Origin: an uncultured Porphyromonadaceae bacterium | GTDB lineage: Bacteria > Bacteroidota > Bacteroidia > Bacteroidales > Muribaculaceae | DNA: 64,000 bases | Direction of reading: 5' to 3' | NCBI GenBank assembly: GCA_947073495.1 | Contig: CAMTMX010000002.1 | Coordinates: 1-64,000 of the forward strand | Shown here: positions 1-64,000 of the stretch, piece by piece | Numbering within the stretch: position 1 is the stretch's first letter | Layout of the letters: every line of letters begins with the position of its first letter | Position numbers and translations under genes: made by a program | The notes under the pieces: model-generated | The model's database searches: none | What the model was told of the DNA's origin: nothing | What the model saw: only the letters and a program-made list of their open reading frames with translations

Positions 1-1
1 C

Positions 2-112
2 GTCCGCTTGTTTCGGTCTCAATGCAACCGCATTGCTCCCTCACTGCGCGAACACATCTGCACGACGCTTGACCGCCCCAGCGTTAACAAATATTGGGGA
101 ATGGGGTCTTAA
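2..112 (+). CDS. Possible 3' end of a CDS running in from the left edge (VRLFRSQCNRIAPSLREHICTTLDRPSVNKYWGMGS*)
   Basis: Open frame from window edge to TAA at 110-112; composition becomes AT-rich after it; no homology recognised. Confidence 0.25.
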   Translation, partial: VRLFRSQCNRIAPSLREHICTTLDRPSVNKYWGMGS

Positions 113-219
113 TATGATTAAAAAAATTGTGCAGCTTGTAGGCATATGGCTGTAAAGTTATACATAATATTTGAAAATCATTAAAAAGATGAATTTATTT
201 CCTGGGTTTACAGGATAAG

Positions 220-1062
220 TCAAGGGAAGAAGAGCTGCCAGACGGGGGCGGTGCGGAAAAGAGGGATGGCAGAGGGGAGGAGAGTGAGTCTGCATTCCCG
301 GTAGCGGCTTGATTCGGATGGGTCGAAAAACGGTGTGCCGCAATCGAATGAAGCGGGTTCCGGACTTTCACATACAATCTCTTCAAGATTATAGCATCCT
401 ATAAACAGATATTCACCGAGAAGATTGTTGTTGGCGGGAAGAATTGCACGTTTAAGAGACTTGCAATCTGAAAAAGCATACGACTCCAGCTCCTTTACCG
501 ACGAAGGGAGCCCGATCTCCTTCAGGTTAAGACAAAAGCTGAACACATTGCTGCCGATATGCTCCACACCATCAGGAATATTTATATTGTCAAGGACTGA
601 GCAATAAGCAAAGGCATGGCTGGCGATATCCTTTATTCCGGAAGGGAGCGAAACAGATTCCAAACCGGAGTTCCATGCACACAAATAGCGAGGAATTACA
701 GAAACACCATCAGGGATTACAATCGACTTTAGCGACGTGCATTCCCTGAACGCCCCTTCTCCCACTGTTGTGATGGATGGAGGCAGAGATATGGATTCGA
801 GCGACGTGCATCCCAGAAACGCGTAATCCCCGATAGATTTGAGTCCTGCAGGAAGAAGGATCTGTTTCAGATTGGTGCAGTCGGCAAATGCATAATCGGG
901 AATGGAGGTTATGCTGTCAGGTAGAGTAATGATCGAGTCATTACGACATACTCCCGCCTTTTCACATACTGAATTTGGGAAAACATAAGGTGTCTCAGCA
1001 GCCATGCCGGCTAATGAGACACCAATTATACCTGTTATGAATGATAACTTAACTTTACGCAT
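220..1062 (-). CDS. Secreted BspA-like leucine-rich repeat (LRR_5) protein
   Basis: Signal peptide-like N-terminus; repeated 'xxIxxYAFxxCTxLKxIxLPxxLKSIGDYAF' LRR_5 units. Confidence 0.85.
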   Translation of the reverse strand: MRKVKLSFITGIIGVSLAGMAAETPYVFPNSVCEKAGVCRNDSIITLPDSITSIPDYAFADCTNLKQILLPAGLKSIGDYAFLGCTSLESISLPPSITTVGEGAFRECTSLKSIVIPDGVSVIPRYLCAWNSGLESVSLPSGIKDIASHAFAYCSVLDNINIPDGVEHIGSNVFSFCLNLKEIGLPSSVKELESYAFSDCKSLKRAILPANNNLLGEYLFIGCYNLEEIVCESPEPASFDCGTPFFDPSESSRYRECRLTLLPSAIPLFRTAPVWQLFFP

Positions 1063-1089
1063 GTGGCAAAGTTAATAAAAACTTTTGGA

Positions 1090-1881
1090 TTATTGAAGGC
1101 AGGAAGCGCGGATTGCGGAAATGACAGCCTTTGTGAAGCCGTTTTCCTCAAGAGCGTTAAGACCCTTGATAGTGATACCGCCGGGGGTTGTGACCTTGTC
1201 AATCTCAGTTTCAGGATGGGATCCTGTTGAAAGCAGGGCGGCAGCTCCTACAGCAGTGTGGGCGGCAACAGTTGTTGCGAATGCAGGGCTCAGGCCAAAT
1301 TCTACACATCCTTCGGCTGCTGCATGAATAAATCTCAAGAAATATGCTATGCCGCAAGAAGCAAGTGCGGTACAAGCAGGCAGATCATACTCGTTTACCA
1401 CAAAAGCCTTGCCTGAGCGATTGAAGATCTCTACCGCTCCATCGAGTTTTTCTTGAGGTACACGGGGTCCTGCACAAAGGAAAGTGACGCTCTTGTTATG
1501 CATAATAGCAATGTTGGGCACCACTTTTATCACTTGCAAATTCTTCTCGTCAGCATTTAGTTTGTCTCTGAGATCCTTGATCGGGAGTGTGGCTACTACC
1601 GACATCACGAGAGTGTCCGGTTTAATAGAATTAAGGATTTCATTGATCAAACCGTCAACAACAAACGGCTTAACCGCCAGGATGATGATATCTGCATCGG
1701 TTACAGCCTCAACATTTGACAATGTAGTCTCAATGTCTGGAAGTTGAGATTTGATTCTGTCCAATGAAGACTGAAATGCGTCGGAGCATACTACACGGTC
1801 ACCATGTCCCATAAGGGATGCCGCGATTGCGGAGCCTATATTGCCGGCTCCAATTACTGCTATCTTTTTCATTCTGAACAA
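1090..1881 (-). CDS. proC: Pyrroline-5-carboxylate reductase
   Basis: N-terminal 'KKIAVIGAGNIGSAIA' Rossmann motif, 'AVKPFVV', C-terminal 'TTPGGITIKGLNALEENGF'. Confidence 0.9.
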   Translation of the reverse strand: MFRMKKIAVIGAGNIGSAIAASLMGHGDRVVCSDAFQSSLDRIKSQLPDIETTLSNVEAVTDADIIILAVKPFVVDGLINEILNSIKPDTLVMSVVATLPIKDLRDKLNADEKNLQVIKVVPNIAIMHNKSVTFLCAGPRVPQEKLDGAVEIFNRSGKAFVVNEYDLPACTALASCGIAYFLRFIHAAAEGCVEFGLSPAFATTVAAHTAVGAAALLSTGSHPETEIDKVTTPGGITIKGLNALEENGFTKAVISAIRASCLQ

Positions 1882-1987
1882 TACCGCCGGTGTTATTTTA
1901 GTCCGGCTGTTTATATTAACGGAACAGGAGGTGGTGTTTATTGCGTCTGTTAATAAATTATAATAGAAATAAAATATAAATAATTAG

Positions 1988-2025
1988 AATGTCGGACTGT
2001 CTTTACTATAAAACAGTCCGACATT
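1988..2025 (-). terminator. Hairpin downstream of the GH125 gene
   Basis: 13-bp perfect inverted repeat AATGTCGGACTGT(1988-2000)/ACAGTCCGACATT(2013-2025), AT-rich flank on the minus strand. Confidence 0.6.
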
Positions 2026-2211
2026 TAGAGAATGTATGAATTTAACTTTATGAAATCTTTAAAGTTTTTTTCGGTCAATTTTGAGCTTTCGTTCTGTTAT
2101 TATGGAACCCCATAACGTCATCTCTCAATCTCAAAATTTACTCGAAAATCCTCTCTAAATCTTAACATAAGTCAAATCCGAACAGTTTCTTAGAGGTTTT
2201 TACTTTCAGAA

Positions 2212-3711
2212 TCAACTTTCTGAGATGCTGTTCAGCAGGTCGATTTTACCTTCGTTCACAAGTTTAAGAATCAATTCACCGAAGAGGGTGTTCTGCCATG
2301 CAAACCAAGGTCGAGTGAAATTTGCCGCGTCGTCTTTGTGGAAAGATTCATGGATAAAACCGGTGCCGGCTTCGGTGTCCATTACCATTTTTATACAGTC
2401 GGCGATTTCCTTGTCATCTTGGCTTGTGAAAGCCTTCATCATTATACTCATAGGCCAGACCATGTCATAGCCGACATGAGGACCGCCTATGCCTTCACCT
2501 GCATCTCCACTGAAGAAATAGGGATTGTTTTTACTCCATATGAATTTGCGGGTGTTTTGATAGATGGGGTCATCTATAGGCACATCGCAAAGATACGGGA
2601 GAGACAGGAGGCTCGGAGCGTTGGAATCATCCATCAGATATTGGCTGCCAAACCCATCTACTTCGAATGCGTAGATCGGTCCGAATTCGGGATGATTATT
2701 GACGGCATATTTTTTCAATGCATCGTCTACTTCGGTTGCGAGATCAGTACATTGTTTTGCAAGAGCTGGTTGTTTGTTCACCTCTGTCAGAATTTCCGCT
2801 GCCTTTCGGAGCACAGAGACTGCAAAGAAGTTTGATGGCACAAGGAATTGAAGAGTTGTGGCATCATCGCTGGGGCGGAATGCCGACACTATAAGCCCGC
2901 AAGGATTTACCGGAGATCCAAGTCCGTCATTGTTCAGGGTGTCGAGCGCACGCTCGGTGACGCGCTGGAATTTATAGGGACCGACACCGTTTTTACGTTG
3001 CTGCTCTGTGAATGTGGTCAGAATCGTATTAATCGTTTCAATCCATGAGGCATCGAAAATCGAGTCGTCTCCTGTCACTTTCCAATACTCATACGCAAGG
3101 CGGATAGGATAGCATAGTGAATCAATTTCCCATTTTCTCTCGTGCACTTCCGGCCGCATGTCTGTGAGGTCGCTCATCCATTCCCCACCCGTAGGACCAT
3201 CGTTGAAGGCGTTGGCGTACGGGTCAAGAAGGATGCTTTTGAATTGACGGCGGATCACCCCCTCTATCATGTCTTTGAGTTTCTTGTCGGAATTGGCGAG
3301 CTGTACGTATGGCCACACCTGGGCTCCCGAATCGCGAAGCCACATGGCATGTATGTCACCGGTGTAGACAAATGTGTCGTGTTTGCCGTCTTCGCCTATA
3401 CGATAATGCACGGTGGTGTCGATGGTGTTGGGGAAACAGTTCTCAAACATCCATGCGAGCTTTTTGTTGGTCAATAGCTTTTTGACACGTTTGATTTCTT
3501 TTTCCACGGCTTCCGAATGGAAGAGGCGGTCGTTTTTAGGAGGACGGTTTGTTTTAAGGTTTTTATCCGTGGTCCTCACTGTAGTGTTGTCATTGGGGCA
3601 GCTCCGGGTTTCCGCAGCATAGGCGCCCGACGCTCCCGCGGATATCACCGCACAGGAAATTGCAATAAGGAGTTTATTCATTCTGAAAAAGTTGAAAATT
3701 ATTTTGTACAA
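2212..3711 (-). CDS. Glycoside hydrolase family 125 (exo-alpha-1,6-mannosidase)
   Basis: 'TGDIHAMWLRDSGAQVWPY', 'AFNDGPTGGEWMSDLTDMRPEVHERKWEIDSLCYPIRL', 'TGFIHESFHKDDAANFTRPWFAWQNTLFGELI' are typical GH125 blocks. Confidence 0.92.
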   Translation of the reverse strand: MYKIIFNFFRMNKLLIAISCAVISAGASGAYAAETRSCPNDNTTVRTTDKNLKTNRPPKNDRLFHSEAVEKEIKRVKKLLTNKKLAWMFENCFPNTIDTTVHYRIGEDGKHDTFVYTGDIHAMWLRDSGAQVWPYVQLANSDKKLKDMIEGVIRRQFKSILLDPYANAFNDGPTGGEWMSDLTDMRPEVHERKWEIDSLCYPIRLAYEYWKVTGDDSIFDASWIETINTILTTFTEQQRKNGVGPYKFQRVTERALDTLNNDGLGSPVNPCGLIVSAFRPSDDATTLQFLVPSNFFAVSVLRKAAEILTEVNKQPALAKQCTDLATEVDDALKKYAVNNHPEFGPIYAFEVDGFGSQYLMDDSNAPSLLSLPYLCDVPIDDPIYQNTRKFIWSKNNPYFFSGDAGEGIGGPHVGYDMVWPMSIMMKAFTSQDDKEIADCIKMVMDTEAGTGFIHESFHKDDAANFTRPWFAWQNTLFGELILKLVNEGKIDLLNSISES

Positions 3712-3926
3712 AATTAATCATTGAGAAACAAACTGATGTATCCCGCAATGACAACTATGTATATAAAAAAACGCAATCTCGGAAAGAATACACAATTGGC
3801 AGGAATGGACACACATCAAATGAATGTCATAATCCCGGGTGTCTACTTTCGGAATGTGCATCATAGGTTTGTATCTTTCGACTGATTGGCAGAACGATAC
3901 TCTTTAGGAGTAGTGTTGTATCGTTT

Positions 3927-6900
3927 TTAAAATTCTTTATAGAAGTGAGATCTGTTGGTGAATCCACACCGATAGATTATCTCCTGCACTGTCAGTGAAG
4001 TGGTGAGCAGAAGCTTTGCCGCGTAATTGATGCGATGGTTCTTGATGAAGTCATTAGGCGATACTTCCCCCATCTCTTTAAATTTGCGATAAAGATTACG
4101 GCTGCTCGTCTTTAAGTGCATGGCGATCTGTTCGGCGGAGAGGTCGTTGTCGTCGATGTGGGCGTCGATGAAATCTGTCACTCTTGTCAGGAAGTCCATC
4201 TCTTCTCGGTGCATGAGCTTTCCTCCGTTGAATTCAAATGTGCTCGCAGAAGTGTTGTAATACTCCTTCAGGTGTTCCCTGTTTCCCAACAGCCTGTTCA
4301 CTATAGCCTTAAGATAGCTTACACTGAAGGGCTTGCCGATATATGCGTCCGCACCCGCCTCGATCCCTTTTATCTTCTCATCGTTGCTTGTCTTTGCCGA
4401 CAGAAGCACGAGGGGTATGTGCATGGTGTGCTTGTTCCCCTTCACTTGTCGTGCAAATTCTGTGCCGTCGGTGCCCGGCATCATGATGTCGCTGATAATA
4501 AGGTCTGGGGGTGTCTCCTTGAGGATTGCAAGACCCTCATCGGCGTTTTCTGCGGTGGTTACATTATACTGTGTGAGACTGTCGCGCAGCAATGTGAGAA
4601 TTTCCTTATTGTCATCAACAACAAGAATTTTTGCTCCATCGCCGCTCTTTTTGGCGGAATGCCCATTTGTTTCCGTATCTTTGACGGTGTCCCCACAAGA
4701 GGAATTCTGGTCGTCCATATAATCCGTGGCTTGGGATTCGGTGTGCTCAGTGACAGTGAGTTGTGGGAGCACTACAATAAATTCAGCAAAGTTGCCTACT
4801 TCGCTTTCGATCGATATTCTGCCATGAAGCATGTCGACCATGCTGTGGCAGATAGCCATTCCGAGACCATTCCGGCTTGATATTCCCTTGATGGCATTTT
4901 GTTCCACATTATCAAGCACAGTATAGCGGTTGAAGATTCGGTTCTTGTCTTCCTCTCGGATTCCTTTGCCTGTGTTGTAGACGCTTATACGCAGCCTCCC
5001 GTCGATCTCTTCCGCACCTATTTTAATGGTGCCTCCGGGCTGTGTGTATTTGAAAGCGTTGGAAATAAGATTGTTGAGGATTTTCTTTAGACAACTGTAA
5101 TCAGAATTCCAGATAATGTCGGGCTTTATATCATTGATGTAATGCACGCTGTTTCTTTCCGCCAGTTCGGTAAAGGAGTCGTAGGTCTCGGTACAGAGCT
5201 CGCTGACTCCCACTTTCCTTACTTTAATCGATTTATGTCCTGTTTCAATCCTTCGGAAATCAATCAATTCCTGAATCAGGTTGTTAAGCCTTTCCGCGTT
5301 GACCTGAATCAATCCCACATATCTTTTGATATAATCGTCGGAACCTATGTATTGCATTATGCGTTCGCAGGGACCATATATCAATGTGAGCGGCGTACAG
5401 AACTCATGAGTTATGTCTGTAAAGAATCGAAGTTTCTCTTCATACACTTCTTCTTTGTGTACCTGTTCGAGATGGAGCATCTGCTTTTCCTGTTTTTCTT
5501 TCTGCCGTCGCAGATATGACATCAGAATCATGCCGGCGATCGCGAGGATTATAAGGAGATAGATAAATTTTGCAAAGCCTGTAAGATACCATGGTGCCTT
5601 GACAATAAGCTTTACAAGATACGGATCGCTCTCCAGCCCGGTGGCGCGGTTCACATATTTGACTTTTAGGTTAAATGAACCATGGTTCATTTGGTTGAAC
5701 GTGATGGTGGGGCTTGCGCCATTGCTTATCCATTCCTCTCCGTCGATGGTATAGTAATATGTATAGTTATTTCCATAGATAAAGTCTGGCGCTGCAAATG
5801 TGAGGGAGAAATGGTTTTGGTCGGGCTCAAACACGAGAGTATTGTGGTTGCCTGATGTCTCGAGATGATTATTCAGAGAGACTTCCTCTCCCGAGATTTT
5901 AAGTTTGAGAAGAGAAAGCTTTGGGGCGAAAGGTTCAGCCGGAGCTATATAGTTCTTATGCTTGTTGACAGTCACAATGCCGTTTATGCCGCCAAGGATC
6001 AATGTGTTGCCGATTTCGAAGCTTGCTCCGTCGCTGAATTCTGTCACGTTTATGCCATAATTCTTTCCATAGGTCAGAGATTCATTGCTTTCAGGATTTA
6101 TGCTTATGATGCCGTTGTTGGTTGTAACCCATATTTTGCCATCATTCGCCGATATGATTTCATGAATGGTGTTGTTGGTGAATCCATATTCCGAGCCGGC
6201 AAATCGTTTTTCATTTTCAGGAGTGGATTTTACCACACCGCTACCTGTGCCCAACCAGAAAGTGTCTCCTGTTTTCACGGCATCGAAAACATCTTTGACG
6301 CCGTTTGTGCCGAAATCATTTTTTAGGGGAATGGATACAAGCTTTTCATTCTTGATTTCAAACATCCCTTGTCCACGGTTGCAGAAAAAAAGATTTCCGG
6401 TGTCGTCGGTCACTATTGAGAAAAACTGGTTTGAAGAGAATGCCCCGTTGTCGAGTGTGTATTTCTTGACTTCAGAAAGGCGGGGGTGTTCTCTATCTCC
6501 CGATATTTTTATCTTTGCCACACCCTGTCCGAGAGTACATAGCCAGAGAGTGGAATCATTTGTTTCAACGATTCCATGCACATATTTCATATTCGGGTTA
6601 AAATCTGCCTTGTGGATCTTTCCCTCATTATAGTTATAGTAGTTTAGCCCTTCTTCTGTGGCTATCCATAATATAGGTCTGGTGCTGCCGCTGAATGCAA
6701 ACACGGAATTATGGAGAAGCTCACTGTTGGATGAGGTGAAAAGACTTCCGTTCCCGATTGATGCGGGAGGATACAGCTCGTTGAAATCCGATATTTTTAA
6801 AAGACCGTCGCCTTTGGTGCCGAGCCACAGGTTTTTATATTTATCTACGTGTATCGCTCTGACGGGATGAGAGATCTTATTATTGAAAGCGTTGAAATCG

Positions 6901-7943
6901 AATGATCGGATGCTGTAGCTGTCGTCCCAATAGGTGTAGACTCCTTGGCAGTCGGATCCGATCCAGACCACGTCCTGATCGGGTGATTGTTCGAGACAGA
7001 ACACTCCAACCTGAAGACCGAGGTCTACTGCCTGAAGCTGCCCTGCTTCGTTTATGCCTACCCATAATGCCCCATCGGTGCTGAAAGATATGAAAAAATT
7101 ACCCTGGTGGTCTTTCACCATATCAGAGATTGTCCCCCTTTTTGCAAGTTCATTCGAAATATTAGTGATTTTTTTTGATTTACCACCTGGCATTACTTCA
7201 CAAATGAAACCTTCATTGTCAATGATGAATATTTGGTTGCCCTGGACTTTTGCAAATCTGACAGGGGAATTGTCTACTATTGTTGTTTTGCCGTCAGTGG
7301 TCTTGGCTCCATTTGCCGACGTCTTTAAGCTGCAAGAGTGGATGCCCTTGTCGGAGACAATCCACAATGAGTTGTCTTTGATGGATATTTTTTGGATTTC
7401 TTCAAACGGAATATCGATTTTACCTACCACAGAAAATCCGGAATCACTTTTTTTATCGTGTTGCATCAACTGAGAATTTTCCTCAATGATAAAGAGGATT
7501 CCATTTTCGTCGATACACATAGATTCCTGTCTGTTAAACTGGGGGTGGGTCGATACTATTCTTGCGTTCGTGTCGACTAAATCAAGACCATGGTTGGTAA
7601 GGACCCACATGATCCCATTGCCGCCGTTCACAATTTTTTCAATTATGTTGCCTGAGATTGTTTGACCGGGGAAGATTGAAGTGAAAGGATTTATGGAAGT
7701 GCCGTCTGCAATGTTCACACCATCGCATGTCCCGACCCAAAGAAAGCCGTTGTCATCCCTGCAGAGAGACAGAATCGCACTGTTCGACAGACCGTCTATA
7801 TTTGAAGATTGCCGCATGTTGTAGGAATATGCGGGAAACATTGCAAATGTAAAGATCCACACGAGAAGAAGCCGAATCTTTTGAATGTGGGAGTTCATGA
7901 TTATTGTAGTTTCGTTAGTTTTCAAAAATAAGGTTAACCTCAC
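3927..7943 (-). CDS. Hybrid two-component system regulator (Reg_prop/Y_Y_Y periplasmic sensor, histidine kinase, receiver, AraC HTH); C-terminus apparently truncated by an in-frame TAA
   Basis: Two-bladed propeller repeats, Y_Y_Y domain, TM, 'FFTDITHEFCTPLTLIYGP' H-box, 'NGLGMAICHSMV' HATPase, 'KILVVDDNKEIL...DLIISDIMMPGTDG' receiver, AraC HTH. True start probably the internal MNSHIQ near 7898. Confidence 0.93.
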   Translation of the reverse strand: MRLTLFLKTNETTIIMNSHIQKIRLLLVWIFTFAMFPAYSYNMRQSSNIDGLSNSAILSLCRDDNGFLWVGTCDGVNIADGTSINPFTSIFPGQTISGNIIEKIVNGGNGIMWVLTNHGLDLVDTNARIVSTHPQFNRQESMCIDENGILFIIEENSQLMQHDKKSDSGFSVVGKIDIPFEEIQKISIKDNSLWIVSDKGIHSCSLKTSANGAKTTDGKTTIVDNSPVRFAKVQGNQIFIIDNEGFICEVMPGGKSKKITNISNELAKRGTISDMVKDHQGNFFISFSTDGALWVGINEAGQLQAVDLGLQVGVFCLEQSPDQDVVWIGSDCQGVYTYWDDSYSIRSFDFNAFNNKISHPVRAIHVDKYKNLWLGTKGDGLLKISDFNELYPPASIGNGSLFTSSNSELLHNSVFAFSGSTRPILWIATEEGLNYYNYNEGKIHKADFNPNMKYVHGIVETNDSTLWLCTLGQGVAKIKISGDREHPRLSEVKKYTLDNGAFSSNQFFSIVTDDTGNLFFCNRGQGMFEIKNEKLVSIPLKNDFGTNGVKDVFDAVKTGDTFWLGTGSGVVKSTPENEKRFAGSEYGFTNNTIHEIISANDGKIWVTTNNGIISINPESNESLTYGKNYGINVTEFSDGASFEIGNTLILGGINGIVTVNKHKNYIAPAEPFAPKLSLLKLKISGEEVSLNNHLETSGNHNTLVFEPDQNHFSLTFAAPDFIYGNNYTYYYTIDGEEWISNGASPTITFNQMNHGSFNLKVKYVNRATGLESDPYLVKLIVKAPWYLTGFAKFIYLLIILAIAGMILMSYLRRQKEKQEKQMLHLEQVHKEEVYEEKLRFFTDITHEFCTPLTLIYGPCERIMQYIGSDDYIKRYVGLIQVNAERLNNLIQELIDFRRIETGHKSIKVRKVGVSELCTETYDSFTELAERNSVHYINDIKPDIIWNSDYSCLKKILNNLISNAFKYTQPGGTIKIGAEEIDGRLRISVYNTGKGIREEDKNRIFNRYTVLDNVEQNAIKGISSRNGLGMAICHSMVDMLHGRISIESEVGNFAEFIVVLPQLTVTEHTESQATDYMDDQNSSCGDTVKDTETNGHSAKKSGDGAKILVVDDNKEILTLLRDSLTQYNVTTAENADEGLAILKETPPDLIISDIMMPGTDGTEFARQVKGNKHTMHIPLVLLSAKTSNDEKIKGIEAGADAYIGKPFSVSYLKAIVNRLLGNREHLKEYYNTSASTFEFNGGKLMHREEMDFLTRVTDFIDAHIDDNDLSAEQIAMHLKTSSRNLYRKFKEMGEVSPNDFIKNHRINYAAKLLLTTSLTVQEIIYRCGFTNRSHFYKEF

Positions 7944-8077
7944 TTGAAAATATTACAGCATTCAGATCAATTCCATTAGCCGAACCGTTTATACTGAATG
8001 ATATTGCAAAATTAGATAAAAAAAAGAAATTTTGAAATTATATGGAGTGGCGCATGAATATAATTATGTGTCTGTTT

Positions 8078-8118
8078 TTGCCAAAATTGTATAAAATAAT
8101 GTAGAAAGTTAGTTTGCA
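8078..8118. promoter_or_regulatory. Candidate degenerate copy of the operator motif (TTGCCAAAATTGTATA ... GTTAGTTTGCA) between the HTCS and the DUF4965 gene
   Basis: Similar to the inverted-repeat sites at 13017-13058 and 46341-46384; right arm poorly conserved. Confidence 0.4.
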
Positions 8119-8198
8119 TATACATCTGTCATAATAGAATACTAAGATTAGATAAATATATGATTAATTTGCAGCGTCAAAAATTTTATAATTAAATC

Positions 8199-10658
8199 AT
8201 GAAACAACTTCTTATCTCAATCTCTCTTGCAGCCATGGCAACTGTTGCTCCGGCGAATGTAGCTGCAGAGCTTCGTGCTCCGGCAAATCCGCTTGTGACT
8301 GTCGATCCGTATACCAGCTGTTGGTCTACAACCGACAATCTATATGATGATGTGACACGTCATTGGACCGGCAAGGAATATCCGCTTCTCGGAGTGATCA
8401 GCGTGGATGGTGTCCCTTACCGTTTTATGGGTAAGGAGGTGCCTGTGCTTTCTTCTCTCGTGCCGACTGCCGCAGGGGAGGCGTGGAACGGTGAATATAC
8501 CACTGTTAAACCCTCTGACGATTGGTATAAGCCGGCTTTTGAAGCGAATGGATGGAAATCTGATAAAGGTGCGTTCGGCTCGGTCCCTCAGGAACAACTT
8601 GCCAAGACTCTTTGGAATACTGAAGAAATATGGGTGAGGCGAGAAATATCTATCCCTTCGGGCATTGGCAACAAGCCTGTCTATCTGAATTATTCTCATG
8701 ATGACGATGTCATTATCTATATTAATGGAATAAAGGTGGTCGATACAGGCAACCAGTGTCATAAAAACGTTCGCATTCTTCTTTCCGGAGATGTGCGTAA
8801 GTCTTTGAAGCCAGGAAAGAATCTTATCGCCGCATGGTGTCGCGACCGTGGAGGGCTCGCTTTCCTGGATTTCGGTCTTGATATAGAGGAGAAACCGTCA
8901 CAATATCTCACGAAAGAAGCGAAGCAGACTTCTTGCGAGGTGCTCCCCATGAACACGCTCTATAGCTTCACCTGCGGTCCTGTCAACCTCAATCTGAAGT
9001 TTACGGCACCCGCTTTCCTTGACAACCTCGACCTCCTCAGCCGTCCTGTGAACTACATCACTTACAATGTGGAAAGCACCGATGGCAAGAAGCATGACAT
9101 AAAGTTCTATTTTGAAGCCGGAAGAGAATGGGCTATCGACAATATCACCCAGAACTCTGTCTCAGGAATTGTACGTGAAGACGGTCTCACCGCAGTGACT
9201 GTATCAAGTGTGAATCAGGAGATTCTTGCAAAGAGCGGGGATGATTTACGCATCGACTGGGGTACATTCTATCTTGCTTCGGATGCCGAGGTCTCCCCTT
9301 GGTTTGGCGATGCCAAGACGGCACGCAAGAATTTTGTCGCCGGGAAAAAAATCAATCTCGCTAAATCGGGAAAAGAGGTTGGAATGACAATTAACAAAGG
9401 GAAATGTGCTTCCGCGTCAGGCCACCTCATGATAGGATATGACGATATTTACTCAATCCAATATTTCGGAACAAACCTGCGCCCTTATTGGAACCGGAAC
9501 AACGACAAGACTATCATGCAGCAGCTGAAACTTGCATCTCAGGATTATGCTTCTCTGATGGCTAAGACCGCTGACTTCGATAAGAACATGCTGGCTGAGG
9601 CTGCCGCAGCAGGTGGTCAGGAATATGCTGAACTTTGCGCCCTTGCATATCGTCAGGCAATTGCCGCACATAAGCTCGTTGAATCTCCCCAGGGGGATAT
9701 CCTTTGGTTCTCAAAAGAAAATTTCAGCAACGGTTCTATCGGAACTGTCGATATCACTTATCCCTCCGCACCAATGTTCCTCCTCTACAATCCGGAACTC
9801 GTGAAGGGTCTGATGAACCACATCCTTTACTATTCTGAAAGCGGCAAATGGACTAAACCTTTCGCAGCACACGATGTCGGCACATATCCTCTTGCCAATG
9901 GCCAGACCTATGGCGGCGACATGCCTGTAGAAGAGTCCGGAAATATGCTTATCCTCGCAGCAGCCCTTGCCAAAGTGGAGGGGAACGCAGAATATGCGGC
10001 ACGCCACTGGAATGTGCTTTCCACATGGGCTGAATATCTTGCGGAATATGGTCTTGATCCTGAGAACCAGCTATGTACTGATGACTTTGCCGGACATTTC
10101 GCCCACAATGCCAACCTTTCCATAAAGGCTATACTCGGTGTGGCTTCTTATGCACGTCTTGCTGAAATGCTCGGTAAGAAAGCGGTGGCTGAAAAATATT
10201 TTGCAAAAGCAAAGGAGATGGCTGCGGAATGGGAGAAAATGGCAGACGACGGCGACCACTATCGTCTCACTTTCGACAAACCCGGCACCTGGAGCCAGAA
10301 ATACAATCTTGTCTGGGACAAAATGCTTGGATTCAATATCTTCTCCGACAATATCATGAAGAAGGAGATCCCGTATTATCTGAAAAAACAGAACACTTAC
10401 GGTCTGCCTCTTGATAACCGCGAGACTTATACAAAGACCGACTGGATCATGTGGACAGCTACAATGGCTCCCGACAAGGCTACATTCGAGAAGTTTATCG
10501 TTCCCGTTCATAAGTTTATGAATGAGACCCGTCACCGCGTCCCCATGAGCGACTGGATCTACACAGACCGTGCTGACCAGCGAGGTTTCCAGGCACGTGC
10601 CGTTGTGGGCGGTTACTTCATCAAGATGCTTGACGAAAGAATCAATAAAAATAAATAA
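8199..10658 (+). CDS. DUF5127/DUF4965/DUF1793-type (glutaminase A-like) secreted protein
   Basis: Signal peptide; 'ANPLVTVDPYTSCWSTTDNLYDDVTRHWTGK', 'FAGHFAHNANLSIKAILGVASYARLAEMLGK', 'TDWIMWTATMA' family blocks. Confidence 0.85.
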   Translation: MKQLLISISLAAMATVAPANVAAELRAPANPLVTVDPYTSCWSTTDNLYDDVTRHWTGKEYPLLGVISVDGVPYRFMGKEVPVLSSLVPTAAGEAWNGEYTTVKPSDDWYKPAFEANGWKSDKGAFGSVPQEQLAKTLWNTEEIWVRREISIPSGIGNKPVYLNYSHDDDVIIYINGIKVVDTGNQCHKNVRILLSGDVRKSLKPGKNLIAAWCRDRGGLAFLDFGLDIEEKPSQYLTKEAKQTSCEVLPMNTLYSFTCGPVNLNLKFTAPAFLDNLDLLSRPVNYITYNVESTDGKKHDIKFYFEAGREWAIDNITQNSVSGIVREDGLTAVTVSSVNQEILAKSGDDLRIDWGTFYLASDAEVSPWFGDAKTARKNFVAGKKINLAKSGKEVGMTINKGKCASASGHLMIGYDDIYSIQYFGTNLRPYWNRNNDKTIMQQLKLASQDYASLMAKTADFDKNMLAEAAAAGGQEYAELCALAYRQAIAAHKLVESPQGDILWFSKENFSNGSIGTVDITYPSAPMFLLYNPELVKGLMNHILYYSESGKWTKPFAAHDVGTYPLANGQTYGGDMPVEESGNMLILAAALAKVEGNAEYAARHWNVLSTWAEYLAEYGLDPENQLCTDDFAGHFAHNANLSIKAILGVASYARLAEMLGKKAVAEKYFAKAKEMAAEWEKMADDGDHYRLTFDKPGTWSQKYNLVWDKMLGFNIFSDNIMKKEIPYYLKKQNTYGLPLDNRETYTKTDWIMWTATMAPDKATFEKFIVPVHKFMNETRHRVPMSDWIYTDRADQRGFQARAVVGGYFIKMLDERINKNK

Positions 10659-10709
10659 CCGGTTCTTACGTCTCGGCGTATAAAGTGATATTTTAAAAGA
10701 ATTTTTATC

Positions 10710-10757
10710 AAGTGTGTCTGATTATTTGTGTATATTTGTAAATTGTCAGACACACTT
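10710..10757 (+). promoter_or_regulatory. Perfect 12-bp inverted repeat enclosing a predicted -7 box (TATATTTG, 10731-10738) upstream of GH2; could also act as terminator of the preceding gene
   Basis: AAGTGTGTCTGA(10710-10721)/TCAGACACACTT(10746-10757) followed by a T-run. Confidence 0.5.
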
Positions 10758-10770
10758 TTTTAATCTAACT

Positions 10771-12597
10771 ATGAAATTTAAATCTGTAATAATCTCTGCG
10801 TTTCTGGCTTTGGGAATAATGTCATTTCCTGGAAATGCCATTGCTGCCGGAGATATTCCGCGTCCGGAATATCCGCGCCCTCAGTTTGAACGTCCCGAGT
10901 GGGTAAACCTTAACGGGGAATGGTCATATACATTCGATTTCGGCAAATCCGGAATGGATCGCAAACTTTACGATTCGAAAGGATTTGATGGTAAAATTAT
11001 GGTACCCTATTGCCCTGAAAGCAAGCTTTCGGGTGTGCAATATGTCGATTTTATCCCTGCGATGTGGTATCACCGTAAGATTCAAATACCTTCCGACTGG
11101 AAAGACAAAAACATAATGCTCAACTTCGGAGGGGTTGACTATTTCAGTGCCGTGTATGTCGACGGAAATCTTGTCGGACGTCATTGGGGTGGAAGCTCTT
11201 CTTTCAGTCATGATATAACGAAATATGTGAATGACGGGAAGGAGCATGATCTTGTTGTGAGAGTTGAAGACGACAACCGCCAAGGAGTGCAGCCGAAGGG
11301 GAAGCAGTCCTCACTTTATCATTCACACGGTTGCGATTATACCCGCACCACAGGAATCTGGCAGACCGTATGGATGGAACCTGTCGACAGCCATTCACTT
11401 GCGTCTGCTTATGTGATTCCGGATCTTGATAAAAAACGTTTTATCGTACAGCCTGAATTTAGAAACCTTGACAACGGTATGAAGATTGAGGCGATTGTGC
11501 GCGACGGTTCCAAGATTGTTGCCAAGACTGTGGAGACGGCAACACCCCATGCCCGTATTGAACTTCCGCTTAAAAATGTGAAGACATGGTCTCCGGAATC
11601 TCCATTCCTGTATGACATTGAATTTAATGTCTACGATAATAACGGAAAGGTTGTGGATAAGGTCAGGTCATACGCAGGAATGCGCAAGGTGCATATGGAA
11701 GGCAACAGATTGTATCTAAACAACGAACCATATTTCTTGCGTCTCGTGCTTGATCAGGGTTTCTATCCGGATGGAATCTGGACCGCTCCAGATGATGTGG
11801 ATCTTAAGAAAGATATCGAAATGAGTATGGCGGCAGGTTTCAATGGTGCGCGCCTTCACCAAAAAGTGTTTGAAGAGCGTTTCCACTATTGGGCTGATAA
11901 ATTGGGATATCTCACATGGGGTGAGACGGCAAGCTGGGGCGCGGATGCCAACAAGATTGAGGCTGCGAGAAATTTCTTGCCTGAATGGGAGAGCATTGTG
12001 GTGCGCGACCGGAATCATCCTTCCATAATTGCGTGGACTCCGTTTAATGAGACATGGGAACGCCCGGGAGACAGTGAACAAGCCATGCAGCACGACCGTC
12101 TTCTGAACGATGTGTATAACCTGACTCATCACCTTGACTATCGTCCGGTAAATGAAACAAGCGGCAACTATCATGTTATCACAGATCTATGGACTGTCCA
12201 TAACTATGAGCAGAATCCGGATAAATTGGCTGAATATTTCGTGATCAAGGAAGATGGAAGATATCCACAGCTTGACCCCTCTAAAGAGGTAAGCTATGGC
12301 GGGCAACCGTTCCTGATCGACGAATATGGCGGTATCAAATGGGTAGACGGTGCTCAGTTTGCTGATAATTCTTGGGGTTATGGCGATTCTCCGCGCACAT
12401 TGGAGGAGTTTTACGACAGACTTGAAAAACTTACGGATGTGATTCTTGCGGTGCCCTATATGTCGGGCTATTGCTACACTCAGCTCACCGATGTGGAGCA
12501 GGAGCAGAACGGTATCTACAACTACAACCGTACCACTAAATTCGACATGGATCGCATAAAGAAGATATTCAGCAAAAAACCGAAAGGATTCAAGTAA
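10771..12597 (+). CDS. Glycoside hydrolase family 2 (sugar-binding, Ig-like and TIM-barrel domains)
   Basis: Signal peptide from MKFKSVI at 10771 (upstream ORF extension is probably spurious); 'RDRNHPSIIAWTPFNETWE' acid/base region and 'FLIDEYGGIKW' nucleophile region. Confidence 0.88.
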   Translation: MKFKSVIISAFLALGIMSFPGNAIAAGDIPRPEYPRPQFERPEWVNLNGEWSYTFDFGKSGMDRKLYDSKGFDGKIMVPYCPESKLSGVQYVDFIPAMWYHRKIQIPSDWKDKNIMLNFGGVDYFSAVYVDGNLVGRHWGGSSSFSHDITKYVNDGKEHDLVVRVEDDNRQGVQPKGKQSSLYHSHGCDYTRTTGIWQTVWMEPVDSHSLASAYVIPDLDKKRFIVQPEFRNLDNGMKIEAIVRDGSKIVAKTVETATPHARIELPLKNVKTWSPESPFLYDIEFNVYDNNGKVVDKVRSYAGMRKVHMEGNRLYLNNEPYFLRLVLDQGFYPDGIWTAPDDVDLKKDIEMSMAAGFNGARLHQKVFEERFHYWADKLGYLTWGETASWGADANKIEAARNFLPEWESIVVRDRNHPSIIAWTPFNETWERPGDSEQAMQHDRLLNDVYNLTHHLDYRPVNETSGNYHVITDLWTVHNYEQNPDKLAEYFVIKEDGRYPQLDPSKEVSYGGQPFLIDEYGGIKWVDGAQFADNSWGYGDSPRTLEEFYDRLEKLTDVILAVPYMSGYCYTQLTDVEQEQNGIYNYNRTTKFDMDRIKKIFSKKPKGFK

Positions 12598-12622
12598 TCC
12601 CATTCCATATTTATACATAATT

Positions 12623-12660
12623 ATTCCCGGGCAGTTAGAAAATACTGTCCGGGAATTTTT
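12623..12660 (+). terminator. Intrinsic terminator after GH2
   Basis: ATTCCCGGGCAGT/ACTGTCCGGGAAT stem (one G-U), followed by TTTTT. Confidence 0.8.
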
Positions 12661-12696
12661 ATAAAAAGTATTATTGCGCTTTCATATGTGTTGAAT

Positions 12697-12780
12697 GCGG
12701 ACAAAAATAATTTTGGCAAATACAGATACATTTTTGGCATGATTCCATAACAGAAAAGATACATCGGTTTGTTTATTTTG
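12697..12780 (+). promoter_or_regulatory. Candidate promoter with degenerate operator half-site (GATACATTTTTGGC) and TTATTTTG -7-like box
   Basis: GGC end (12738) to final G of the -7-like box (12780) is 42 nt, the same as at 13058-13100; TTATTTTGCATTGT is identical in both. Confidence 0.45.
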
Positions 12781-13016
12781 CATTGTAAATCATTGTGAAC
12801 GATTTATTAACGATATGTCTATGTATAAAAACAAACGCGACTGTTTCATATGGTTTTCCGCTGTAGAGATCATGATGGCTGTCATGAGATGGGTGCGGCA
12901 AGATTGAGAATATCCGCATTCCCTAAGACAGAGGTAAATGCCAGATAGATAGGATTTAATTGCAATTATATTGGATATTGATATCAGTATTTAGGGCATG
13001 TGATATGTTTCCAATT

Positions 13017-13100
13017 TTGCCAAATGTGTATACAATGTTGAATACATACCTATTTGGCGGAATTGGATTACAAAATAGCACGATAATCTTACTTATTTTG
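13017..13100 (+). promoter_or_regulatory. Inverted-repeat operator plus -7-like box upstream of the mannan PUL operon
   Basis: TTGCCAAATGTGTATACAATGTTGAATACATACCTATTTGGC (13017-13058) with GCCAAAT/ATTTGGC arms; TTATTTTG at 13093-13100. Confidence 0.65.
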
Positions 13101-13345
13101 CATTGTGAATTTTTCACAAGCCATGAAAAATGTTCTGACACTCCAACATCGGGTCTGTTCATTATTCATGGTTGCAAAAATGAAGATTTGTTTCAAATAG
13201 GTTAAATAGGTTAAAATAGGTTATTAATTCAGGTTTTTCTTTTTCATGTAAAAATTCATTAAGGTAAAAAAGATTGTCGTTTGGTTCGAATAGATTAAAA
13301 TATAAAATAGATAAACACAATAAATTAATTAAATAGCTAACTATC

Positions 13346-15172
13346 ATGAACTTATCCAGACTTCTTAAAAACATTGGTCTCGCGTTCATTTCCGGTTGCC
13401 TTGCTTTCTCGGCTGCTTCATGTAGCGATGATGAGGAAGGACAGGGCGCAGTAGGAAACGGAACCGTATCCGGTGTGGTCACTGACGAGCAGGCACGCCC
13501 CATAGAGGGTGTAAGTGTCTCAATGCCTGCCAATGGCATATCTGCCACAACAAACGCCTCCGGAGAATATTCTCTCCCGAATGTGCCTATGACATCCGGG
13601 ATCATATTGTTTGAAAGAGAGGGTTATGAAACTGCCGCAGTCACTGTGGTTGCCAAGAAATTTATAGAGGCAAAGGCTACAGTGAATGTGGAACTCGTGT
13701 TTGCAAATGCAGTAATCAAGGGTGTTGTCTACGACGCTACCAAAAACAATTCTCCTCTTGCCGGTGCCACTGTCAAGGTCAGCGATTTCCAGACTGCAGA
13801 AACAAATGCGCAGGGTGAATATGAACTCCGCAACCTCACTTTGAAAGATTATACTGTCACTTTCTCATATCCCGGATTCAAGGATATCACCAAGAATGTA
13901 AGTGCAGATTCATTCGGTGATGAAGGTGTGGTTACAGTCGATGCTACAATGGGTGCCGATGAAGTGCTTCGCGGCAAAACCAAGTATCAGCTCGCAGAGG
14001 CTCAGAAATGGTATTACAATGAGTATCGTGGAGGTCGCAACGCCGAGAATTATCCTCACTGGGATTGGGCTTGCAACTATATGTGCACCCTCGATTTCGT
14101 AGGCGACTATGAAGAACAGAACGAAGGTACAACACTCCGTATCCGCAACTCTTCTGACGATCAGCGCAACAATCCTGTCGACATGGAGATGTTCGATTCC
14201 TATGTATATGGTTCAAAACTCATCACAGCCGACAACTGTCTTATGACTCTCGAGTCGCGCACTCACAGCGCATCGGACGACGCTCCCGCATATTTCGGTG
14301 TGCAGGTTGTAGACCTCAGTGAGGCAGAACCTAAGGCAAAACTTATCGGTGGTGTGCGCACTCTCGCTTCTGAAGCTTACCACCAGATTGAAACTGACCT
14401 CAGCGAATATATAGGTAAGGAAGTTGTGATCGCTATCGGAACTTTCCGTGCGGAAAAGGGTGATTACTGGAAACAGTTCGTTATCCGTCGTATCGCCTTT
14501 ACAGCCGAACCTATCTCCGGATTATGGAACTGGCTCCCCGGTACGGAAGTTCCCGGTCTCGAAGGCTGGAAGATGACTCTTGAGATGGTCCGCTCAACAA
14601 TGCCTAACCAGACAAGCTCATTCACTGGTATCAGCCCCGTCAGCGGAAACCGCGACAACTATTTTGAGGCATACCGCTCATGGATCCCTGTTCATCATGT
14701 GGCTGCAGAGTGGAGCTTCATGCCTTTGACAAAAGATCCGGAGGTGTTCCCGAGTGAAGGTTTCCTTATAAAGACAAGAGGAGGACAGGATGTGAGCACC
14801 AAGGTTCCCGAGTCTTATTTCTACTCCAAGTTCTCAATCGCTCCGGGTCATAACAAGTTTACTCTCAAGACCCGTTGCTTCAGCTCTACAAATGCTACTT
14901 TCTTTAAAATTACTGCTATCACGAATGATGGTGAAGTGACCCACTTGAGCCCGGTAAGCAACACAGCGACTTATGCAGAGGCTGCAGCCGACGGATGCTG
15001 GAAATTCATGCACGAAAACGGCGATCCCGGCAATCCTGACGGATACTGCGAGTTTGTCTATGATCTTTCACAGTATAACGGACAAGACGTGATGATCACT
15101 ATCGGTATCTTCAAGGGTGAAGCTAACGGAGACGAAAATAAACTTCTTTTCTACTCCATCAATCTTGATTGA
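13346..15172 (+). CDS. Lipoprotein with two carboxypeptidase-regulatory-like domains and a putative C-terminal carbohydrate-binding region
   Basis: Lipobox-like 'FSAASCSDDEEG'; two CarboxypepD_reg motifs 'GVVTDEQARPIEGVSVSM' and 'GVVYDATKNNSPLAGATVKV'. Confidence 0.75.
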   Translation: MNLSRLLKNIGLAFISGCLAFSAASCSDDEEGQGAVGNGTVSGVVTDEQARPIEGVSVSMPANGISATTNASGEYSLPNVPMTSGIILFEREGYETAAVTVVAKKFIEAKATVNVELVFANAVIKGVVYDATKNNSPLAGATVKVSDFQTAETNAQGEYELRNLTLKDYTVTFSYPGFKDITKNVSADSFGDEGVVTVDATMGADEVLRGKTKYQLAEAQKWYYNEYRGGRNAENYPHWDWACNYMCTLDFVGDYEEQNEGTTLRIRNSSDDQRNNPVDMEMFDSYVYGSKLITADNCLMTLESRTHSASDDAPAYFGVQVVDLSEAEPKAKLIGGVRTLASEAYHQIETDLSEYIGKEVVIAIGTFRAEKGDYWKQFVIRRIAFTAEPISGLWNWLPGTEVPGLEGWKMTLEMVRSTMPNQTSSFTGISPVSGNRDNYFEAYRSWIPVHHVAAEWSFMPLTKDPEVFPSEGFLIKTRGGQDVSTKVPESYFYSKFSIAPGHNKFTLKTRCFSSTNATFFKITAITNDGEVTHLSPVSNTATYAEAAADGCWKFMHENGDPGNPDGYCEFVYDLSQYNGQDVMITIGIFKGEANGDENKLLFYSINLD

Positions 15173-15284
15173 GTTGTGTTTTTTTAGCTGTGAGGCGCGG
15201 GAAACGACGTCTTACTCTCACTCCTCACAGCTAAAAACATCAATCAGACAACTCAAAACTCACAACTCAAAACTCACAACTCAA
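15169..15284. repeat. Intra-operonic spacer with nested inverted repeats and ACTCAAAACTCACA word repeats
   Basis: TTTTTAGCTGTGAGG(15181-15195)/CCTCACAGCTAAAAA(15223-15237) perfect 15-bp stem; outer TTGAGTTGTG/CACAACTCAA arms. Confidence 0.8.
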
Positions 15285-16757
15285 ATGAAATCAATAATTC
15301 TGGGACGAGGTTTATATGCATTCGCCGCCTGCGCGCTTGCCTTGGGTGCAGTTTCATGCAAAAGCGATGACGAACCGGGATCAGGCGGGAATAATCCTGA
15401 AAATCCGAATGAGCCCGCTGCGGAATTGTATATTGCCAACACTCAGCGTGCCATTGAGATTATCGACGCTGCCGTAGAAAACTATTTCGAAGGCGCCGGC
15501 ATGGCGATGTCCCGTTATTATAATCCTTATAGCGATCAGAAATCAAGCGAACTTGGAAGTGTATGGATGTACACCTCGTCTATCGAGGCTGTAAATTCTG
15601 TACTGAAGAGCCTCAAGGCTCAGAAAGCTGCCGGAAAGACATCATTATACGATGCCAATTTCTCCCGTTATTCGGAATTGCTTGCAAATCTGGTAGACAA
15701 TCTGGATTTTTATGCAGGGACTTACATCCTTACCTCTTACACCGGCACCAATACATGGACGGTCTATGGAGTGAACCGCGGAAGCGGGAAAGGGGCTGCG
15801 TCGGTCGACGGCATCCTGAATGTATACGACGATCAGATGTGGATCGTGCGCGAACTACTTGAATCTTATGAGGCGACCGGCAACAGCGCATATCTGGAGA
15901 AAGCCGAGTATCTGACCGCATATGTGCTCGACGGCTGGGACTGCACTCTTGATGAGAACGGCAATCAGCACGGCGGTATCACCTGGGGACCGGGATATGT
16001 CACAAAACATTCCTGCTCGAATGGTCCGATGGTTGCTCCGCTTGTGAAACTTGCCGAGATCTACAACGGGAAATCTGACGAGATCACATATGGAGTCATC
16101 AATCCTGACAATTCACGCTCCAAGGAGACTAAGGCTAAAGCTGATTACTATCTTGAAATGGCAGCCGCTGTCTACGACTATCAGATGACACATCTTCTCA
16201 ATCCGTCGACAGGAGTGTTTGACGACATGATGGGTGGAGACGACAATGGCGGACAGATCAGATATGAGACAGTCGACGGGGAACGTTATCGCGCCTATGT
16301 GCATCTCCGCGATCGTGTCGGCACAGCCTATTCCTACAATACCGGAACTATGATTTCAGGAGCAGCCGCCCTTTATCGCGCCACTTCCGATTCTAACTAT
16401 CTTACCGATCTGCGAAATCTTTGCGATAAGAGTTTCAGCTTTTTTGCTGCTCCCGCTGCCGGTAAGGATGGATGCTACACGTTTGCTATCACAGGATTTA
16501 ACAACTGGTTTAACAACGTGCTTGAAAGAGGGTATGTGGAGGCTGTCGATGCTTATCCCGGAGCCGGGGCTTATGCCGAGGCTTTTCAGGCTAACCTTGA
16601 TTATGCCTACGATAAATTCCTCTATAATCACATGCTTCCTCCCAACCTTCTGGTTGGCTGGAATTCCGACAGGGGCAGAAACAACATGGAAGCGATGTTT
16701 ACGTTTGCTTTCGCTGCCGAGTATGCCTCTCTTGCAGAATATCAACTAACAAAATAA
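15285..16757 (+). CDS. Glycoside hydrolase family 76 (endo-alpha-1,6-mannanase) lipoprotein
   Basis: Lipobox 'ALGAVSCKSDD'; 'NVYDDQMWIVREL' double-Asp motif, 'GITWGPGYVTKHSCSNGPMVAPLVKLAEIYN'. Start set to MKSIILG rather than the ORF start at 15117. Confidence 0.88.
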   Translation: MKSIILGRGLYAFAACALALGAVSCKSDDEPGSGGNNPENPNEPAAELYIANTQRAIEIIDAAVENYFEGAGMAMSRYYNPYSDQKSSELGSVWMYTSSIEAVNSVLKSLKAQKAAGKTSLYDANFSRYSELLANLVDNLDFYAGTYILTSYTGTNTWTVYGVNRGSGKGAASVDGILNVYDDQMWIVRELLESYEATGNSAYLEKAEYLTAYVLDGWDCTLDENGNQHGGITWGPGYVTKHSCSNGPMVAPLVKLAEIYNGKSDEITYGVINPDNSRSKETKAKADYYLEMAAAVYDYQMTHLLNPSTGVFDDMMGGDDNGGQIRYETVDGERYRAYVHLRDRVGTAYSYNTGTMISGAAALYRATSDSNYLTDLRNLCDKSFSFFAAPAAGKDGCYTFAITGFNNWFNNVLERGYVEAVDAYPGAGAYAEAFQANLDYAYDKFLYNHMLPPNLLVGWNSDRGRNNMEAMFTFAFAAEYASLAEYQLTK

Positions 16758-16767
16758 CAACAACATC

Positions 16768-19700
16768 ATGACATCTATGAAGACTCCCGGCGGTCTTGCG
16801 CGCTTTTTCGTCTGTCTGGCGATCGCGTTTATGACAGCCCTCAATCCGGCCGGTGCCTTTGCACAAGACACGGTCACTGTCACAGGTCAGGTAACAGATG
16901 AACAGAATGAACCACTTATCGGTGCGACCGTAATGGTAAAAGGCACCTCGGTCGGCACGGCTACCGATGTCGACGGTTCATATTCTTTGTCGGCACCCAA
17001 GAATGCCACTCTTGTTTTCTCTTATGTTGGCTATACGTCTATCGAGGAGAAACTCAACGGCAGAACAGTCCTTAACGTAGTGATGAATTCCGACGCACAG
17101 CTTATGGACGAGGTCGTTGTCGTGGGTTACGGCACACAGCGCCGTGGCTCCGTGACAGGTGCAGTGGCAAGTGTGAAGGGTTCTGAAATGCTTCAGACAA
17201 AGAGTGAGAACCCTCAGAACATGCTCACGGGCCGTGTCCCCGGTCTGCGTGTCTGGCAGAAGAGTTCTGAGCCGGGCACATATTCAAACAATATGGACGT
17301 GCGTGGTCTCGGTGCACCTCTCGTGGTTATCGATGGTGTGCCCCGCACAGTGGAAGATTTCCAGCGTCTTAACGCTACCGACATCCAGGATGTGTCTGTC
17401 CTTAAGGATGCGTCTGCCGCAATCTACGGTGTGCGCGCTGCAAACGGTGTGCTCCTCGTCACCACTAAAGGTGGCAACGCAGGTAAGGTCAATGTGACCT
17501 ATAGCGGTTCTTACACTATCCAGAAGCCCAACAAGATGCCTGAGCTGGCAAGCGCATACGACGCAATGACCATCTACAACGAGAAAAAATGGAACAACAT
17601 CAACGGCGGTTCTATCGGTTTCAGCCAGGCTGATTTCGAGGCTCTCGCCAACGGCACACGCCGTGTGTCTGACTGGAACGACCTCGTGTTCTCCAACACC
17701 GCTCCCCAGACTCAGCATGATGTCAGCATTTCCGGTGGCAACGACCGCAACCAGTATTATGTGAGCTTCGGCTATTTCTATCAGGAAGGTCTCTTCAAGA
17801 GTGGTGACCTAAACTATGATAAATATAACGTGCGTGCCAACATCACTTCCGAGATTGTGAAGGGCCTCAAGTTCTATGCCAATCTCGCAGGTATGGCAGA
17901 CTCCCGCAACACTCCCTACACATCTTCTGTAGATATCATCCGCAACTATTGGAAACAAGGCGTTCTTTTCCCCGCCTACGCCGACCCTGAGAACACTATG
18001 CTCAACTATGAGGGTCTTGATCTTGAACAGAACACCGTGGCGATGATGACTTCAGATATCAGCGGTCATCGCAAATACCGTCAGAAAACTTTCGAATCTT
18101 CCGCATATCTCAACTTTGACTTCGGTGCATATGTGCCGGCGTTGAAAGGTCTTGAGGCGAAGGCGCTCGTAAGCTATGACTACCGCGTTGACGACAACGA
18201 GATCTACCGTAAGGAATACTATCAGTATGCTTACGATCCTCTGACAGACACCTACAACCAGAAGATCTATAACAGCAGCTCTCCGAGCAATCTGCGTCGT
18301 GAATACTATTCAAAATCGCAGTTCCTCTATCAGTTCCTTTTGAACTACAACCGTGAATTTAATGACCTTCACAATGTGGGTGCCACTTTCGGATGGGAAG
18401 GACAGCGCCGCACCGGCGACAACTTCTATGCAGTGCGCGATCTCGCATTCTCCAATCCTTATCTTCTTGTCGGTGTGACAGAAGGTCAGATCGGTGCTAT
18501 GGACGGAGGCAACCTTTATGAATATACCAACAACGCGCTTATCGGGCGTCTGAATTATTCATTCGCCGACCGCTATCTTCTCGAAGCGCAGTTCCGTTAC
18601 GACGGTTCTTCCAAATTTGCCAAAGGTCACCGCTGGGGCTTCTTCCCTTCGGTTTCTGCAGGTTGGAGAGTGTCAGAGGAAGCTTTCTTCCGCAACACCG
18701 AGGCTCTTGACTTCATCAACAACTTGAAAGTCCGTGCCAGCTACGGTATGCTCGGTGACGACAGCGGCGTTAACTATGACTGGGCTATGGGCTACACCTA
18801 TCCTTCAGGCATCCCTGCCGACAATGGCAACTACAACGGTTATTCACCCGGTTATGTGTTCAACGGGCAGTATATTTCTGCAGCATCGCCGATGGCACTT
18901 CCGAACCTTGCAATTTCATGGTACAAGTCGAAGACTTTCGACGTGGGTGTCGACTTCGACATGAAGAACGGTCTCTTCGGTTTCTCTTTCGATTATTTCC
19001 ACCGCAAGCGTACAGGTCTCTACGAGCGTAACAACGGTTCTCTCCCGACAGTTGTCGGCGCCACCGCTCCCCGTGAGAATATCAACAGCGACTCCCACAT
19101 GGGTATGGAACTTGAATTGCGCCACACCAACAGGGTAGGGGAGGTGACCTACAACCTTCGTGGTATGGTGACAATCACCCGCAACAAATATCTTTATGCT
19201 GCAAACAAAGGACCGTGGGCTAACTCCTACGACCGTTGGAAGAACGATAACCTGAACAACCGTTATCAGGGCGTTCAGTTCGGTTACACTTCAGCAGGAC
19301 GCTATCATAGCTGGAACGACATTTGGAATTACGCCGGTTATCAGGAGAAAGATGTCCTTCCCGGTGACTACAAGTATGAAGACTGGAACGGTGACGGCGA
19401 GATCAACGGCCTTGACGAGCATCCTTTCGCTTTCGACCAGACTCCATGGATGAACTATTCATTAAATGTGGGTGTAAACTGGAGAGACTTCGACTTCTCT
19501 ATGCTTTGGCAAGGTTCAGCTCTCGGTTCTATGCAATATAAGGAGCCTCTATATGAAATATGGGGTGACATGGGCGGCGGTATCCTTCAGCAATACACCG
19601 ACCGTTGGCATCCGGTGAATCCTACAGCCGATCCCTACGATCCTGCTACTGAATGGGTGCCAGGATATTATGCATATACCGGTCGTTATCCGAAGTCTAA

Positions 19701-19935
19701 TTCATCTTTCAACCGTGTGAGCACAGATTATCTGCGTCTGAAGAGCATCGAGCTTGGTTATACCCTCCCGAAGAGTGTGACCCGCGACACCAGCCTCCGT
19801 CTCTATTTCAACGCATACAACCTTCTTACTCTCACGAAGGTTAAATTCGTTGACCCGGAACATCCTGACGATGATCTCGGACGTATGTATCCTCTTAACA
19901 AGACCTTCACCTTCGGTCTTACTTTCTCCTATTAA
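16768..19935 (+). CDS. SusC/RagA-family TonB-linked outer membrane protein
   Basis: CarboxypepD_reg 'VTGQVTDEQNEPLIGATVMVKGT', 'DEVVVVGYGTQRRGSVTGAV' TonB/plug motif, 'DVSVLKDASAAIYGVRAANGVLLVTTKGG', C-terminal 'TFTFGLTFSY'. Confidence 0.97.
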   Translation: MTSMKTPGGLARFFVCLAIAFMTALNPAGAFAQDTVTVTGQVTDEQNEPLIGATVMVKGTSVGTATDVDGSYSLSAPKNATLVFSYVGYTSIEEKLNGRTVLNVVMNSDAQLMDEVVVVGYGTQRRGSVTGAVASVKGSEMLQTKSENPQNMLTGRVPGLRVWQKSSEPGTYSNNMDVRGLGAPLVVIDGVPRTVEDFQRLNATDIQDVSVLKDASAAIYGVRAANGVLLVTTKGGNAGKVNVTYSGSYTIQKPNKMPELASAYDAMTIYNEKKWNNINGGSIGFSQADFEALANGTRRVSDWNDLVFSNTAPQTQHDVSISGGNDRNQYYVSFGYFYQEGLFKSGDLNYDKYNVRANITSEIVKGLKFYANLAGMADSRNTPYTSSVDIIRNYWKQGVLFPAYADPENTMLNYEGLDLEQNTVAMMTSDISGHRKYRQKTFESSAYLNFDFGAYVPALKGLEAKALVSYDYRVDDNEIYRKEYYQYAYDPLTDTYNQKIYNSSSPSNLRREYYSKSQFLYQFLLNYNREFNDLHNVGATFGWEGQRRTGDNFYAVRDLAFSNPYLLVGVTEGQIGAMDGGNLYEYTNNALIGRLNYSFADRYLLEAQFRYDGSSKFAKGHRWGFFPSVSAGWRVSEEAFFRNTEALDFINNLKVRASYGMLGDDSGVNYDWAMGYTYPSGIPADNGNYNGYSPGYVFNGQYISAASPMALPNLAISWYKSKTFDVGVDFDMKNGLFGFSFDYFHRKRTGLYERNNGSLPTVVGATAPRENINSDSHMGMELELRHTNRVGEVTYNLRGMVTITRNKYLYAANKGPWANSYDRWKNDNLNNRYQGVQFGYTSAGRYHSWNDIWNYAGYQEKDVLPGDYKYEDWNGDGEINGLDEHPFAFDQTPWMNYSLNVGVNWRDFDFSMLWQGSALGSMQYKEPLYEIWGDMGGGILQQYTDRWHPVNPTADPYDPATEWVPGYYAYTGRYPKSNSSFNRVSTDYLRLKSIELGYTLPKSVTRDTSLRLYFNAYNLLTLTKVKFVDPEHPDDDLGRMYPLNKTFTFGLTFSY

Positions 19936-19956
19936 TCTAATAATTGACCATACAAC

Positions 19957-22017
19957 ATGAAAAAGATATTATTTTCAGCTCTTCTCGGCGCCTGTCTGCT
20001 GACTTCCTGCCAGGATATGGATATTCCTCCAAAGAATATCGTCACTTCCGACGACCTTCTTTCGACCGAATCCGGTATGGATATCTACATGGCGCGCATG
20101 TATTCAACAATGCCTTTCGAGGATTTCAAGTATCTTGCTGAGCGCGGTCTTAACAGCTACAACGGCTGGCTTGCAGGTTTCGGTTTTGACGGTACAGGCG
20201 ACGCGGTAAACCGCGACGGTTATTGCCGTGCGTTCACCGGCGAGAACGAGGCATACTGGGGAAATGCGTTCACTCTTCTCCGCGATGCCAACTTCCTTAT
20301 CGAAAATCTTCCCAATTATAAGGGGAACTATCCTGAAATCACTTATAACGATTATCTCGGTGAGGCTTATTTCGTAAGGGCATATGTGTTCTATGCTTTG
20401 GCAAAACGTTACGGAGGCATTCCTCTTGTGACAAGAGTGATCAGCTATCCTGCTTCAAGCGACGAACTTGAGGTGCCCCGTTCAAGCGAGGAGGAAACTT
20501 GGGATCAGATCTGTGCCGATTTCGACAAGGCTGCCGAACTGATGATGCCGAAGAGCCCTAAAAGAGGTTACGCCAACAAGTATGTGGCGTTGGCTGTGAA
20601 ATCTCAGGCTATGCTTTACGCCGGTTCCGTTGCTAAATACAACGAGACTGTCTCCGGCCGTCTCACCGGTCTCGGACAGAAGACAGGTGTGCGTGTGATG
20701 GGTTTTGACCAGGCAACTGCAGCCGAGGCTTCAAAACGCTATTTCACTGAGGCATATAAGGCTGCACGTGAAGTTATGGAAAACGGTGGATATAGCCTCT
20801 ATATGAAGAAATGGGCTGAAGGCGACAGAAGCGCCATGCGTCAGAACATGATCGACATGATCTCTGACACTGATAGCCCTGAAAACATCTGGATCCGTGA
20901 GTATATCTATCCCACTACAACTCACTCTTTCGATGCTTATAACGCGCCTTATGTATTCCGTTCTCCTTTGAGTAGTGCGGTTTGCCCCACTGCCGATTTC
21001 GTGGAGCTTTTCGAAGGCTTCGAGCGTTATCCCGACGGAACTCTCAAGGTTACAACCGGTAATTCAAATACAGAAGGTACATATATAATGTATGACAATG
21101 TGGGCGATTTCTATAAGAATGCCGAGCCTCGTCTCCTTTCTTATCTTATCGCTCCCGGTGACCAGTTCAAGGGTCAGACAATGGAGATCTATGCAGGTGT
21201 CTACACCGGTACAACCCCGATCAAGCCGCTCATGAGAGATTATACTTACCAGACTCAGGGCGACAACTATCAGAATCTTGATATCGCTCAGGGTGACGAC
21301 CGCACTCTCTACATGACTCCGGACCCCAACAACCAGACAATCGTGACTCTTCCTGACGGAAAACAGATGAATGCTGCAGGCGCCAACGGTCCTTTCTACA
21401 ACTACAATGAGTCTGCTATGACAGGTCTTCTTGGCAGAAAGTGGCTTAAGGATGATCCTTCGTTCACCGCACGTGAAGGAAACAGCGACCAGCACTATAT
21501 CCTCGTGCGTTATGCAGAGGTTCTTTTGAATGCAGCCGAGGCGGCTGTTGAGCTTTCAATTGCAGGTGCCGCTTCTCCCGACGGTTCCGATATGCTCGGT
21601 GTGGCTACGGATGCTATCAACGACATCCGTCGTCGTGCAGGGGCAACCCTTCTTGCAGGGAAACTCACCGGCAGCAACGAGAGCCGTAACGAAGTGCGTA
21701 AGGAACGTCGTAAAGAGACAGCCTTCGAGACAGGCACCAAGTGGGACCTCCGTCGTTGGCGTGTGAACGACTATGACAACCGCGACGGTTTCTGGGGTGA
21801 AGTCCGCGATAAGGATAAGTTCAGCTCCAACTCACACTACCGTTTCCGTGGCATCTATCCGTTCTATTCGGCTACAGATAAGAAATGGTTCTTCGACGTG
21901 AAGTTTGAATGTCTCGCCCATAAGGAGTTTGAATATAATCCTATCGATTATTATTTCGGCATTCCGGGTGGCGAGGTCGTAAAGAGCAAAGTAATAGACC
22001 AGCAGCCTAACCGTTAA
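19957..22017 (+). CDS. SusD/RagB-family nutrient-binding lipoprotein
   Basis: Lipobox 'LLTSCQD'; 'EAYFVRAYVFYALAKRYGGIPLVTRVI', 'RYAEVLLNAAEAAVEL', 'ERRKETAFETGTKWDLRRW'. Confidence 0.96.
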   Translation: MKKILFSALLGACLLTSCQDMDIPPKNIVTSDDLLSTESGMDIYMARMYSTMPFEDFKYLAERGLNSYNGWLAGFGFDGTGDAVNRDGYCRAFTGENEAYWGNAFTLLRDANFLIENLPNYKGNYPEITYNDYLGEAYFVRAYVFYALAKRYGGIPLVTRVISYPASSDELEVPRSSEEETWDQICADFDKAAELMMPKSPKRGYANKYVALAVKSQAMLYAGSVAKYNETVSGRLTGLGQKTGVRVMGFDQATAAEASKRYFTEAYKAAREVMENGGYSLYMKKWAEGDRSAMRQNMIDMISDTDSPENIWIREYIYPTTTHSFDAYNAPYVFRSPLSSAVCPTADFVELFEGFERYPDGTLKVTTGNSNTEGTYIMYDNVGDFYKNAEPRLLSYLIAPGDQFKGQTMEIYAGVYTGTTPIKPLMRDYTYQTQGDNYQNLDIAQGDDRTLYMTPDPNNQTIVTLPDGKQMNAAGANGPFYNYNESAMTGLLGRKWLKDDPSFTAREGNSDQHYILVRYAEVLLNAAEAAVELSIAGAASPDGSDMLGVATDAINDIRRRAGATLLAGKLTGSNESRNEVRKERRKETAFETGTKWDLRRWRVNDYDNRDGFWGEVRDKDKFSSNSHYRFRGIYPFYSATDKKWFFDVKFECLAHKEFEYNPIDYYFGIPGGEVVKSKVIDQQPNR

Positions 22018-22224
22018 TTAATCAGGGTTTAATGTTTAGTTTATAGTTTAGGGATATCACTTGGGGTTGAGAGTTTTCAATACCCTCAACCCCAACCCTT
22101 AACTCAATTATCAATTAGTAATTACTAATTATCAATTACTAATTGCTAATTACTAATTGATTAAACCCTCAACCCTAAACTTTAAACCCTAAACTATAAA
22201 CCTTAAACCAAACAAAAAGACAAC
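22018..22224. repeat. Intra-operonic spacer composed of nested inverted repeats and AT-rich palindromic words
   Basis: GTTTATAGTTTAGGG(22039-22053)/CCCTAAACTATAAAC(22187-22201); TGGGGTTGAG(22062-22071)/CTCAACCCCA(22085-22094); AATTAGTAATTACTAATT palindrome (22113-22130). Confidence 0.9.
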
Positions 22225-23040
22225 ATGAAACAGTTTAAGATATTCGGCATGTTTGCCGCCCTTCTGATGCTCTCCTCTTGTAGCATGTTTGAGATCGACA
22301 ATTATGATGAGCCGGAAGAGACCATCTGGGGTGAGGTAGTGGATGTAGCCACAGGCGACCGTGTCCTCACAGACCAGGGTAGCGAAGGTATCCGCGTGCG
22401 TCTCACTGAACTCAGCTGGGGCGACAATGTGGAACACAATCCAGATTTCTTCTGCATGCCTGACGGCTCTTTCCAGAACACAAAGATCTTCAAGGGGCAT
22501 TATAATGTGCGTGTCGACGGTCCGTTCATCCCTCTCGTGCGTGAAACTACAGACGGTGTGCTTCTTGCCGACGAGACTATCAATACAGACATCAAGGGCA
22601 CTACCAAGGTGAAATTCGAGGTTCAGCCTTTCCTCAATGTGAAGATCGTAGGCGATCCTACAGTGAGCAACGGTGTCGTAAAGGCGAAGGTGGTTGTGGA
22701 AAGAGGCGTATCAGAGAGTGAGTTCCGCGATAAGATCGAACCGATGGGCAACTGGAACGACAGCTATCTCAACGTGACCGACATTCAGTTCTTTGTGAGC
22801 TATTCCAATGCTGTAGGCTACCGTGCCCGCGACGATCGTTGGTCAAGCAGTATCAGCTATACAGGCAACAGCTTCAACGACCTCTTCGGACAGCCTATCA
22901 CCATTACATCAAACGGAGAGATCCCTTCAGGCAGAAAAGTGTGGGTGCGTGCTGCCGCACGTATCAATTTCGACACTCCTGTCGGAAGCGGTACACGTCG
23001 CTGGAACTACTCAGAACCTGTAGAGGTGATGATCCCGTAA
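22225..23040 (+). CDS. DUF3823-family lipoprotein of the PUL
   Basis: Lipobox 'LLMLSSCSMFEIDNYDEPEETIWGEVVD' typical of DUF3823 proteins downstream of susCD. Confidence 0.8.
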   Translation: MKQFKIFGMFAALLMLSSCSMFEIDNYDEPEETIWGEVVDVATGDRVLTDQGSEGIRVRLTELSWGDNVEHNPDFFCMPDGSFQNTKIFKGHYNVRVDGPFIPLVRETTDGVLLADETINTDIKGTTKVKFEVQPFLNVKIVGDPTVSNGVVKAKVVVERGVSESEFRDKIEPMGNWNDSYLNVTDIQFFVSYSNAVGYRARDDRWSSSISYTGNSFNDLFGQPITITSNGEIPSGRKVWVRAAARINFDTPVGSGTRRWNYSEPVEVMIP

Positions 23041-23114
23041 TCGGCAATACAATAAAACACAGACTATATAAACGCAGGAACGTTTTCCGTGTGTAAGCCG
23101 GAATCGCTCTTTGG

Positions 23115-23146
23115 GAGGTGGATAAAGTATCCACCTCTCTTTTTTA
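23115..23146 (+). terminator. Intrinsic terminator ending the mannan susCD operon
   Basis: GAGGTGGATA/TATCCACCTC stem with 3-nt loop followed by a T-rich run. Confidence 0.88.
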
Positions 23147-23263
23147 TTGGTAAATGATATAATTTTTGTGGCAGATTGTCAATATGCAAAAATAATTATG
23201 TAAATTTGCAAAAATTCTAACACTAAATCGGAACGACAAGGAGCCGAAACAAAAACTAACCCT

Positions 23264-23911
23264 ATGGAAAACCTGCTACCATTCGCATTCATGTGTCTCA
23301 CATCTTTCTTCGCATTGGCAAATCCTCTTGGGACAATGCCTGTCTTTCTGTCAATGACCAAGGGAATGGATAATGTTCAGAGAGGTCGGATTGTGCGACG
23401 GGCATGTATCGTGTCATTGTTTATCCTTATAGGCTTTACAGTAGGAGGACAAATCTTGTTCTCGTTATTCGGGATTTCGGCAAATGGATTCCGTATCGCT
23501 GCAGGTTTTATTATTTTGAAAATAGGTTTTGACATGCTGCAGGCGAAATATTCCAATGTCAAACTGAGTGACGAAGAAGTGAAGGTATATGCCGACGACA
23601 TATCTATCACTCCTTTGGCGATTCCGATGCTCTGCGGTCCGGGAGCAATAGCCAATGGTGTCATGCTTATGGAAAACGCCACCTCTTGGCAAATGAAAGT
23701 GACACTGCTCCTCAGTATTACTGTCATTTATCTTCTGACCTATGTGATATTGCGTGCATCCACGCGACTTGTGCCAATACTTGGCGAGACAGGCAACAAT
23801 GTGATGATGCGCCTTATGGGTCTTATCCTGATGGTGATTGCTGTGGAATGCTTCGTGGGTGGACTCAAACCGGTCTTCGTGGACATAATCCACGCCGGTC
23901 TCGCAAAATAA
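23264..23911 (+). CDS. MarC-family integral membrane protein
   Basis: 'FFALANPLGTMPVFLSMTKGM', 'ITPLAIPMLCGPGAIANGVMLM', 'RLMGLILMVIAVECFVGGL'. Confidence 0.9.
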   Translation: MENLLPFAFMCLTSFFALANPLGTMPVFLSMTKGMDNVQRGRIVRRACIVSLFILIGFTVGGQILFSLFGISANGFRIAAGFIILKIGFDMLQAKYSNVKLSDEEVKVYADDISITPLAIPMLCGPGAIANGVMLMENATSWQMKVTLLLSITVIYLLTYVILRASTRLVPILGETGNNVMMRLMGLILMVIAVECFVGGLKPVFVDIIHAGLAK

Positions 23912-23960
23912 ACAATAGTCCGCGCTGATTGGTCCGGAATCCGCGTTATCACCAAAAATA

Positions 23961-23999
23961 CGCGCGGAGCTGTTCGGTTTAAAAGAGCGGCTTTTGCCT
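23961..23999 (-). repeat. REP-like element copy upstream of the RAYT gene
   Basis: cgcgcggagctgttcggtttaaaagagcggcttttgcct; same length as and 4 mismatches from 25343-25381. Confidence 0.85.
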
Positions 24000-24047
24000 C
24001 TTGCTCATAGCAATTGTCATTCCTAAAAGAATAAACTTTGATATTTT

Positions 24048-25067
24048 ATGCCTGATTTATTCATTGATCCTTATAATGGATACTATCAGGGATTGCCTCC
24101 GCCGTTTTTCCGTCCGCTGATTCCGAACGGATGCCGGCGTGCTGAATGGCATGACTACAGAAGCAGGTGCATATATTTGATAACCATAAATAAGAATAAA
24201 GGCATACCCGAGTTCTCACAATTGTCAGGCATCCCTGGTGATCATCAATGGAAACCTAAGGTAGTCTTGTTTCCAATTGGTGAAATAATAGGAAACAAAT
24301 TATCTGATTTAAAAAAGGAGTTTCCATTTATAAGTATCCTGCGTAGATGTATAATGCCTGATCATCTGCATTTTGTTTTGGATGTGAAAGAATCCACACC
24401 AATACATCTTGGAGATATAATTTCATATTTTAAAGGGGAGTGTTCACGCGCAATGAGGTTGATGGCATCGGGTGATTCTAATTCCCCAAAAGAGCCGGAT
24501 TCAATCTTCTCTGAAGGTTACCACGACCGCATTTTGAGGAAAAAGAATCAGCTGGACAGGATGTTGCGATATGTCAGTGACAATCCTGTGAGAAGGCTCG
24601 AAAGGATCGCCAACCGTAGCTTCCATCGTCGGTATAAGATAGTCACGGGAGAAGGCAAATTATATGAGGCTTATGGGAATATTCATTTGTTGGAAGATCC
24701 GGAGATTTCAGCTGTGAAAATAAGCCGGAAGTATTCTGATGAAGAGCTTCGCAAATATAAGATAGACTGGAAGATGACGGTTGAGAATGGAGGGGTATTG
24801 GTGTCTCCGTTTGTCTCTGCTTCAGAGAAGAGAGTCAGGGATTGGGCATGTGATAACGGCGGCAGGTTAATATATATTGAATCTGATGGATTTGGTGAAA
24901 GATACTCTCCCAAGGGGATGCTTCATAAACTCTGCACGGAAGGGAGGTTACTGATTGTCGTTCCTGTGAGGCATACATTGGCAAAAGAAAAATGCAGCCG
25001 GGAAGTATGTCTTGCCATGAATGCCTTGGCGGCAGAGATCGCCTCAGGGCTTATAAAAAAATTGTGA
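24048..25067 (+). mobile_element. REP-associated tyrosine transposase (RAYT, Y1/HUH, IS200-like) with a C-terminal extension of about 100 aa
   Basis: HUH motif in 'CIMPDHLHFVLDV', candidate catalytic Tyr in 'RMLRYVSDNPVRRL'; flanked by REP-like repeats. Confidence 0.85.
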
Positions 25068-25080
25068 GGCAATTTGGCAG

Positions 25081-25157
25081 AATCGGCGGAGAAGATTTAG
25101 AATCGGCAGAGAAAGTTTTGAATCGGCAGGAAGCTTCTGAATCGGCAGATGCAAAGC
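25081..25157 (+). repeat. Degenerate ~20-bp tandem repeats with core AATCGGC(A/G)G, about 4 copies
   Basis: Units begin at 25081, 25101, 25121 and 25140. Confidence 0.85.
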
Positions 25158-25159
25158 CA

Positions 25160-25433
25160 CCGGAACTTTGTTCCGGAACCGAACAGCTCCGCGCGGATCC
25201 TTCCATTCTTGAAGTCAGAATTTCTCAGAGCAGATCCGAAAGTTAAATCCGCCTGGAACTTTGTTCCGGAACCGAACAGCTCCGCGCGGATTCTTCCATT
25301 CTTGAAGTCAGAATTTCTCAGAGCAGATCCGAAAGTTAAATCCGCGCGGAGCTGTTCGGTTCAAAAGCGGAGCTTTTGCCTGTCTGATCAATCTGCGGGA
25401 GGAGGGCTTTTGCCTGTCTGATCAATCAGACAG
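25160..25433 (+). repeat. REP/REPIN-like array: two 93-bp direct repeats, an inverted copy, and a 34-bp-period tail
   Basis: 93-bp units 25162-25254 and 25255-25347 (nearly identical); CCGAACAGCTCCGCGCGGA at 25179 and 25272, its exact reverse complement at 25341-25359; GCTTTTGCCTGTCTGATCAATC at 25372 and 25406. Confidence 0.92.
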
Positions 25434-25444
25434 GGGGAATGAGG

Positions 25445-25861
25445 CTATTGCTGCTTGAAGCGGATTGCGATTTTCTTTCTGAGGAAATGGTCGAAGACAA
25501 GGAGGATGGCTGCAATAGGAGTAAGGATCGCAAGCATCCCGGCGCTTGATGTCCATGAATTTCCAATGCTTTTAACTACTTCTGCCGGCATGACATCAAC
25601 CGTTGCCTTGCTCACGGCAAGTGTGGCGGCTGTGGTCTGCAAGGTTTCATTGAAGATGTCTCCGCAATAATAGACTAATGTGAAGACTGCCACAATTGCT
25701 GCAACAGCATATCCGACTATAGCCCACCACATGTCTCTGCGTTTCCTGCGTCTTTCTTCCACCAGGATGCGGCTCATGACTTCAAATGAAAAGTCGAGAG
25801 GAAGCTGTCTGCTTCCGCCTCTCGATTCAAGAGCCTTATATATAGGTGATTGTCTATTCAT
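25445..25861 (-). CDS. Hypothetical two-TM membrane protein, putative sigma-factor partner
   Basis: Overlaps the end of the sigma factor ORF by several bases; two hydrophobic segments. Confidence 0.6.
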   Translation of the reverse strand: MNRQSPIYKALESRGGSRQLPLDFSFEVMSRILVEERRRKRRDMWWAIVGYAVAAIVAVFTLVYYCGDIFNETLQTTAATLAVSKATVDVMPAEVVKSIGNSWTSSAGMLAILTPIAAILLVFDHFLRKKIAIRFKQQ

Positions 25862-26408
25862 ATTTGTCGGATAATTTGTTGATTAACAAATATAATTTCT
25901 TTCTGGTTCGCATCAGGCGCACTTTGGCTGCCGATTCCCCGATATGCATCATGTCTGCAACTTCTTTAAGCGGCAGACCCTCAAAATAATGTAACGTGAT
26001 CAAGGCTCGTTCATCCACACTGAGGGATTCTATCGCTTCAGGAAGCGCTGCAAGACGGGGATTGTCTGACTCAAGGAAACTGTCTACCCGGGAATCCGAC
26101 AGATTGTTGAGGATTGCTTCGTCGAATGGTATCCCGTCAATGCGCCTGCGGCGTGTGTGGCTTACCGCTTCGTTGTATGCAATCCTGAACAGCCATGTGG
26201 AAAAAGAACTGCGGAAATCAAATTTAGATAGATTCCGGTAGGCTTTCACAAATACGTCTTGGGTTATCTCTTCCGCATCATCCTCAACGCTCACGATTTT
26301 CACAACCAGGGAAAACACCTGTTGAGAATATCGTTCCATCAGAGTGCGGTAGAATCCGGTATCTCCTTCAATTACCCGACGTATTATGTATGCATCATTA
26401 TTTTCCAC
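25854..26408 (-). CDS. RNA polymerase ECF-type sigma factor
   Basis: 'DAEEITQDVFVKAYRNLSKFDFRSSFSTWLFRIAYNEAVSHTRRRR' sigma-70 region 2 and 'LHYFEGLPLKEVADMMHIGESAAKVRLMRTRKKL' region 4. Confidence 0.93.
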   Translation of the reverse strand: MENNDAYIIRRVIEGDTGFYRTLMERYSQQVFSLVVKIVSVEDDAEEITQDVFVKAYRNLSKFDFRSSFSTWLFRIAYNEAVSHTRRRRIDGIPFDEAILNNLSDSRVDSFLESDNPRLAALPEAIESLSVDERALITLHYFEGLPLKEVADMMHIGESAAKVRLMRTRKKLYLLINKLSDKYE

Positions 26409-26540
26409 GTAAGATTAGACGTGTAGGCTGCACTTGAGGTTACAAAAATACAAAAAAAATTTTTTTGAAAAAAAGATGTAACCGATCTTACATCAATATC
26501 GTCTAAAGAAACAGAAAAATCAAAATCAAAATTTAAAGAT

Positions 26541-26930
26541 ATGCACGAGTTAACACCGATTTTTGTGACAGGAATTATTTTCCTGACAGTTTACAAAGTT
26601 TTTGATCTTTTTGTCCGTCGCAAAGAGCGAATGGCATTGATCGAAAAAATCAATCCGGAAACGACAGGCAACATTGACCTTACCAAGCTTGGGGGAATTC
26701 TGAATCCTCCGTCCGACAACCGGTTTTCCGCCCTTAAGTGGGGATGTCTTGCCGTAGGTCTCGGAGTAGGGATGCTGATAGGTTTCTTTATCTATGTCAA
26801 TTGCCCGATGGCACAGCAGGAGTGGGGACTAAGGGAAATGATGTATGGCGCCCTGGTTCTGATAGGAGGTGGTCTTGGGCTGCTAAGCGCCTTCATCATC
26901 GAGATGAAGGTAAGAAAACCGAAAGATTAA
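26541..26930 (+). CDS. Small membrane protein (DUF6249-like)
   Basis: Three hydrophobic segments; divergent from the sigma factor. Confidence 0.55.
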   Translation: MHELTPIFVTGIIFLTVYKVFDLFVRRKERMALIEKINPETTGNIDLTKLGGILNPPSDNRFSALKWGCLAVGLGVGMLIGFFIYVNCPMAQQEWGLREMMYGALVLIGGGLGLLSAFIIEMKVRKPKD

Positions 26931-26935
26931 AATTC

Positions 26936-26983
26936 ACAAAAAATAAAGGAGCAATCTCTTGAGATTGCTCCTTTATTTTTTGT
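26936..26983. terminator. Strong bidirectional terminator between convergent genes
   Basis: Perfect 23-bp stem, 2-nt loop: CACAAAAAATAAAGGAGCAATCTC-TT-GAGATTGCTCCTTTATTTTTTGTG, with A and T runs on either side. Confidence 0.95.
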
Positions 26984-26994
26984 GTTACTCCGGG

Positions 26995-32003
<5,009 letters not shown>

Positions 32004-32061
32004 GTGGAGGTTTTGTCGGGCTTAAAGAGTTTTTTCAAAAAGATGAGGAGAGAGGAATAAT

Positions 32062-33030
32062 TTAATCAGCTAAAGAGATAGCATTTATTTCTGCAACGTG
32101 AGTAGACCACTTTCCATTGTATACGGCAGTGATTGTAAGCTTAAAAAATCTTGCCTGTTTGAATCCCGGGAAATAAGTCCGGAACTCTTCGGCGCCTCCG
32201 GCAGGCAATCCACTGAATGTCCCTGCGCTCTCCCAGGATTCTCTGTCAAGGCTTGTCTCCATAGTGATTTCTTGAGGCCATCCTTCACCATGATCTCTTG
32301 TAATGAACTGGAACCCTAACATTTTGACCTCTTCCCCCATGTCAACAATTATGTGGTGGGGAGGTTGGTCTTCGCCTCCTTTCCATTGGGTGTGCCAGAA
32401 TGTATTGTTTTTACCATCGAATGCGTGTATCGCATGACCGTTGTCGCTTCCTTCTCCACTTGTCTCTTCAGAAGAGACTTCCACAATTTCCCAGTTGCTT
32501 CTGTCAGCCAAAGGCATATTCCAGACATCTTCCGCACCGCTCAACAGATAATAGATGGTTTGCTGTTTATTGTCGCAATTCCCTCCTGAAACAGTTGAGA
32601 TTGTTATTGGAAGAAGATATGAGTCAAACGGGCGTAGTTTGCCTGAAGCTTCGACATTGAGTGTCAGGTCTTCTGATATGGAAGATCCTGACGGAATCGT
32701 TCCTTCTTTTGTGAGGGTGTAGCAATCGGCGGGAAGCAGGTTATATTTTGTGCCACAGTTTTCGTTATATTCCACCACTTTCTCCGGATTGACTTCGAGG
32801 GTGAACTTGACTTCTGAATCTACGTCCATACCTGATGCCGTGGCATAGTCGCTGCCTGTCACTGCCACATGAAATATCTCTGTTAGTGGCTCGCTGAGAT
32901 TAAAATTTCTGACTTGCAATGTTTTTGCCTCCGGAATATAGACCGGCACGCTATTGTTGTCGTCGCATCCGGTCGCTATTGCCAAGATGGCGAGAGAGGG
33001 GAGTATTAATAAATTTTTATATGGTCTCAT
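32062..33030 (-). CDS. DUF1735 + F5/8 type C domain lipoprotein (SusE/F-position surface glycan-binding protein)
   Basis: Lipobox 'LAIATGCDD'; DUF1735-like region then 'HAFDGKNNTFWHTQWKGGEDQPPHHIIVDMG' discoidin. Confidence 0.8.
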   Translation of the reverse strand: MRPYKNLLILPSLAILAIATGCDDNNSVPVYIPEAKTLQVRNFNLSEPLTEIFHVAVTGSDYATASGMDVDSEVKFTLEVNPEKVVEYNENCGTKYNLLPADCYTLTKEGTIPSGSSISEDLTLNVEASGKLRPFDSYLLPITISTVSGGNCDNKQQTIYYLLSGAEDVWNMPLADRSNWEIVEVSSEETSGEGSDNGHAIHAFDGKNNTFWHTQWKGGEDQPPHHIIVDMGEEVKMLGFQFITRDHGEGWPQEITMETSLDRESWESAGTFSGLPAGGAEEFRTYFPGFKQARFFKLTITAVYNGKWSTHVAEINAISLAD

Positions 33031-33061
33031 AGTTGTTTATTAGTTAGTTTCATCCTTGAAA

Positions 33062-34807
33062 TCAATAACCCGGATTCTGTCCGTTAACCCAGTTGTCTTC
33101 TCCTCCGTTTTGTTGACGGATCACATGGTTTTTGTCGAGCACATACTGCGGAATGGGTTGATAATACATTCTGGGAAGGAATGTGCGTTGACACACTTCA
33201 TGATAGTTATATTCCAAAACTCCGTCGCCGTCCGTATCAGTGATCATCATTCCTCCTACCGGTCTGTTCATCACACCATCCTCGCCGTCACATATTTTCC
33301 AGCGTATTATGTCCCAATACCGTTTGTCTTCGAAGGCGAGTTCTATCCGTCGGTCGCGGCGTAGAACATCACGGAGCTGGTTAATTGTAATTCCGGATTT
33401 ATAGGTCTGGCGGATCGACGGCATATTGTCTCCTCTTGTCCGGACCATGTCAAGGTAATCGATCGCACCCTCTTTGTCTCCAGACTCAAGAAGAGCCTCC
33501 GCATACATGAGCAAGACGTCGGCATAACGGAAGAAGATATAATTTGCCATGCCGTTGCTCATTTGGAGATTGTCAGCTCCGTTTACAGATTCGTCAAGGG
33601 TTTTTCTTGTATAATAGCCTGTGTTTGTGACATCGCTCGATGAAGAAGTGTCAATTTCATTGGGGCTACCCACTCCCACTCGTGTGATAATCTCTTCACC
33701 TTGCCACATCGATCCGTCATAAAGAATGCTCTGATAGAAACGTTTCTCCCTGTTTTCGTATGGATGTTGCGGATCATAACCGGATGCCGGGTCAGTGATG
33801 GGCAGACCGTTTGACATGCAATAGTCATCTACGAGTTCTTGTGTAGGCTGCATGTTGCCCCAGCTTGACTGAATCCCTTTCACAAACACCGGACCAAACA
33901 GACCTTCCCTTCTGCCTCCGTTTTGTTTTGACATCTGGAAATCATATATCACTTCCGGGTTTCCGTTGGTTTCGGCTGTCCATAGGTCAAGGATAGAAGG
34001 CTGAAGACGGAACAGACCGAGGTCGATTATTTCCTTAAGTGTGGCAGCCGCCTTTTCCCATCTTGATCTGTCGGATGAGGGGTTGCGCAGTTCACTTGCG
34101 TGGAATAGTTCGATCCAGCCTTTTAGGGTCATTGCGGCGGGACGGGTCGCTTTCCCTCCTTCTGACCCTCCTCTCGAGAGAGGCAGGTCGGGAATGATTT
34201 CGCTCAATTCTTTATCCAGAAATTCAAACGTCTCGCGAGCGGTGGCTCTGGGGAAGAATATGTCGCTGTCGACATTGTTGTCGAGCACATCCGTGATGAT
34301 GGGGACTCCGCCATAAGCCATCCATAGATAATGGTAGAACCAGGCTCTCAGGAATCTTGCCTCGGCAATACGTTCGCGTTTGTAATCATCTGAAAAGTTT
34401 GATTCCGTCACTTTGTTTATAAAGAGGTTGCATGATCTGATCCTTTCATACTGTCCTTTGGCGTCGCTGTTGCTTGAGCGTCCCCATTTCCACATGTCCC
34501 AAGGGCCGCACAGCCAGCTTGTGGGGGAGAGAGCGGCGGTGTAGATAGTGGTGCGGGCATTCATCCACTCAGCTCCTACATAAGAATTGTCTGAATACTG
34601 GTCGAAACATTGTGTCTCGTTGTTCAGATGAGGAAACTGATTGTAGATATCGTTGAGGAACATATCGGCATTCTCTTCCGATGCCCATACGGTGGCGTCG
34701 CTAAACCTGTCTTTAGGTTCTATTTCCAGCCAATCCTGGCAAGAAGTGGTAGCCATTGCAATGAAAGTGGCTATGGCTATATTTTTAGTTAAAGATAATA
34801 TTTTCAT
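33062..34807 (-). CDS. SusD/RagB-family nutrient-binding lipoprotein
   Basis: Lipobox 'ATTSCQDWLEIEPKDRF'; 'RYADVLLMYAEALLES', 'RDRRIELAFEDKRYWDIIRWK'. Confidence 0.96.
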   Translation of the reverse strand: MKILSLTKNIAIATFIAMATTSCQDWLEIEPKDRFSDATVWASEENADMFLNDIYNQFPHLNNETQCFDQYSDNSYVGAEWMNARTTIYTAALSPTSWLCGPWDMWKWGRSSNSDAKGQYERIRSCNLFINKVTESNFSDDYKRERIAEARFLRAWFYHYLWMAYGGVPIITDVLDNNVDSDIFFPRATARETFEFLDKELSEIIPDLPLSRGGSEGGKATRPAAMTLKGWIELFHASELRNPSSDRSRWEKAAATLKEIIDLGLFRLQPSILDLWTAETNGNPEVIYDFQMSKQNGGRREGLFGPVFVKGIQSSWGNMQPTQELVDDYCMSNGLPITDPASGYDPQHPYENREKRFYQSILYDGSMWQGEEIITRVGVGSPNEIDTSSSSDVTNTGYYTRKTLDESVNGADNLQMSNGMANYIFFRYADVLLMYAEALLESGDKEGAIDYLDMVRTRGDNMPSIRQTYKSGITINQLRDVLRRDRRIELAFEDKRYWDIIRWKICDGEDGVMNRPVGGMMITDTDGDGVLEYNYHEVCQRTFLPRMYYQPIPQYVLDKNHVIRQQNGGEDNWVNGQNPGY

Positions 34808-34822
34808 TTTGATGGATGTCTG

Positions 34823-37800
34823 TTAGAATGTTATGTTCAAGCCAAAAGCGTAGGTGGCTTGCTGGGTGTAGTATTTTCCATTTGCGGATCCTGCTTCCGG
34901 GTCTACGATCTCTTTCATGAACGGTGTCCATGTCCATAGGTTCTGACCTGACATATATACCCTAAGTCCTGAGATATGGAGGAAATCGAGAGCTTTCTGA
35001 GGGAGTGAATATCCGATTTCTATGCTTTTCAGACGCACATAAGAAGCGTTTCTAACCCACCAGGAAGATGGCTGCCTGTGGTTGTTGACGGTCACTTCGC
35101 TTGTGAGGCGAGGATATCTTGCATCTGTGTTTGCCGGGGTCCAGTGATCTTTGAACTGAAGTTTTGTAGCCGATCCGGAATCGAAGAAAGGCATTACCAG
35201 TGTCTCGCCGAGGGAAATATGGGTTCTTGCAGCCCCCTGGAATAGAGCGTCAAGGTCAAAGTTTTTCCATCTTACGCTGGGGGCGATGCCAAAGATGATT
35301 TCAGGGTTCCAGTTCGACAGACCGATCACAGTCTGGTCGTGTTCGTCGATTTTTCCGTCGGGAACCCCTTCCGGTCCTGATAGGTCTTCATATCTCAGGT
35401 CGCCCGGATAAACCTGTCCCCACGGTTGGGTTGCTATCCCGGCTTTTAGCGAACCGTCTGGATTGAAATCATCGTATGTGAAATATCCGATTGCATGGTA
35501 GCCGAACATTGTGCCGTCGGCACGTCCTGTGCGTCTGCGGTTGGGATTATTATAGGTGGCATCTGTCTCAAATATTTGATCAAGTGTGTTGTGTGCGTAT
35601 GTAAAGGTGCCTCTTGCCCCCACAAACCAGTCTTTATTTATTTGTTTGTTGAAAGTCAGAGTGAGGTCGATACCTTGATTGTGCATCTTGCCGGCATTCA
35701 CCTGCGACAAGGGTATGCCGTATTCTGCTGGTACAAGTGCGTTTGGAGCCATAAGCATGTTAGATCTTTTTTCATAGAAATAGTCTGCCTCAAGTCCCAA
35801 CATTCCGTTCAGTACTGAGAATTCCACACCCAAGTCAAATTTCTTTGCCTTCTCCCATGTGATGTTGGGGTTGCCCTGAAGATTTTCCCACATGCCCATC
35901 ACCGGGACTCCTCCGATATTTCCGGCGGTGCCGAAGCCATAATCGCTCATATATTGATAGGAACTTCCGGCAAGATTTCCTGATTCTCCGTAAGATGCAC
36001 GAAGTTTGAGCTTATCAATCCATTCGTATTTTTCCATGAAATTTTCTTCGCCGATGTTCCATCCCAAAGAGAAGGCTGGGAAGAATCCGAATCGCTTGCC
36101 CGGCGCGAAATAGTAGTGACCGTCATATCTGCCGGACACTTCCGCAAGATAACGGTTGTCGTAATTGTATGCAGCACGGAAGATGTAGCCGATCTGACGC
36201 TCTTTCCATGACGTGCCGCCGTTGCTTATGTCTGCGGGGTCGCTGCTGCCTGCGTTGATTTCGTCTACATTGATGCCGTAGTTGTTGCGTTTGGCATTCA
36301 TGTTCCAGCTGTTGCTCATTCTTGCTTCCACAACTGCCAGTGCGGAGACGTTGTGTGCGCCAAATGAGTTCTTATAATTTAACATGCCTTGGATTGTGGT
36401 GTTGACTCTTTCCGAGTATTCAAGAGACAGATTAGGCTTTTCTGGCCCTTGTTGTCCCTCAGTCCATTCATACGGGTCTTTTGATGCGTCGAGTGAATAG
36501 ACGGGAACGGGTGTCATATAATTTTTCTTTTTCCATCTGTATGGGTCATAGTTGACGACTCCCTGTATACTAAGTCCTTCGATGAAAGGAAGCTGTTGGG
36601 TGATGGAGAGGGAGGTGTTGAGTTGATCTGCCGGCTGATGGTTGTAGCCGCTGTGATATGCTTCTCCGATAAGGGAGTGTCCTACATACTGCCCCCATAA
36701 TCCGTTTGAATAATATATGGCAGAGACAGGCGGGGTGCGGTATGCCTGATACATTATGGTTCCTGCCGACACTCCGGGGAATACTGATTTTTCATGCCAT
36801 CCTCCGAGATTGAGAGTCACATTGGTGTATTTTGTTGCGTCGATGCTTAAATTTGCCTGAAGGTTTGCTCTCTGATAGTTGGTTGAACTCCACATACCTT
36901 CCTGATAGGCATATCCTAACGACACGTAATAACGGAATCTGTCGGAACCTCCGGATAATTGCACATTATGATTTGTCATAACGGAATTGCTTCTGATCAG
37001 GTCTCTGAGACCGTTGCTGTTTGGATAGCGGTCCGGGTCAGCGTCGGGCGCTCCTTCACATGTTTTGCGGAACATCTCGACGTCGTGTGCCGAATATGCA
37101 TAATAATTGGGATAGCCGGCGTTCATCGCGGCTTCATTTTTCATAAGGGCATATTCGTAAGAATTTACCTGGTCGGTAATTCTTGTCGGGTTTTGAAAAC
37201 CCACAAAACCGCTGTAGGAAAGTTTTGGCGCCCCTGTCTTACCTTTCTTTGTGGTCACGAGGATAACGCCGTTTGCGCCTGCCATGCCATAGGGTGCAAC
37301 GGCAGCGGCATCCTTCAATATAGAGATGTCTTCGATCATATTGGGATCGAGTTTGGAGAAATCTCTGGGAACTCCGTCTACAACCACAAGGGGAGATTGG
37401 TTGCCGAGAGTGGCAACACCGCGGATCCGCAGTGACGCCCCGTCACATCCCGGTTCTCCCGATCCTTGTTTCGCTATGACTCCGGCAACACGTCCTGCCA
37501 TGCTGTTGGAGATATTTGTGACCGGCTTCTGTGCGATAGCGTCTGTTTTCATGCTCGACACGGCGGAGGTGGAAGATAGTTTCTTCTGGGTGCCGTAGCC
37601 TACTACGACCACTTCATCCAGCGCTTTCATATCCTCTTTCATTACGATGGAGATGGGAGACTTGCCGTTGTAGTCTATAATGACCGGAATATGACCAATA
37701 AAAGAAAATTCGATCTTGTCTCCTTTGTCTGCCTTGATAGAAAAATTTCCATCTATATCGGTCACTGTAAAAATGTTTTTCCCGACTATCCTCACTGAAA

Positions 37801-37996
37801 CACCGGGAAGGGATTCCCCTGTTTTGTCGGTCACCACGCCGTTGGCTGTGGAGGTGTTTCGATTGTCTCGTTGAAAGGATGTCGTGTCGTTTGCATAAGC
37901 GGGGACACTCACTGTGCTTAAGAAGGCTGCCCCGAGAATCACTGCTTTTGATATGGCAGCAGGAATCGTTCGGGGGACTTTAGGTTTTTGTTTCAT
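34823..37996 (-). CDS. SusC/RagA-family TonB-linked outer membrane protein
   Basis: 'NGVVTDKTGESLPGVSVRIVG', 'DEVVVVGYGTQKKLSSTSAVSSM', 'DISILKDAAAVAPYGMAGANGVILVTTKKG'. Confidence 0.97.
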   Translation of the reverse strand: MKQKPKVPRTIPAAISKAVILGAAFLSTVSVPAYANDTTSFQRDNRNTSTANGVVTDKTGESLPGVSVRIVGKNIFTVTDIDGNFSIKADKGDKIEFSFIGHIPVIIDYNGKSPISIVMKEDMKALDEVVVVGYGTQKKLSSTSAVSSMKTDAIAQKPVTNISNSMAGRVAGVIAKQGSGEPGCDGASLRIRGVATLGNQSPLVVVDGVPRDFSKLDPNMIEDISILKDAAAVAPYGMAGANGVILVTTKKGKTGAPKLSYSGFVGFQNPTRITDQVNSYEYALMKNEAAMNAGYPNYYAYSAHDVEMFRKTCEGAPDADPDRYPNSNGLRDLIRSNSVMTNHNVQLSGGSDRFRYYVSLGYAYQEGMWSSTNYQRANLQANLSIDATKYTNVTLNLGGWHEKSVFPGVSAGTIMYQAYRTPPVSAIYYSNGLWGQYVGHSLIGEAYHSGYNHQPADQLNTSLSITQQLPFIEGLSIQGVVNYDPYRWKKKNYMTPVPVYSLDASKDPYEWTEGQQGPEKPNLSLEYSERVNTTIQGMLNYKNSFGAHNVSALAVVEARMSNSWNMNAKRNNYGINVDEINAGSSDPADISNGGTSWKERQIGYIFRAAYNYDNRYLAEVSGRYDGHYYFAPGKRFGFFPAFSLGWNIGEENFMEKYEWIDKLKLRASYGESGNLAGSSYQYMSDYGFGTAGNIGGVPVMGMWENLQGNPNITWEKAKKFDLGVEFSVLNGMLGLEADYFYEKRSNMLMAPNALVPAEYGIPLSQVNAGKMHNQGIDLTLTFNKQINKDWFVGARGTFTYAHNTLDQIFETDATYNNPNRRRTGRADGTMFGYHAIGYFTYDDFNPDGSLKAGIATQPWGQVYPGDLRYEDLSGPEGVPDGKIDEHDQTVIGLSNWNPEIIFGIAPSVRWKNFDLDALFQGAARTHISLGETLVMPFFDSGSATKLQFKDHWTPANTDARYPRLTSEVTVNNHRQPSSWWVRNASYVRLKSIEIGYSLPQKALDFLHISGLRVYMSGQNLWTWTPFMKEIVDPEAGSANGKYYTQQATYAFGLNITF

Positions 37997-38086
37997 GTTG
38001 TTGGATTTAATTTTTCATGAAGGTTAATTAAAAGTAATGATGGAATCAGATACTATCTATGGAGTTGTCCGGACAATATCATGCCG

Positions 38087-38094
38087 CAAAATTA
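38087..38094 (-). promoter_or_regulatory. Candidate -7 box (TAATTTTG on minus strand) for the susC operon
   Basis: Matches Bacteroidetes TAnnTTTG, about 90 nt upstream of the susC start. Confidence 0.45.
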
Positions 38095-38247
38095 TGTCTG
38101 GAGGATTAATTCCCCGGTTAGTTACAGATTAATATCCCTTTTGTTAACCCAAGTTTTTTATTAATCCGGTATTGCCCGGTCCAGGAGCATTCTTCATATG
38201 TTATGAACAGTATGCTCCAATTGAGTTTTTCAAAGGATTAATAAATA

Positions 38248-38465
38248 AAAAATGGGGTTAATTTTAAAATTAACCCCATTTTTAACCTGTTGAATAATAC
38301 CTGATAATGTAATTTTGCAGGTGTATAATCGTTATTCAGTTTTTTCAAGTTTTTTGATAAAATGCCGTCAGGAATTATAAAAAGGTAAGGATCATAGGTA
38401 AAAAGGATTTTAGGTTGTTTATTTCATTATTTTTTTAGTGAATTATATAATTTTTGACAAAGATA
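38248..38465 (-). ncRNA. Candidate small RNA or attenuated leader between the Kelch-SARP regulator and susC
   Basis: Minus-strand -7 box TATCTTTG (38458-38465) and, ~200 nt downstream, a perfect 36-nt palindrome (38248-38283) followed by a U-rich run; no substantial ORF between. Confidence 0.45.
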
Positions 38466-38509
38466 AAAATTAATTAATAGGTTAAGTTGAATAAAAGACA
38501 GTTAGTTTA

Positions 38510-38547
38510 AAGAAGTATGGCAATCCGTGAGGATTGCCATACTTCTT
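38510..38547 (-). terminator. Terminator downstream of the Kelch-SARP regulator
   Basis: Perfect 17-bp stem, 4-nt loop: AAGAAGTATGGCAATCC-GTGA-GGATTGCCATACTTCTT. Confidence 0.85.
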
Positions 38548-38587
38548 AAGAGCGCGTCTTACATTCTCTTAAACAAATGCTTTAGCT

Positions 38588-41224
38588 TTATAAATCTTCC
38601 ATGCTTCTGGGGAAATCTTCACCCATCATATTGCGATATTCTTTTGTGAAAGAATTATATAATGCCATAGCCTTGTCGTGTCGGCCGGTAGCCCGGTAAG
38701 CCTTGATGCCGTATGTCAGAGCATGCTCTGACAGAGGGTCGATCCTTAACAAGGAATTGCTCAGGCGTCTTGCTGTGTCATACTTGCCGAGTCGATAATA
38801 ATCAGTGATCTTTTCTGTGAGATATTCGATCATGTAAGTCTCCATTTCCTGACGATAATAATCGAATATGGAATCTTCAGTGTCTGCTAAAAATTTACCC
38901 TTTATTATTATGGTATTAAGTTCGGCAGATTTTTCATCATCAAGCGGATGGTTTTGTAATGACGATGTGATTCTGTAGACTTGCAGATAGTCGCAATAAC
39001 ATGAGTCGGAAACATCTATACGGAACAACCCTTGTTCGTAAACGAGGCTGATCCCTTCTATTTCTGTAAGTACCTTGCGAAGCTTGTTAATAGTGACGTT
39101 TCGCAGGTTTTTGACCTTGTCCGGCTCTTTATCAGCCCAAAACACGGAGTTAAGATCATTAGAAGTCACACCTTTTTTACTGATTGTGTTGAGCAGAATA
39201 TAAAGAAATACCAATTTTAATTTGCGGCTGAACATGTATGTGATGTCTCTTCCGGATGAGTCGAGTGTCGATAACGGTCCGAACAAAGAAATACAGTTTT
39301 TTTCAGGATACATAAAACGATAGGTAGATGTAGTGTCATTCTGAGATAATTCGCTCTCAGAAGAATCGGATCCTTCAGGAACAGACACTTCCTTAGTCCC
39401 GTTGTTTTCAGGTAATTCAATAGCCTGTTCGGAAAATGTTGCCTGATTCGGCTCTATATTTTTTGTCTTTGTCGGCTTTCGTTGTCGTCTTATTATCACT
39501 ACAGCAAATAATGTCAGAGCAGCGACACATCCCCCCGCGATATACCACAGTGTCGACCACCGTTTTAAACCGTTGCTTTCAGAAAAAGAAAGGAGTTGGC
39601 TTGATGATACAGGAGGGGTTGATATGGAATAGACAGATGTGGTTGTCTCTCCATATTTCTCAAATTCCTGCACCACACAATAGATCTGTTCGAAAGCGGG
39701 ATTATCGTATAATGCCACATTTGTGGCTATTTCTTCAGATACGATCGGTACTGAATCCCCCACTGCTGTCGCACTGCCGTCGTTTATGTCTATGCGGAAA
39801 AGTTGTAGCGAGGAATGAGGTTGATATTCAGGATACATCATTGCATAGAAATGCTTCCTGTCAGGATCCTGTAATAAAGTCCTTGCCGGCACCCGGTCGT
39901 TTTCCGGCGCCGGTTGCTCCCAAAGTTTTTTTACTTTCTTTGAATTCAGGTCAATCAGATATAAATCATAATAATAGATAGTGCCCAGGTCTTGTTTCCC
40001 TTCAAGATTCCCTTTCCCTCCGTAAATATAGATCGAATCTTCCGATTCCGTCAACATCATTGAGGTGAAGAAACGTGGCTGGATTTTGTCTCCCGATAGA
40101 GGAATCGTATCCCAAAGATTGTTGTTGAAATTGAATCTCACCAATTTGTCGGAATATGTACGATTGCCATAACCTCCGAAAAGTATAAGAGAATTATCTT
40201 TTTTACGATACACATGAGCGTGATGATGCCACACCGCCTTCGGTTCGGAAACGTTGAGCATTTTCCACTCTCCGGTCTCCGGATTTATTTTTGCAAATAA
40301 AGCGTCATGATATATCTCGTATGGCATAATTGCGCCCGATTCGGCGTCGATCAGGTTCATACCGAGTTTGGTGGGGAGACTGTCTCCTTTTAACGGGAGC
40401 ATGGTCAACCCTTTTGAGAGGATATTGTATGTCTTTATAGAATCGGCGTTATATGAATGGAATTTTTGTCTTGTCTTATCGAATGCAAATCCTGTCGGGG
40501 TGGAAGAGTATACCTTCCAGATAGGATTCCATGAGAAAGAGCGGTTTATAAGCCATTTAGGGTTTTTGATATTTCCGATAACATTTCTGTTGGAGTCATG
40601 CACATTTTCACCGACACATTCACTAAGAGGAATATAGGTTGTAGTATTGTCTGTTATGATTCGAAGGTTACGTATGGAGAATGATGCACATTCCACAATA
40701 TTGCGGCTCATACCGAAATAAAGTTGCGGAAATAATTGAGTGTCTTTTAGCTCGGGCATCGGTATGGTGGATTTGTGTGAACCGATAGCGATGTCGATAA
40801 CTCCGGATAGTGTGTTGATTCTGATTGAAACGGGGAGATATTTTTCTTGGACTTCCTCTTTTGTGAAGGATGTGGAAAAGATAGTCTTTTCTCCGTTTTT
40901 TGCAAAAATAAAAACGGCGTTCCTGTTTTCTACATTGTAATTGAATGTAAGGGTGAAAGCTTCATTCCCTTTAGTGTTGCGAAGATAAAGTATATTTCCC
41001 GGACTGTTGAGATTATGGTTCCTGACTTCAAGATCCACACCATATTTTACTACCTTTTTAGTCTCTTCATCTTCCCCCGGGATAGAAAGCGATGATCTTT
41101 CGGCGATGGTTTTTTCATTTCCATGAAATTGCAGTCCTTGCGGATATACGCAAAGTAAATTCTGGAAAAGAATAAGATATAATATGATAGATAATCTCTT
41201 CATGTATGATGTCAGGTTTATCAA
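38588..41224 (-). CDS. Membrane-spanning regulator: extracytoplasmic LamG-like/Kelch sensor, one TM helix, cytoplasmic SARP-type winged helix + BTAD/TPR
   Basis: Signal peptide from MKRLSII; kelch-like 'LILFGGYGNRTYSDKLVRFNFNNNLWDTIPLSG' repeats; TM 'WYIAGGCVAALTLFAVVIIRRQRK'; SARP-like 'SRKLKLVFLYILLNTISKKGVTSNDLNSVFWADKEPDKVKNLRNVTINKLRKVLTEI'; BTAD-like 'YRLGKYDTARRLSNSLLRIDPLSEHALTYGIKAYRATGRHDKAMALYNSFTKEYRNMMG'. Confidence 0.82.
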   Translation of the reverse strand: MINLTSYMKRLSIILYLILFQNLLCVYPQGLQFHGNEKTIAERSSLSIPGEDEETKKVVKYGVDLEVRNHNLNSPGNILYLRNTKGNEAFTLTFNYNVENRNAVFIFAKNGEKTIFSTSFTKEEVQEKYLPVSIRINTLSGVIDIAIGSHKSTIPMPELKDTQLFPQLYFGMSRNIVECASFSIRNLRIITDNTTTYIPLSECVGENVHDSNRNVIGNIKNPKWLINRSFSWNPIWKVYSSTPTGFAFDKTRQKFHSYNADSIKTYNILSKGLTMLPLKGDSLPTKLGMNLIDAESGAIMPYEIYHDALFAKINPETGEWKMLNVSEPKAVWHHHAHVYRKKDNSLILFGGYGNRTYSDKLVRFNFNNNLWDTIPLSGDKIQPRFFTSMMLTESEDSIYIYGGKGNLEGKQDLGTIYYYDLYLIDLNSKKVKKLWEQPAPENDRVPARTLLQDPDRKHFYAMMYPEYQPHSSLQLFRIDINDGSATAVGDSVPIVSEEIATNVALYDNPAFEQIYCVVQEFEKYGETTTSVYSISTPPVSSSQLLSFSESNGLKRWSTLWYIAGGCVAALTLFAVVIIRRQRKPTKTKNIEPNQATFSEQAIELPENNGTKEVSVPEGSDSSESELSQNDTTSTYRFMYPEKNCISLFGPLSTLDSSGRDITYMFSRKLKLVFLYILLNTISKKGVTSNDLNSVFWADKEPDKVKNLRNVTINKLRKVLTEIEGISLVYEQGLFRIDVSDSCYCDYLQVYRITSSLQNHPLDDEKSAELNTIIIKGKFLADTEDSIFDYYRQEMETYMIEYLTEKITDYYRLGKYDTARRLSNSLLRIDPLSEHALTYGIKAYRATGRHDKAMALYNSFTKEYRNMMGEDFPRSMEDL

Positions 41225-41280
41225 CCTCTGGTCAAATTAGGATGGTCATGGTTAATTTAGGTTGTTTTGAATAAAAGGGC

Positions 41281-42174
41281 TTATTGGTATAGACGTACAT
41301 AGTCTATTTCATAGCGGAGAGGCATTGCCGTGGGGTCAATTAATCCACCGTTGTCGCCTCCCAAAGCGAGATTAAGCAATATATAGTGGGGCTGTCGCAT
41401 AGGGTTGAATCCATCCGGGTTGACAGTGTCTTTGAGGTCGGTATGATTGATAAGGAGATCGTCAAGATAAATGTTTAATGCATTTTCATCCCAGTCCATT
41501 CTCCATGTGTGGAATTTTGAAGCCCAGTCCGGATCTTCCTGAAGGAATTTGGAGAAAGGGACAGTCTGTGTATTCCATTTTGCATTAAATCTTTGGGATG
41601 TGCCCCATGCGGCGTTGGCGAGAATGTGGGGCACACCATCGATCCTGTAATATTCCATCACATCGATTTCTCCATTCGACGGCCATTCCTTATCCGTGCC
41701 TAAAGTCCAGATGGCGGGCCATGCACCGGGTCCGACAGGTATTCTTGCTCTTACTTCAAGAGTGCCATATTTAAATTCCTTTTTGCCTCGTGTGTTAACA
41801 GACGATGAGGTATATTCTATATTTTTGCGTGATTCCCTCCATTCTCCCGATCCCTCTTTATATAGCGGGTTAGGTTTGGTTTCCTGTTTACATTCGATCA
41901 CAAGAAGTCCGTCTTTACAGTAGGCGTTCTTATCCTGATACCATTGATCTTCATGGTTTCTTGCGAATCCTTCCTCAAAATTCCAGAAGTTTGCATCGAT
42001 AGGACCATCCACATTGAACTCGTCGCTCCATATCAGTTTCTTTCCGGACATCGACTTTTCGGTAGACCTTTTCTTTCCTGTCTGTTGGGCACAAAGGTCA
42101 GATGTTGTACAGAAAAGGGATATTGTGCCCGATATTATCAGAGAGATGAGGTATGTGAAATTATAGATTTTCAT
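41281..42174 (-). CDS. Glycoside hydrolase family 16
   Basis: 'KLIWSDEFNVDGPIDANFWNFEEGFARNHEDQWYQDKNAY', catalytic 'GEIDVMEYY', 'PHYILLNLALGG'. Confidence 0.94.
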   Translation of the reverse strand: MKIYNFTYLISLIISGTISLFCTTSDLCAQQTGKKRSTEKSMSGKKLIWSDEFNVDGPIDANFWNFEEGFARNHEDQWYQDKNAYCKDGLLVIECKQETKPNPLYKEGSGEWRESRKNIEYTSSSVNTRGKKEFKYGTLEVRARIPVGPGAWPAIWTLGTDKEWPSNGEIDVMEYYRIDGVPHILANAAWGTSQRFNAKWNTQTVPFSKFLQEDPDWASKFHTWRMDWDENALNIYLDDLLINHTDLKDTVNPDGFNPMRQPHYILLNLALGGDNGGLIDPTAMPLRYEIDYVRLYQ

Positions 42175-42216
42175 AAGTATTTAAATTTCTATGATTGATT
42201 GTTCATTGCTAATTGC

Positions 42217-43770
42217 TCATTTCTCTATGATCCAGTCGGAAATGGTTCTTGCTTTGGTAGAGAAATTGACGCCTATCTTGATTATTTCCTTTCCGTCTGT
42301 TTTGAAGGGGAGAGCATATTCTTTTGAATTGATCTGACCGATCGCCTCCTGTGCAGACCTGTCGAGTTTGATCTCTATAATATAATAGTATCTGTCGGTG
42401 GAGATAAACAGATCGATCCTTCCGTTTGATGTGCGGTATTCTGTCCGGACATTAATCCCCAGCAGGAGCATCAACATGTAGAGTGCGTTATGAAGATTCT
42501 GTTCACATTCCATATTCATATCATATGGAACAGATGCAAACAAAGATTTGAGTCTTGTCATGAACGCATCCGCCTCCCCTGCAAGCAGATCCTTTACAAA
42601 ACTTTGAACAACGAATCTCGCATTTAAATTGTGTAGGTTGACATATGTCGGTAATAGGTATAGCAACAGCCCTTGTTTAACCTCCTGATTAGGAAGCCCG
42701 AGAGTATAAAGGTCATCTTCAAAACCTTTTATTGTCAGATACCCGGTCTGGTAAAGCAACGCTACCGGACGCGGAATGTCAAGGTCGAGACCTCTGAGTT
42801 CTTCAATGTCGCAGACGGTGTTAAACAGAGATTCAAGGTCTGTATCAAACCGGTTGAGCTGTTGCATCAGCAAAGTTGCCTGTCCGGAATGCATCCAATA
42901 ATTACGAAACTCTTCCTTATTCATTACGTTTACAATTGAATAAGGATTGTAGATGTCATCGCCGTTTGCGGAAAACCTGTATCCGTCATAACGTTCTTTC
43001 AGTTCCCGTTTGATTTCCAGAGAAGACATTCCGTATTTATTTGCAAGAATGTTTATTCCTGTCTTAAAATCTGAATAAAGTTCCTCTTCAGAGATTCCAC
43101 AGATAGAGCTGTATTGATCATCGAAGGATATATCATCGATATTGTTCAGCCCTGAGAATACCGAGAGGTGAGCGAACCGGCTGACACCTGTGAGGAAAAC
43201 CATCCTGATATATTCCGCGCTGCTCTTGAAGTTCGAGTAAAGTGCTGCAAGCTCGTCGCGGTAAAATTCAAACATCCTGTTGTCGTGGAGGTTGCTGACC
43301 AATGGTTTGTCGTATTCGTCAACAAGTATGACGACCCGTTCGCCTGTTTTCTTATATGCCGCTTCAATTATTTCCTTGAACCTTATGGAGATATTGTTAG
43401 ACATTGGAGTTACGTCATACTCTTTCTCCCACCCCCTCAACATACTTTCCATCACCTCTTTCAGATCGGTGTCGCGTTGGTATTTCTCTATATTGAGGTC
43501 GATATATAGAACTGGTCTGGGTCTCCAGTCCCAGTCCATAGAGTCGGCATAAAGCCCCTTGAAGAGTTCACGCCGTCCCTGGAAAAAACATTTTAGGGTC
43601 GAGAGGAAAAGACTTTTCCCGAAGCGTCGCGGACGTCCGAGGAAATAGTACTGACCACCGGATCGGGTGATTTTTTCTATAAACTGAGTCTTGTCGACGT
43701 AGAGGCAACCGCGTTCTCGCATCACCTCAAACGATTGCTCTCCGACACCATATATGACAGTTTTCTCCAT
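42217..43770 (-). CDS. AAA-ATPase_like / PD-(D/E)XK nuclease-superfamily protein (DUF1703-type)
   Basis: 'VDKTQFIEKITRSGGQYYFLGRPRRFGKSLFLSTLKCFF' and C-terminal 'GRIDLFISTDRYYYIIEIKLDRSAQEAIGQI'. Confidence 0.93.
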   Translation of the reverse strand: MEKTVIYGVGEQSFEVMRERGCLYVDKTQFIEKITRSGGQYYFLGRPRRFGKSLFLSTLKCFFQGRRELFKGLYADSMDWDWRPRPVLYIDLNIEKYQRDTDLKEVMESMLRGWEKEYDVTPMSNNISIRFKEIIEAAYKKTGERVVILVDEYDKPLVSNLHDNRMFEFYRDELAALYSNFKSSAEYIRMVFLTGVSRFAHLSVFSGLNNIDDISFDDQYSSICGISEEELYSDFKTGINILANKYGMSSLEIKRELKERYDGYRFSANGDDIYNPYSIVNVMNKEEFRNYWMHSGQATLLMQQLNRFDTDLESLFNTVCDIEELRGLDLDIPRPVALLYQTGYLTIKGFEDDLYTLGLPNQEVKQGLLLYLLPTYVNLHNLNARFVVQSFVKDLLAGEADAFMTRLKSLFASVPYDMNMECEQNLHNALYMLMLLLGINVRTEYRTSNGRIDLFISTDRYYYIIEIKLDRSAQEAIGQINSKEYALPFKTDGKEIIKIGVNFSTKARTISDWIIEK

Positions 43771-43864
43771 ACCCTTGCAGATTTAAATGCAAATATACAA
43801 CAAACTCACCAACAATCCAACCTGAATGTCGCTCTTTTTAGCGGGGTTGCAAGGGTATGAATGT

Positions 43865-43904
43865 AAAAACGGATAGAACCGTAAATGAGGCACTATCCGT
43901 TTTT
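43865..43904 (-). terminator. Terminator downstream of GH92
   Basis: AAAAACGGATAG(43865-43876)/CTATCCGTTTTT(43893-43904). Confidence 0.75.
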
Positions 43905-43926
43905 GATCGTATATGTAGGTTTTGAG

Positions 43927-46245
43927 TTACTTCTCTTTTGAGAAAGAGTAGGGAGCCGACTCAGCGGAAGTGCCGCGCGACGTATTGGGTTCGGACGACA
44001 TATCGAAGCTTAGTTTGGCACCGTTTGTGAGCTGCTCGTGAGTCACATAGTTGAGGTCGTGATTGCTGCCGTTCAATTTCATAGAATTGATATAGCGGTT
44101 GTCACGGCTGTTGGCGGGGGCGTCAATCTCGACTGTCTTTCCGTTTTCAAGTTTAAGCTTCATATTCTTGAAGAGAGGTGTGCCCAATGCATATTCACCG
44201 CTTCCGGGGCAGACAGGGTAGAATCCGAGAGCGGAGAACACATACCATGCAGAGGTCTGACCGTTGTCTTCATCACCGCAATATCCGTCGGGATTGGCGT
44301 TATACATCTTGTCCATCACTTCGCGGATCCATTTCTGAGCCTTCCAAGGCTCTCCTGACCAGTCGTATAGATAGATCATGTGCTGGATGGGCTGGTTGCC
44401 GTGGGCGTAGTTGCCCATATTCATGATCTGCATTTCGCGGATCTCATGAATCACAGCGTTATAGTAGCTCTCGTCGAAAATCGGCGGAACAGAAAATACG
44501 GAGTCAAGCATGTTGTTGAAATCCTTGTTCCCGCCCATAAGGTCGATAAGACCCTGGGGGTCGTGGAATACGGACCATGTATAGTGCCAGGAGTTGCCTT
44601 CGGTAAATGCGTCTCCCCATTTCAGAGCGTTGAAGGGGGATTGGAATTGACCGTCCTTGTTCTTTCCGCGCATGAGCTTGTGTTCGGGATCGAACAGGTT
44701 CTTGTAGTTCATGGCATGTTTCTTGAATGGAGCAAGTTCCGCCTCGCTCTTTCCAAGGCTTTTGCCGAGTTGGTAGATACACCAGTCGTCGTAGGCATAT
44801 TCGAGAGTACGGGCGGCATTCTCACGGATGTCTACATCATAAGGCACATAGCCGAGCGAGTCATAATACTCGTGTCCGAGACGACCTGTAGAGGATACTT
44901 GAGGATGAACCTTGGTGGTGCCGCTCACGACAGCTTCCCAAAGTGTCTCCATGTCTTTTTCAGACACTTTTACACCCTTCAGCCATGCATCGGCAACCAC
45001 TGAAGCGGAATTGTTGCCCACCATACATCCACGATGCCCGGGACTTGCCCATTCCGGAAGGAATCCGCTTTCGCGGTATGCATTGGCGAGACCTTCCTGC
45101 ATTTTTTCATTCATAGAGGGATAGGCAAGATTGAGAAGAGGGAAAAGGCAACGGAAGGTATCCCAGAAACCTGTGTCGGTAAACATATACCCGGGAAGCA
45201 CTTCCCCATTGTAAGGGCTGTAGTGTACAGGTTCACCCTTTTCATTTATTTCATAGAAACTGCGGGGGAAAAGCACCGAACGGTAAAGGCAGGAATAGAA
45301 GGTGCGCAGTCTGTCGAGGTCATCGTCTTCCACCTCAAACACTCCGAGCACATCATTCCAGCGCTGACGGCCTTCGTTTTTGATACGTTCAAAATCGCCG
45401 TCACCCAGTTCTTTCATGTTGAGGGATGCCTGTTCAGGACTTATGAAAGATGAAGCCACCTTAGCGTTTACCACCTGTCCTTTGCCTGTCTTGAATCCGA
45501 TAATGGCTCCGGCGTGGTTTCCTTCCACACTTTTACGCCCTTCATTTATTTCTCCATTGTCGAGCACAGTTGAGCTGTAGGTGAAAGGGGTGTCGAAAAC
45601 GATCTCAAAGTAATTCTTGAAATTCTCAGGAACGCCACCGCTGTTTTTGGTGGTATACCCCACTATCTTGTTCTCCTCAGGTATTACAGTCACAGACGAC
45701 CCATTGTCCATGGCATCGACCACAACGTAGCTCTGATTGTCGGGGAACGTAAAACGCATTGCTGCCGCGCGCTCGGTAGGAGCCACCTCAGCCACTACAT
45801 CATGGTCGGCAAGATATACCTTGTAATAATATGGACGAGCCTCCTCGGCTTTATGGGAGAACCAGGAGGCACGTTGATCCTGATCAAAGACGGGGGTGCC
45901 CGTCACAGGCATGATTGAGAACTGACCGTAATCGTTGATCCAGGGGCTTGGCTGGTGGGTCTGTTTTATGCCTCGGATTTTGTCGGCATCGTAGGTGTAT
46001 GCCCAACCGTCGCCCATTGTGCCGGTCTGGGGAGTCCAGAAATTCATTCCCCATGGGAGTGCGGTTGCCGGATAGGTGTTGCCGGTCGACAGCGAATGTT
46101 TAGACTGTGTGCCTACGAGAGTGCTGACATAATCCACCGGATCGGCTACAGGGCTGCTGTGGCTTTTGGTGGAGTTGCAACCTGACATCAATGTCAGGGT
46201 TGCCGCCAATGCGGCAGTAGTCATGATGTGGGATGAGGTTCGCAT
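43927..46245 (-). CDS. Glycoside hydrolase family 92 (alpha-mannosidase)
   Basis: 'DPVDYVSTLVGTQSKHSLSTGNTYPATALPWGMNFWTPQTG', 'GFWDTFRCLFPLLNLAYP', 'CGDEDNGQTSAWYVFSALGFYPVCPGSGEYALGTPLF'. Confidence 0.97.
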   Translation of the reverse strand: MRTSSHIMTTAALAATLTLMSGCNSTKSHSSPVADPVDYVSTLVGTQSKHSLSTGNTYPATALPWGMNFWTPQTGTMGDGWAYTYDADKIRGIKQTHQPSPWINDYGQFSIMPVTGTPVFDQDQRASWFSHKAEEARPYYYKVYLADHDVVAEVAPTERAAAMRFTFPDNQSYVVVDAMDNGSSVTVIPEENKIVGYTTKNSGGVPENFKNYFEIVFDTPFTYSSTVLDNGEINEGRKSVEGNHAGAIIGFKTGKGQVVNAKVASSFISPEQASLNMKELGDGDFERIKNEGRQRWNDVLGVFEVEDDDLDRLRTFYSCLYRSVLFPRSFYEINEKGEPVHYSPYNGEVLPGYMFTDTGFWDTFRCLFPLLNLAYPSMNEKMQEGLANAYRESGFLPEWASPGHRGCMVGNNSASVVADAWLKGVKVSEKDMETLWEAVVSGTTKVHPQVSSTGRLGHEYYDSLGYVPYDVDIRENAARTLEYAYDDWCIYQLGKSLGKSEAELAPFKKHAMNYKNLFDPEHKLMRGKNKDGQFQSPFNALKWGDAFTEGNSWHYTWSVFHDPQGLIDLMGGNKDFNNMLDSVFSVPPIFDESYYNAVIHEIREMQIMNMGNYAHGNQPIQHMIYLYDWSGEPWKAQKWIREVMDKMYNANPDGYCGDEDNGQTSAWYVFSALGFYPVCPGSGEYALGTPLFKNMKLKLENGKTVEIDAPANSRDNRYINSMKLNGSNHDLNYVTHEQLTNGAKLSFDMSSEPNTSRGTSAESAPYSFSKEK

Positions 46246-46340
46246 CTTGAGTTTTTAACGTATTTGTGTTGATAATATTTATGATCGTTTTAAAATCTGT
46301 GTAAAATTATAAAATAGAGTCATTATAAATGTGTCCATGC

Positions 46341-46384
46341 TTGCCAAATATGTATACAAACGTTGATTTATACTTATTTGGCAA
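46341..46384. promoter_or_regulatory. Perfect inverted-repeat operator in the GH92 / GH-operon divergent promoter region
   Basis: TTGCCAAATA(46341-46350)/TATTTGGCAA(46375-46384); -7-like TACTTTG (ends 46423) on plus, TAATTTTA (46309-46302) on minus. Confidence 0.65.
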
Positions 46385-46649
46385 CCGATAGAACATTATT
46401 CTTGACAATGTTGTCTTACTTTGCAATGAAGTTGTTTAAACTTTTCTATGGAGATTGATATTCTTATGTCTTTTTACCTTAAAAAGACCTCTTTCCCAAC
46501 CTTCCGTCATCTTTTGGGTCGCTTTTGATCCTTTCATCGGTCGTTTATACAGCTAAACTCTCTCTCCAAGTTTCAAAACCGTCTCGAAAACCTGACGAAG
46601 TCTTGAAAAAGAAAAAAGTCTAGGCAACTACAATAAATAAAAAAGCACC

Positions 46650-48866
46650 ATGAAACTAAACGAAAACACCACACTCTCTCCTTCCTCAAAATGCAGGTTG
46701 GCGGCTTTGCCGCTGATTCTGTCGATGTGCGCTTCAGTGCCAGGCATAATCGCAAACGACAATGTCAAGACCACTTTCCAGACCTCGCGTGAATGGCGTC
46801 CCACGATTGATAACCGTGCTGATGCCGTGATGGTGTATGGAGTCGGAGGCAACCCTTCCGATCGTGAAGGTAACCGCAATTTTGAAAACCGTGTGAAAAG
46901 CTGGCGTGACCGAGGATATACTGTCCATTTCATGACCGGTATTGCCTGGGGTGAATACCAGGATTATTTCACGGGCAAATGGGATGGTAAATCTCATCTT
47001 GACGAAGGTCAGGTCACTATGAAAGGTGACACAATCTGGCACGGACACCTTGTGCCTTACATAGTGCCGTCGATGAACTTCCTTAAATATATGAAGGAGG
47101 CACACGTGAAGCGTGTGATCGATGCAGGTATTGACGCTATCTTCATGGAGGAACCTGAATTCTGGGCACGATCTGGTTATAGCGACGCATTCAAGAAAGA
47201 ATGGAAAGAATATTACGGTACGGAGTGGCAGCCGCAACATGAGTCGCCGGAAGCCACATATCTTGCCAACAAACTAAAATATCATCTTTATTACCGCGCC
47301 CTCAACGAGGTGTTCACATACGCCAAGGAGTATGGCAAGAGTCTCGGCAGGGATATAAAATGCTATGTGCCGACACATTCATTGGTGAATTATTCCCAAT
47401 GGCAGATCGTCAGCCCTGAGGCAAGTCTTGCTTCGTTGCCATGTGTCGACGGGTATATAGCACAGGTATGGACTGGAACTTCCCGTGAGCCGAACTATTA
47501 TAACGGCAATTATAAGGAGCGCGTGTTTGAAACCGCTTTCCTTGAATATGGCTCGATGGAATCCATGACGGCACCGACGGGGCGCAAGATGTTTTTCCTT
47601 ACCGACCCGATAGAAGACCGTGCAAAAGACTGGGACGATTATAAACGCAACTACCAGGCTACTTTCACAGCCAAGCTTCTTTATCCAGGGGTAGGGGATT
47701 ATGAGGTTATGCCATGGCCTGAACGCATTTATGAAGGTCTTTATAAGGTGAGCGCCGACAGCGACGAGAAAACCAAGATACCCCGTTTTTATTCCACTCA
47801 GATGCAAGTGATGATCAATGCCCTCAACAAGATGCCGGTGGTTGAAAACAAGGTGTCGGGAAATCACGGAATCGGCGTTCTGATGTCTAATTCTTTAATG
47901 TTCCAACGATTCCCTTTACATGAAGGGTATGACGATCCGCAGCTTTCCAATTTCTATGGTATGGCTTTGCCTCTTGTGAAGCGTGGTGTGCCCGTAAAGA
48001 CCGTGCATATTGAAAATCTTGGTTTCCCTGCCACTTTGGCAGATACGAAAGTGCTTGTGATGACATATTCCAATATGAAACCTCTTGATCCTGTTGCCCA
48101 CGCTCACCTTGCAGATTGGGTTAAAAAAGGAGGGGTGTTGCTATTCTGCGGATCTGACAAAGACCCGTTTCAGAAAGTGCCTGAATGGTGGTCGACTGGT
48201 GAAAACTCTTATTCAGCACCGTCACAACACCTGTTCTCGCTGATGGGTATGCCGGAAAATGCAGGCGAAGGTAGTTATAAAATAGGGAAAGGCACAGTAC
48301 ATGTGTTGCGTCATGATCCAAAAGAATTTATCCTTTCCGACAATGGCGATGACAAGTTTATCACCACGCTTACCGGTCTTTATGAAAAAGAGGCAAAGGG
48401 GGGTAAATTAAAATTCAAGAACAATTATCTGTTGCGTCGCGGGCAATACACTCTCGCTGCTGTGGTTGATGAAAGTGTCGACAACACCCCCTTGTCTCTT
48501 AAAGGGAAATATATAGATATGTTCGACCCTTCGCTTCCTGTCATGAATGAAGTCACTGTCAACCCCGGCAGTCAGGTGCTACTGCTTGATCTCGGCAACG
48601 TGAGGGAACCGAAGACTCCTCAGGTGCTTGCCGCATCTTTCCGGGAGAGTGATGAGGAGAGAGGGAAGAAAGAATACACGTTTGTGGCAAAAAGCCCGAT
48701 AGATACTGACGGCATTGCACGTGTGCTTCTGCCGTCGGCTCCCAAGAGCGTTACGATAGATGGCGTTGAATCAAACTCATTGTCGGCTTGGGATCCCTCC
48801 ACACGCACTTATCTTATTAAATTTGATAACCGACCCGACGGCAGGAAGGTCACTTTCCGCTGGTGA
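46650..48866 (+). CDS. Putative secreted glycoside hydrolase (GH42-like TIM barrel plus GATase-like trimerisation-type domain), family not recognised
   Basis: N-terminal barrel-like region with 'VIDAGIDAIFMEEPEFW'; later 'LADTKVLVMTYSNMKPLDPVAHAHLADWVKKGGVLLFCGSD' resembles a GH42 trimerisation/GATase fold; in operon with GH76 and GH78. Confidence 0.55.
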   Translation: MKLNENTTLSPSSKCRLAALPLILSMCASVPGIIANDNVKTTFQTSREWRPTIDNRADAVMVYGVGGNPSDREGNRNFENRVKSWRDRGYTVHFMTGIAWGEYQDYFTGKWDGKSHLDEGQVTMKGDTIWHGHLVPYIVPSMNFLKYMKEAHVKRVIDAGIDAIFMEEPEFWARSGYSDAFKKEWKEYYGTEWQPQHESPEATYLANKLKYHLYYRALNEVFTYAKEYGKSLGRDIKCYVPTHSLVNYSQWQIVSPEASLASLPCVDGYIAQVWTGTSREPNYYNGNYKERVFETAFLEYGSMESMTAPTGRKMFFLTDPIEDRAKDWDDYKRNYQATFTAKLLYPGVGDYEVMPWPERIYEGLYKVSADSDEKTKIPRFYSTQMQVMINALNKMPVVENKVSGNHGIGVLMSNSLMFQRFPLHEGYDDPQLSNFYGMALPLVKRGVPVKTVHIENLGFPATLADTKVLVMTYSNMKPLDPVAHAHLADWVKKGGVLLFCGSDKDPFQKVPEWWSTGENSYSAPSQHLFSLMGMPENAGEGSYKIGKGTVHVLRHDPKEFILSDNGDDKFITTLTGLYEKEAKGGKLKFKNNYLLRRGQYTLAAVVDESVDNTPLSLKGKYIDMFDPSLPVMNEVTVNPGSQVLLLDLGNVREPKTPQVLAASFRESDEERGKKEYTFVAKSPIDTDGIARVLLPSAPKSVTIDGVESNSLSAWDPSTRTYLIKFDNRPDGRKVTFRW

Positions 48867-48949
48867 TAGTCAATTCATAATGCATATTCATAATTGCTCC
48901 CGATCTTGATTGTGGCGCGAGTGCAACTAAATTCAAAACTCATAAAAAC

Positions 48950-50254
48950 ATGAAACTGATTCCATTTTCGATTATAGCCGCATCTTTAATGGGAATGGCG
49001 GCTTGTGGCAGCCCTAAATCTGCCGACAAGATAAATACAGCATTCGAGGCATACGATGCTTTCAACACTGTGTTTCTTGATTCCACAAAATATATCTATA
49101 AAAACACTACCGCGGATTCCGCCGCTGTAGACCGCTGGGGGGGTGCGGCTGCGATATGGTGCCAGCCGATGTATGCCGACATGGCTATGAACGCGATGCT
49201 TCTCGCCAGAGAGAATGGGGATAAGGAGCGCGAGGGGCAATACCGCGCTCTCGCCAATAAAATCCTTGACGGAAACGTGGCTCACTATTTGAATTTTGAT
49301 TTTGACAATAACGACACCAACAAAGGATGGTTCATATATGACGACATTCAATGGTGGACCATCACAATGGCAAGGGCTGCAAAGATTCTTGGTAGAGATG
49401 ATTGTCGTGAACTTGCCGAGAAAAGCTTTGCCCGTGTGTGGTATGGCTCCCCGCGTGTAGGGGACACCGGGTCATACGCCGATCCTGCAAAAGATTTGGG
49501 CGGTGGTATGTTCTGGCAATGGCAGCCGATCGAAAATCCTAACGCCAATGCTGCAGGCGACGGAAAAATGTCGTGTATCAATTTCCCGACAGTGGTTGCC
49601 GCGATGTTGCTGTATGATCTTGCTCCCGCCGACCGTAAGGGAGACGAAAATCCGGAATCATGGACAAATTCATACGGTTCGTTCATTCGTCCTCATTATG
49701 AGACGAAAGACCGTTATTTGGAGATGGCGAAGGAAATCTACGGATGGTCGGCTGAAAAACTTGGCGACATGCAGACAGGGATGATCGTAGACAACCGTCA
49801 TGGCGATTCCCGCGGTGGTCATCCGTTGCTCTATAACCAGGGGACGTTTATAGGAGCTGCCTCTTTGCTTTATAAGGCAACAGGGGATTCTACGTATCTC
49901 GACAATGCCAAGGCGGGCGCTGATTATTCTATCAATGAACTTTCCAAGGGAGGATATCTGCCATGGGCTCATAATCCGAACAATCCTTACGATCAGGGAA
50001 GTCTTGAACAGGGTGTCTATCCTGCCATTTGGGCTCAATATATGGATATTCTGATCAATGAATGCGGACAGGAACAGTATAGGGAATTTATCGAGAGAAA
50101 TATAACCGCAGGTCTCGGCAATCGGAATGCCGCCGGCATTTGCGATGGAGAATTGGGTGTGGCTACGCCTGACAGTGTCATGATAGGAAGCTATGCGGCT
50201 TCGTCGCTTCCCGCACTTATGTTGCTTTTCCCGACAGAACAAGGTTCAAAATAA
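48950..50254 (+). CDS. Glycoside hydrolase family 76 lipoprotein
   Basis: Lipobox 'MGMAACGSP'; 'GWFIYDDIQWWTITMARAAKILG' double-Asp motif; 'YNQGTFIGAASLLYKATGDSTYLDNA'. Confidence 0.88.
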   Translation: MKLIPFSIIAASLMGMAACGSPKSADKINTAFEAYDAFNTVFLDSTKYIYKNTTADSAAVDRWGGAAAIWCQPMYADMAMNAMLLARENGDKEREGQYRALANKILDGNVAHYLNFDFDNNDTNKGWFIYDDIQWWTITMARAAKILGRDDCRELAEKSFARVWYGSPRVGDTGSYADPAKDLGGGMFWQWQPIENPNANAAGDGKMSCINFPTVVAAMLLYDLAPADRKGDENPESWTNSYGSFIRPHYETKDRYLEMAKEIYGWSAEKLGDMQTGMIVDNRHGDSRGGHPLLYNQGTFIGAASLLYKATGDSTYLDNAKAGADYSINELSKGGYLPWAHNPNNPYDQGSLEQGVYPAIWAQYMDILINECGQEQYREFIERNITAGLGNRNAAGICDGELGVATPDSVMIGSYAASSLPALMLLFPTEQGSK

Positions 50255-50266
50255 AAGAGGTATCCA

Positions 50267-50917
50267 ATGAGACAACCGATTAAACTTCTGCCATATTTCG
50301 GAAACATGGGACAGGGGGGAGACCACATCGCCCGTTTCAAAGGACTGTCAGTAAATTGCAGTGCTATTGGGGAAAGCTGGGAGTTGTCTGTGGTGCCCGG
50401 GAAGCAAAGTATTGTAGCTGAGGGAGACAATGCGGGAATGGAACTGCAAGCCCTCGTGGATAACCTGAAGGGCAATTTGATAGGAGAAGGAATATATTCG
50501 CTATATGGCGGAGAATTTCCTATCAACATAAAACTTGTGGACAACGAAAACCGTCTTGCTGTGGAAGTCTGCCACCGCTTGGACAATCATCAGATGCCGT
50601 TTTTATATTGTCCGGAAAAACATGATGAAGATTCGCGTGCAGCTTCGCATCCACTTGTTTCGGGTCCATGTTTTTCAGTGGTCAGAGAAGCTGTGGAAGG
50701 GGAGCGCACAATAAAGAATCCGCAAGATTCCTTTATGGGGCTGCTATGTGTCGGCGGTGAGGGACAATTGAAGGTGGATGGAGTCTCGACGCCTGTGAAA
50801 AAGGGAGAGACACTTCTCCTTCCTGCTCCTGTCAACGAATTTGATGTAAAAGGAGTCCTGACCCTCCTCACAGTCGTTTCCCTCATTCCCGACTCCATAA
50901 GTATGAAGCCGGTTTAA
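50267..50917 (+). CDS. Mannose-6-phosphate isomerase-like protein (216 aa) lacking the catalytic zinc-binding core
   Basis: 'IGESWELSVVPGKQSIVAEGDNAGMELQALVDNLKGNLIGEGIYSLYGGEFPINIKLVDNENRLAVEV' matches the ManA N-terminal half; C-terminal 'VKKGETLLLPAPVNEFDVKG' matches the ManA end. Confidence 0.75.
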   Translation: MRQPIKLLPYFGNMGQGGDHIARFKGLSVNCSAIGESWELSVVPGKQSIVAEGDNAGMELQALVDNLKGNLIGEGIYSLYGGEFPINIKLVDNENRLAVEVCHRLDNHQMPFLYCPEKHDEDSRAASHPLVSGPCFSVVREAVEGERTIKNPQDSFMGLLCVGGEGQLKVDGVSTPVKKGETLLLPAPVNEFDVKGVLTLLTVVSLIPDSISMKPV

Positions 50918-50931
50918 AACAGACTAATATA

Positions 50932-53559
50932 ATGAAAGTTGCAAAAATAATGATTCCGGCGGCTATACTCTTGTTGTCGCCTTGCAGTACCGACGCTGCG
51001 GGACGAAGGAATCCCGGAGGTAAGTTTACCGATGCGTTGCCTGATTCGTTATGGAAATGTTCGGAATGGATTTCTGTAGCCGATGCTCCCGTAGTGACGG
51101 GGAGGGTGGAAGGCTCTAATGAGCGTGCCGCCGACGGTGCCGGATGGTTTGTGGCAAAGGTGAAATGTGGTAAGGAAGTTGTTTCTGCACGTTGGATGAC
51201 TTCAGGTCTTGGGGTGTATCAACTTTATGTGAACCGTCGCATCGTTGGAGATGAGATCCTGAAGCCGGGTTTCACTCATTATGAAAAGACTAAACTCTCT
51301 TTTACATACGATATCACGGATCTTTTCTCACGAGAACCGGATGCCGTCAATGAGTTGGCAGTTCAGGTCACTCCCGGATGGTGGGCAGACAAGATCATAA
51401 CGCCCGGCGGTCATGAAGGAATGATAGGAAAGAAGGTTGCGTTCCGCGGAGTGCTTGAAGTCACTTACGCCGATGGTTGTAAAGATTATTTTGGCACAAA
51501 CACGGATGACTGGAAAGCCGGGATAGCCGGCCGTGTCAGACATGCCGCCATTTTCGATGGAGAGGATTATGATGCGAGGCAACTTCCCGGATATGCTTCA
51601 TCCGGTCAGTTTTCTGTTCCTGAGAAGAACAACGAATTTCAAGGAAAGATTTTTCCGTCAGATGGAGCAGAAGTTTATTTCCGGGAGGACCTTGCCCTTC
51701 TTCCTGTTAAAGCCTACACATGGAAAGGTGTGACAGGAGATACAGAAGATGAATATGGCACTGTCAATATTGTAAAGATATATGGCGCGGGCAAGGATAT
51801 TATTCTTCGTAAAGGTGAGACGCTTGTAGTGGATTTCGGACAGAATTGTGCTGCTGTCCCGGAATTTGAATTCAAGGCAAAAGAGGGTACCAGACTCAGT
51901 TGCCGACCTTCGGAAATACTCAATGACGGAAACGGTTCGAAAAGCCGAGGAATGGATGGTCCCGAAGGAAGTTGTCATCGTCTTAATCTCCGTGTACCGG
52001 AGACTGGGATGCTTCTTGACTACACTTTTGCCGGTGGCAGGGGGTATGAGACGTATCGACCGGAATGTACATTTTTTGGCTACCGGTTCATCTCTGTCAC
52101 TGCTGATGATGATGTGAAAATCAAAAGGGTGAAGTCAATTCCTGTTAGTTCCATATCCCGCAATCTTGAGACCGGGACTATCACTACGGGAGATCCCGCA
52201 ATCAACTGCCTTATCTCCAACACAGTCTGGGGTCAGCGTTCGAATTATCTTTCCGTCCCTACCGATTGTCCGCAACGCAACGAGCGGCTCGGATGGACAG
52301 CCGACACTCAGGTCTTTGCCGAGACCGGAACCTTTTTTGCCGACACAAGACGCTTCTTTCACAAGTGGATGCGCGATATGCGCGACACACAACATGAACT
52401 CGGTGGATTTCCCGGAGTGGCGCCACAGGCACAATATGGTGCGTTTCCTACCGATATGAACCGTCTCGGATGGTCAGATGCCGGAGTGATTGTGCCTTGG
52501 GTGGTATGGAAACAATATGGCGACACGGATATTATTTCCGAAAATTGGGAAGCAATGGAGAAATATCTTGATCATATCAGCGGCACACGATATAATCATC
52601 ATGCTCATGTGGCGGAGAACGGCAATTATCAATGGGCTGACTGGTTGAGCTATGAGCCTCTGGAAAGTTGCAGCGGAAGAAAAGATTATCAGGACTATCA
52701 GGGCAATTGGCACGTGCGGCCGGAAACCTATGAGTATTGGAATTATCTTAGCGGCAGCTATTGGCTTATGGATGCTGAGATGATGTGCGACATGGCGAAC
52801 GCGATAGGACGCGACGGCTCGCATTATCGGAAAATCGCCGATGAGGCACGTGATTATTTGCGGGAGACGTTCTTTCGGGCTGACGGTACGTTTCTGACGG
52901 AAATTCTCAACACGATGCAGACTCCGGCGTTGTTTGCCCTCAAAAACAATCTTTTTGAGGGGGAGGCGAAGGAAAATATCATCAATCGTCTACGGGAAAA
53001 TTTTGCTCAACACGACAATTGTCTTCAGACCGGATTTCTCGGCACGTCGATATTGATGCCCACTCTTACTGAAAACGGGATGTCGGACATCGCTTATGAA
53101 CTGTTGTTTCAGCGTAAAAATCCAAGTTGGCTTTATTCTGTCGACAATGGTGCCACCACAATCTGGGAGCGTTGGAACAGTTATATGATTGAACACGGCA
53201 TGGGACCTCAGGGAATGAACAGTTTCAATCATTATGCCTATGGATGTGTAGGTGAATGGATGTGGGAGACAATGGCAGGCATAGCCTCAGATTCGTCGGC
53301 TCCAGGTTTCCGGCGTATCGTTATGAAACCGGTGCCTGACCGAAGACTCGGATTTGTGAAGGCAGAGTATTCTTCAGCATCCGGGGTTGTGAAGAGTCAT
53401 TGGAAGTATGAAGGCGATAAGTGGATATGGAATTTCACTGTTCCTGAAGGGGCGGTTGCTGATGTCGCTCTCCCGGGTGATACAGCCACAAAGGAGTATT
53501 CTCCCGGCAACTATTCGATTGTCTGCACTCCCTCTGATAATCCCGCGATATTCAGATAA
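50932..53559 (+). CDS. Glycoside hydrolase family 78 (alpha-L-rhamnosidase family)
   Basis: 'NTVWGQRSNYLSVPTDCPQRNERLGWTADTQVFAETGTFFADTRRFFHKWMRDMRDTQ', 'GATTIWERWNSY', 'GMNSFNHYAYGCVGEWMWETMAGI'. Confidence 0.93.
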   Translation: MKVAKIMIPAAILLLSPCSTDAAGRRNPGGKFTDALPDSLWKCSEWISVADAPVVTGRVEGSNERAADGAGWFVAKVKCGKEVVSARWMTSGLGVYQLYVNRRIVGDEILKPGFTHYEKTKLSFTYDITDLFSREPDAVNELAVQVTPGWWADKIITPGGHEGMIGKKVAFRGVLEVTYADGCKDYFGTNTDDWKAGIAGRVRHAAIFDGEDYDARQLPGYASSGQFSVPEKNNEFQGKIFPSDGAEVYFREDLALLPVKAYTWKGVTGDTEDEYGTVNIVKIYGAGKDIILRKGETLVVDFGQNCAAVPEFEFKAKEGTRLSCRPSEILNDGNGSKSRGMDGPEGSCHRLNLRVPETGMLLDYTFAGGRGYETYRPECTFFGYRFISVTADDDVKIKRVKSIPVSSISRNLETGTITTGDPAINCLISNTVWGQRSNYLSVPTDCPQRNERLGWTADTQVFAETGTFFADTRRFFHKWMRDMRDTQHELGGFPGVAPQAQYGAFPTDMNRLGWSDAGVIVPWVVWKQYGDTDIISENWEAMEKYLDHISGTRYNHHAHVAENGNYQWADWLSYEPLESCSGRKDYQDYQGNWHVRPETYEYWNYLSGSYWLMDAEMMCDMANAIGRDGSHYRKIADEARDYLRETFFRADGTFLTEILNTMQTPALFALKNNLFEGEAKENIINRLRENFAQHDNCLQTGFLGTSILMPTLTENGMSDIAYELLFQRKNPSWLYSVDNGATTIWERWNSYMIEHGMGPQGMNSFNHYAYGCVGEWMWETMAGIASDSSAPGFRRIVMKPVPDRRLGFVKAEYSSASGVVKSHWKYEGDKWIWNFTVPEGAVADVALPGDTATKEYSPGNYSIVCTPSDNPAIFR

Positions 53560-53627
53560 TACGGAAGCGGATGGAGTGGATGGAGTGGATGGAGGGAACG
53601 ATCAATGTGCATGTTATAAAAAAGTTG

Positions 53628-53675
53628 TATCTTTGCAGCGGATTCGGAAATATATCGGATTATTTCCGGATCCGC
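53628..53675 (+). promoter_or_regulatory. -7 box TATCTTTG (53628-53635) immediately followed by a 15-bp stem-loop (53638-53675) in the ABC-F leader
   Basis: GCGGATTCGGAAATA(53638-53652)/TATTTCCGGATCCGC(53661-53675), one G-U pair, 8-nt loop. Confidence 0.65.
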
Positions 53676-53737
53676 ATTGTTATGATTCAATTTCCGCAGG
53701 CGAAAGTAAGCGTGCGAAATTTAAATAATTTATAGAT

Positions 53738-55357
53738 ATGTTATCGGTAGACGGACTGACTGTCGAGTTTGGGGGAACGACCCTTTTCAAGGATGTTTCT
53801 TTTGTAATAAATCCCAAAGACCGTATTGCACTGATGGGCAAGAACGGGGCGGGCAAGAGCACGCTTCTTAAGATTCTTGCGGGTGTGAGACAGCCCACTT
53901 CGGGAAGGGTCTCCGCACCTAAGGACTGCACCGTGTGCTATCTTCCCCAGCACATGATGACGGAAGATGTGCGCACCGTTTTTGAGGAGGCTTCTCAGGC
54001 TTTTGCCCATCTCCGGGAAATGGAAGCGGAGATTGATGCCATGAACAATGAGCTTGCAACACGCACCGATTATGAAAGCGATTCCTACATGGCTTTGATT
54101 GACAAGGTGGCTGCCGCGAGTGAAAAGTTTTATGCCATAGACATGACCCATTTCGAGGAGGATGTGGAGAAGGCATTGCTTGGACTTGGCTTCAAGCGGG
54201 AAGACTTCAACCGTCCCACTTCGGAATTTTCCGGAGGATGGCGCATGAGGATCGAGCTTGCGAAACTGCTTTTGCAGAATCCTGACGTGCTTTTGCTCGA
54301 TGAGCCGACCAATCACCTCGATATCGAGTCGATAGGGTGGCTCGAAGATTTTATAGTTAACAGTCCTATGGCTGTAGTGGTGATAAGCCACGACCGCCGT
54401 TTCATAGATAACATCACTACACGAACTATTGAAGTGACCCTCGGCAGAATCTATGACTATAAGGCACGCTACAGCCATTATCTTGAACTGCGGAAGGAAC
54501 GCCGGCAGCAACAGCAGAAGCAATATGATGATCAGCAGAAACAGATAGCCGAGGCAAAGGAGTTTATCGAAAGGTTTAAGGGCACTTATTCAAAGACCTA
54601 TCAGGTGCAGAGCAAGGTTAAGTGGCTTGAAAAGCTGGAGATTGTGGAGGTTGACGAGGAAGATACCTCGGCTTTGCGACTTAAGTTCCCGCCATGTCCT
54701 CGAAGCGGGAGCTACCCTGTAACGTCGGAGGAGGTAGGGAAGAGCTATGACGGCAAGACTGTGTTTTCCAATGCCTCGTTTATTATAAGCCGTGGCGACA
54801 AGGTGGCTTTTGCAGGACGTAACGGCGAAGGGAAATCCACAATGATAAAAGCCATCATGCGGGAGATAGAGCATGACGGGACTATTACATTAGGTCATAA
54901 CGTAAAGATAGGTTATTTCGCTCAGAACAGCGCGTCTCTTCTTGACGAGAATCTCACGGTGTTTCAGACTATCGACGATATCGCTGTAGGCGATGTCCGT
55001 CTCAAGATAAGGGATTTGCTCGGTGCTTTCATGTTTGGGGGCGAGGAGAATCAGAAAAAGGTGAAAGTCTTGTCGGGAGGCGAGAGGGTGCGCCTCTGCA
55101 TGATAAAGTTGCTTCTTGAACCGATAAACCTGTTGATTCTTGATGAGCCCACCAATCATCTTGACCTGAAGACGAAAGATATCCTGAAACAGGCTTTGAG
55201 AGATTTCGACGGCACATTGATAGTGGTAAGCCATGACCGTGACTTCTTGGACGGGCTTGTGGAGAAGGTCTATGAATTTGGAGACGGACGGGTGAGGGAG
55301 CATCTGTGCGGCATCAATGAATTCCTTGAAAAGAAAAAATCAGAGCAGCAGCGATGA
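53738..55357 (+). CDS. ABC-F family ATP-binding protein
   Basis: Two ABC cassettes: 'GKNGAGKSTLLKIL', 'LLLDEPTNHLDIESI', 'GRNGEGKSTMIKAI', 'LSGGERVRLCMIKLLL...LILDEPTNHLDL'. Confidence 0.96.
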   Translation: MLSVDGLTVEFGGTTLFKDVSFVINPKDRIALMGKNGAGKSTLLKILAGVRQPTSGRVSAPKDCTVCYLPQHMMTEDVRTVFEEASQAFAHLREMEAEIDAMNNELATRTDYESDSYMALIDKVAAASEKFYAIDMTHFEEDVEKALLGLGFKREDFNRPTSEFSGGWRMRIELAKLLLQNPDVLLLDEPTNHLDIESIGWLEDFIVNSPMAVVVISHDRRFIDNITTRTIEVTLGRIYDYKARYSHYLELRKERRQQQQKQYDDQQKQIAEAKEFIERFKGTYSKTYQVQSKVKWLEKLEIVEVDEEDTSALRLKFPPCPRSGSYPVTSEEVGKSYDGKTVFSNASFIISRGDKVAFAGRNGEGKSTMIKAIMREIEHDGTITLGHNVKIGYFAQNSASLLDENLTVFQTIDDIAVGDVRLKIRDLLGAFMFGGEENQKKVKVLSGGERVRLCMIKLLLEPINLLILDEPTNHLDLKTKDILKQALRDFDGTLIVVSHDRDFLDGLVEKVYEFGDGRVREHLCGINEFLEKKKSEQQR

Positions 55358-55408
55358 CATTTTTATGAACTAAAGTTGAGGTGTTTGAAATTAAATCGGA
55401 AATACGTC

Positions 55409-56482
55409 ATGAAAAAATTCAAAAGTATTGTAGTATTGGCAATGTCGGTTGCGTCTCAGATTTTAATGGGGTGTGGAGAAAAAATGCCTGATGGAGATTT
55501 GGATGATGTCAAAATGTATTGTGACTTTCCTAAGGTGATGAGTTTGGCAGAGAAGGATGGAGAGAGAGTCGATATAGACGCCTTGGGAATAATGGATTTT
55601 AAACTTGTGGATTCGCTGCTTATTGTTTCCACGCAGGATAAGAATGGATTATGGAAATTGTACCGCCTCCCAACATTTGATTCAGTTGGAAGTATTCTTA
55701 AATTGGGAAACGGTCCTTTGGAATTGGCATACCCATTGCCAATAAATCAAACCTCATTGGAATCAGATTTAACTGACGGGAAAAATATTCTCGAAATACC
55801 ACAATTTGATAAGAAGCAATTGGTTTCAATCGATTTGACTGCCTCATTGGATTCCTCTCAATTAATTGGAGAGACAAAAGAGATACCGAATGTTCCAGTA
55901 TTTCCGGTATTTTACTATTCTTTGCCAGAGTGTTACGGATATATGATTTCAGTGGATCCAGAGAAGTTGAAAATCAAAAGGGAACTATTTAAAGACGACA
56001 AATCTAAAGAATCAAGAGTCTTATCATTGCTTAACAACAGGAATGTAGACAGTATGGAGGATATCGGAGTATTGTCGAGTTTCCCTGTGTTTCAACCGGG
56101 TGGCAGCAGGGTTGCAGAGTTTCAGGCAACCAGAGGAATAATAAACGTCTTCGATTACCTGTCAGATGAAGGTTTTTCATTGGTGAGGTGTGGTGTCGAG
56201 ACAGATATTGCGTCTTCGTTTGAGCGGCGTGATAATAGTGTCACAATATATGGCGGGATCAATGCTTACAAAGATTTCTTTGTGGCCATTGAAAATGAAT
56301 ATGAAAACGAGCAACTATCGGGTCAGTCACTGCTTTTCTTTAATTGGGATGGAGAACCTATAATGAAGATAAATCTTCCTATGAAAAATGTAACTTGTTT
56401 CGATATCGATCTATATTCTTCAACTCTTTATATTTTGAATATAGAGGAAGATTGTATTTTGAGATATAATTTTGAATTTTAA
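55409..56482 (+). CDS. Lipoprotein, 6-bladed beta-propeller / TolB_like (BF3886-type)
   Basis: Lipobox 'ILMGCGEK'; 'DFKLVDSLLIVSTQDKNGLWKLYRLPTFDSVGSILKLGNGPLE' propeller signature. Confidence 0.65.
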   Translation: MKKFKSIVVLAMSVASQILMGCGEKMPDGDLDDVKMYCDFPKVMSLAEKDGERVDIDALGIMDFKLVDSLLIVSTQDKNGLWKLYRLPTFDSVGSILKLGNGPLELAYPLPINQTSLESDLTDGKNILEIPQFDKKQLVSIDLTASLDSSQLIGETKEIPNVPVFPVFYYSLPECYGYMISVDPEKLKIKRELFKDDKSKESRVLSLLNNRNVDSMEDIGVLSSFPVFQPGGSRVAEFQATRGIINVFDYLSDEGFSLVRCGVETDIASSFERRDNSVTIYGGINAYKDFFVAIENEYENEQLSGQSLLFFNWDGEPIMKINLPMKNVTCFDIDLYSSTLYILNIEEDCILRYNFEF

Positions 56483-56487
56483 TTGTT

Positions 56488-57597
56488 ATGAGAGGATTGT
56501 TGACTGTTGCTGCAATCGGCGGCTTATTATTAACCGCTAATAGCGGATGTGGAAAGTCCGCAGGGAATGAATATGATAGTGAATTGAGACTGCAAAGCGA
56601 CACCATCAGAATTGACGCATCATCTATTGAGGGAAGTTTGCCGTCTTATATTTTTGTGAATGTAAACGGCAATGTTGTCAGCGGATATAATTATCGCACA
56701 AATTCAATAGACCGTTATGATATTGAATCAGGTATACCGGTGGGATCTGTAGTGTTGAATAGGGAAGGAGCAGACGGGATTCCCGGGAGAGTATCATTGA
56801 TAGAACAACTGACAGACAGTACGTTCGCTATTTTTGATGGGATCAAACTATATGAGGTGTCACTTGCCGGGAGTATCAAAAATTCGTATGAACTCCCGTT
56901 GGCTGAATATGCACTTCTTGAGAAGAATGCACGGTCAAGTGCCTCAAATATACTTATAAAGCCGGATAAAGGTAGTGTGAGCTATCCGATTGCGGAAAAT
57001 GGAGCAGTTTCCGTTGTAACATATAATTTTGCGAGTGATTCTATTGAAAACAGGATGCAATTGATTGAGGCTGGGGCACCTAAGGAATATGGATTCATGA
57101 GATATCCCAATGTCACGGTAACAGACAGTCTGATCATAGCGTCTTTCCCATACGAATCAAAATTTATGGTGAAAGACAGATCCACAGGTAATGTCCAAAC
57201 GATAGAAGACCATTCCAATTATGCAGCCGATCATGCAGAGAAATGTGTGGACGAAGATCCAGATGGCATATCCCGTCACGGCGTTGTCAATCCTCATTAT
57301 TTCCCGGTTGAATACATGAAAGACATGGGTGTGTACGTGCAGTTTTATCTTACTCCTTCACTTGAAGAATATTCAAATGACATTGAAAAAGGGATGTATT
57401 CAAGGCGACTCTGTCTGAAAGTGTTTGACGATAACTTTAATAAGATAGGGGAGTGGCAGTTGGAGGAGAATAAATTTGATCCTTATATGGGGTGGAAAGT
57501 CGCTGACAATGCAATTCTTCTTTTTGAAGACAATATCCTCAACGATAGTGATGACAATGAAGACCTTTTGAAAATAACAAGGTTGCGTCTTGAATAA
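56488..57597 (+). CDS. Lipoprotein, beta-propeller (TolB_like/DUF4221-like), adjacent to a similar gene
   Basis: Lipobox 'LTANSGCGKS'; propeller-like strand repeats 'QLTDSTFAIFDGIKLYEVSLAG'. Confidence 0.55.
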   Translation: MRGLLTVAAIGGLLLTANSGCGKSAGNEYDSELRLQSDTIRIDASSIEGSLPSYIFVNVNGNVVSGYNYRTNSIDRYDIESGIPVGSVVLNREGADGIPGRVSLIEQLTDSTFAIFDGIKLYEVSLAGSIKNSYELPLAEYALLEKNARSSASNILIKPDKGSVSYPIAENGAVSVVTYNFASDSIENRMQLIEAGAPKEYGFMRYPNVTVTDSLIIASFPYESKFMVKDRSTGNVQTIEDHSNYAADHAEKCVDEDPDGISRHGVVNPHYFPVEYMKDMGVYVQFYLTPSLEEYSNDIEKGMYSRRLCLKVFDDNFNKIGEWQLEENKFDPYMGWKVADNAILLFEDNILNDSDDNEDLLKITRLRLE

Positions 57598-57722
57598 CAA
57601 CGAAGATGAGTAATTTTTCAATTTATTGAAGATGTTTTGCATATATTCTTCTGAGTTGCTACTTTTGTAACTTAAAAGTTATGAAAAGGGAAAGGTGGAA
57701 TCTTTTACTGACTGAATAAAGT

Positions 57723-58958
57723 ATGAACAAGCGAATATTGCTTTGTCTTTGCCACATGAGCGGCAAGGAGATGGATTTCATAAATGAAGCTTTTGCGGAG
57801 AATTGGGTATTGCCTCTCGGACCGAATGTCAACGGCTTTGAGAAAGACCTTGAGCATTTTTTTATTTACGGAGAGACTGATGCGAAAGGAGAGTCGACAA
57901 CCGTGCAGGCTCCCGGTCTTGAGATAAGTCATGACCGGACTTTGCTTGCGCAGAAGAGGATTGTGGCGCTTTCAGCCGGGACAGCCGCTATTCATTTGGG
58001 GCTTGTAGCGTTAGGAGTGGGACACGGTGACGAGGTGATGGTGCAGAGTTTTACTTTCAGCGCATCGGCAAATCCAGTCACTTATGTGGGAGCAACTCCT
58101 GTCTTTGTAGATTCCGAACCTGACACATGGAACATGGATCCCCGTTTGCTTGACGAAGCTATAGCCGACAGAATTAAAAAGACCGGCAAAAAGCCCAAGG
58201 CAATCATCCCTGTCTATCTTTATGGAATGCCTGCAAAGATAGATGAGATTCTTGCTGTTGCCGCGAAATGGGAAATCCCGGTGCTTGAAGACTCCGCCGA
58301 GGCTTTCGGAAGCCGCTATAACGGACAATATTGCGGCACGTTCGGGCGCTACGGCGTGCTTTCTTTCAACGGAAACAAGATGATCACAACCTCCGGAGGC
58401 GGAGCCTTGATCTGCCCGGATGAAGATACAGCGAAGCTTGTGACAAGTTATGCCACTCAATCACGCGAGCCTTATCCGTGGTATCAGCATGAACGGATAG
58501 GCTACAACTATCGGCTCAGCAATATTTCAGCCGGTATCGGTCGCGGGCAGATGACAATCGTTGATGAACATCTTGCCCACCACCGGTATGTGCAGAGCCG
58601 CTATAGGGAACTGCTTGCCGATATCCACGGCGTTGAGTTGCATGAGAACCCCGGACCGGAATTCGACAGCAATTTCTGGCTATGTGCCATAACATTTAAT
58701 GGCGCGGTTAGAGTGAAAGGAGACGACGGCTGCGGCGCTCCGGAGGCGATGCGCAGAATGTTGGAGAAAGAAAATATCGAGACGCGACATCTCTGGAAAC
58801 CGATGCATCTGCAGCCGGTGTTTGCCGATTGTCCGGCATACGTCAACGGTGTCAGTGAAGATCTTTTCAACCGGGGACTTTGTATCCCGGCAGGACCCTA
58901 CGTTGGCGACGCAGAGATTATGCGCGTTGTCAACTCAATAAAATCCTCGATGCTTTAG
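57723..58958 (+). CDS. DegT/DnrJ/EryC1/StrS-family PLP-dependent aminotransferase
   Basis: 'VALSAGTAAIHLGLVALGVGHGDEVMVQSFTFSASANPVTYVGATPVFVD', 'EDSAEAFGSRYNGQYCGTFGRYGVLSFNGNKMITTSGGGAL'. Confidence 0.96.
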   Translation: MNKRILLCLCHMSGKEMDFINEAFAENWVLPLGPNVNGFEKDLEHFFIYGETDAKGESTTVQAPGLEISHDRTLLAQKRIVALSAGTAAIHLGLVALGVGHGDEVMVQSFTFSASANPVTYVGATPVFVDSEPDTWNMDPRLLDEAIADRIKKTGKKPKAIIPVYLYGMPAKIDEILAVAAKWEIPVLEDSAEAFGSRYNGQYCGTFGRYGVLSFNGNKMITTSGGGALICPDEDTAKLVTSYATQSREPYPWYQHERIGYNYRLSNISAGIGRGQMTIVDEHLAHHRYVQSRYRELLADIHGVELHENPGPEFDSNFWLCAITFNGAVRVKGDDGCGAPEAMRRMLEKENIETRHLWKPMHLQPVFADCPAYVNGVSEDLFNRGLCIPAGPYVGDAEIMRVVNSIKSSML

Positions 58959-58961
58959 GTG

Positions 58962-59165
58962 AACATAAGGACAAAAGGACAGAAGTTTAAATAGAAACAT
59001 AAGGACAAAAGGACAGAAGTTTAAATAAAACAAAAGGATAGAAGTTTAATAAATATAGGGACTTAAATATATTTATGTTCTGCTTTACTTCTGTTCATCA
59101 ACATTGCTTCTGTACTTCTGTTCAACAATGATTCTTATGTACTTTTGTTTTTCTGTTCTCTTTAT
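58962..59165. repeat. Intergenic repeat: 34-bp direct repeats ACATAAGGACAAAAGGACAGAAGTTTAAATA plus a diverged inverted arm
   Basis: ACATAAGG copies at 58963 and 58997, third partial near 59030; complementary words ACTTCTGTTC, CTTATGTACTTTTGTTTTTCTGTTC at ~59090-59158. Confidence 0.8.
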
Positions 59166-59254
59166 TTGTTTGAGTGTCTGTTGCAATATATGGAGTGGAC
59201 AGACGTTTGGGAAAATGATCAGGCAGAAGCTGCAAACAATTAAAAGGATTTGAA

Positions 59255-60649
59255 TTGACATCAGATATAAAATTGATACGGGAAGGGCAGCCGTTGTCAT
59301 GGGGACAACGGCTGTCGCTCACTGTGTCGTTGTCATTGCCTGCGATGCTTGCTCAATTGTCGAGCATCGCCATGCAATATATCGACGCCTCGATGGTAGG
59401 GCGGCTCGGTGCCGACGATTCCGCCTCGATAGGTCTTGTCTCCACAAGTCTTTGGCTGTTTTGGGGAATCTGTTCTGCGATGACTTCCGGCTACTCCGTT
59501 CAAGTGGCTCATAAGGTCGGAGCCAACGATGCGGAAGGGGCGAGACGGGTGTTCCGGCAAGGTATAATAGCATCGTTGATCTTCAGCCTGGTGATCACTG
59601 CCATCGGTGTTGGGATTGCCGGGGATCTCCCAAGATGGCTTGGCGGGGAAGCGGAGATATGCGGCAACGCCACTCTATATTTTGTTGTGTTTGTTGCTGC
59701 GTTGCCGTTGCTGACACTGAATTATCTTGCAGGGGGTATGCTGCGTTGTACCGGAAATATGAAAGTGCCGAGCATGATAAGCGGGCTGATGTGCCTTCTT
59801 GATTGTGTGTTTAATTTCCTTCTTATTTTCCCTTCGCACACCTATTCCCCTTTGGGAATGGAGATAACAGTGCCTGGAGCGGGGTTAGGGGTTCTTGGGG
59901 CGGCCTTGGGGACAGTCGGAGCAGAAGCCGTGTGTGCTGTGCTGATGATGTGGTATGCCTGCCGTCGACAGAATGAGATAAAACTTAAGGGACATCCGGG
60001 ACCATGGAAACTTTCGCGTGAAATCACGCGAAAGGCAGCGGGAATATCCTTCCCCATGACTGTTGAACACGCAGTTATATGTGGTGCGCAGATAGCGGTC
60101 ACGACAATCGTTGCTCCGTTGGGGGTTGTGGCAATAGCCGCCAACGCTTTCGCAGTGACTGCAGAAAGCCTGTGTTATATGCCGGGCTATGGAATCGGTG
60201 ACGCCGCGATGGCGCTGACAGGACAGAGCCACGGGGCACAACGCCCGAGGCTTACCCGGAAATTCGGATATATGGCAGTAGGGTTAGGAATGGTGGTTAT
60301 GGCTGTCATGGGGTTGTTGATGTATGTGTTTGCGCAAGATATAATGTCACTGATTACGCCTGTGGAGGCTATCAGCACACTCGGAGCCAAAGTGCTTCGC
60401 ATAGAGGCGTGGGCGGAGCCGATGTTTGCCGCGTCGATAGTGGCTTACGGCGCGTTTGTGGGGGTAGGGCACACGACAGTGCCTGCGCTTATGAATTTCG
60501 GTAGCATCTGGCTTGTGAGAGTCCCTCTTGCATGGTGGTTGTCGAAGAGCATGGGACTTGAGGGGGTGTGGATAGCGATGTGCACAGAACTGATGTTCAG
60601 AGGTGGAATTTTTCTGACACGCCTTTTCTTTTTCAGGTGGAATAAATAA
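59255..60649 (+). CDS. MATE-family efflux transporter
   Basis: Multi-TM; 'PAMLAQLSSIAMQYIDASMVGRLGADDSASIGL', 'MTSGYSVQVAHKVGANDAEGARRV'. Confidence 0.94.
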   Translation: MTSDIKLIREGQPLSWGQRLSLTVSLSLPAMLAQLSSIAMQYIDASMVGRLGADDSASIGLVSTSLWLFWGICSAMTSGYSVQVAHKVGANDAEGARRVFRQGIIASLIFSLVITAIGVGIAGDLPRWLGGEAEICGNATLYFVVFVAALPLLTLNYLAGGMLRCTGNMKVPSMISGLMCLLDCVFNFLLIFPSHTYSPLGMEITVPGAGLGVLGAALGTVGAEAVCAVLMMWYACRRQNEIKLKGHPGPWKLSREITRKAAGISFPMTVEHAVICGAQIAVTTIVAPLGVVAIAANAFAVTAESLCYMPGYGIGDAAMALTGQSHGAQRPRLTRKFGYMAVGLGMVVMAVMGLLMYVFAQDIMSLITPVEAISTLGAKVLRIEAWAEPMFAASIVAYGAFVGVGHTTVPALMNFGSIWLVRVPLAWWLSKSMGLEGVWIAMCTELMFRGGIFLTRLFFFRWNK

Positions 60650-60731
60650 AGGGGATGTAGAAGCAAAGATACAGGGGAAACGATAAATTTCATAAAAAGA
60701 GAAAAGTTGTTAAAAAATACCTTGGGAAAAC

Positions 60732-60763
60732 TTTGTAAGAATGGACAAAAAAACATAAATTTG
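60732..60763 (+). promoter_or_regulatory. Canonical Bacteroidetes promoter for the frd operon
   Basis: TTTG (60732-60735), 20-nt spacer, TAAATTTG (60756-60763); leader hairpin CGCCGG(60774-60779)/CCGGCG(60794-60799). Confidence 0.75.
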
Positions 60764-60882
60764 CACATATTTACGCCGGGTGTGTCTCCATGTCCGGCGA
60801 TAAGGACTTTCCCCTGAGAGAATCAAACTGAGATTTAAAAACTCAATAACTAATAATAATTTAAATTAAACTAAAAACTGCT

Positions 60883-61863
60883 ATGTGGTTATCAAGCTCA
60901 TCTGTAGGACGTAAGTTCGTCATGGCCGTCACCGGCGCCGTGCTCGTCCTATTCCTCACATTTCACTGTTTGATGAATGCCATAGCTATCTGCTGGCCAG
61001 CCGCCTACAACTCGGTATGCGAGTTCCTTGGCGCTAACTGGTATGCGTTGATCGCGTCAGCCGGATTGGCTTTGTTCATCATCATCCACATCATCTATGC
61101 GGTGATGCTCACCCTTCAGAACAGGAAGGCACGTGGAGCAGACCGTTATGCCATCTCCCGTCGTCCCAAGACTGTGGAATGGTCAAGCCAGAACATGCTT
61201 GTGCTCGGCATTGTGATCCTTGCTTTCCTTGTGGTTCATCTTATCCAGTTCTGGGCAAAGATGCAGCTTCAGGAGATCAGGGGCGTGCATGACGTGCTTC
61301 CTCCCGCAGCAGGCACGCTCTTCATTCAGGAGGCGTTCTCTTGCGTATGGACACCGATCGTCTACATTGTCGGCTTTATCGCCCTATGGTTCCACCTGAA
61401 CCATGGTATCTGGTCAATGTTCCAGTCAATCGGATGGGACAATCAGGTATGGATCTGCCGTCTTAAGAAGGTGGCTTGCTGGTGGAGCTCAATCGTAGTG
61501 CTTCTTTTCATAGCACAGGCGATTGTATTCACAGTAAAAGCACACGAGAACTACTACAAGACGGACGAGGTGCTCCGTCAGCAATATAAGGAGATGCTCG
61601 TGCCTATGTTTGAGAAAGACTTCGGTCCTGACGCAGCCAACGCTATCACGGCAGCTCCTTTCGATCAGATGAAGCAGATGATCCAGGGCACACTCTCCCA
61701 GATGGAGGCTCCGGAGGCTCAAAGCTATTTTGCAAACGATCCTCAGTTCCCCGCCCGTCTTGAAACCATTAAGCGCGCAGCCGCTCTTATCGAATATCTC
61801 GATGTAGACGCAGCTCCCTCTGCCGATCTCCCTACAGAAACCACACCCCAACCAGCCAACTAA
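60883..61863 (+). CDS. frdC: Succinate dehydrogenase/fumarate reductase cytochrome b subunit
   Basis: '[28 protein letters not shown]', '[18 protein letters not shown]'; followed by the flavoprotein subunit. Confidence 0.93.
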
Positions 61864-61871
61864 TTAGCGAT

Positions 61872-63896
61872 ATGGAAAATATAAAAGAAAACATCAGAAT
61901 AATGAATCCGGCTGATTCCAAGATCCCGGAGGGTCCTGTCGCTGAGAAATGGACCAACTACAAGGCTCACCAGAAACTCGTCAACCCCGCCAACAAGCGC
62001 CGTCTCGACGTGATCGTTGTCGGCACAGGTCTTGCAGGCGCATCTGCAGCATCAACACTTGCAGAGATGGGTTTCAACGTGCTTAACTTCTGTATTCAGG
62101 ACAGCCCCCGCCGTGCACACTCAATCGCTGCACAGGGCGGTATCAATGCTGCAAAGAATTATCAGAACGACGGTGACTCCGTATATCGTCTTTTCTATGA
62201 CACAGTGAAAGGTGGCGACTACCGTGCCCGCGAGGCAAACGTATATCGTCTTGCCGAGGTGTCAAACAACATCATCGACCAGTGTGTGGCTCAGGGTGTG
62301 CCTTTCGCACGTGAATACGGCGGTCTTCTTGCCAACCGTTCATTCGGTGGCGCTCAGGTGAGCCGTACATTCTATGCAAAAGGTCAGACCGGCCAGCAGC
62401 TTCTTCTCGGTGCATATTCTTCGCTCAACCGCCAGATCCAGGCAGGGAAGGTGAAGAGCTACAACCGTTATGAGATGCACGACGTGGTGCTTATTAAGGA
62501 TAAGGATGGCGTGGAACGCGCACGCGGTATCATTGCCAAGAACCTTGTGACAGGTAAGCTCGAGCGTTTCGCAGCACACGCTGTAGTCATCGCAACCGGC
62601 GGATACGGCAACACATACTTCCTTTCAACAAATGCAATGGGCTGCAACTGCTCGGCTGCCATGGCATGCTACCGCAAGGGTGCATACTTCGCAAACCCCG
62701 CTTACGTGCAGATCCACCCGACCTGTATCCCCGTTCACGGCGACAAGCAGTCAAAGCTTACTTTGATGTCTGAGTCTCTCCGTAACGACGGACGTATCTG
62801 GGTGCCCAAGAAACTTGAAGACGCAGTAAAACTTCAGAAGGGTCAGATCAAGGGTAGCGATATCCCTGAAGAGGACCGCGACTACTATCTGGAGCGCCGT
62901 TACCCGGCATTCGGCAACCTCGTTCCGCGTGACGTGGCATCACGCGCCGCAAAAGAACGTTGTGACGCCGGCTTCGGTGTAAACAATACCGGTCTTGCCG
63001 TGTTCCTCGACTTCTCAGAGGCTATCAACCGTCTCGGCATTGACGTTGTGCGTCAGCGCTACGGCAACCTCTTCGACATGTATGAGGAGATCACTGACGT
63101 CAACCCGGGTGAATTCGCTCGTGAGGCAAACGGCGTGAACTACTACAACCCGATGATGATCTTCCCGGCTATCCACTACACAATGGGTGGTATCTGGGTT
63201 GACTATGAGCTTCAGACTTCAGTGAAGGGTCTGTTTGCAATCGGCGAGTGCAACTTCTCCGACCACGGTGCCAACCGTCTTGGCGCATCCGCACTCATGC
63301 AGGGTCTTGCCGACGGTTATTTCGTTCTTCCTTACACAATCCAGAACTATCTCAGCGACCAGATCACAGTTCCGCGTTTCACAACAGACACTCCGGAATT
63401 TGATGCTGCCGAGGCTAAATGCCAGGAGAACCTTGACCGTCTGATGAACATCAAGGGTAAACGTTCGGTAGATTCACTCCACAAGGAACTTGGTCACATC
63501 ATGTGGGAGTATGTAGGTATGGCACGCGACAAGGAAGGTCTTGAACTTGCTCTTCAGAAACTCAAGGATATCCGCGAGACATTCAACAAAGATCTCTTCA
63601 TACCCGGCACTCAAGACGGCATGAACATAGAGCTTGACAAGGCGTTCCGCCTGAATGACTTCATCACAATGGGTGAGCTTATCGCTTATGACGCACTCAA
63701 CCGCAACGAAAGCTGTGGCGGTCACTTCCGTACAGAATATCAGACTCCGGAAGGCGAGGCGCTCCGCGATGACAAGGACTACTTCTACGTGAGCTGCTGG
63801 GATTATGCCGGCTCTGACTCGAAGGCTCCTACACTCATCAAAGAACCTCTCCACTACGAGGCTATCAAGGTTCAGACACGTAACTATAAGTCATAA
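61872..63896 (+). CDS. frdA: Fumarate reductase/succinate dehydrogenase flavoprotein subunit
   Basis: '[78 protein letters not shown]', '[27 protein letters not shown]'. Confidence 0.97.
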
Positions 63897-63922
63897 ACAT
63901 ACTCTAAACAGAAATTTCAATC

Positions 63923-64000
63923 ATGGAAGAAAATATAATGAAAGTCAACCTCAAGGTTTGGCGTCAGGCCAATCCGAGAGAAAAGGGCGGTTTTGTGACT
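63923..64000 (+). CDS. frdB: Fumarate reductase/succinate dehydrogenase iron-sulfur subunit, N-terminus, truncated by window edge
   Basis: ATG at 63923 gives MEENIMKVNLKVWRQANPREKGGFVT, directly after the flavoprotein subunit. Confidence 0.85.
   Translation, partial: MEENIMKVNLKVWRQANPREKGGFVT

Follow-up and report, generated by a model that had tools for sequence, protein, structure and literature searches.

A membrane-anchored Kelch-SARP protein as a predicted one-component regulator of an adjacent Bacteroidota PUL

SARPs are familiar as the soluble proteins by which actinobacteria switch antibiotic synthesis, and the known control of PULs lies with SusR, HTCS and ECF/anti-sigma systems. 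One gene in the window (the whole 64,000-nucleotide stretch of DNA analysed here, from an uncultured Muribaculaceae bacterium) raises the question of what a protein that joins a Kelch propeller to a SARP module across the membrane does beside a PUL. Very probably, this Kelch-SARP protein acts on the adjacent susCD-BT3987N-GH29-GH2 PUL as a transcription activator that is anchored in the membrane and works as a one-component system.

Architecture and fold of the Kelch-SARP protein

The gene lies within an ORF at 38588-41224(-), whose first in-frame start, TTG at 41224, would give 878 aa. Both the family alignment and the signal peptide point to the ATG at 41203, which is the preferred start and yields a protein of 871 aa (38588-41203, minus strand). 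A hairpin with 17-nt arms and a 4-nt loop follows the gene on its 3' side (38510-38547, minus strand) and is likely to be its terminator.

The full-length AlphaFold2 model (pLDDT 85.5) shows a signal helix, a β-sandwich, a propeller, a membrane helix, a linker and, at residues 637-871, a module made of a wHTH and further helices; all features are encoded on the minus strand. The signal peptide (residues 1-22; 41138-41203) has a hydrophobic N-terminus and ends in PQG, as is common to the relatives. It precedes a periplasmic, LamG-like β-sandwich (residues 24-213; 40565-41134), recognised from AlphaFold2 strands with a pLDDT of mostly about 90. The periplasmic Kelch β-propeller, the presumed sensor (residues 226-528; 39620-40528), is called by Pfam (E 5e-17), and the PDB matches of the full-length model in Foldseek are Kelch propellers (best E 3e-12). 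A single membrane helix (residues 545-574; 39482-39571) is followed by RRQRK on the cytoplasmic side and by a disordered linker of 57 residues (575-631; 39311-39481; pLDDT < 50). The cytoplasmic part closes with an OmpR/SARP-type winged helix (residues 637-731; 39011-39295), assigned from the AlphaFold2 model and its fold match, and a BTAD/TPR domain (residues 738-871; 38591-38992), assigned by Pfam above the cut-off (E 7e-7) and by fold. The original prediction of a single ORF with a signal peptide, a Kelch region, one TM segment and a SARP/BTAD C-terminus is thus borne out by Pfam, AlphaFold2 and Foldseek. It had also described the ectodomain as LamG/Kelch, of which the Kelch half stands; Pfam calls neither LamG nor a winged helix in the window protein, and the LamG half survives as the LamG-like β-sandwich of the model. 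Among the relatives, Laminin_G_2 is matched weakly in 1 of 20 (E 0.004). Pfam finds in the protein no histidine kinase, receiver or AraC-type HTH, the components of an HTCS, and no sigma or anti-sigma domain, as an ECF sigma/anti-sigma system would have.

The C-terminal module, modelled separately by AlphaFold2 with 70 sequences, reaches a pLDDT of 94.6. Its six PDB matches at E<=1e-3 in Foldseek are all SARPs, namely EmbR of M. tuberculosis (2fez/2ff4) and AfsR of S. coelicolor (8hvr/8k60), among them AfsR in complex with the afsS promoter. The SARP fold is supported because these are the only PDB matches at that threshold, and the structure prediction against SARP/BTAD folds that had been proposed as a check is accordingly positive. 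The TM-scores of 0.56-0.63, around 0.6, indicate a common fold in which the orientation of the domains is altered. In sequence searches BTAD alone is recognised: PF03704 scores 30.2 bits against a cut-off of 22.1 in the window protein and reaches E<=0.05 in 18 of 70 relatives, while Trans_reg_C, the winged helix, is weak in 4 of 70 (best E 0.011) and absent from the window protein. A sequence profile of the module searched against the PDB returns TPR-type proteins only and does not reach the SARP chains. The SARP reading of the module is supported by its predicted fold, and less strongly by sequence.

In that fold the winged helix is directly followed by BTAD, the order by which SARPs are recognised, and the original prediction of a winged helix and BTAD at the C-terminus agrees with the AlphaFold2 model. 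SARP membership holds for the output module by fold, by BTAD and by the operator geometry described below. The whole protein departs from known SARPs: it is transmembrane and carries the module at its C-terminus, and so lacks the customary, non-defining trait of a soluble protein with an N-terminal SARP domain. Domain annotation would yield Kelch and TPR, and might thus point to a non-regulatory surface enzyme of Kelch/galactose-oxidase-like type that ends in a TPR tail. The SARP fold of the C-terminal module and an operator whose occurrence tracks the gene make such an enzyme extremely unlikely.

The linker bears on the main rival to a membrane-bound activator. The protein could be a membrane-held precursor that proteases cut near the membrane on sensing, so that the freed, soluble SARP module binds the same operator. 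The 57 disordered residues between membrane helix and module could be cut, or serve as a tether, and the operator evidence fits both cases equally well. However, neither a cleavage motif nor a protease dedicated to it was identified, linker length is variable in the family alignment, and a long tether would also bring a membrane-bound protein to DNA. Release is on these grounds rather unlikely, and the membrane-bound activator is the reading followed below.

The adjacent PUL and the distribution of the family

The genes downstream of the regulator form a PUL on the same strand. It opens with a SusC/RagA transporter, the predicted first target gene (34823-37996, minus strand; TIGR04056, E 2e-298), and continues with SusD (33062-34807, minus strand; PF07980), a surface protein with a BT_3987-like N domain and an F5/8 type C domain (32062-33030, minus strand; domain search), a GH29 α-L-fucosidase family protein (30546-32003, minus strand; PF01120) and a β-galactosidase-type GH2 enzyme with a ricin-type lectin domain (26995-30549, minus strand; domain search). 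Just downstream of the GH2 gene lies an ECF sigma gene (25854-26408) with no evident anti-sigma gene alongside. On the other side of the regulator, a GH16 gene (41281-42174, minus strand) is located 77 bp upstream of the preferred start; no operator is seen at this gene, and it is possible that the two are cotranscribed in one operon. An AAA-ATPase_like/PDDEXK_9 gene (42217-43770) sits between GH16 and GH92.

The window also includes a second PUL (2212-23040), with GH125, HTCS, GtaA-like, GH2, CarboxypepD_reg, GH76, SusC, SusD and DUF3823 genes, whose make-up is similar to that of the mannan PUL found with the Kelch-SARP gene in most relatives. A gene with a Y1_Tnp (IS200-like transposase) domain (24048-25067) lies between the two PULs.

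A single scan of named Bacteroidota genomes, seeded with a set of closer sequences, recovers 149 relatives of the protein. The best 80 of the 149, retained as loci, span Bacteroides, Parabacteroides, Dysgonomonas, Alistipes, Sphingobacterium and Cytophagales. In a sample of 393 genomes of the order, 34 have a match, in a few cases a partial one; the module is present in 18 of 297 genomes across the phylum, where some matches are weak; the bacterium's own genome holds a single copy of the gene. A more distant subfamily shares the same architecture, which is that of a conserved family and no chance fusion. The C-terminal module also occurs on other sensors, LamG-type in four loci (L038, L040, L042, L044) and short β domains in two (L009, L043). 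From these sequences, the joining of membrane helix and SARP module to non-Kelch sensors suggests a wider membrane-SARP family. In Bacteroides rodentium (L048, 9941-12589) and B. faecichinchillae (L081, 9965-12552) the gene is split in two ORFs, by inactivation or sequencing error.

Within the best 80 of the 149 loci, SusC or SusD is found in the flanks of 67, compared with 4 of 20 control regions evenly spaced along one genome that carries a Kelch-SARP gene. The survey of the fusion across Bacteroidota that the original prediction called for therefore yields a phylum-wide family tied to PULs. At most of these 80 loci an α-mannan-type PUL lies alongside the gene or is divergent from it; this PUL contains a CarboxypepD_reg protein, GH76, SusC, SusD, DUF3823, GH92, a GtaA-like protein and GH125. 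In the window's clade (L045, L046, L047, L049) the neighbours are parts of the BT3987N-SusCD-GH29-GH2 PUL, which is complete in L045, L047 and L049; in L046 BT3987N alone is within reach. Since this clade, which has an SH-aLRT support of 99, is nested among mannan-PUL relatives, the PUL partner appears to have changed.

The predicted tandem TAAYC operator

A DNA alignment of the relatives displays tandem GGGTTA blocks upstream of the Kelch-SARP gene. The spacing of GGTTA pairs is mostly 11 or 12 bp, or sums to 22/23. A pair at 11/12 bp is present in 32 of the 72 regions upstream of the gene, where shuffled sequences give 0.14 on average, and at the best 80 of the 149 loci their density is 449 per Mb in intergenic DNA against 2.7 per Mb in coding DNA. 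They are located mostly 65-230 bp before a start codon and share one orientation in 61 of 71 cases. Written toward the gene, the predicted operator is TAAYC-N6-TAAYC-N7-TAAYC, 8-9 bp upstream of a -7 element, TAnnTTTG, which is the Bacteroidota -7 consensus (PMC7366714). This triple site is matched 61 times in intergenic DNA, at 47 of these 80 loci, and never in the 1.49 Mb that is coding, counts in which the close Sphingobacterium loci are not independent. The spacing order is 11 then 12 in 47 of the 61. Measured from the last repeat, the TTTG of the -7 box has an offset of 19 or 20 in 26 of 52 sites, and near variants stand there in others.

Besides Sphingobacterium, the triple site is found in Dysgonomonas, Proteiniphilum, Bacteroides, Maribellus, Draconibacterium, Paludibacter and Alistipes. 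Even a double TAAYC at 11/12 spacing is missing at 18 of the best 80 loci, most Cytophagales included, and L046, the nearest relative outside the species, has neither a triple nor a double site, nor SusCD within its flank. In B. rodentium (L048) and IMSAGC_004 (L047), where GH29-GH2 form a separate operon, the triple site precedes GH29, which argues that the operator stays with the PUL after rearrangement. Some loci have two operators (L107, at 12615 and 12797; L120; L122), one before each PUL operon flanking the regulator gene.

In the window, the predicted operator is TAATC-N6-TAACC-N7-TAATCC (38103-38131, minus strand), whose three direct repeats, spaced by 11 and then 12 bp, lie in the susC promoter. 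The last repeat is 8 bp from a -7 element, TAATTTTG (38087-38094, minus strand; consensus TAnnTTTG). Operator and -7 box together read TAATCtgtaacTAACCggggaatTAATCCtccagacaTAATTTTG (38087-38131, minus strand), and the -7 box lies 90 bp before the SusC ATG. Published SARP sites are direct repeats 11 or 22 bp apart, the 3' repeat being 8 bp from the -10 (PMC10936776); the repeats described here share this geometry, with a period of 11/12 bp and a distance to the -7 element of 8 bp in the window and 8-9 bp in relatives. A GGTTA pair at about 38270-38290 was also considered and was dropped for the site at 38103-38131, as it overlaps a perfect palindrome and is oriented opposite to the sites of relatives. 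This 36-bp palindrome (AAAAATGGGGTTAATTTT/AAAATTAACCCCATTTTT, 38248-38283) lies between the regulator and susC, and may be a terminator or an inverted second binding site.

By pattern search, the triple repeat TAAYC-N6/7-TAAYC-N6/7-TAAYC has one match in the bacterium's own 3.53-Mb genome, at the susC promoter beside the Kelch-SARP gene. Since the reversed pattern matches there once too, by chance, the informative point is where the operator lies and not how often it occurs. When the TTTG is included, the pattern has 8 matches in 7 of 393 genomes, and its reversed control 1. Five of the 8 are near a Kelch-SARP gene: four lie within 300 bp of it, and in the window the distance to the gene's stop is 456 bp, with nothing intervening. 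This pattern is matched in 5 of the 29 genomes that carry the module, the 29 being counted from the list of family matches in the 393 genomes, against 2 of the 364 that lack it (Fisher p 3e-5). One full match (G428:C6:31934-31978; TAACC triple plus TTTG) does not adjoin any of the Kelch-SARP genes of its genome, and is a possible distant member of a regulon.

OmpR-family proteins generally bind direct repeats with a period of about 11 bp. The TAAYC site might therefore be bound by another regulator, either an OmpR-family response regulator or the product of the HTCS (3927-7943, confirmed) or ECF sigma (25854-26408) genes that the window contains, the Kelch-SARP gene being a passenger of the PUL. 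Such an arrangement is quite improbable, since the site co-occurs with the Kelch-SARP gene in the genome comparison and adjoins that gene itself, and since neighbouring HTCS or ECF genes are inconstant among the best 80 loci. The second PUL of the window (2212-23040), which has the HTCS, contains no triple TAAYC site.

The position of the operator alone cannot separate activation from repression, and a PUL repressor that its ligand releases from DNA would fit it too. At the susC promoter, however, a clear -33 TTTG is not seen and the -30 region, immediately before the -7 element, is taken up by the repeats, which is the arrangement described for SARP activators (PMC10936776). Repression is thus quite improbable, and the Kelch-SARP protein is best read as an activator.

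Proposed mechanism and relation to known systems

In the proposed mechanism, the periplasmic β-sandwich and Kelch propeller would sense a ligand, for which an oligosaccharide freed from the PUL's glycan is the most likely candidate, and pass the signal through the one membrane helix to the cytoplasmic SARP module of winged helix and BTAD. Copies of this module, probably two or three, presumably brought together by dimerisation or oligomerisation, would bind the tandem TAAYC repeats at 38103-38131. They would then recruit RNA polymerase to a weak susC promoter, which has the -7 element at 38087-38094 and no evident -33 element, and would thus activate directly from the membrane, without release of the module.

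On balance, it seems rather probable that Bacteroidota possess a further class of PUL sensor-regulators, membrane-anchored SARPs that activate from the membrane via a conserved triple TAAYC operator. In this class the sensor would be exchangeable (Kelch, LamG or short β domains), and a move from the ancestral α-mannan PUL to a fucose/galactose PUL would have kept the operator design. As the matching DNA site recurs next to the gene across the phylum, these proteins seem to form a class of nutrient sensor that has not been described before. No description of Kelch, BTAD or SARP regulators in Bacteroidetes or PULs was found in the open-access literature searched, which is no proof of novelty. 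A transmembrane SARP with a nutrient sensor links SARP and PUL regulation, and gives PULs for α-mannan-type and fucosylated glycans in soil and gut Bacteroidota a regulator and a predicted operator. The DNA motif allows PUL regulons to be predicted, and the protein offers a one-protein test case for how a membrane-bound activator reaches its promoter.

Like SusR-type and HTCS regulators of PULs, the Kelch-SARP protein combines a periplasmic sensor, a membrane crossing, a cytoplasmic DNA-binding domain and an adjacent susCD pair. HTCS differ in signalling through a histidine kinase, a receiver and an AraC-type HTH, in place of which the Kelch-SARP protein has a SARP output. CadC and ToxR are likewise one-component, membrane-anchored proteins with an OmpR-type winged helix, but place it N-terminally and the periplasmic domain C-terminally, an order that is reversed in the Kelch-SARP protein, where BTAD is added. 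The module itself keeps the order of AfsR from S. coelicolor and EmbR from M. tuberculosis, winged helix then BTAD. Described SARPs, however, are soluble and actinobacterial with an N-terminal DNA-binding domain, whereas here the module is C-terminal, cytoplasmic and tied to a periplasmic sensor by a membrane helix. Their operators resemble that of the window in that direct repeats follow each other at one helical turn and stand 8-9 bp away from the downstream element of the promoter (PMC10936776); the Kelch-SARP operator differs in its TAAYC repeats and in its setting against a Bacteroidota -7 box.
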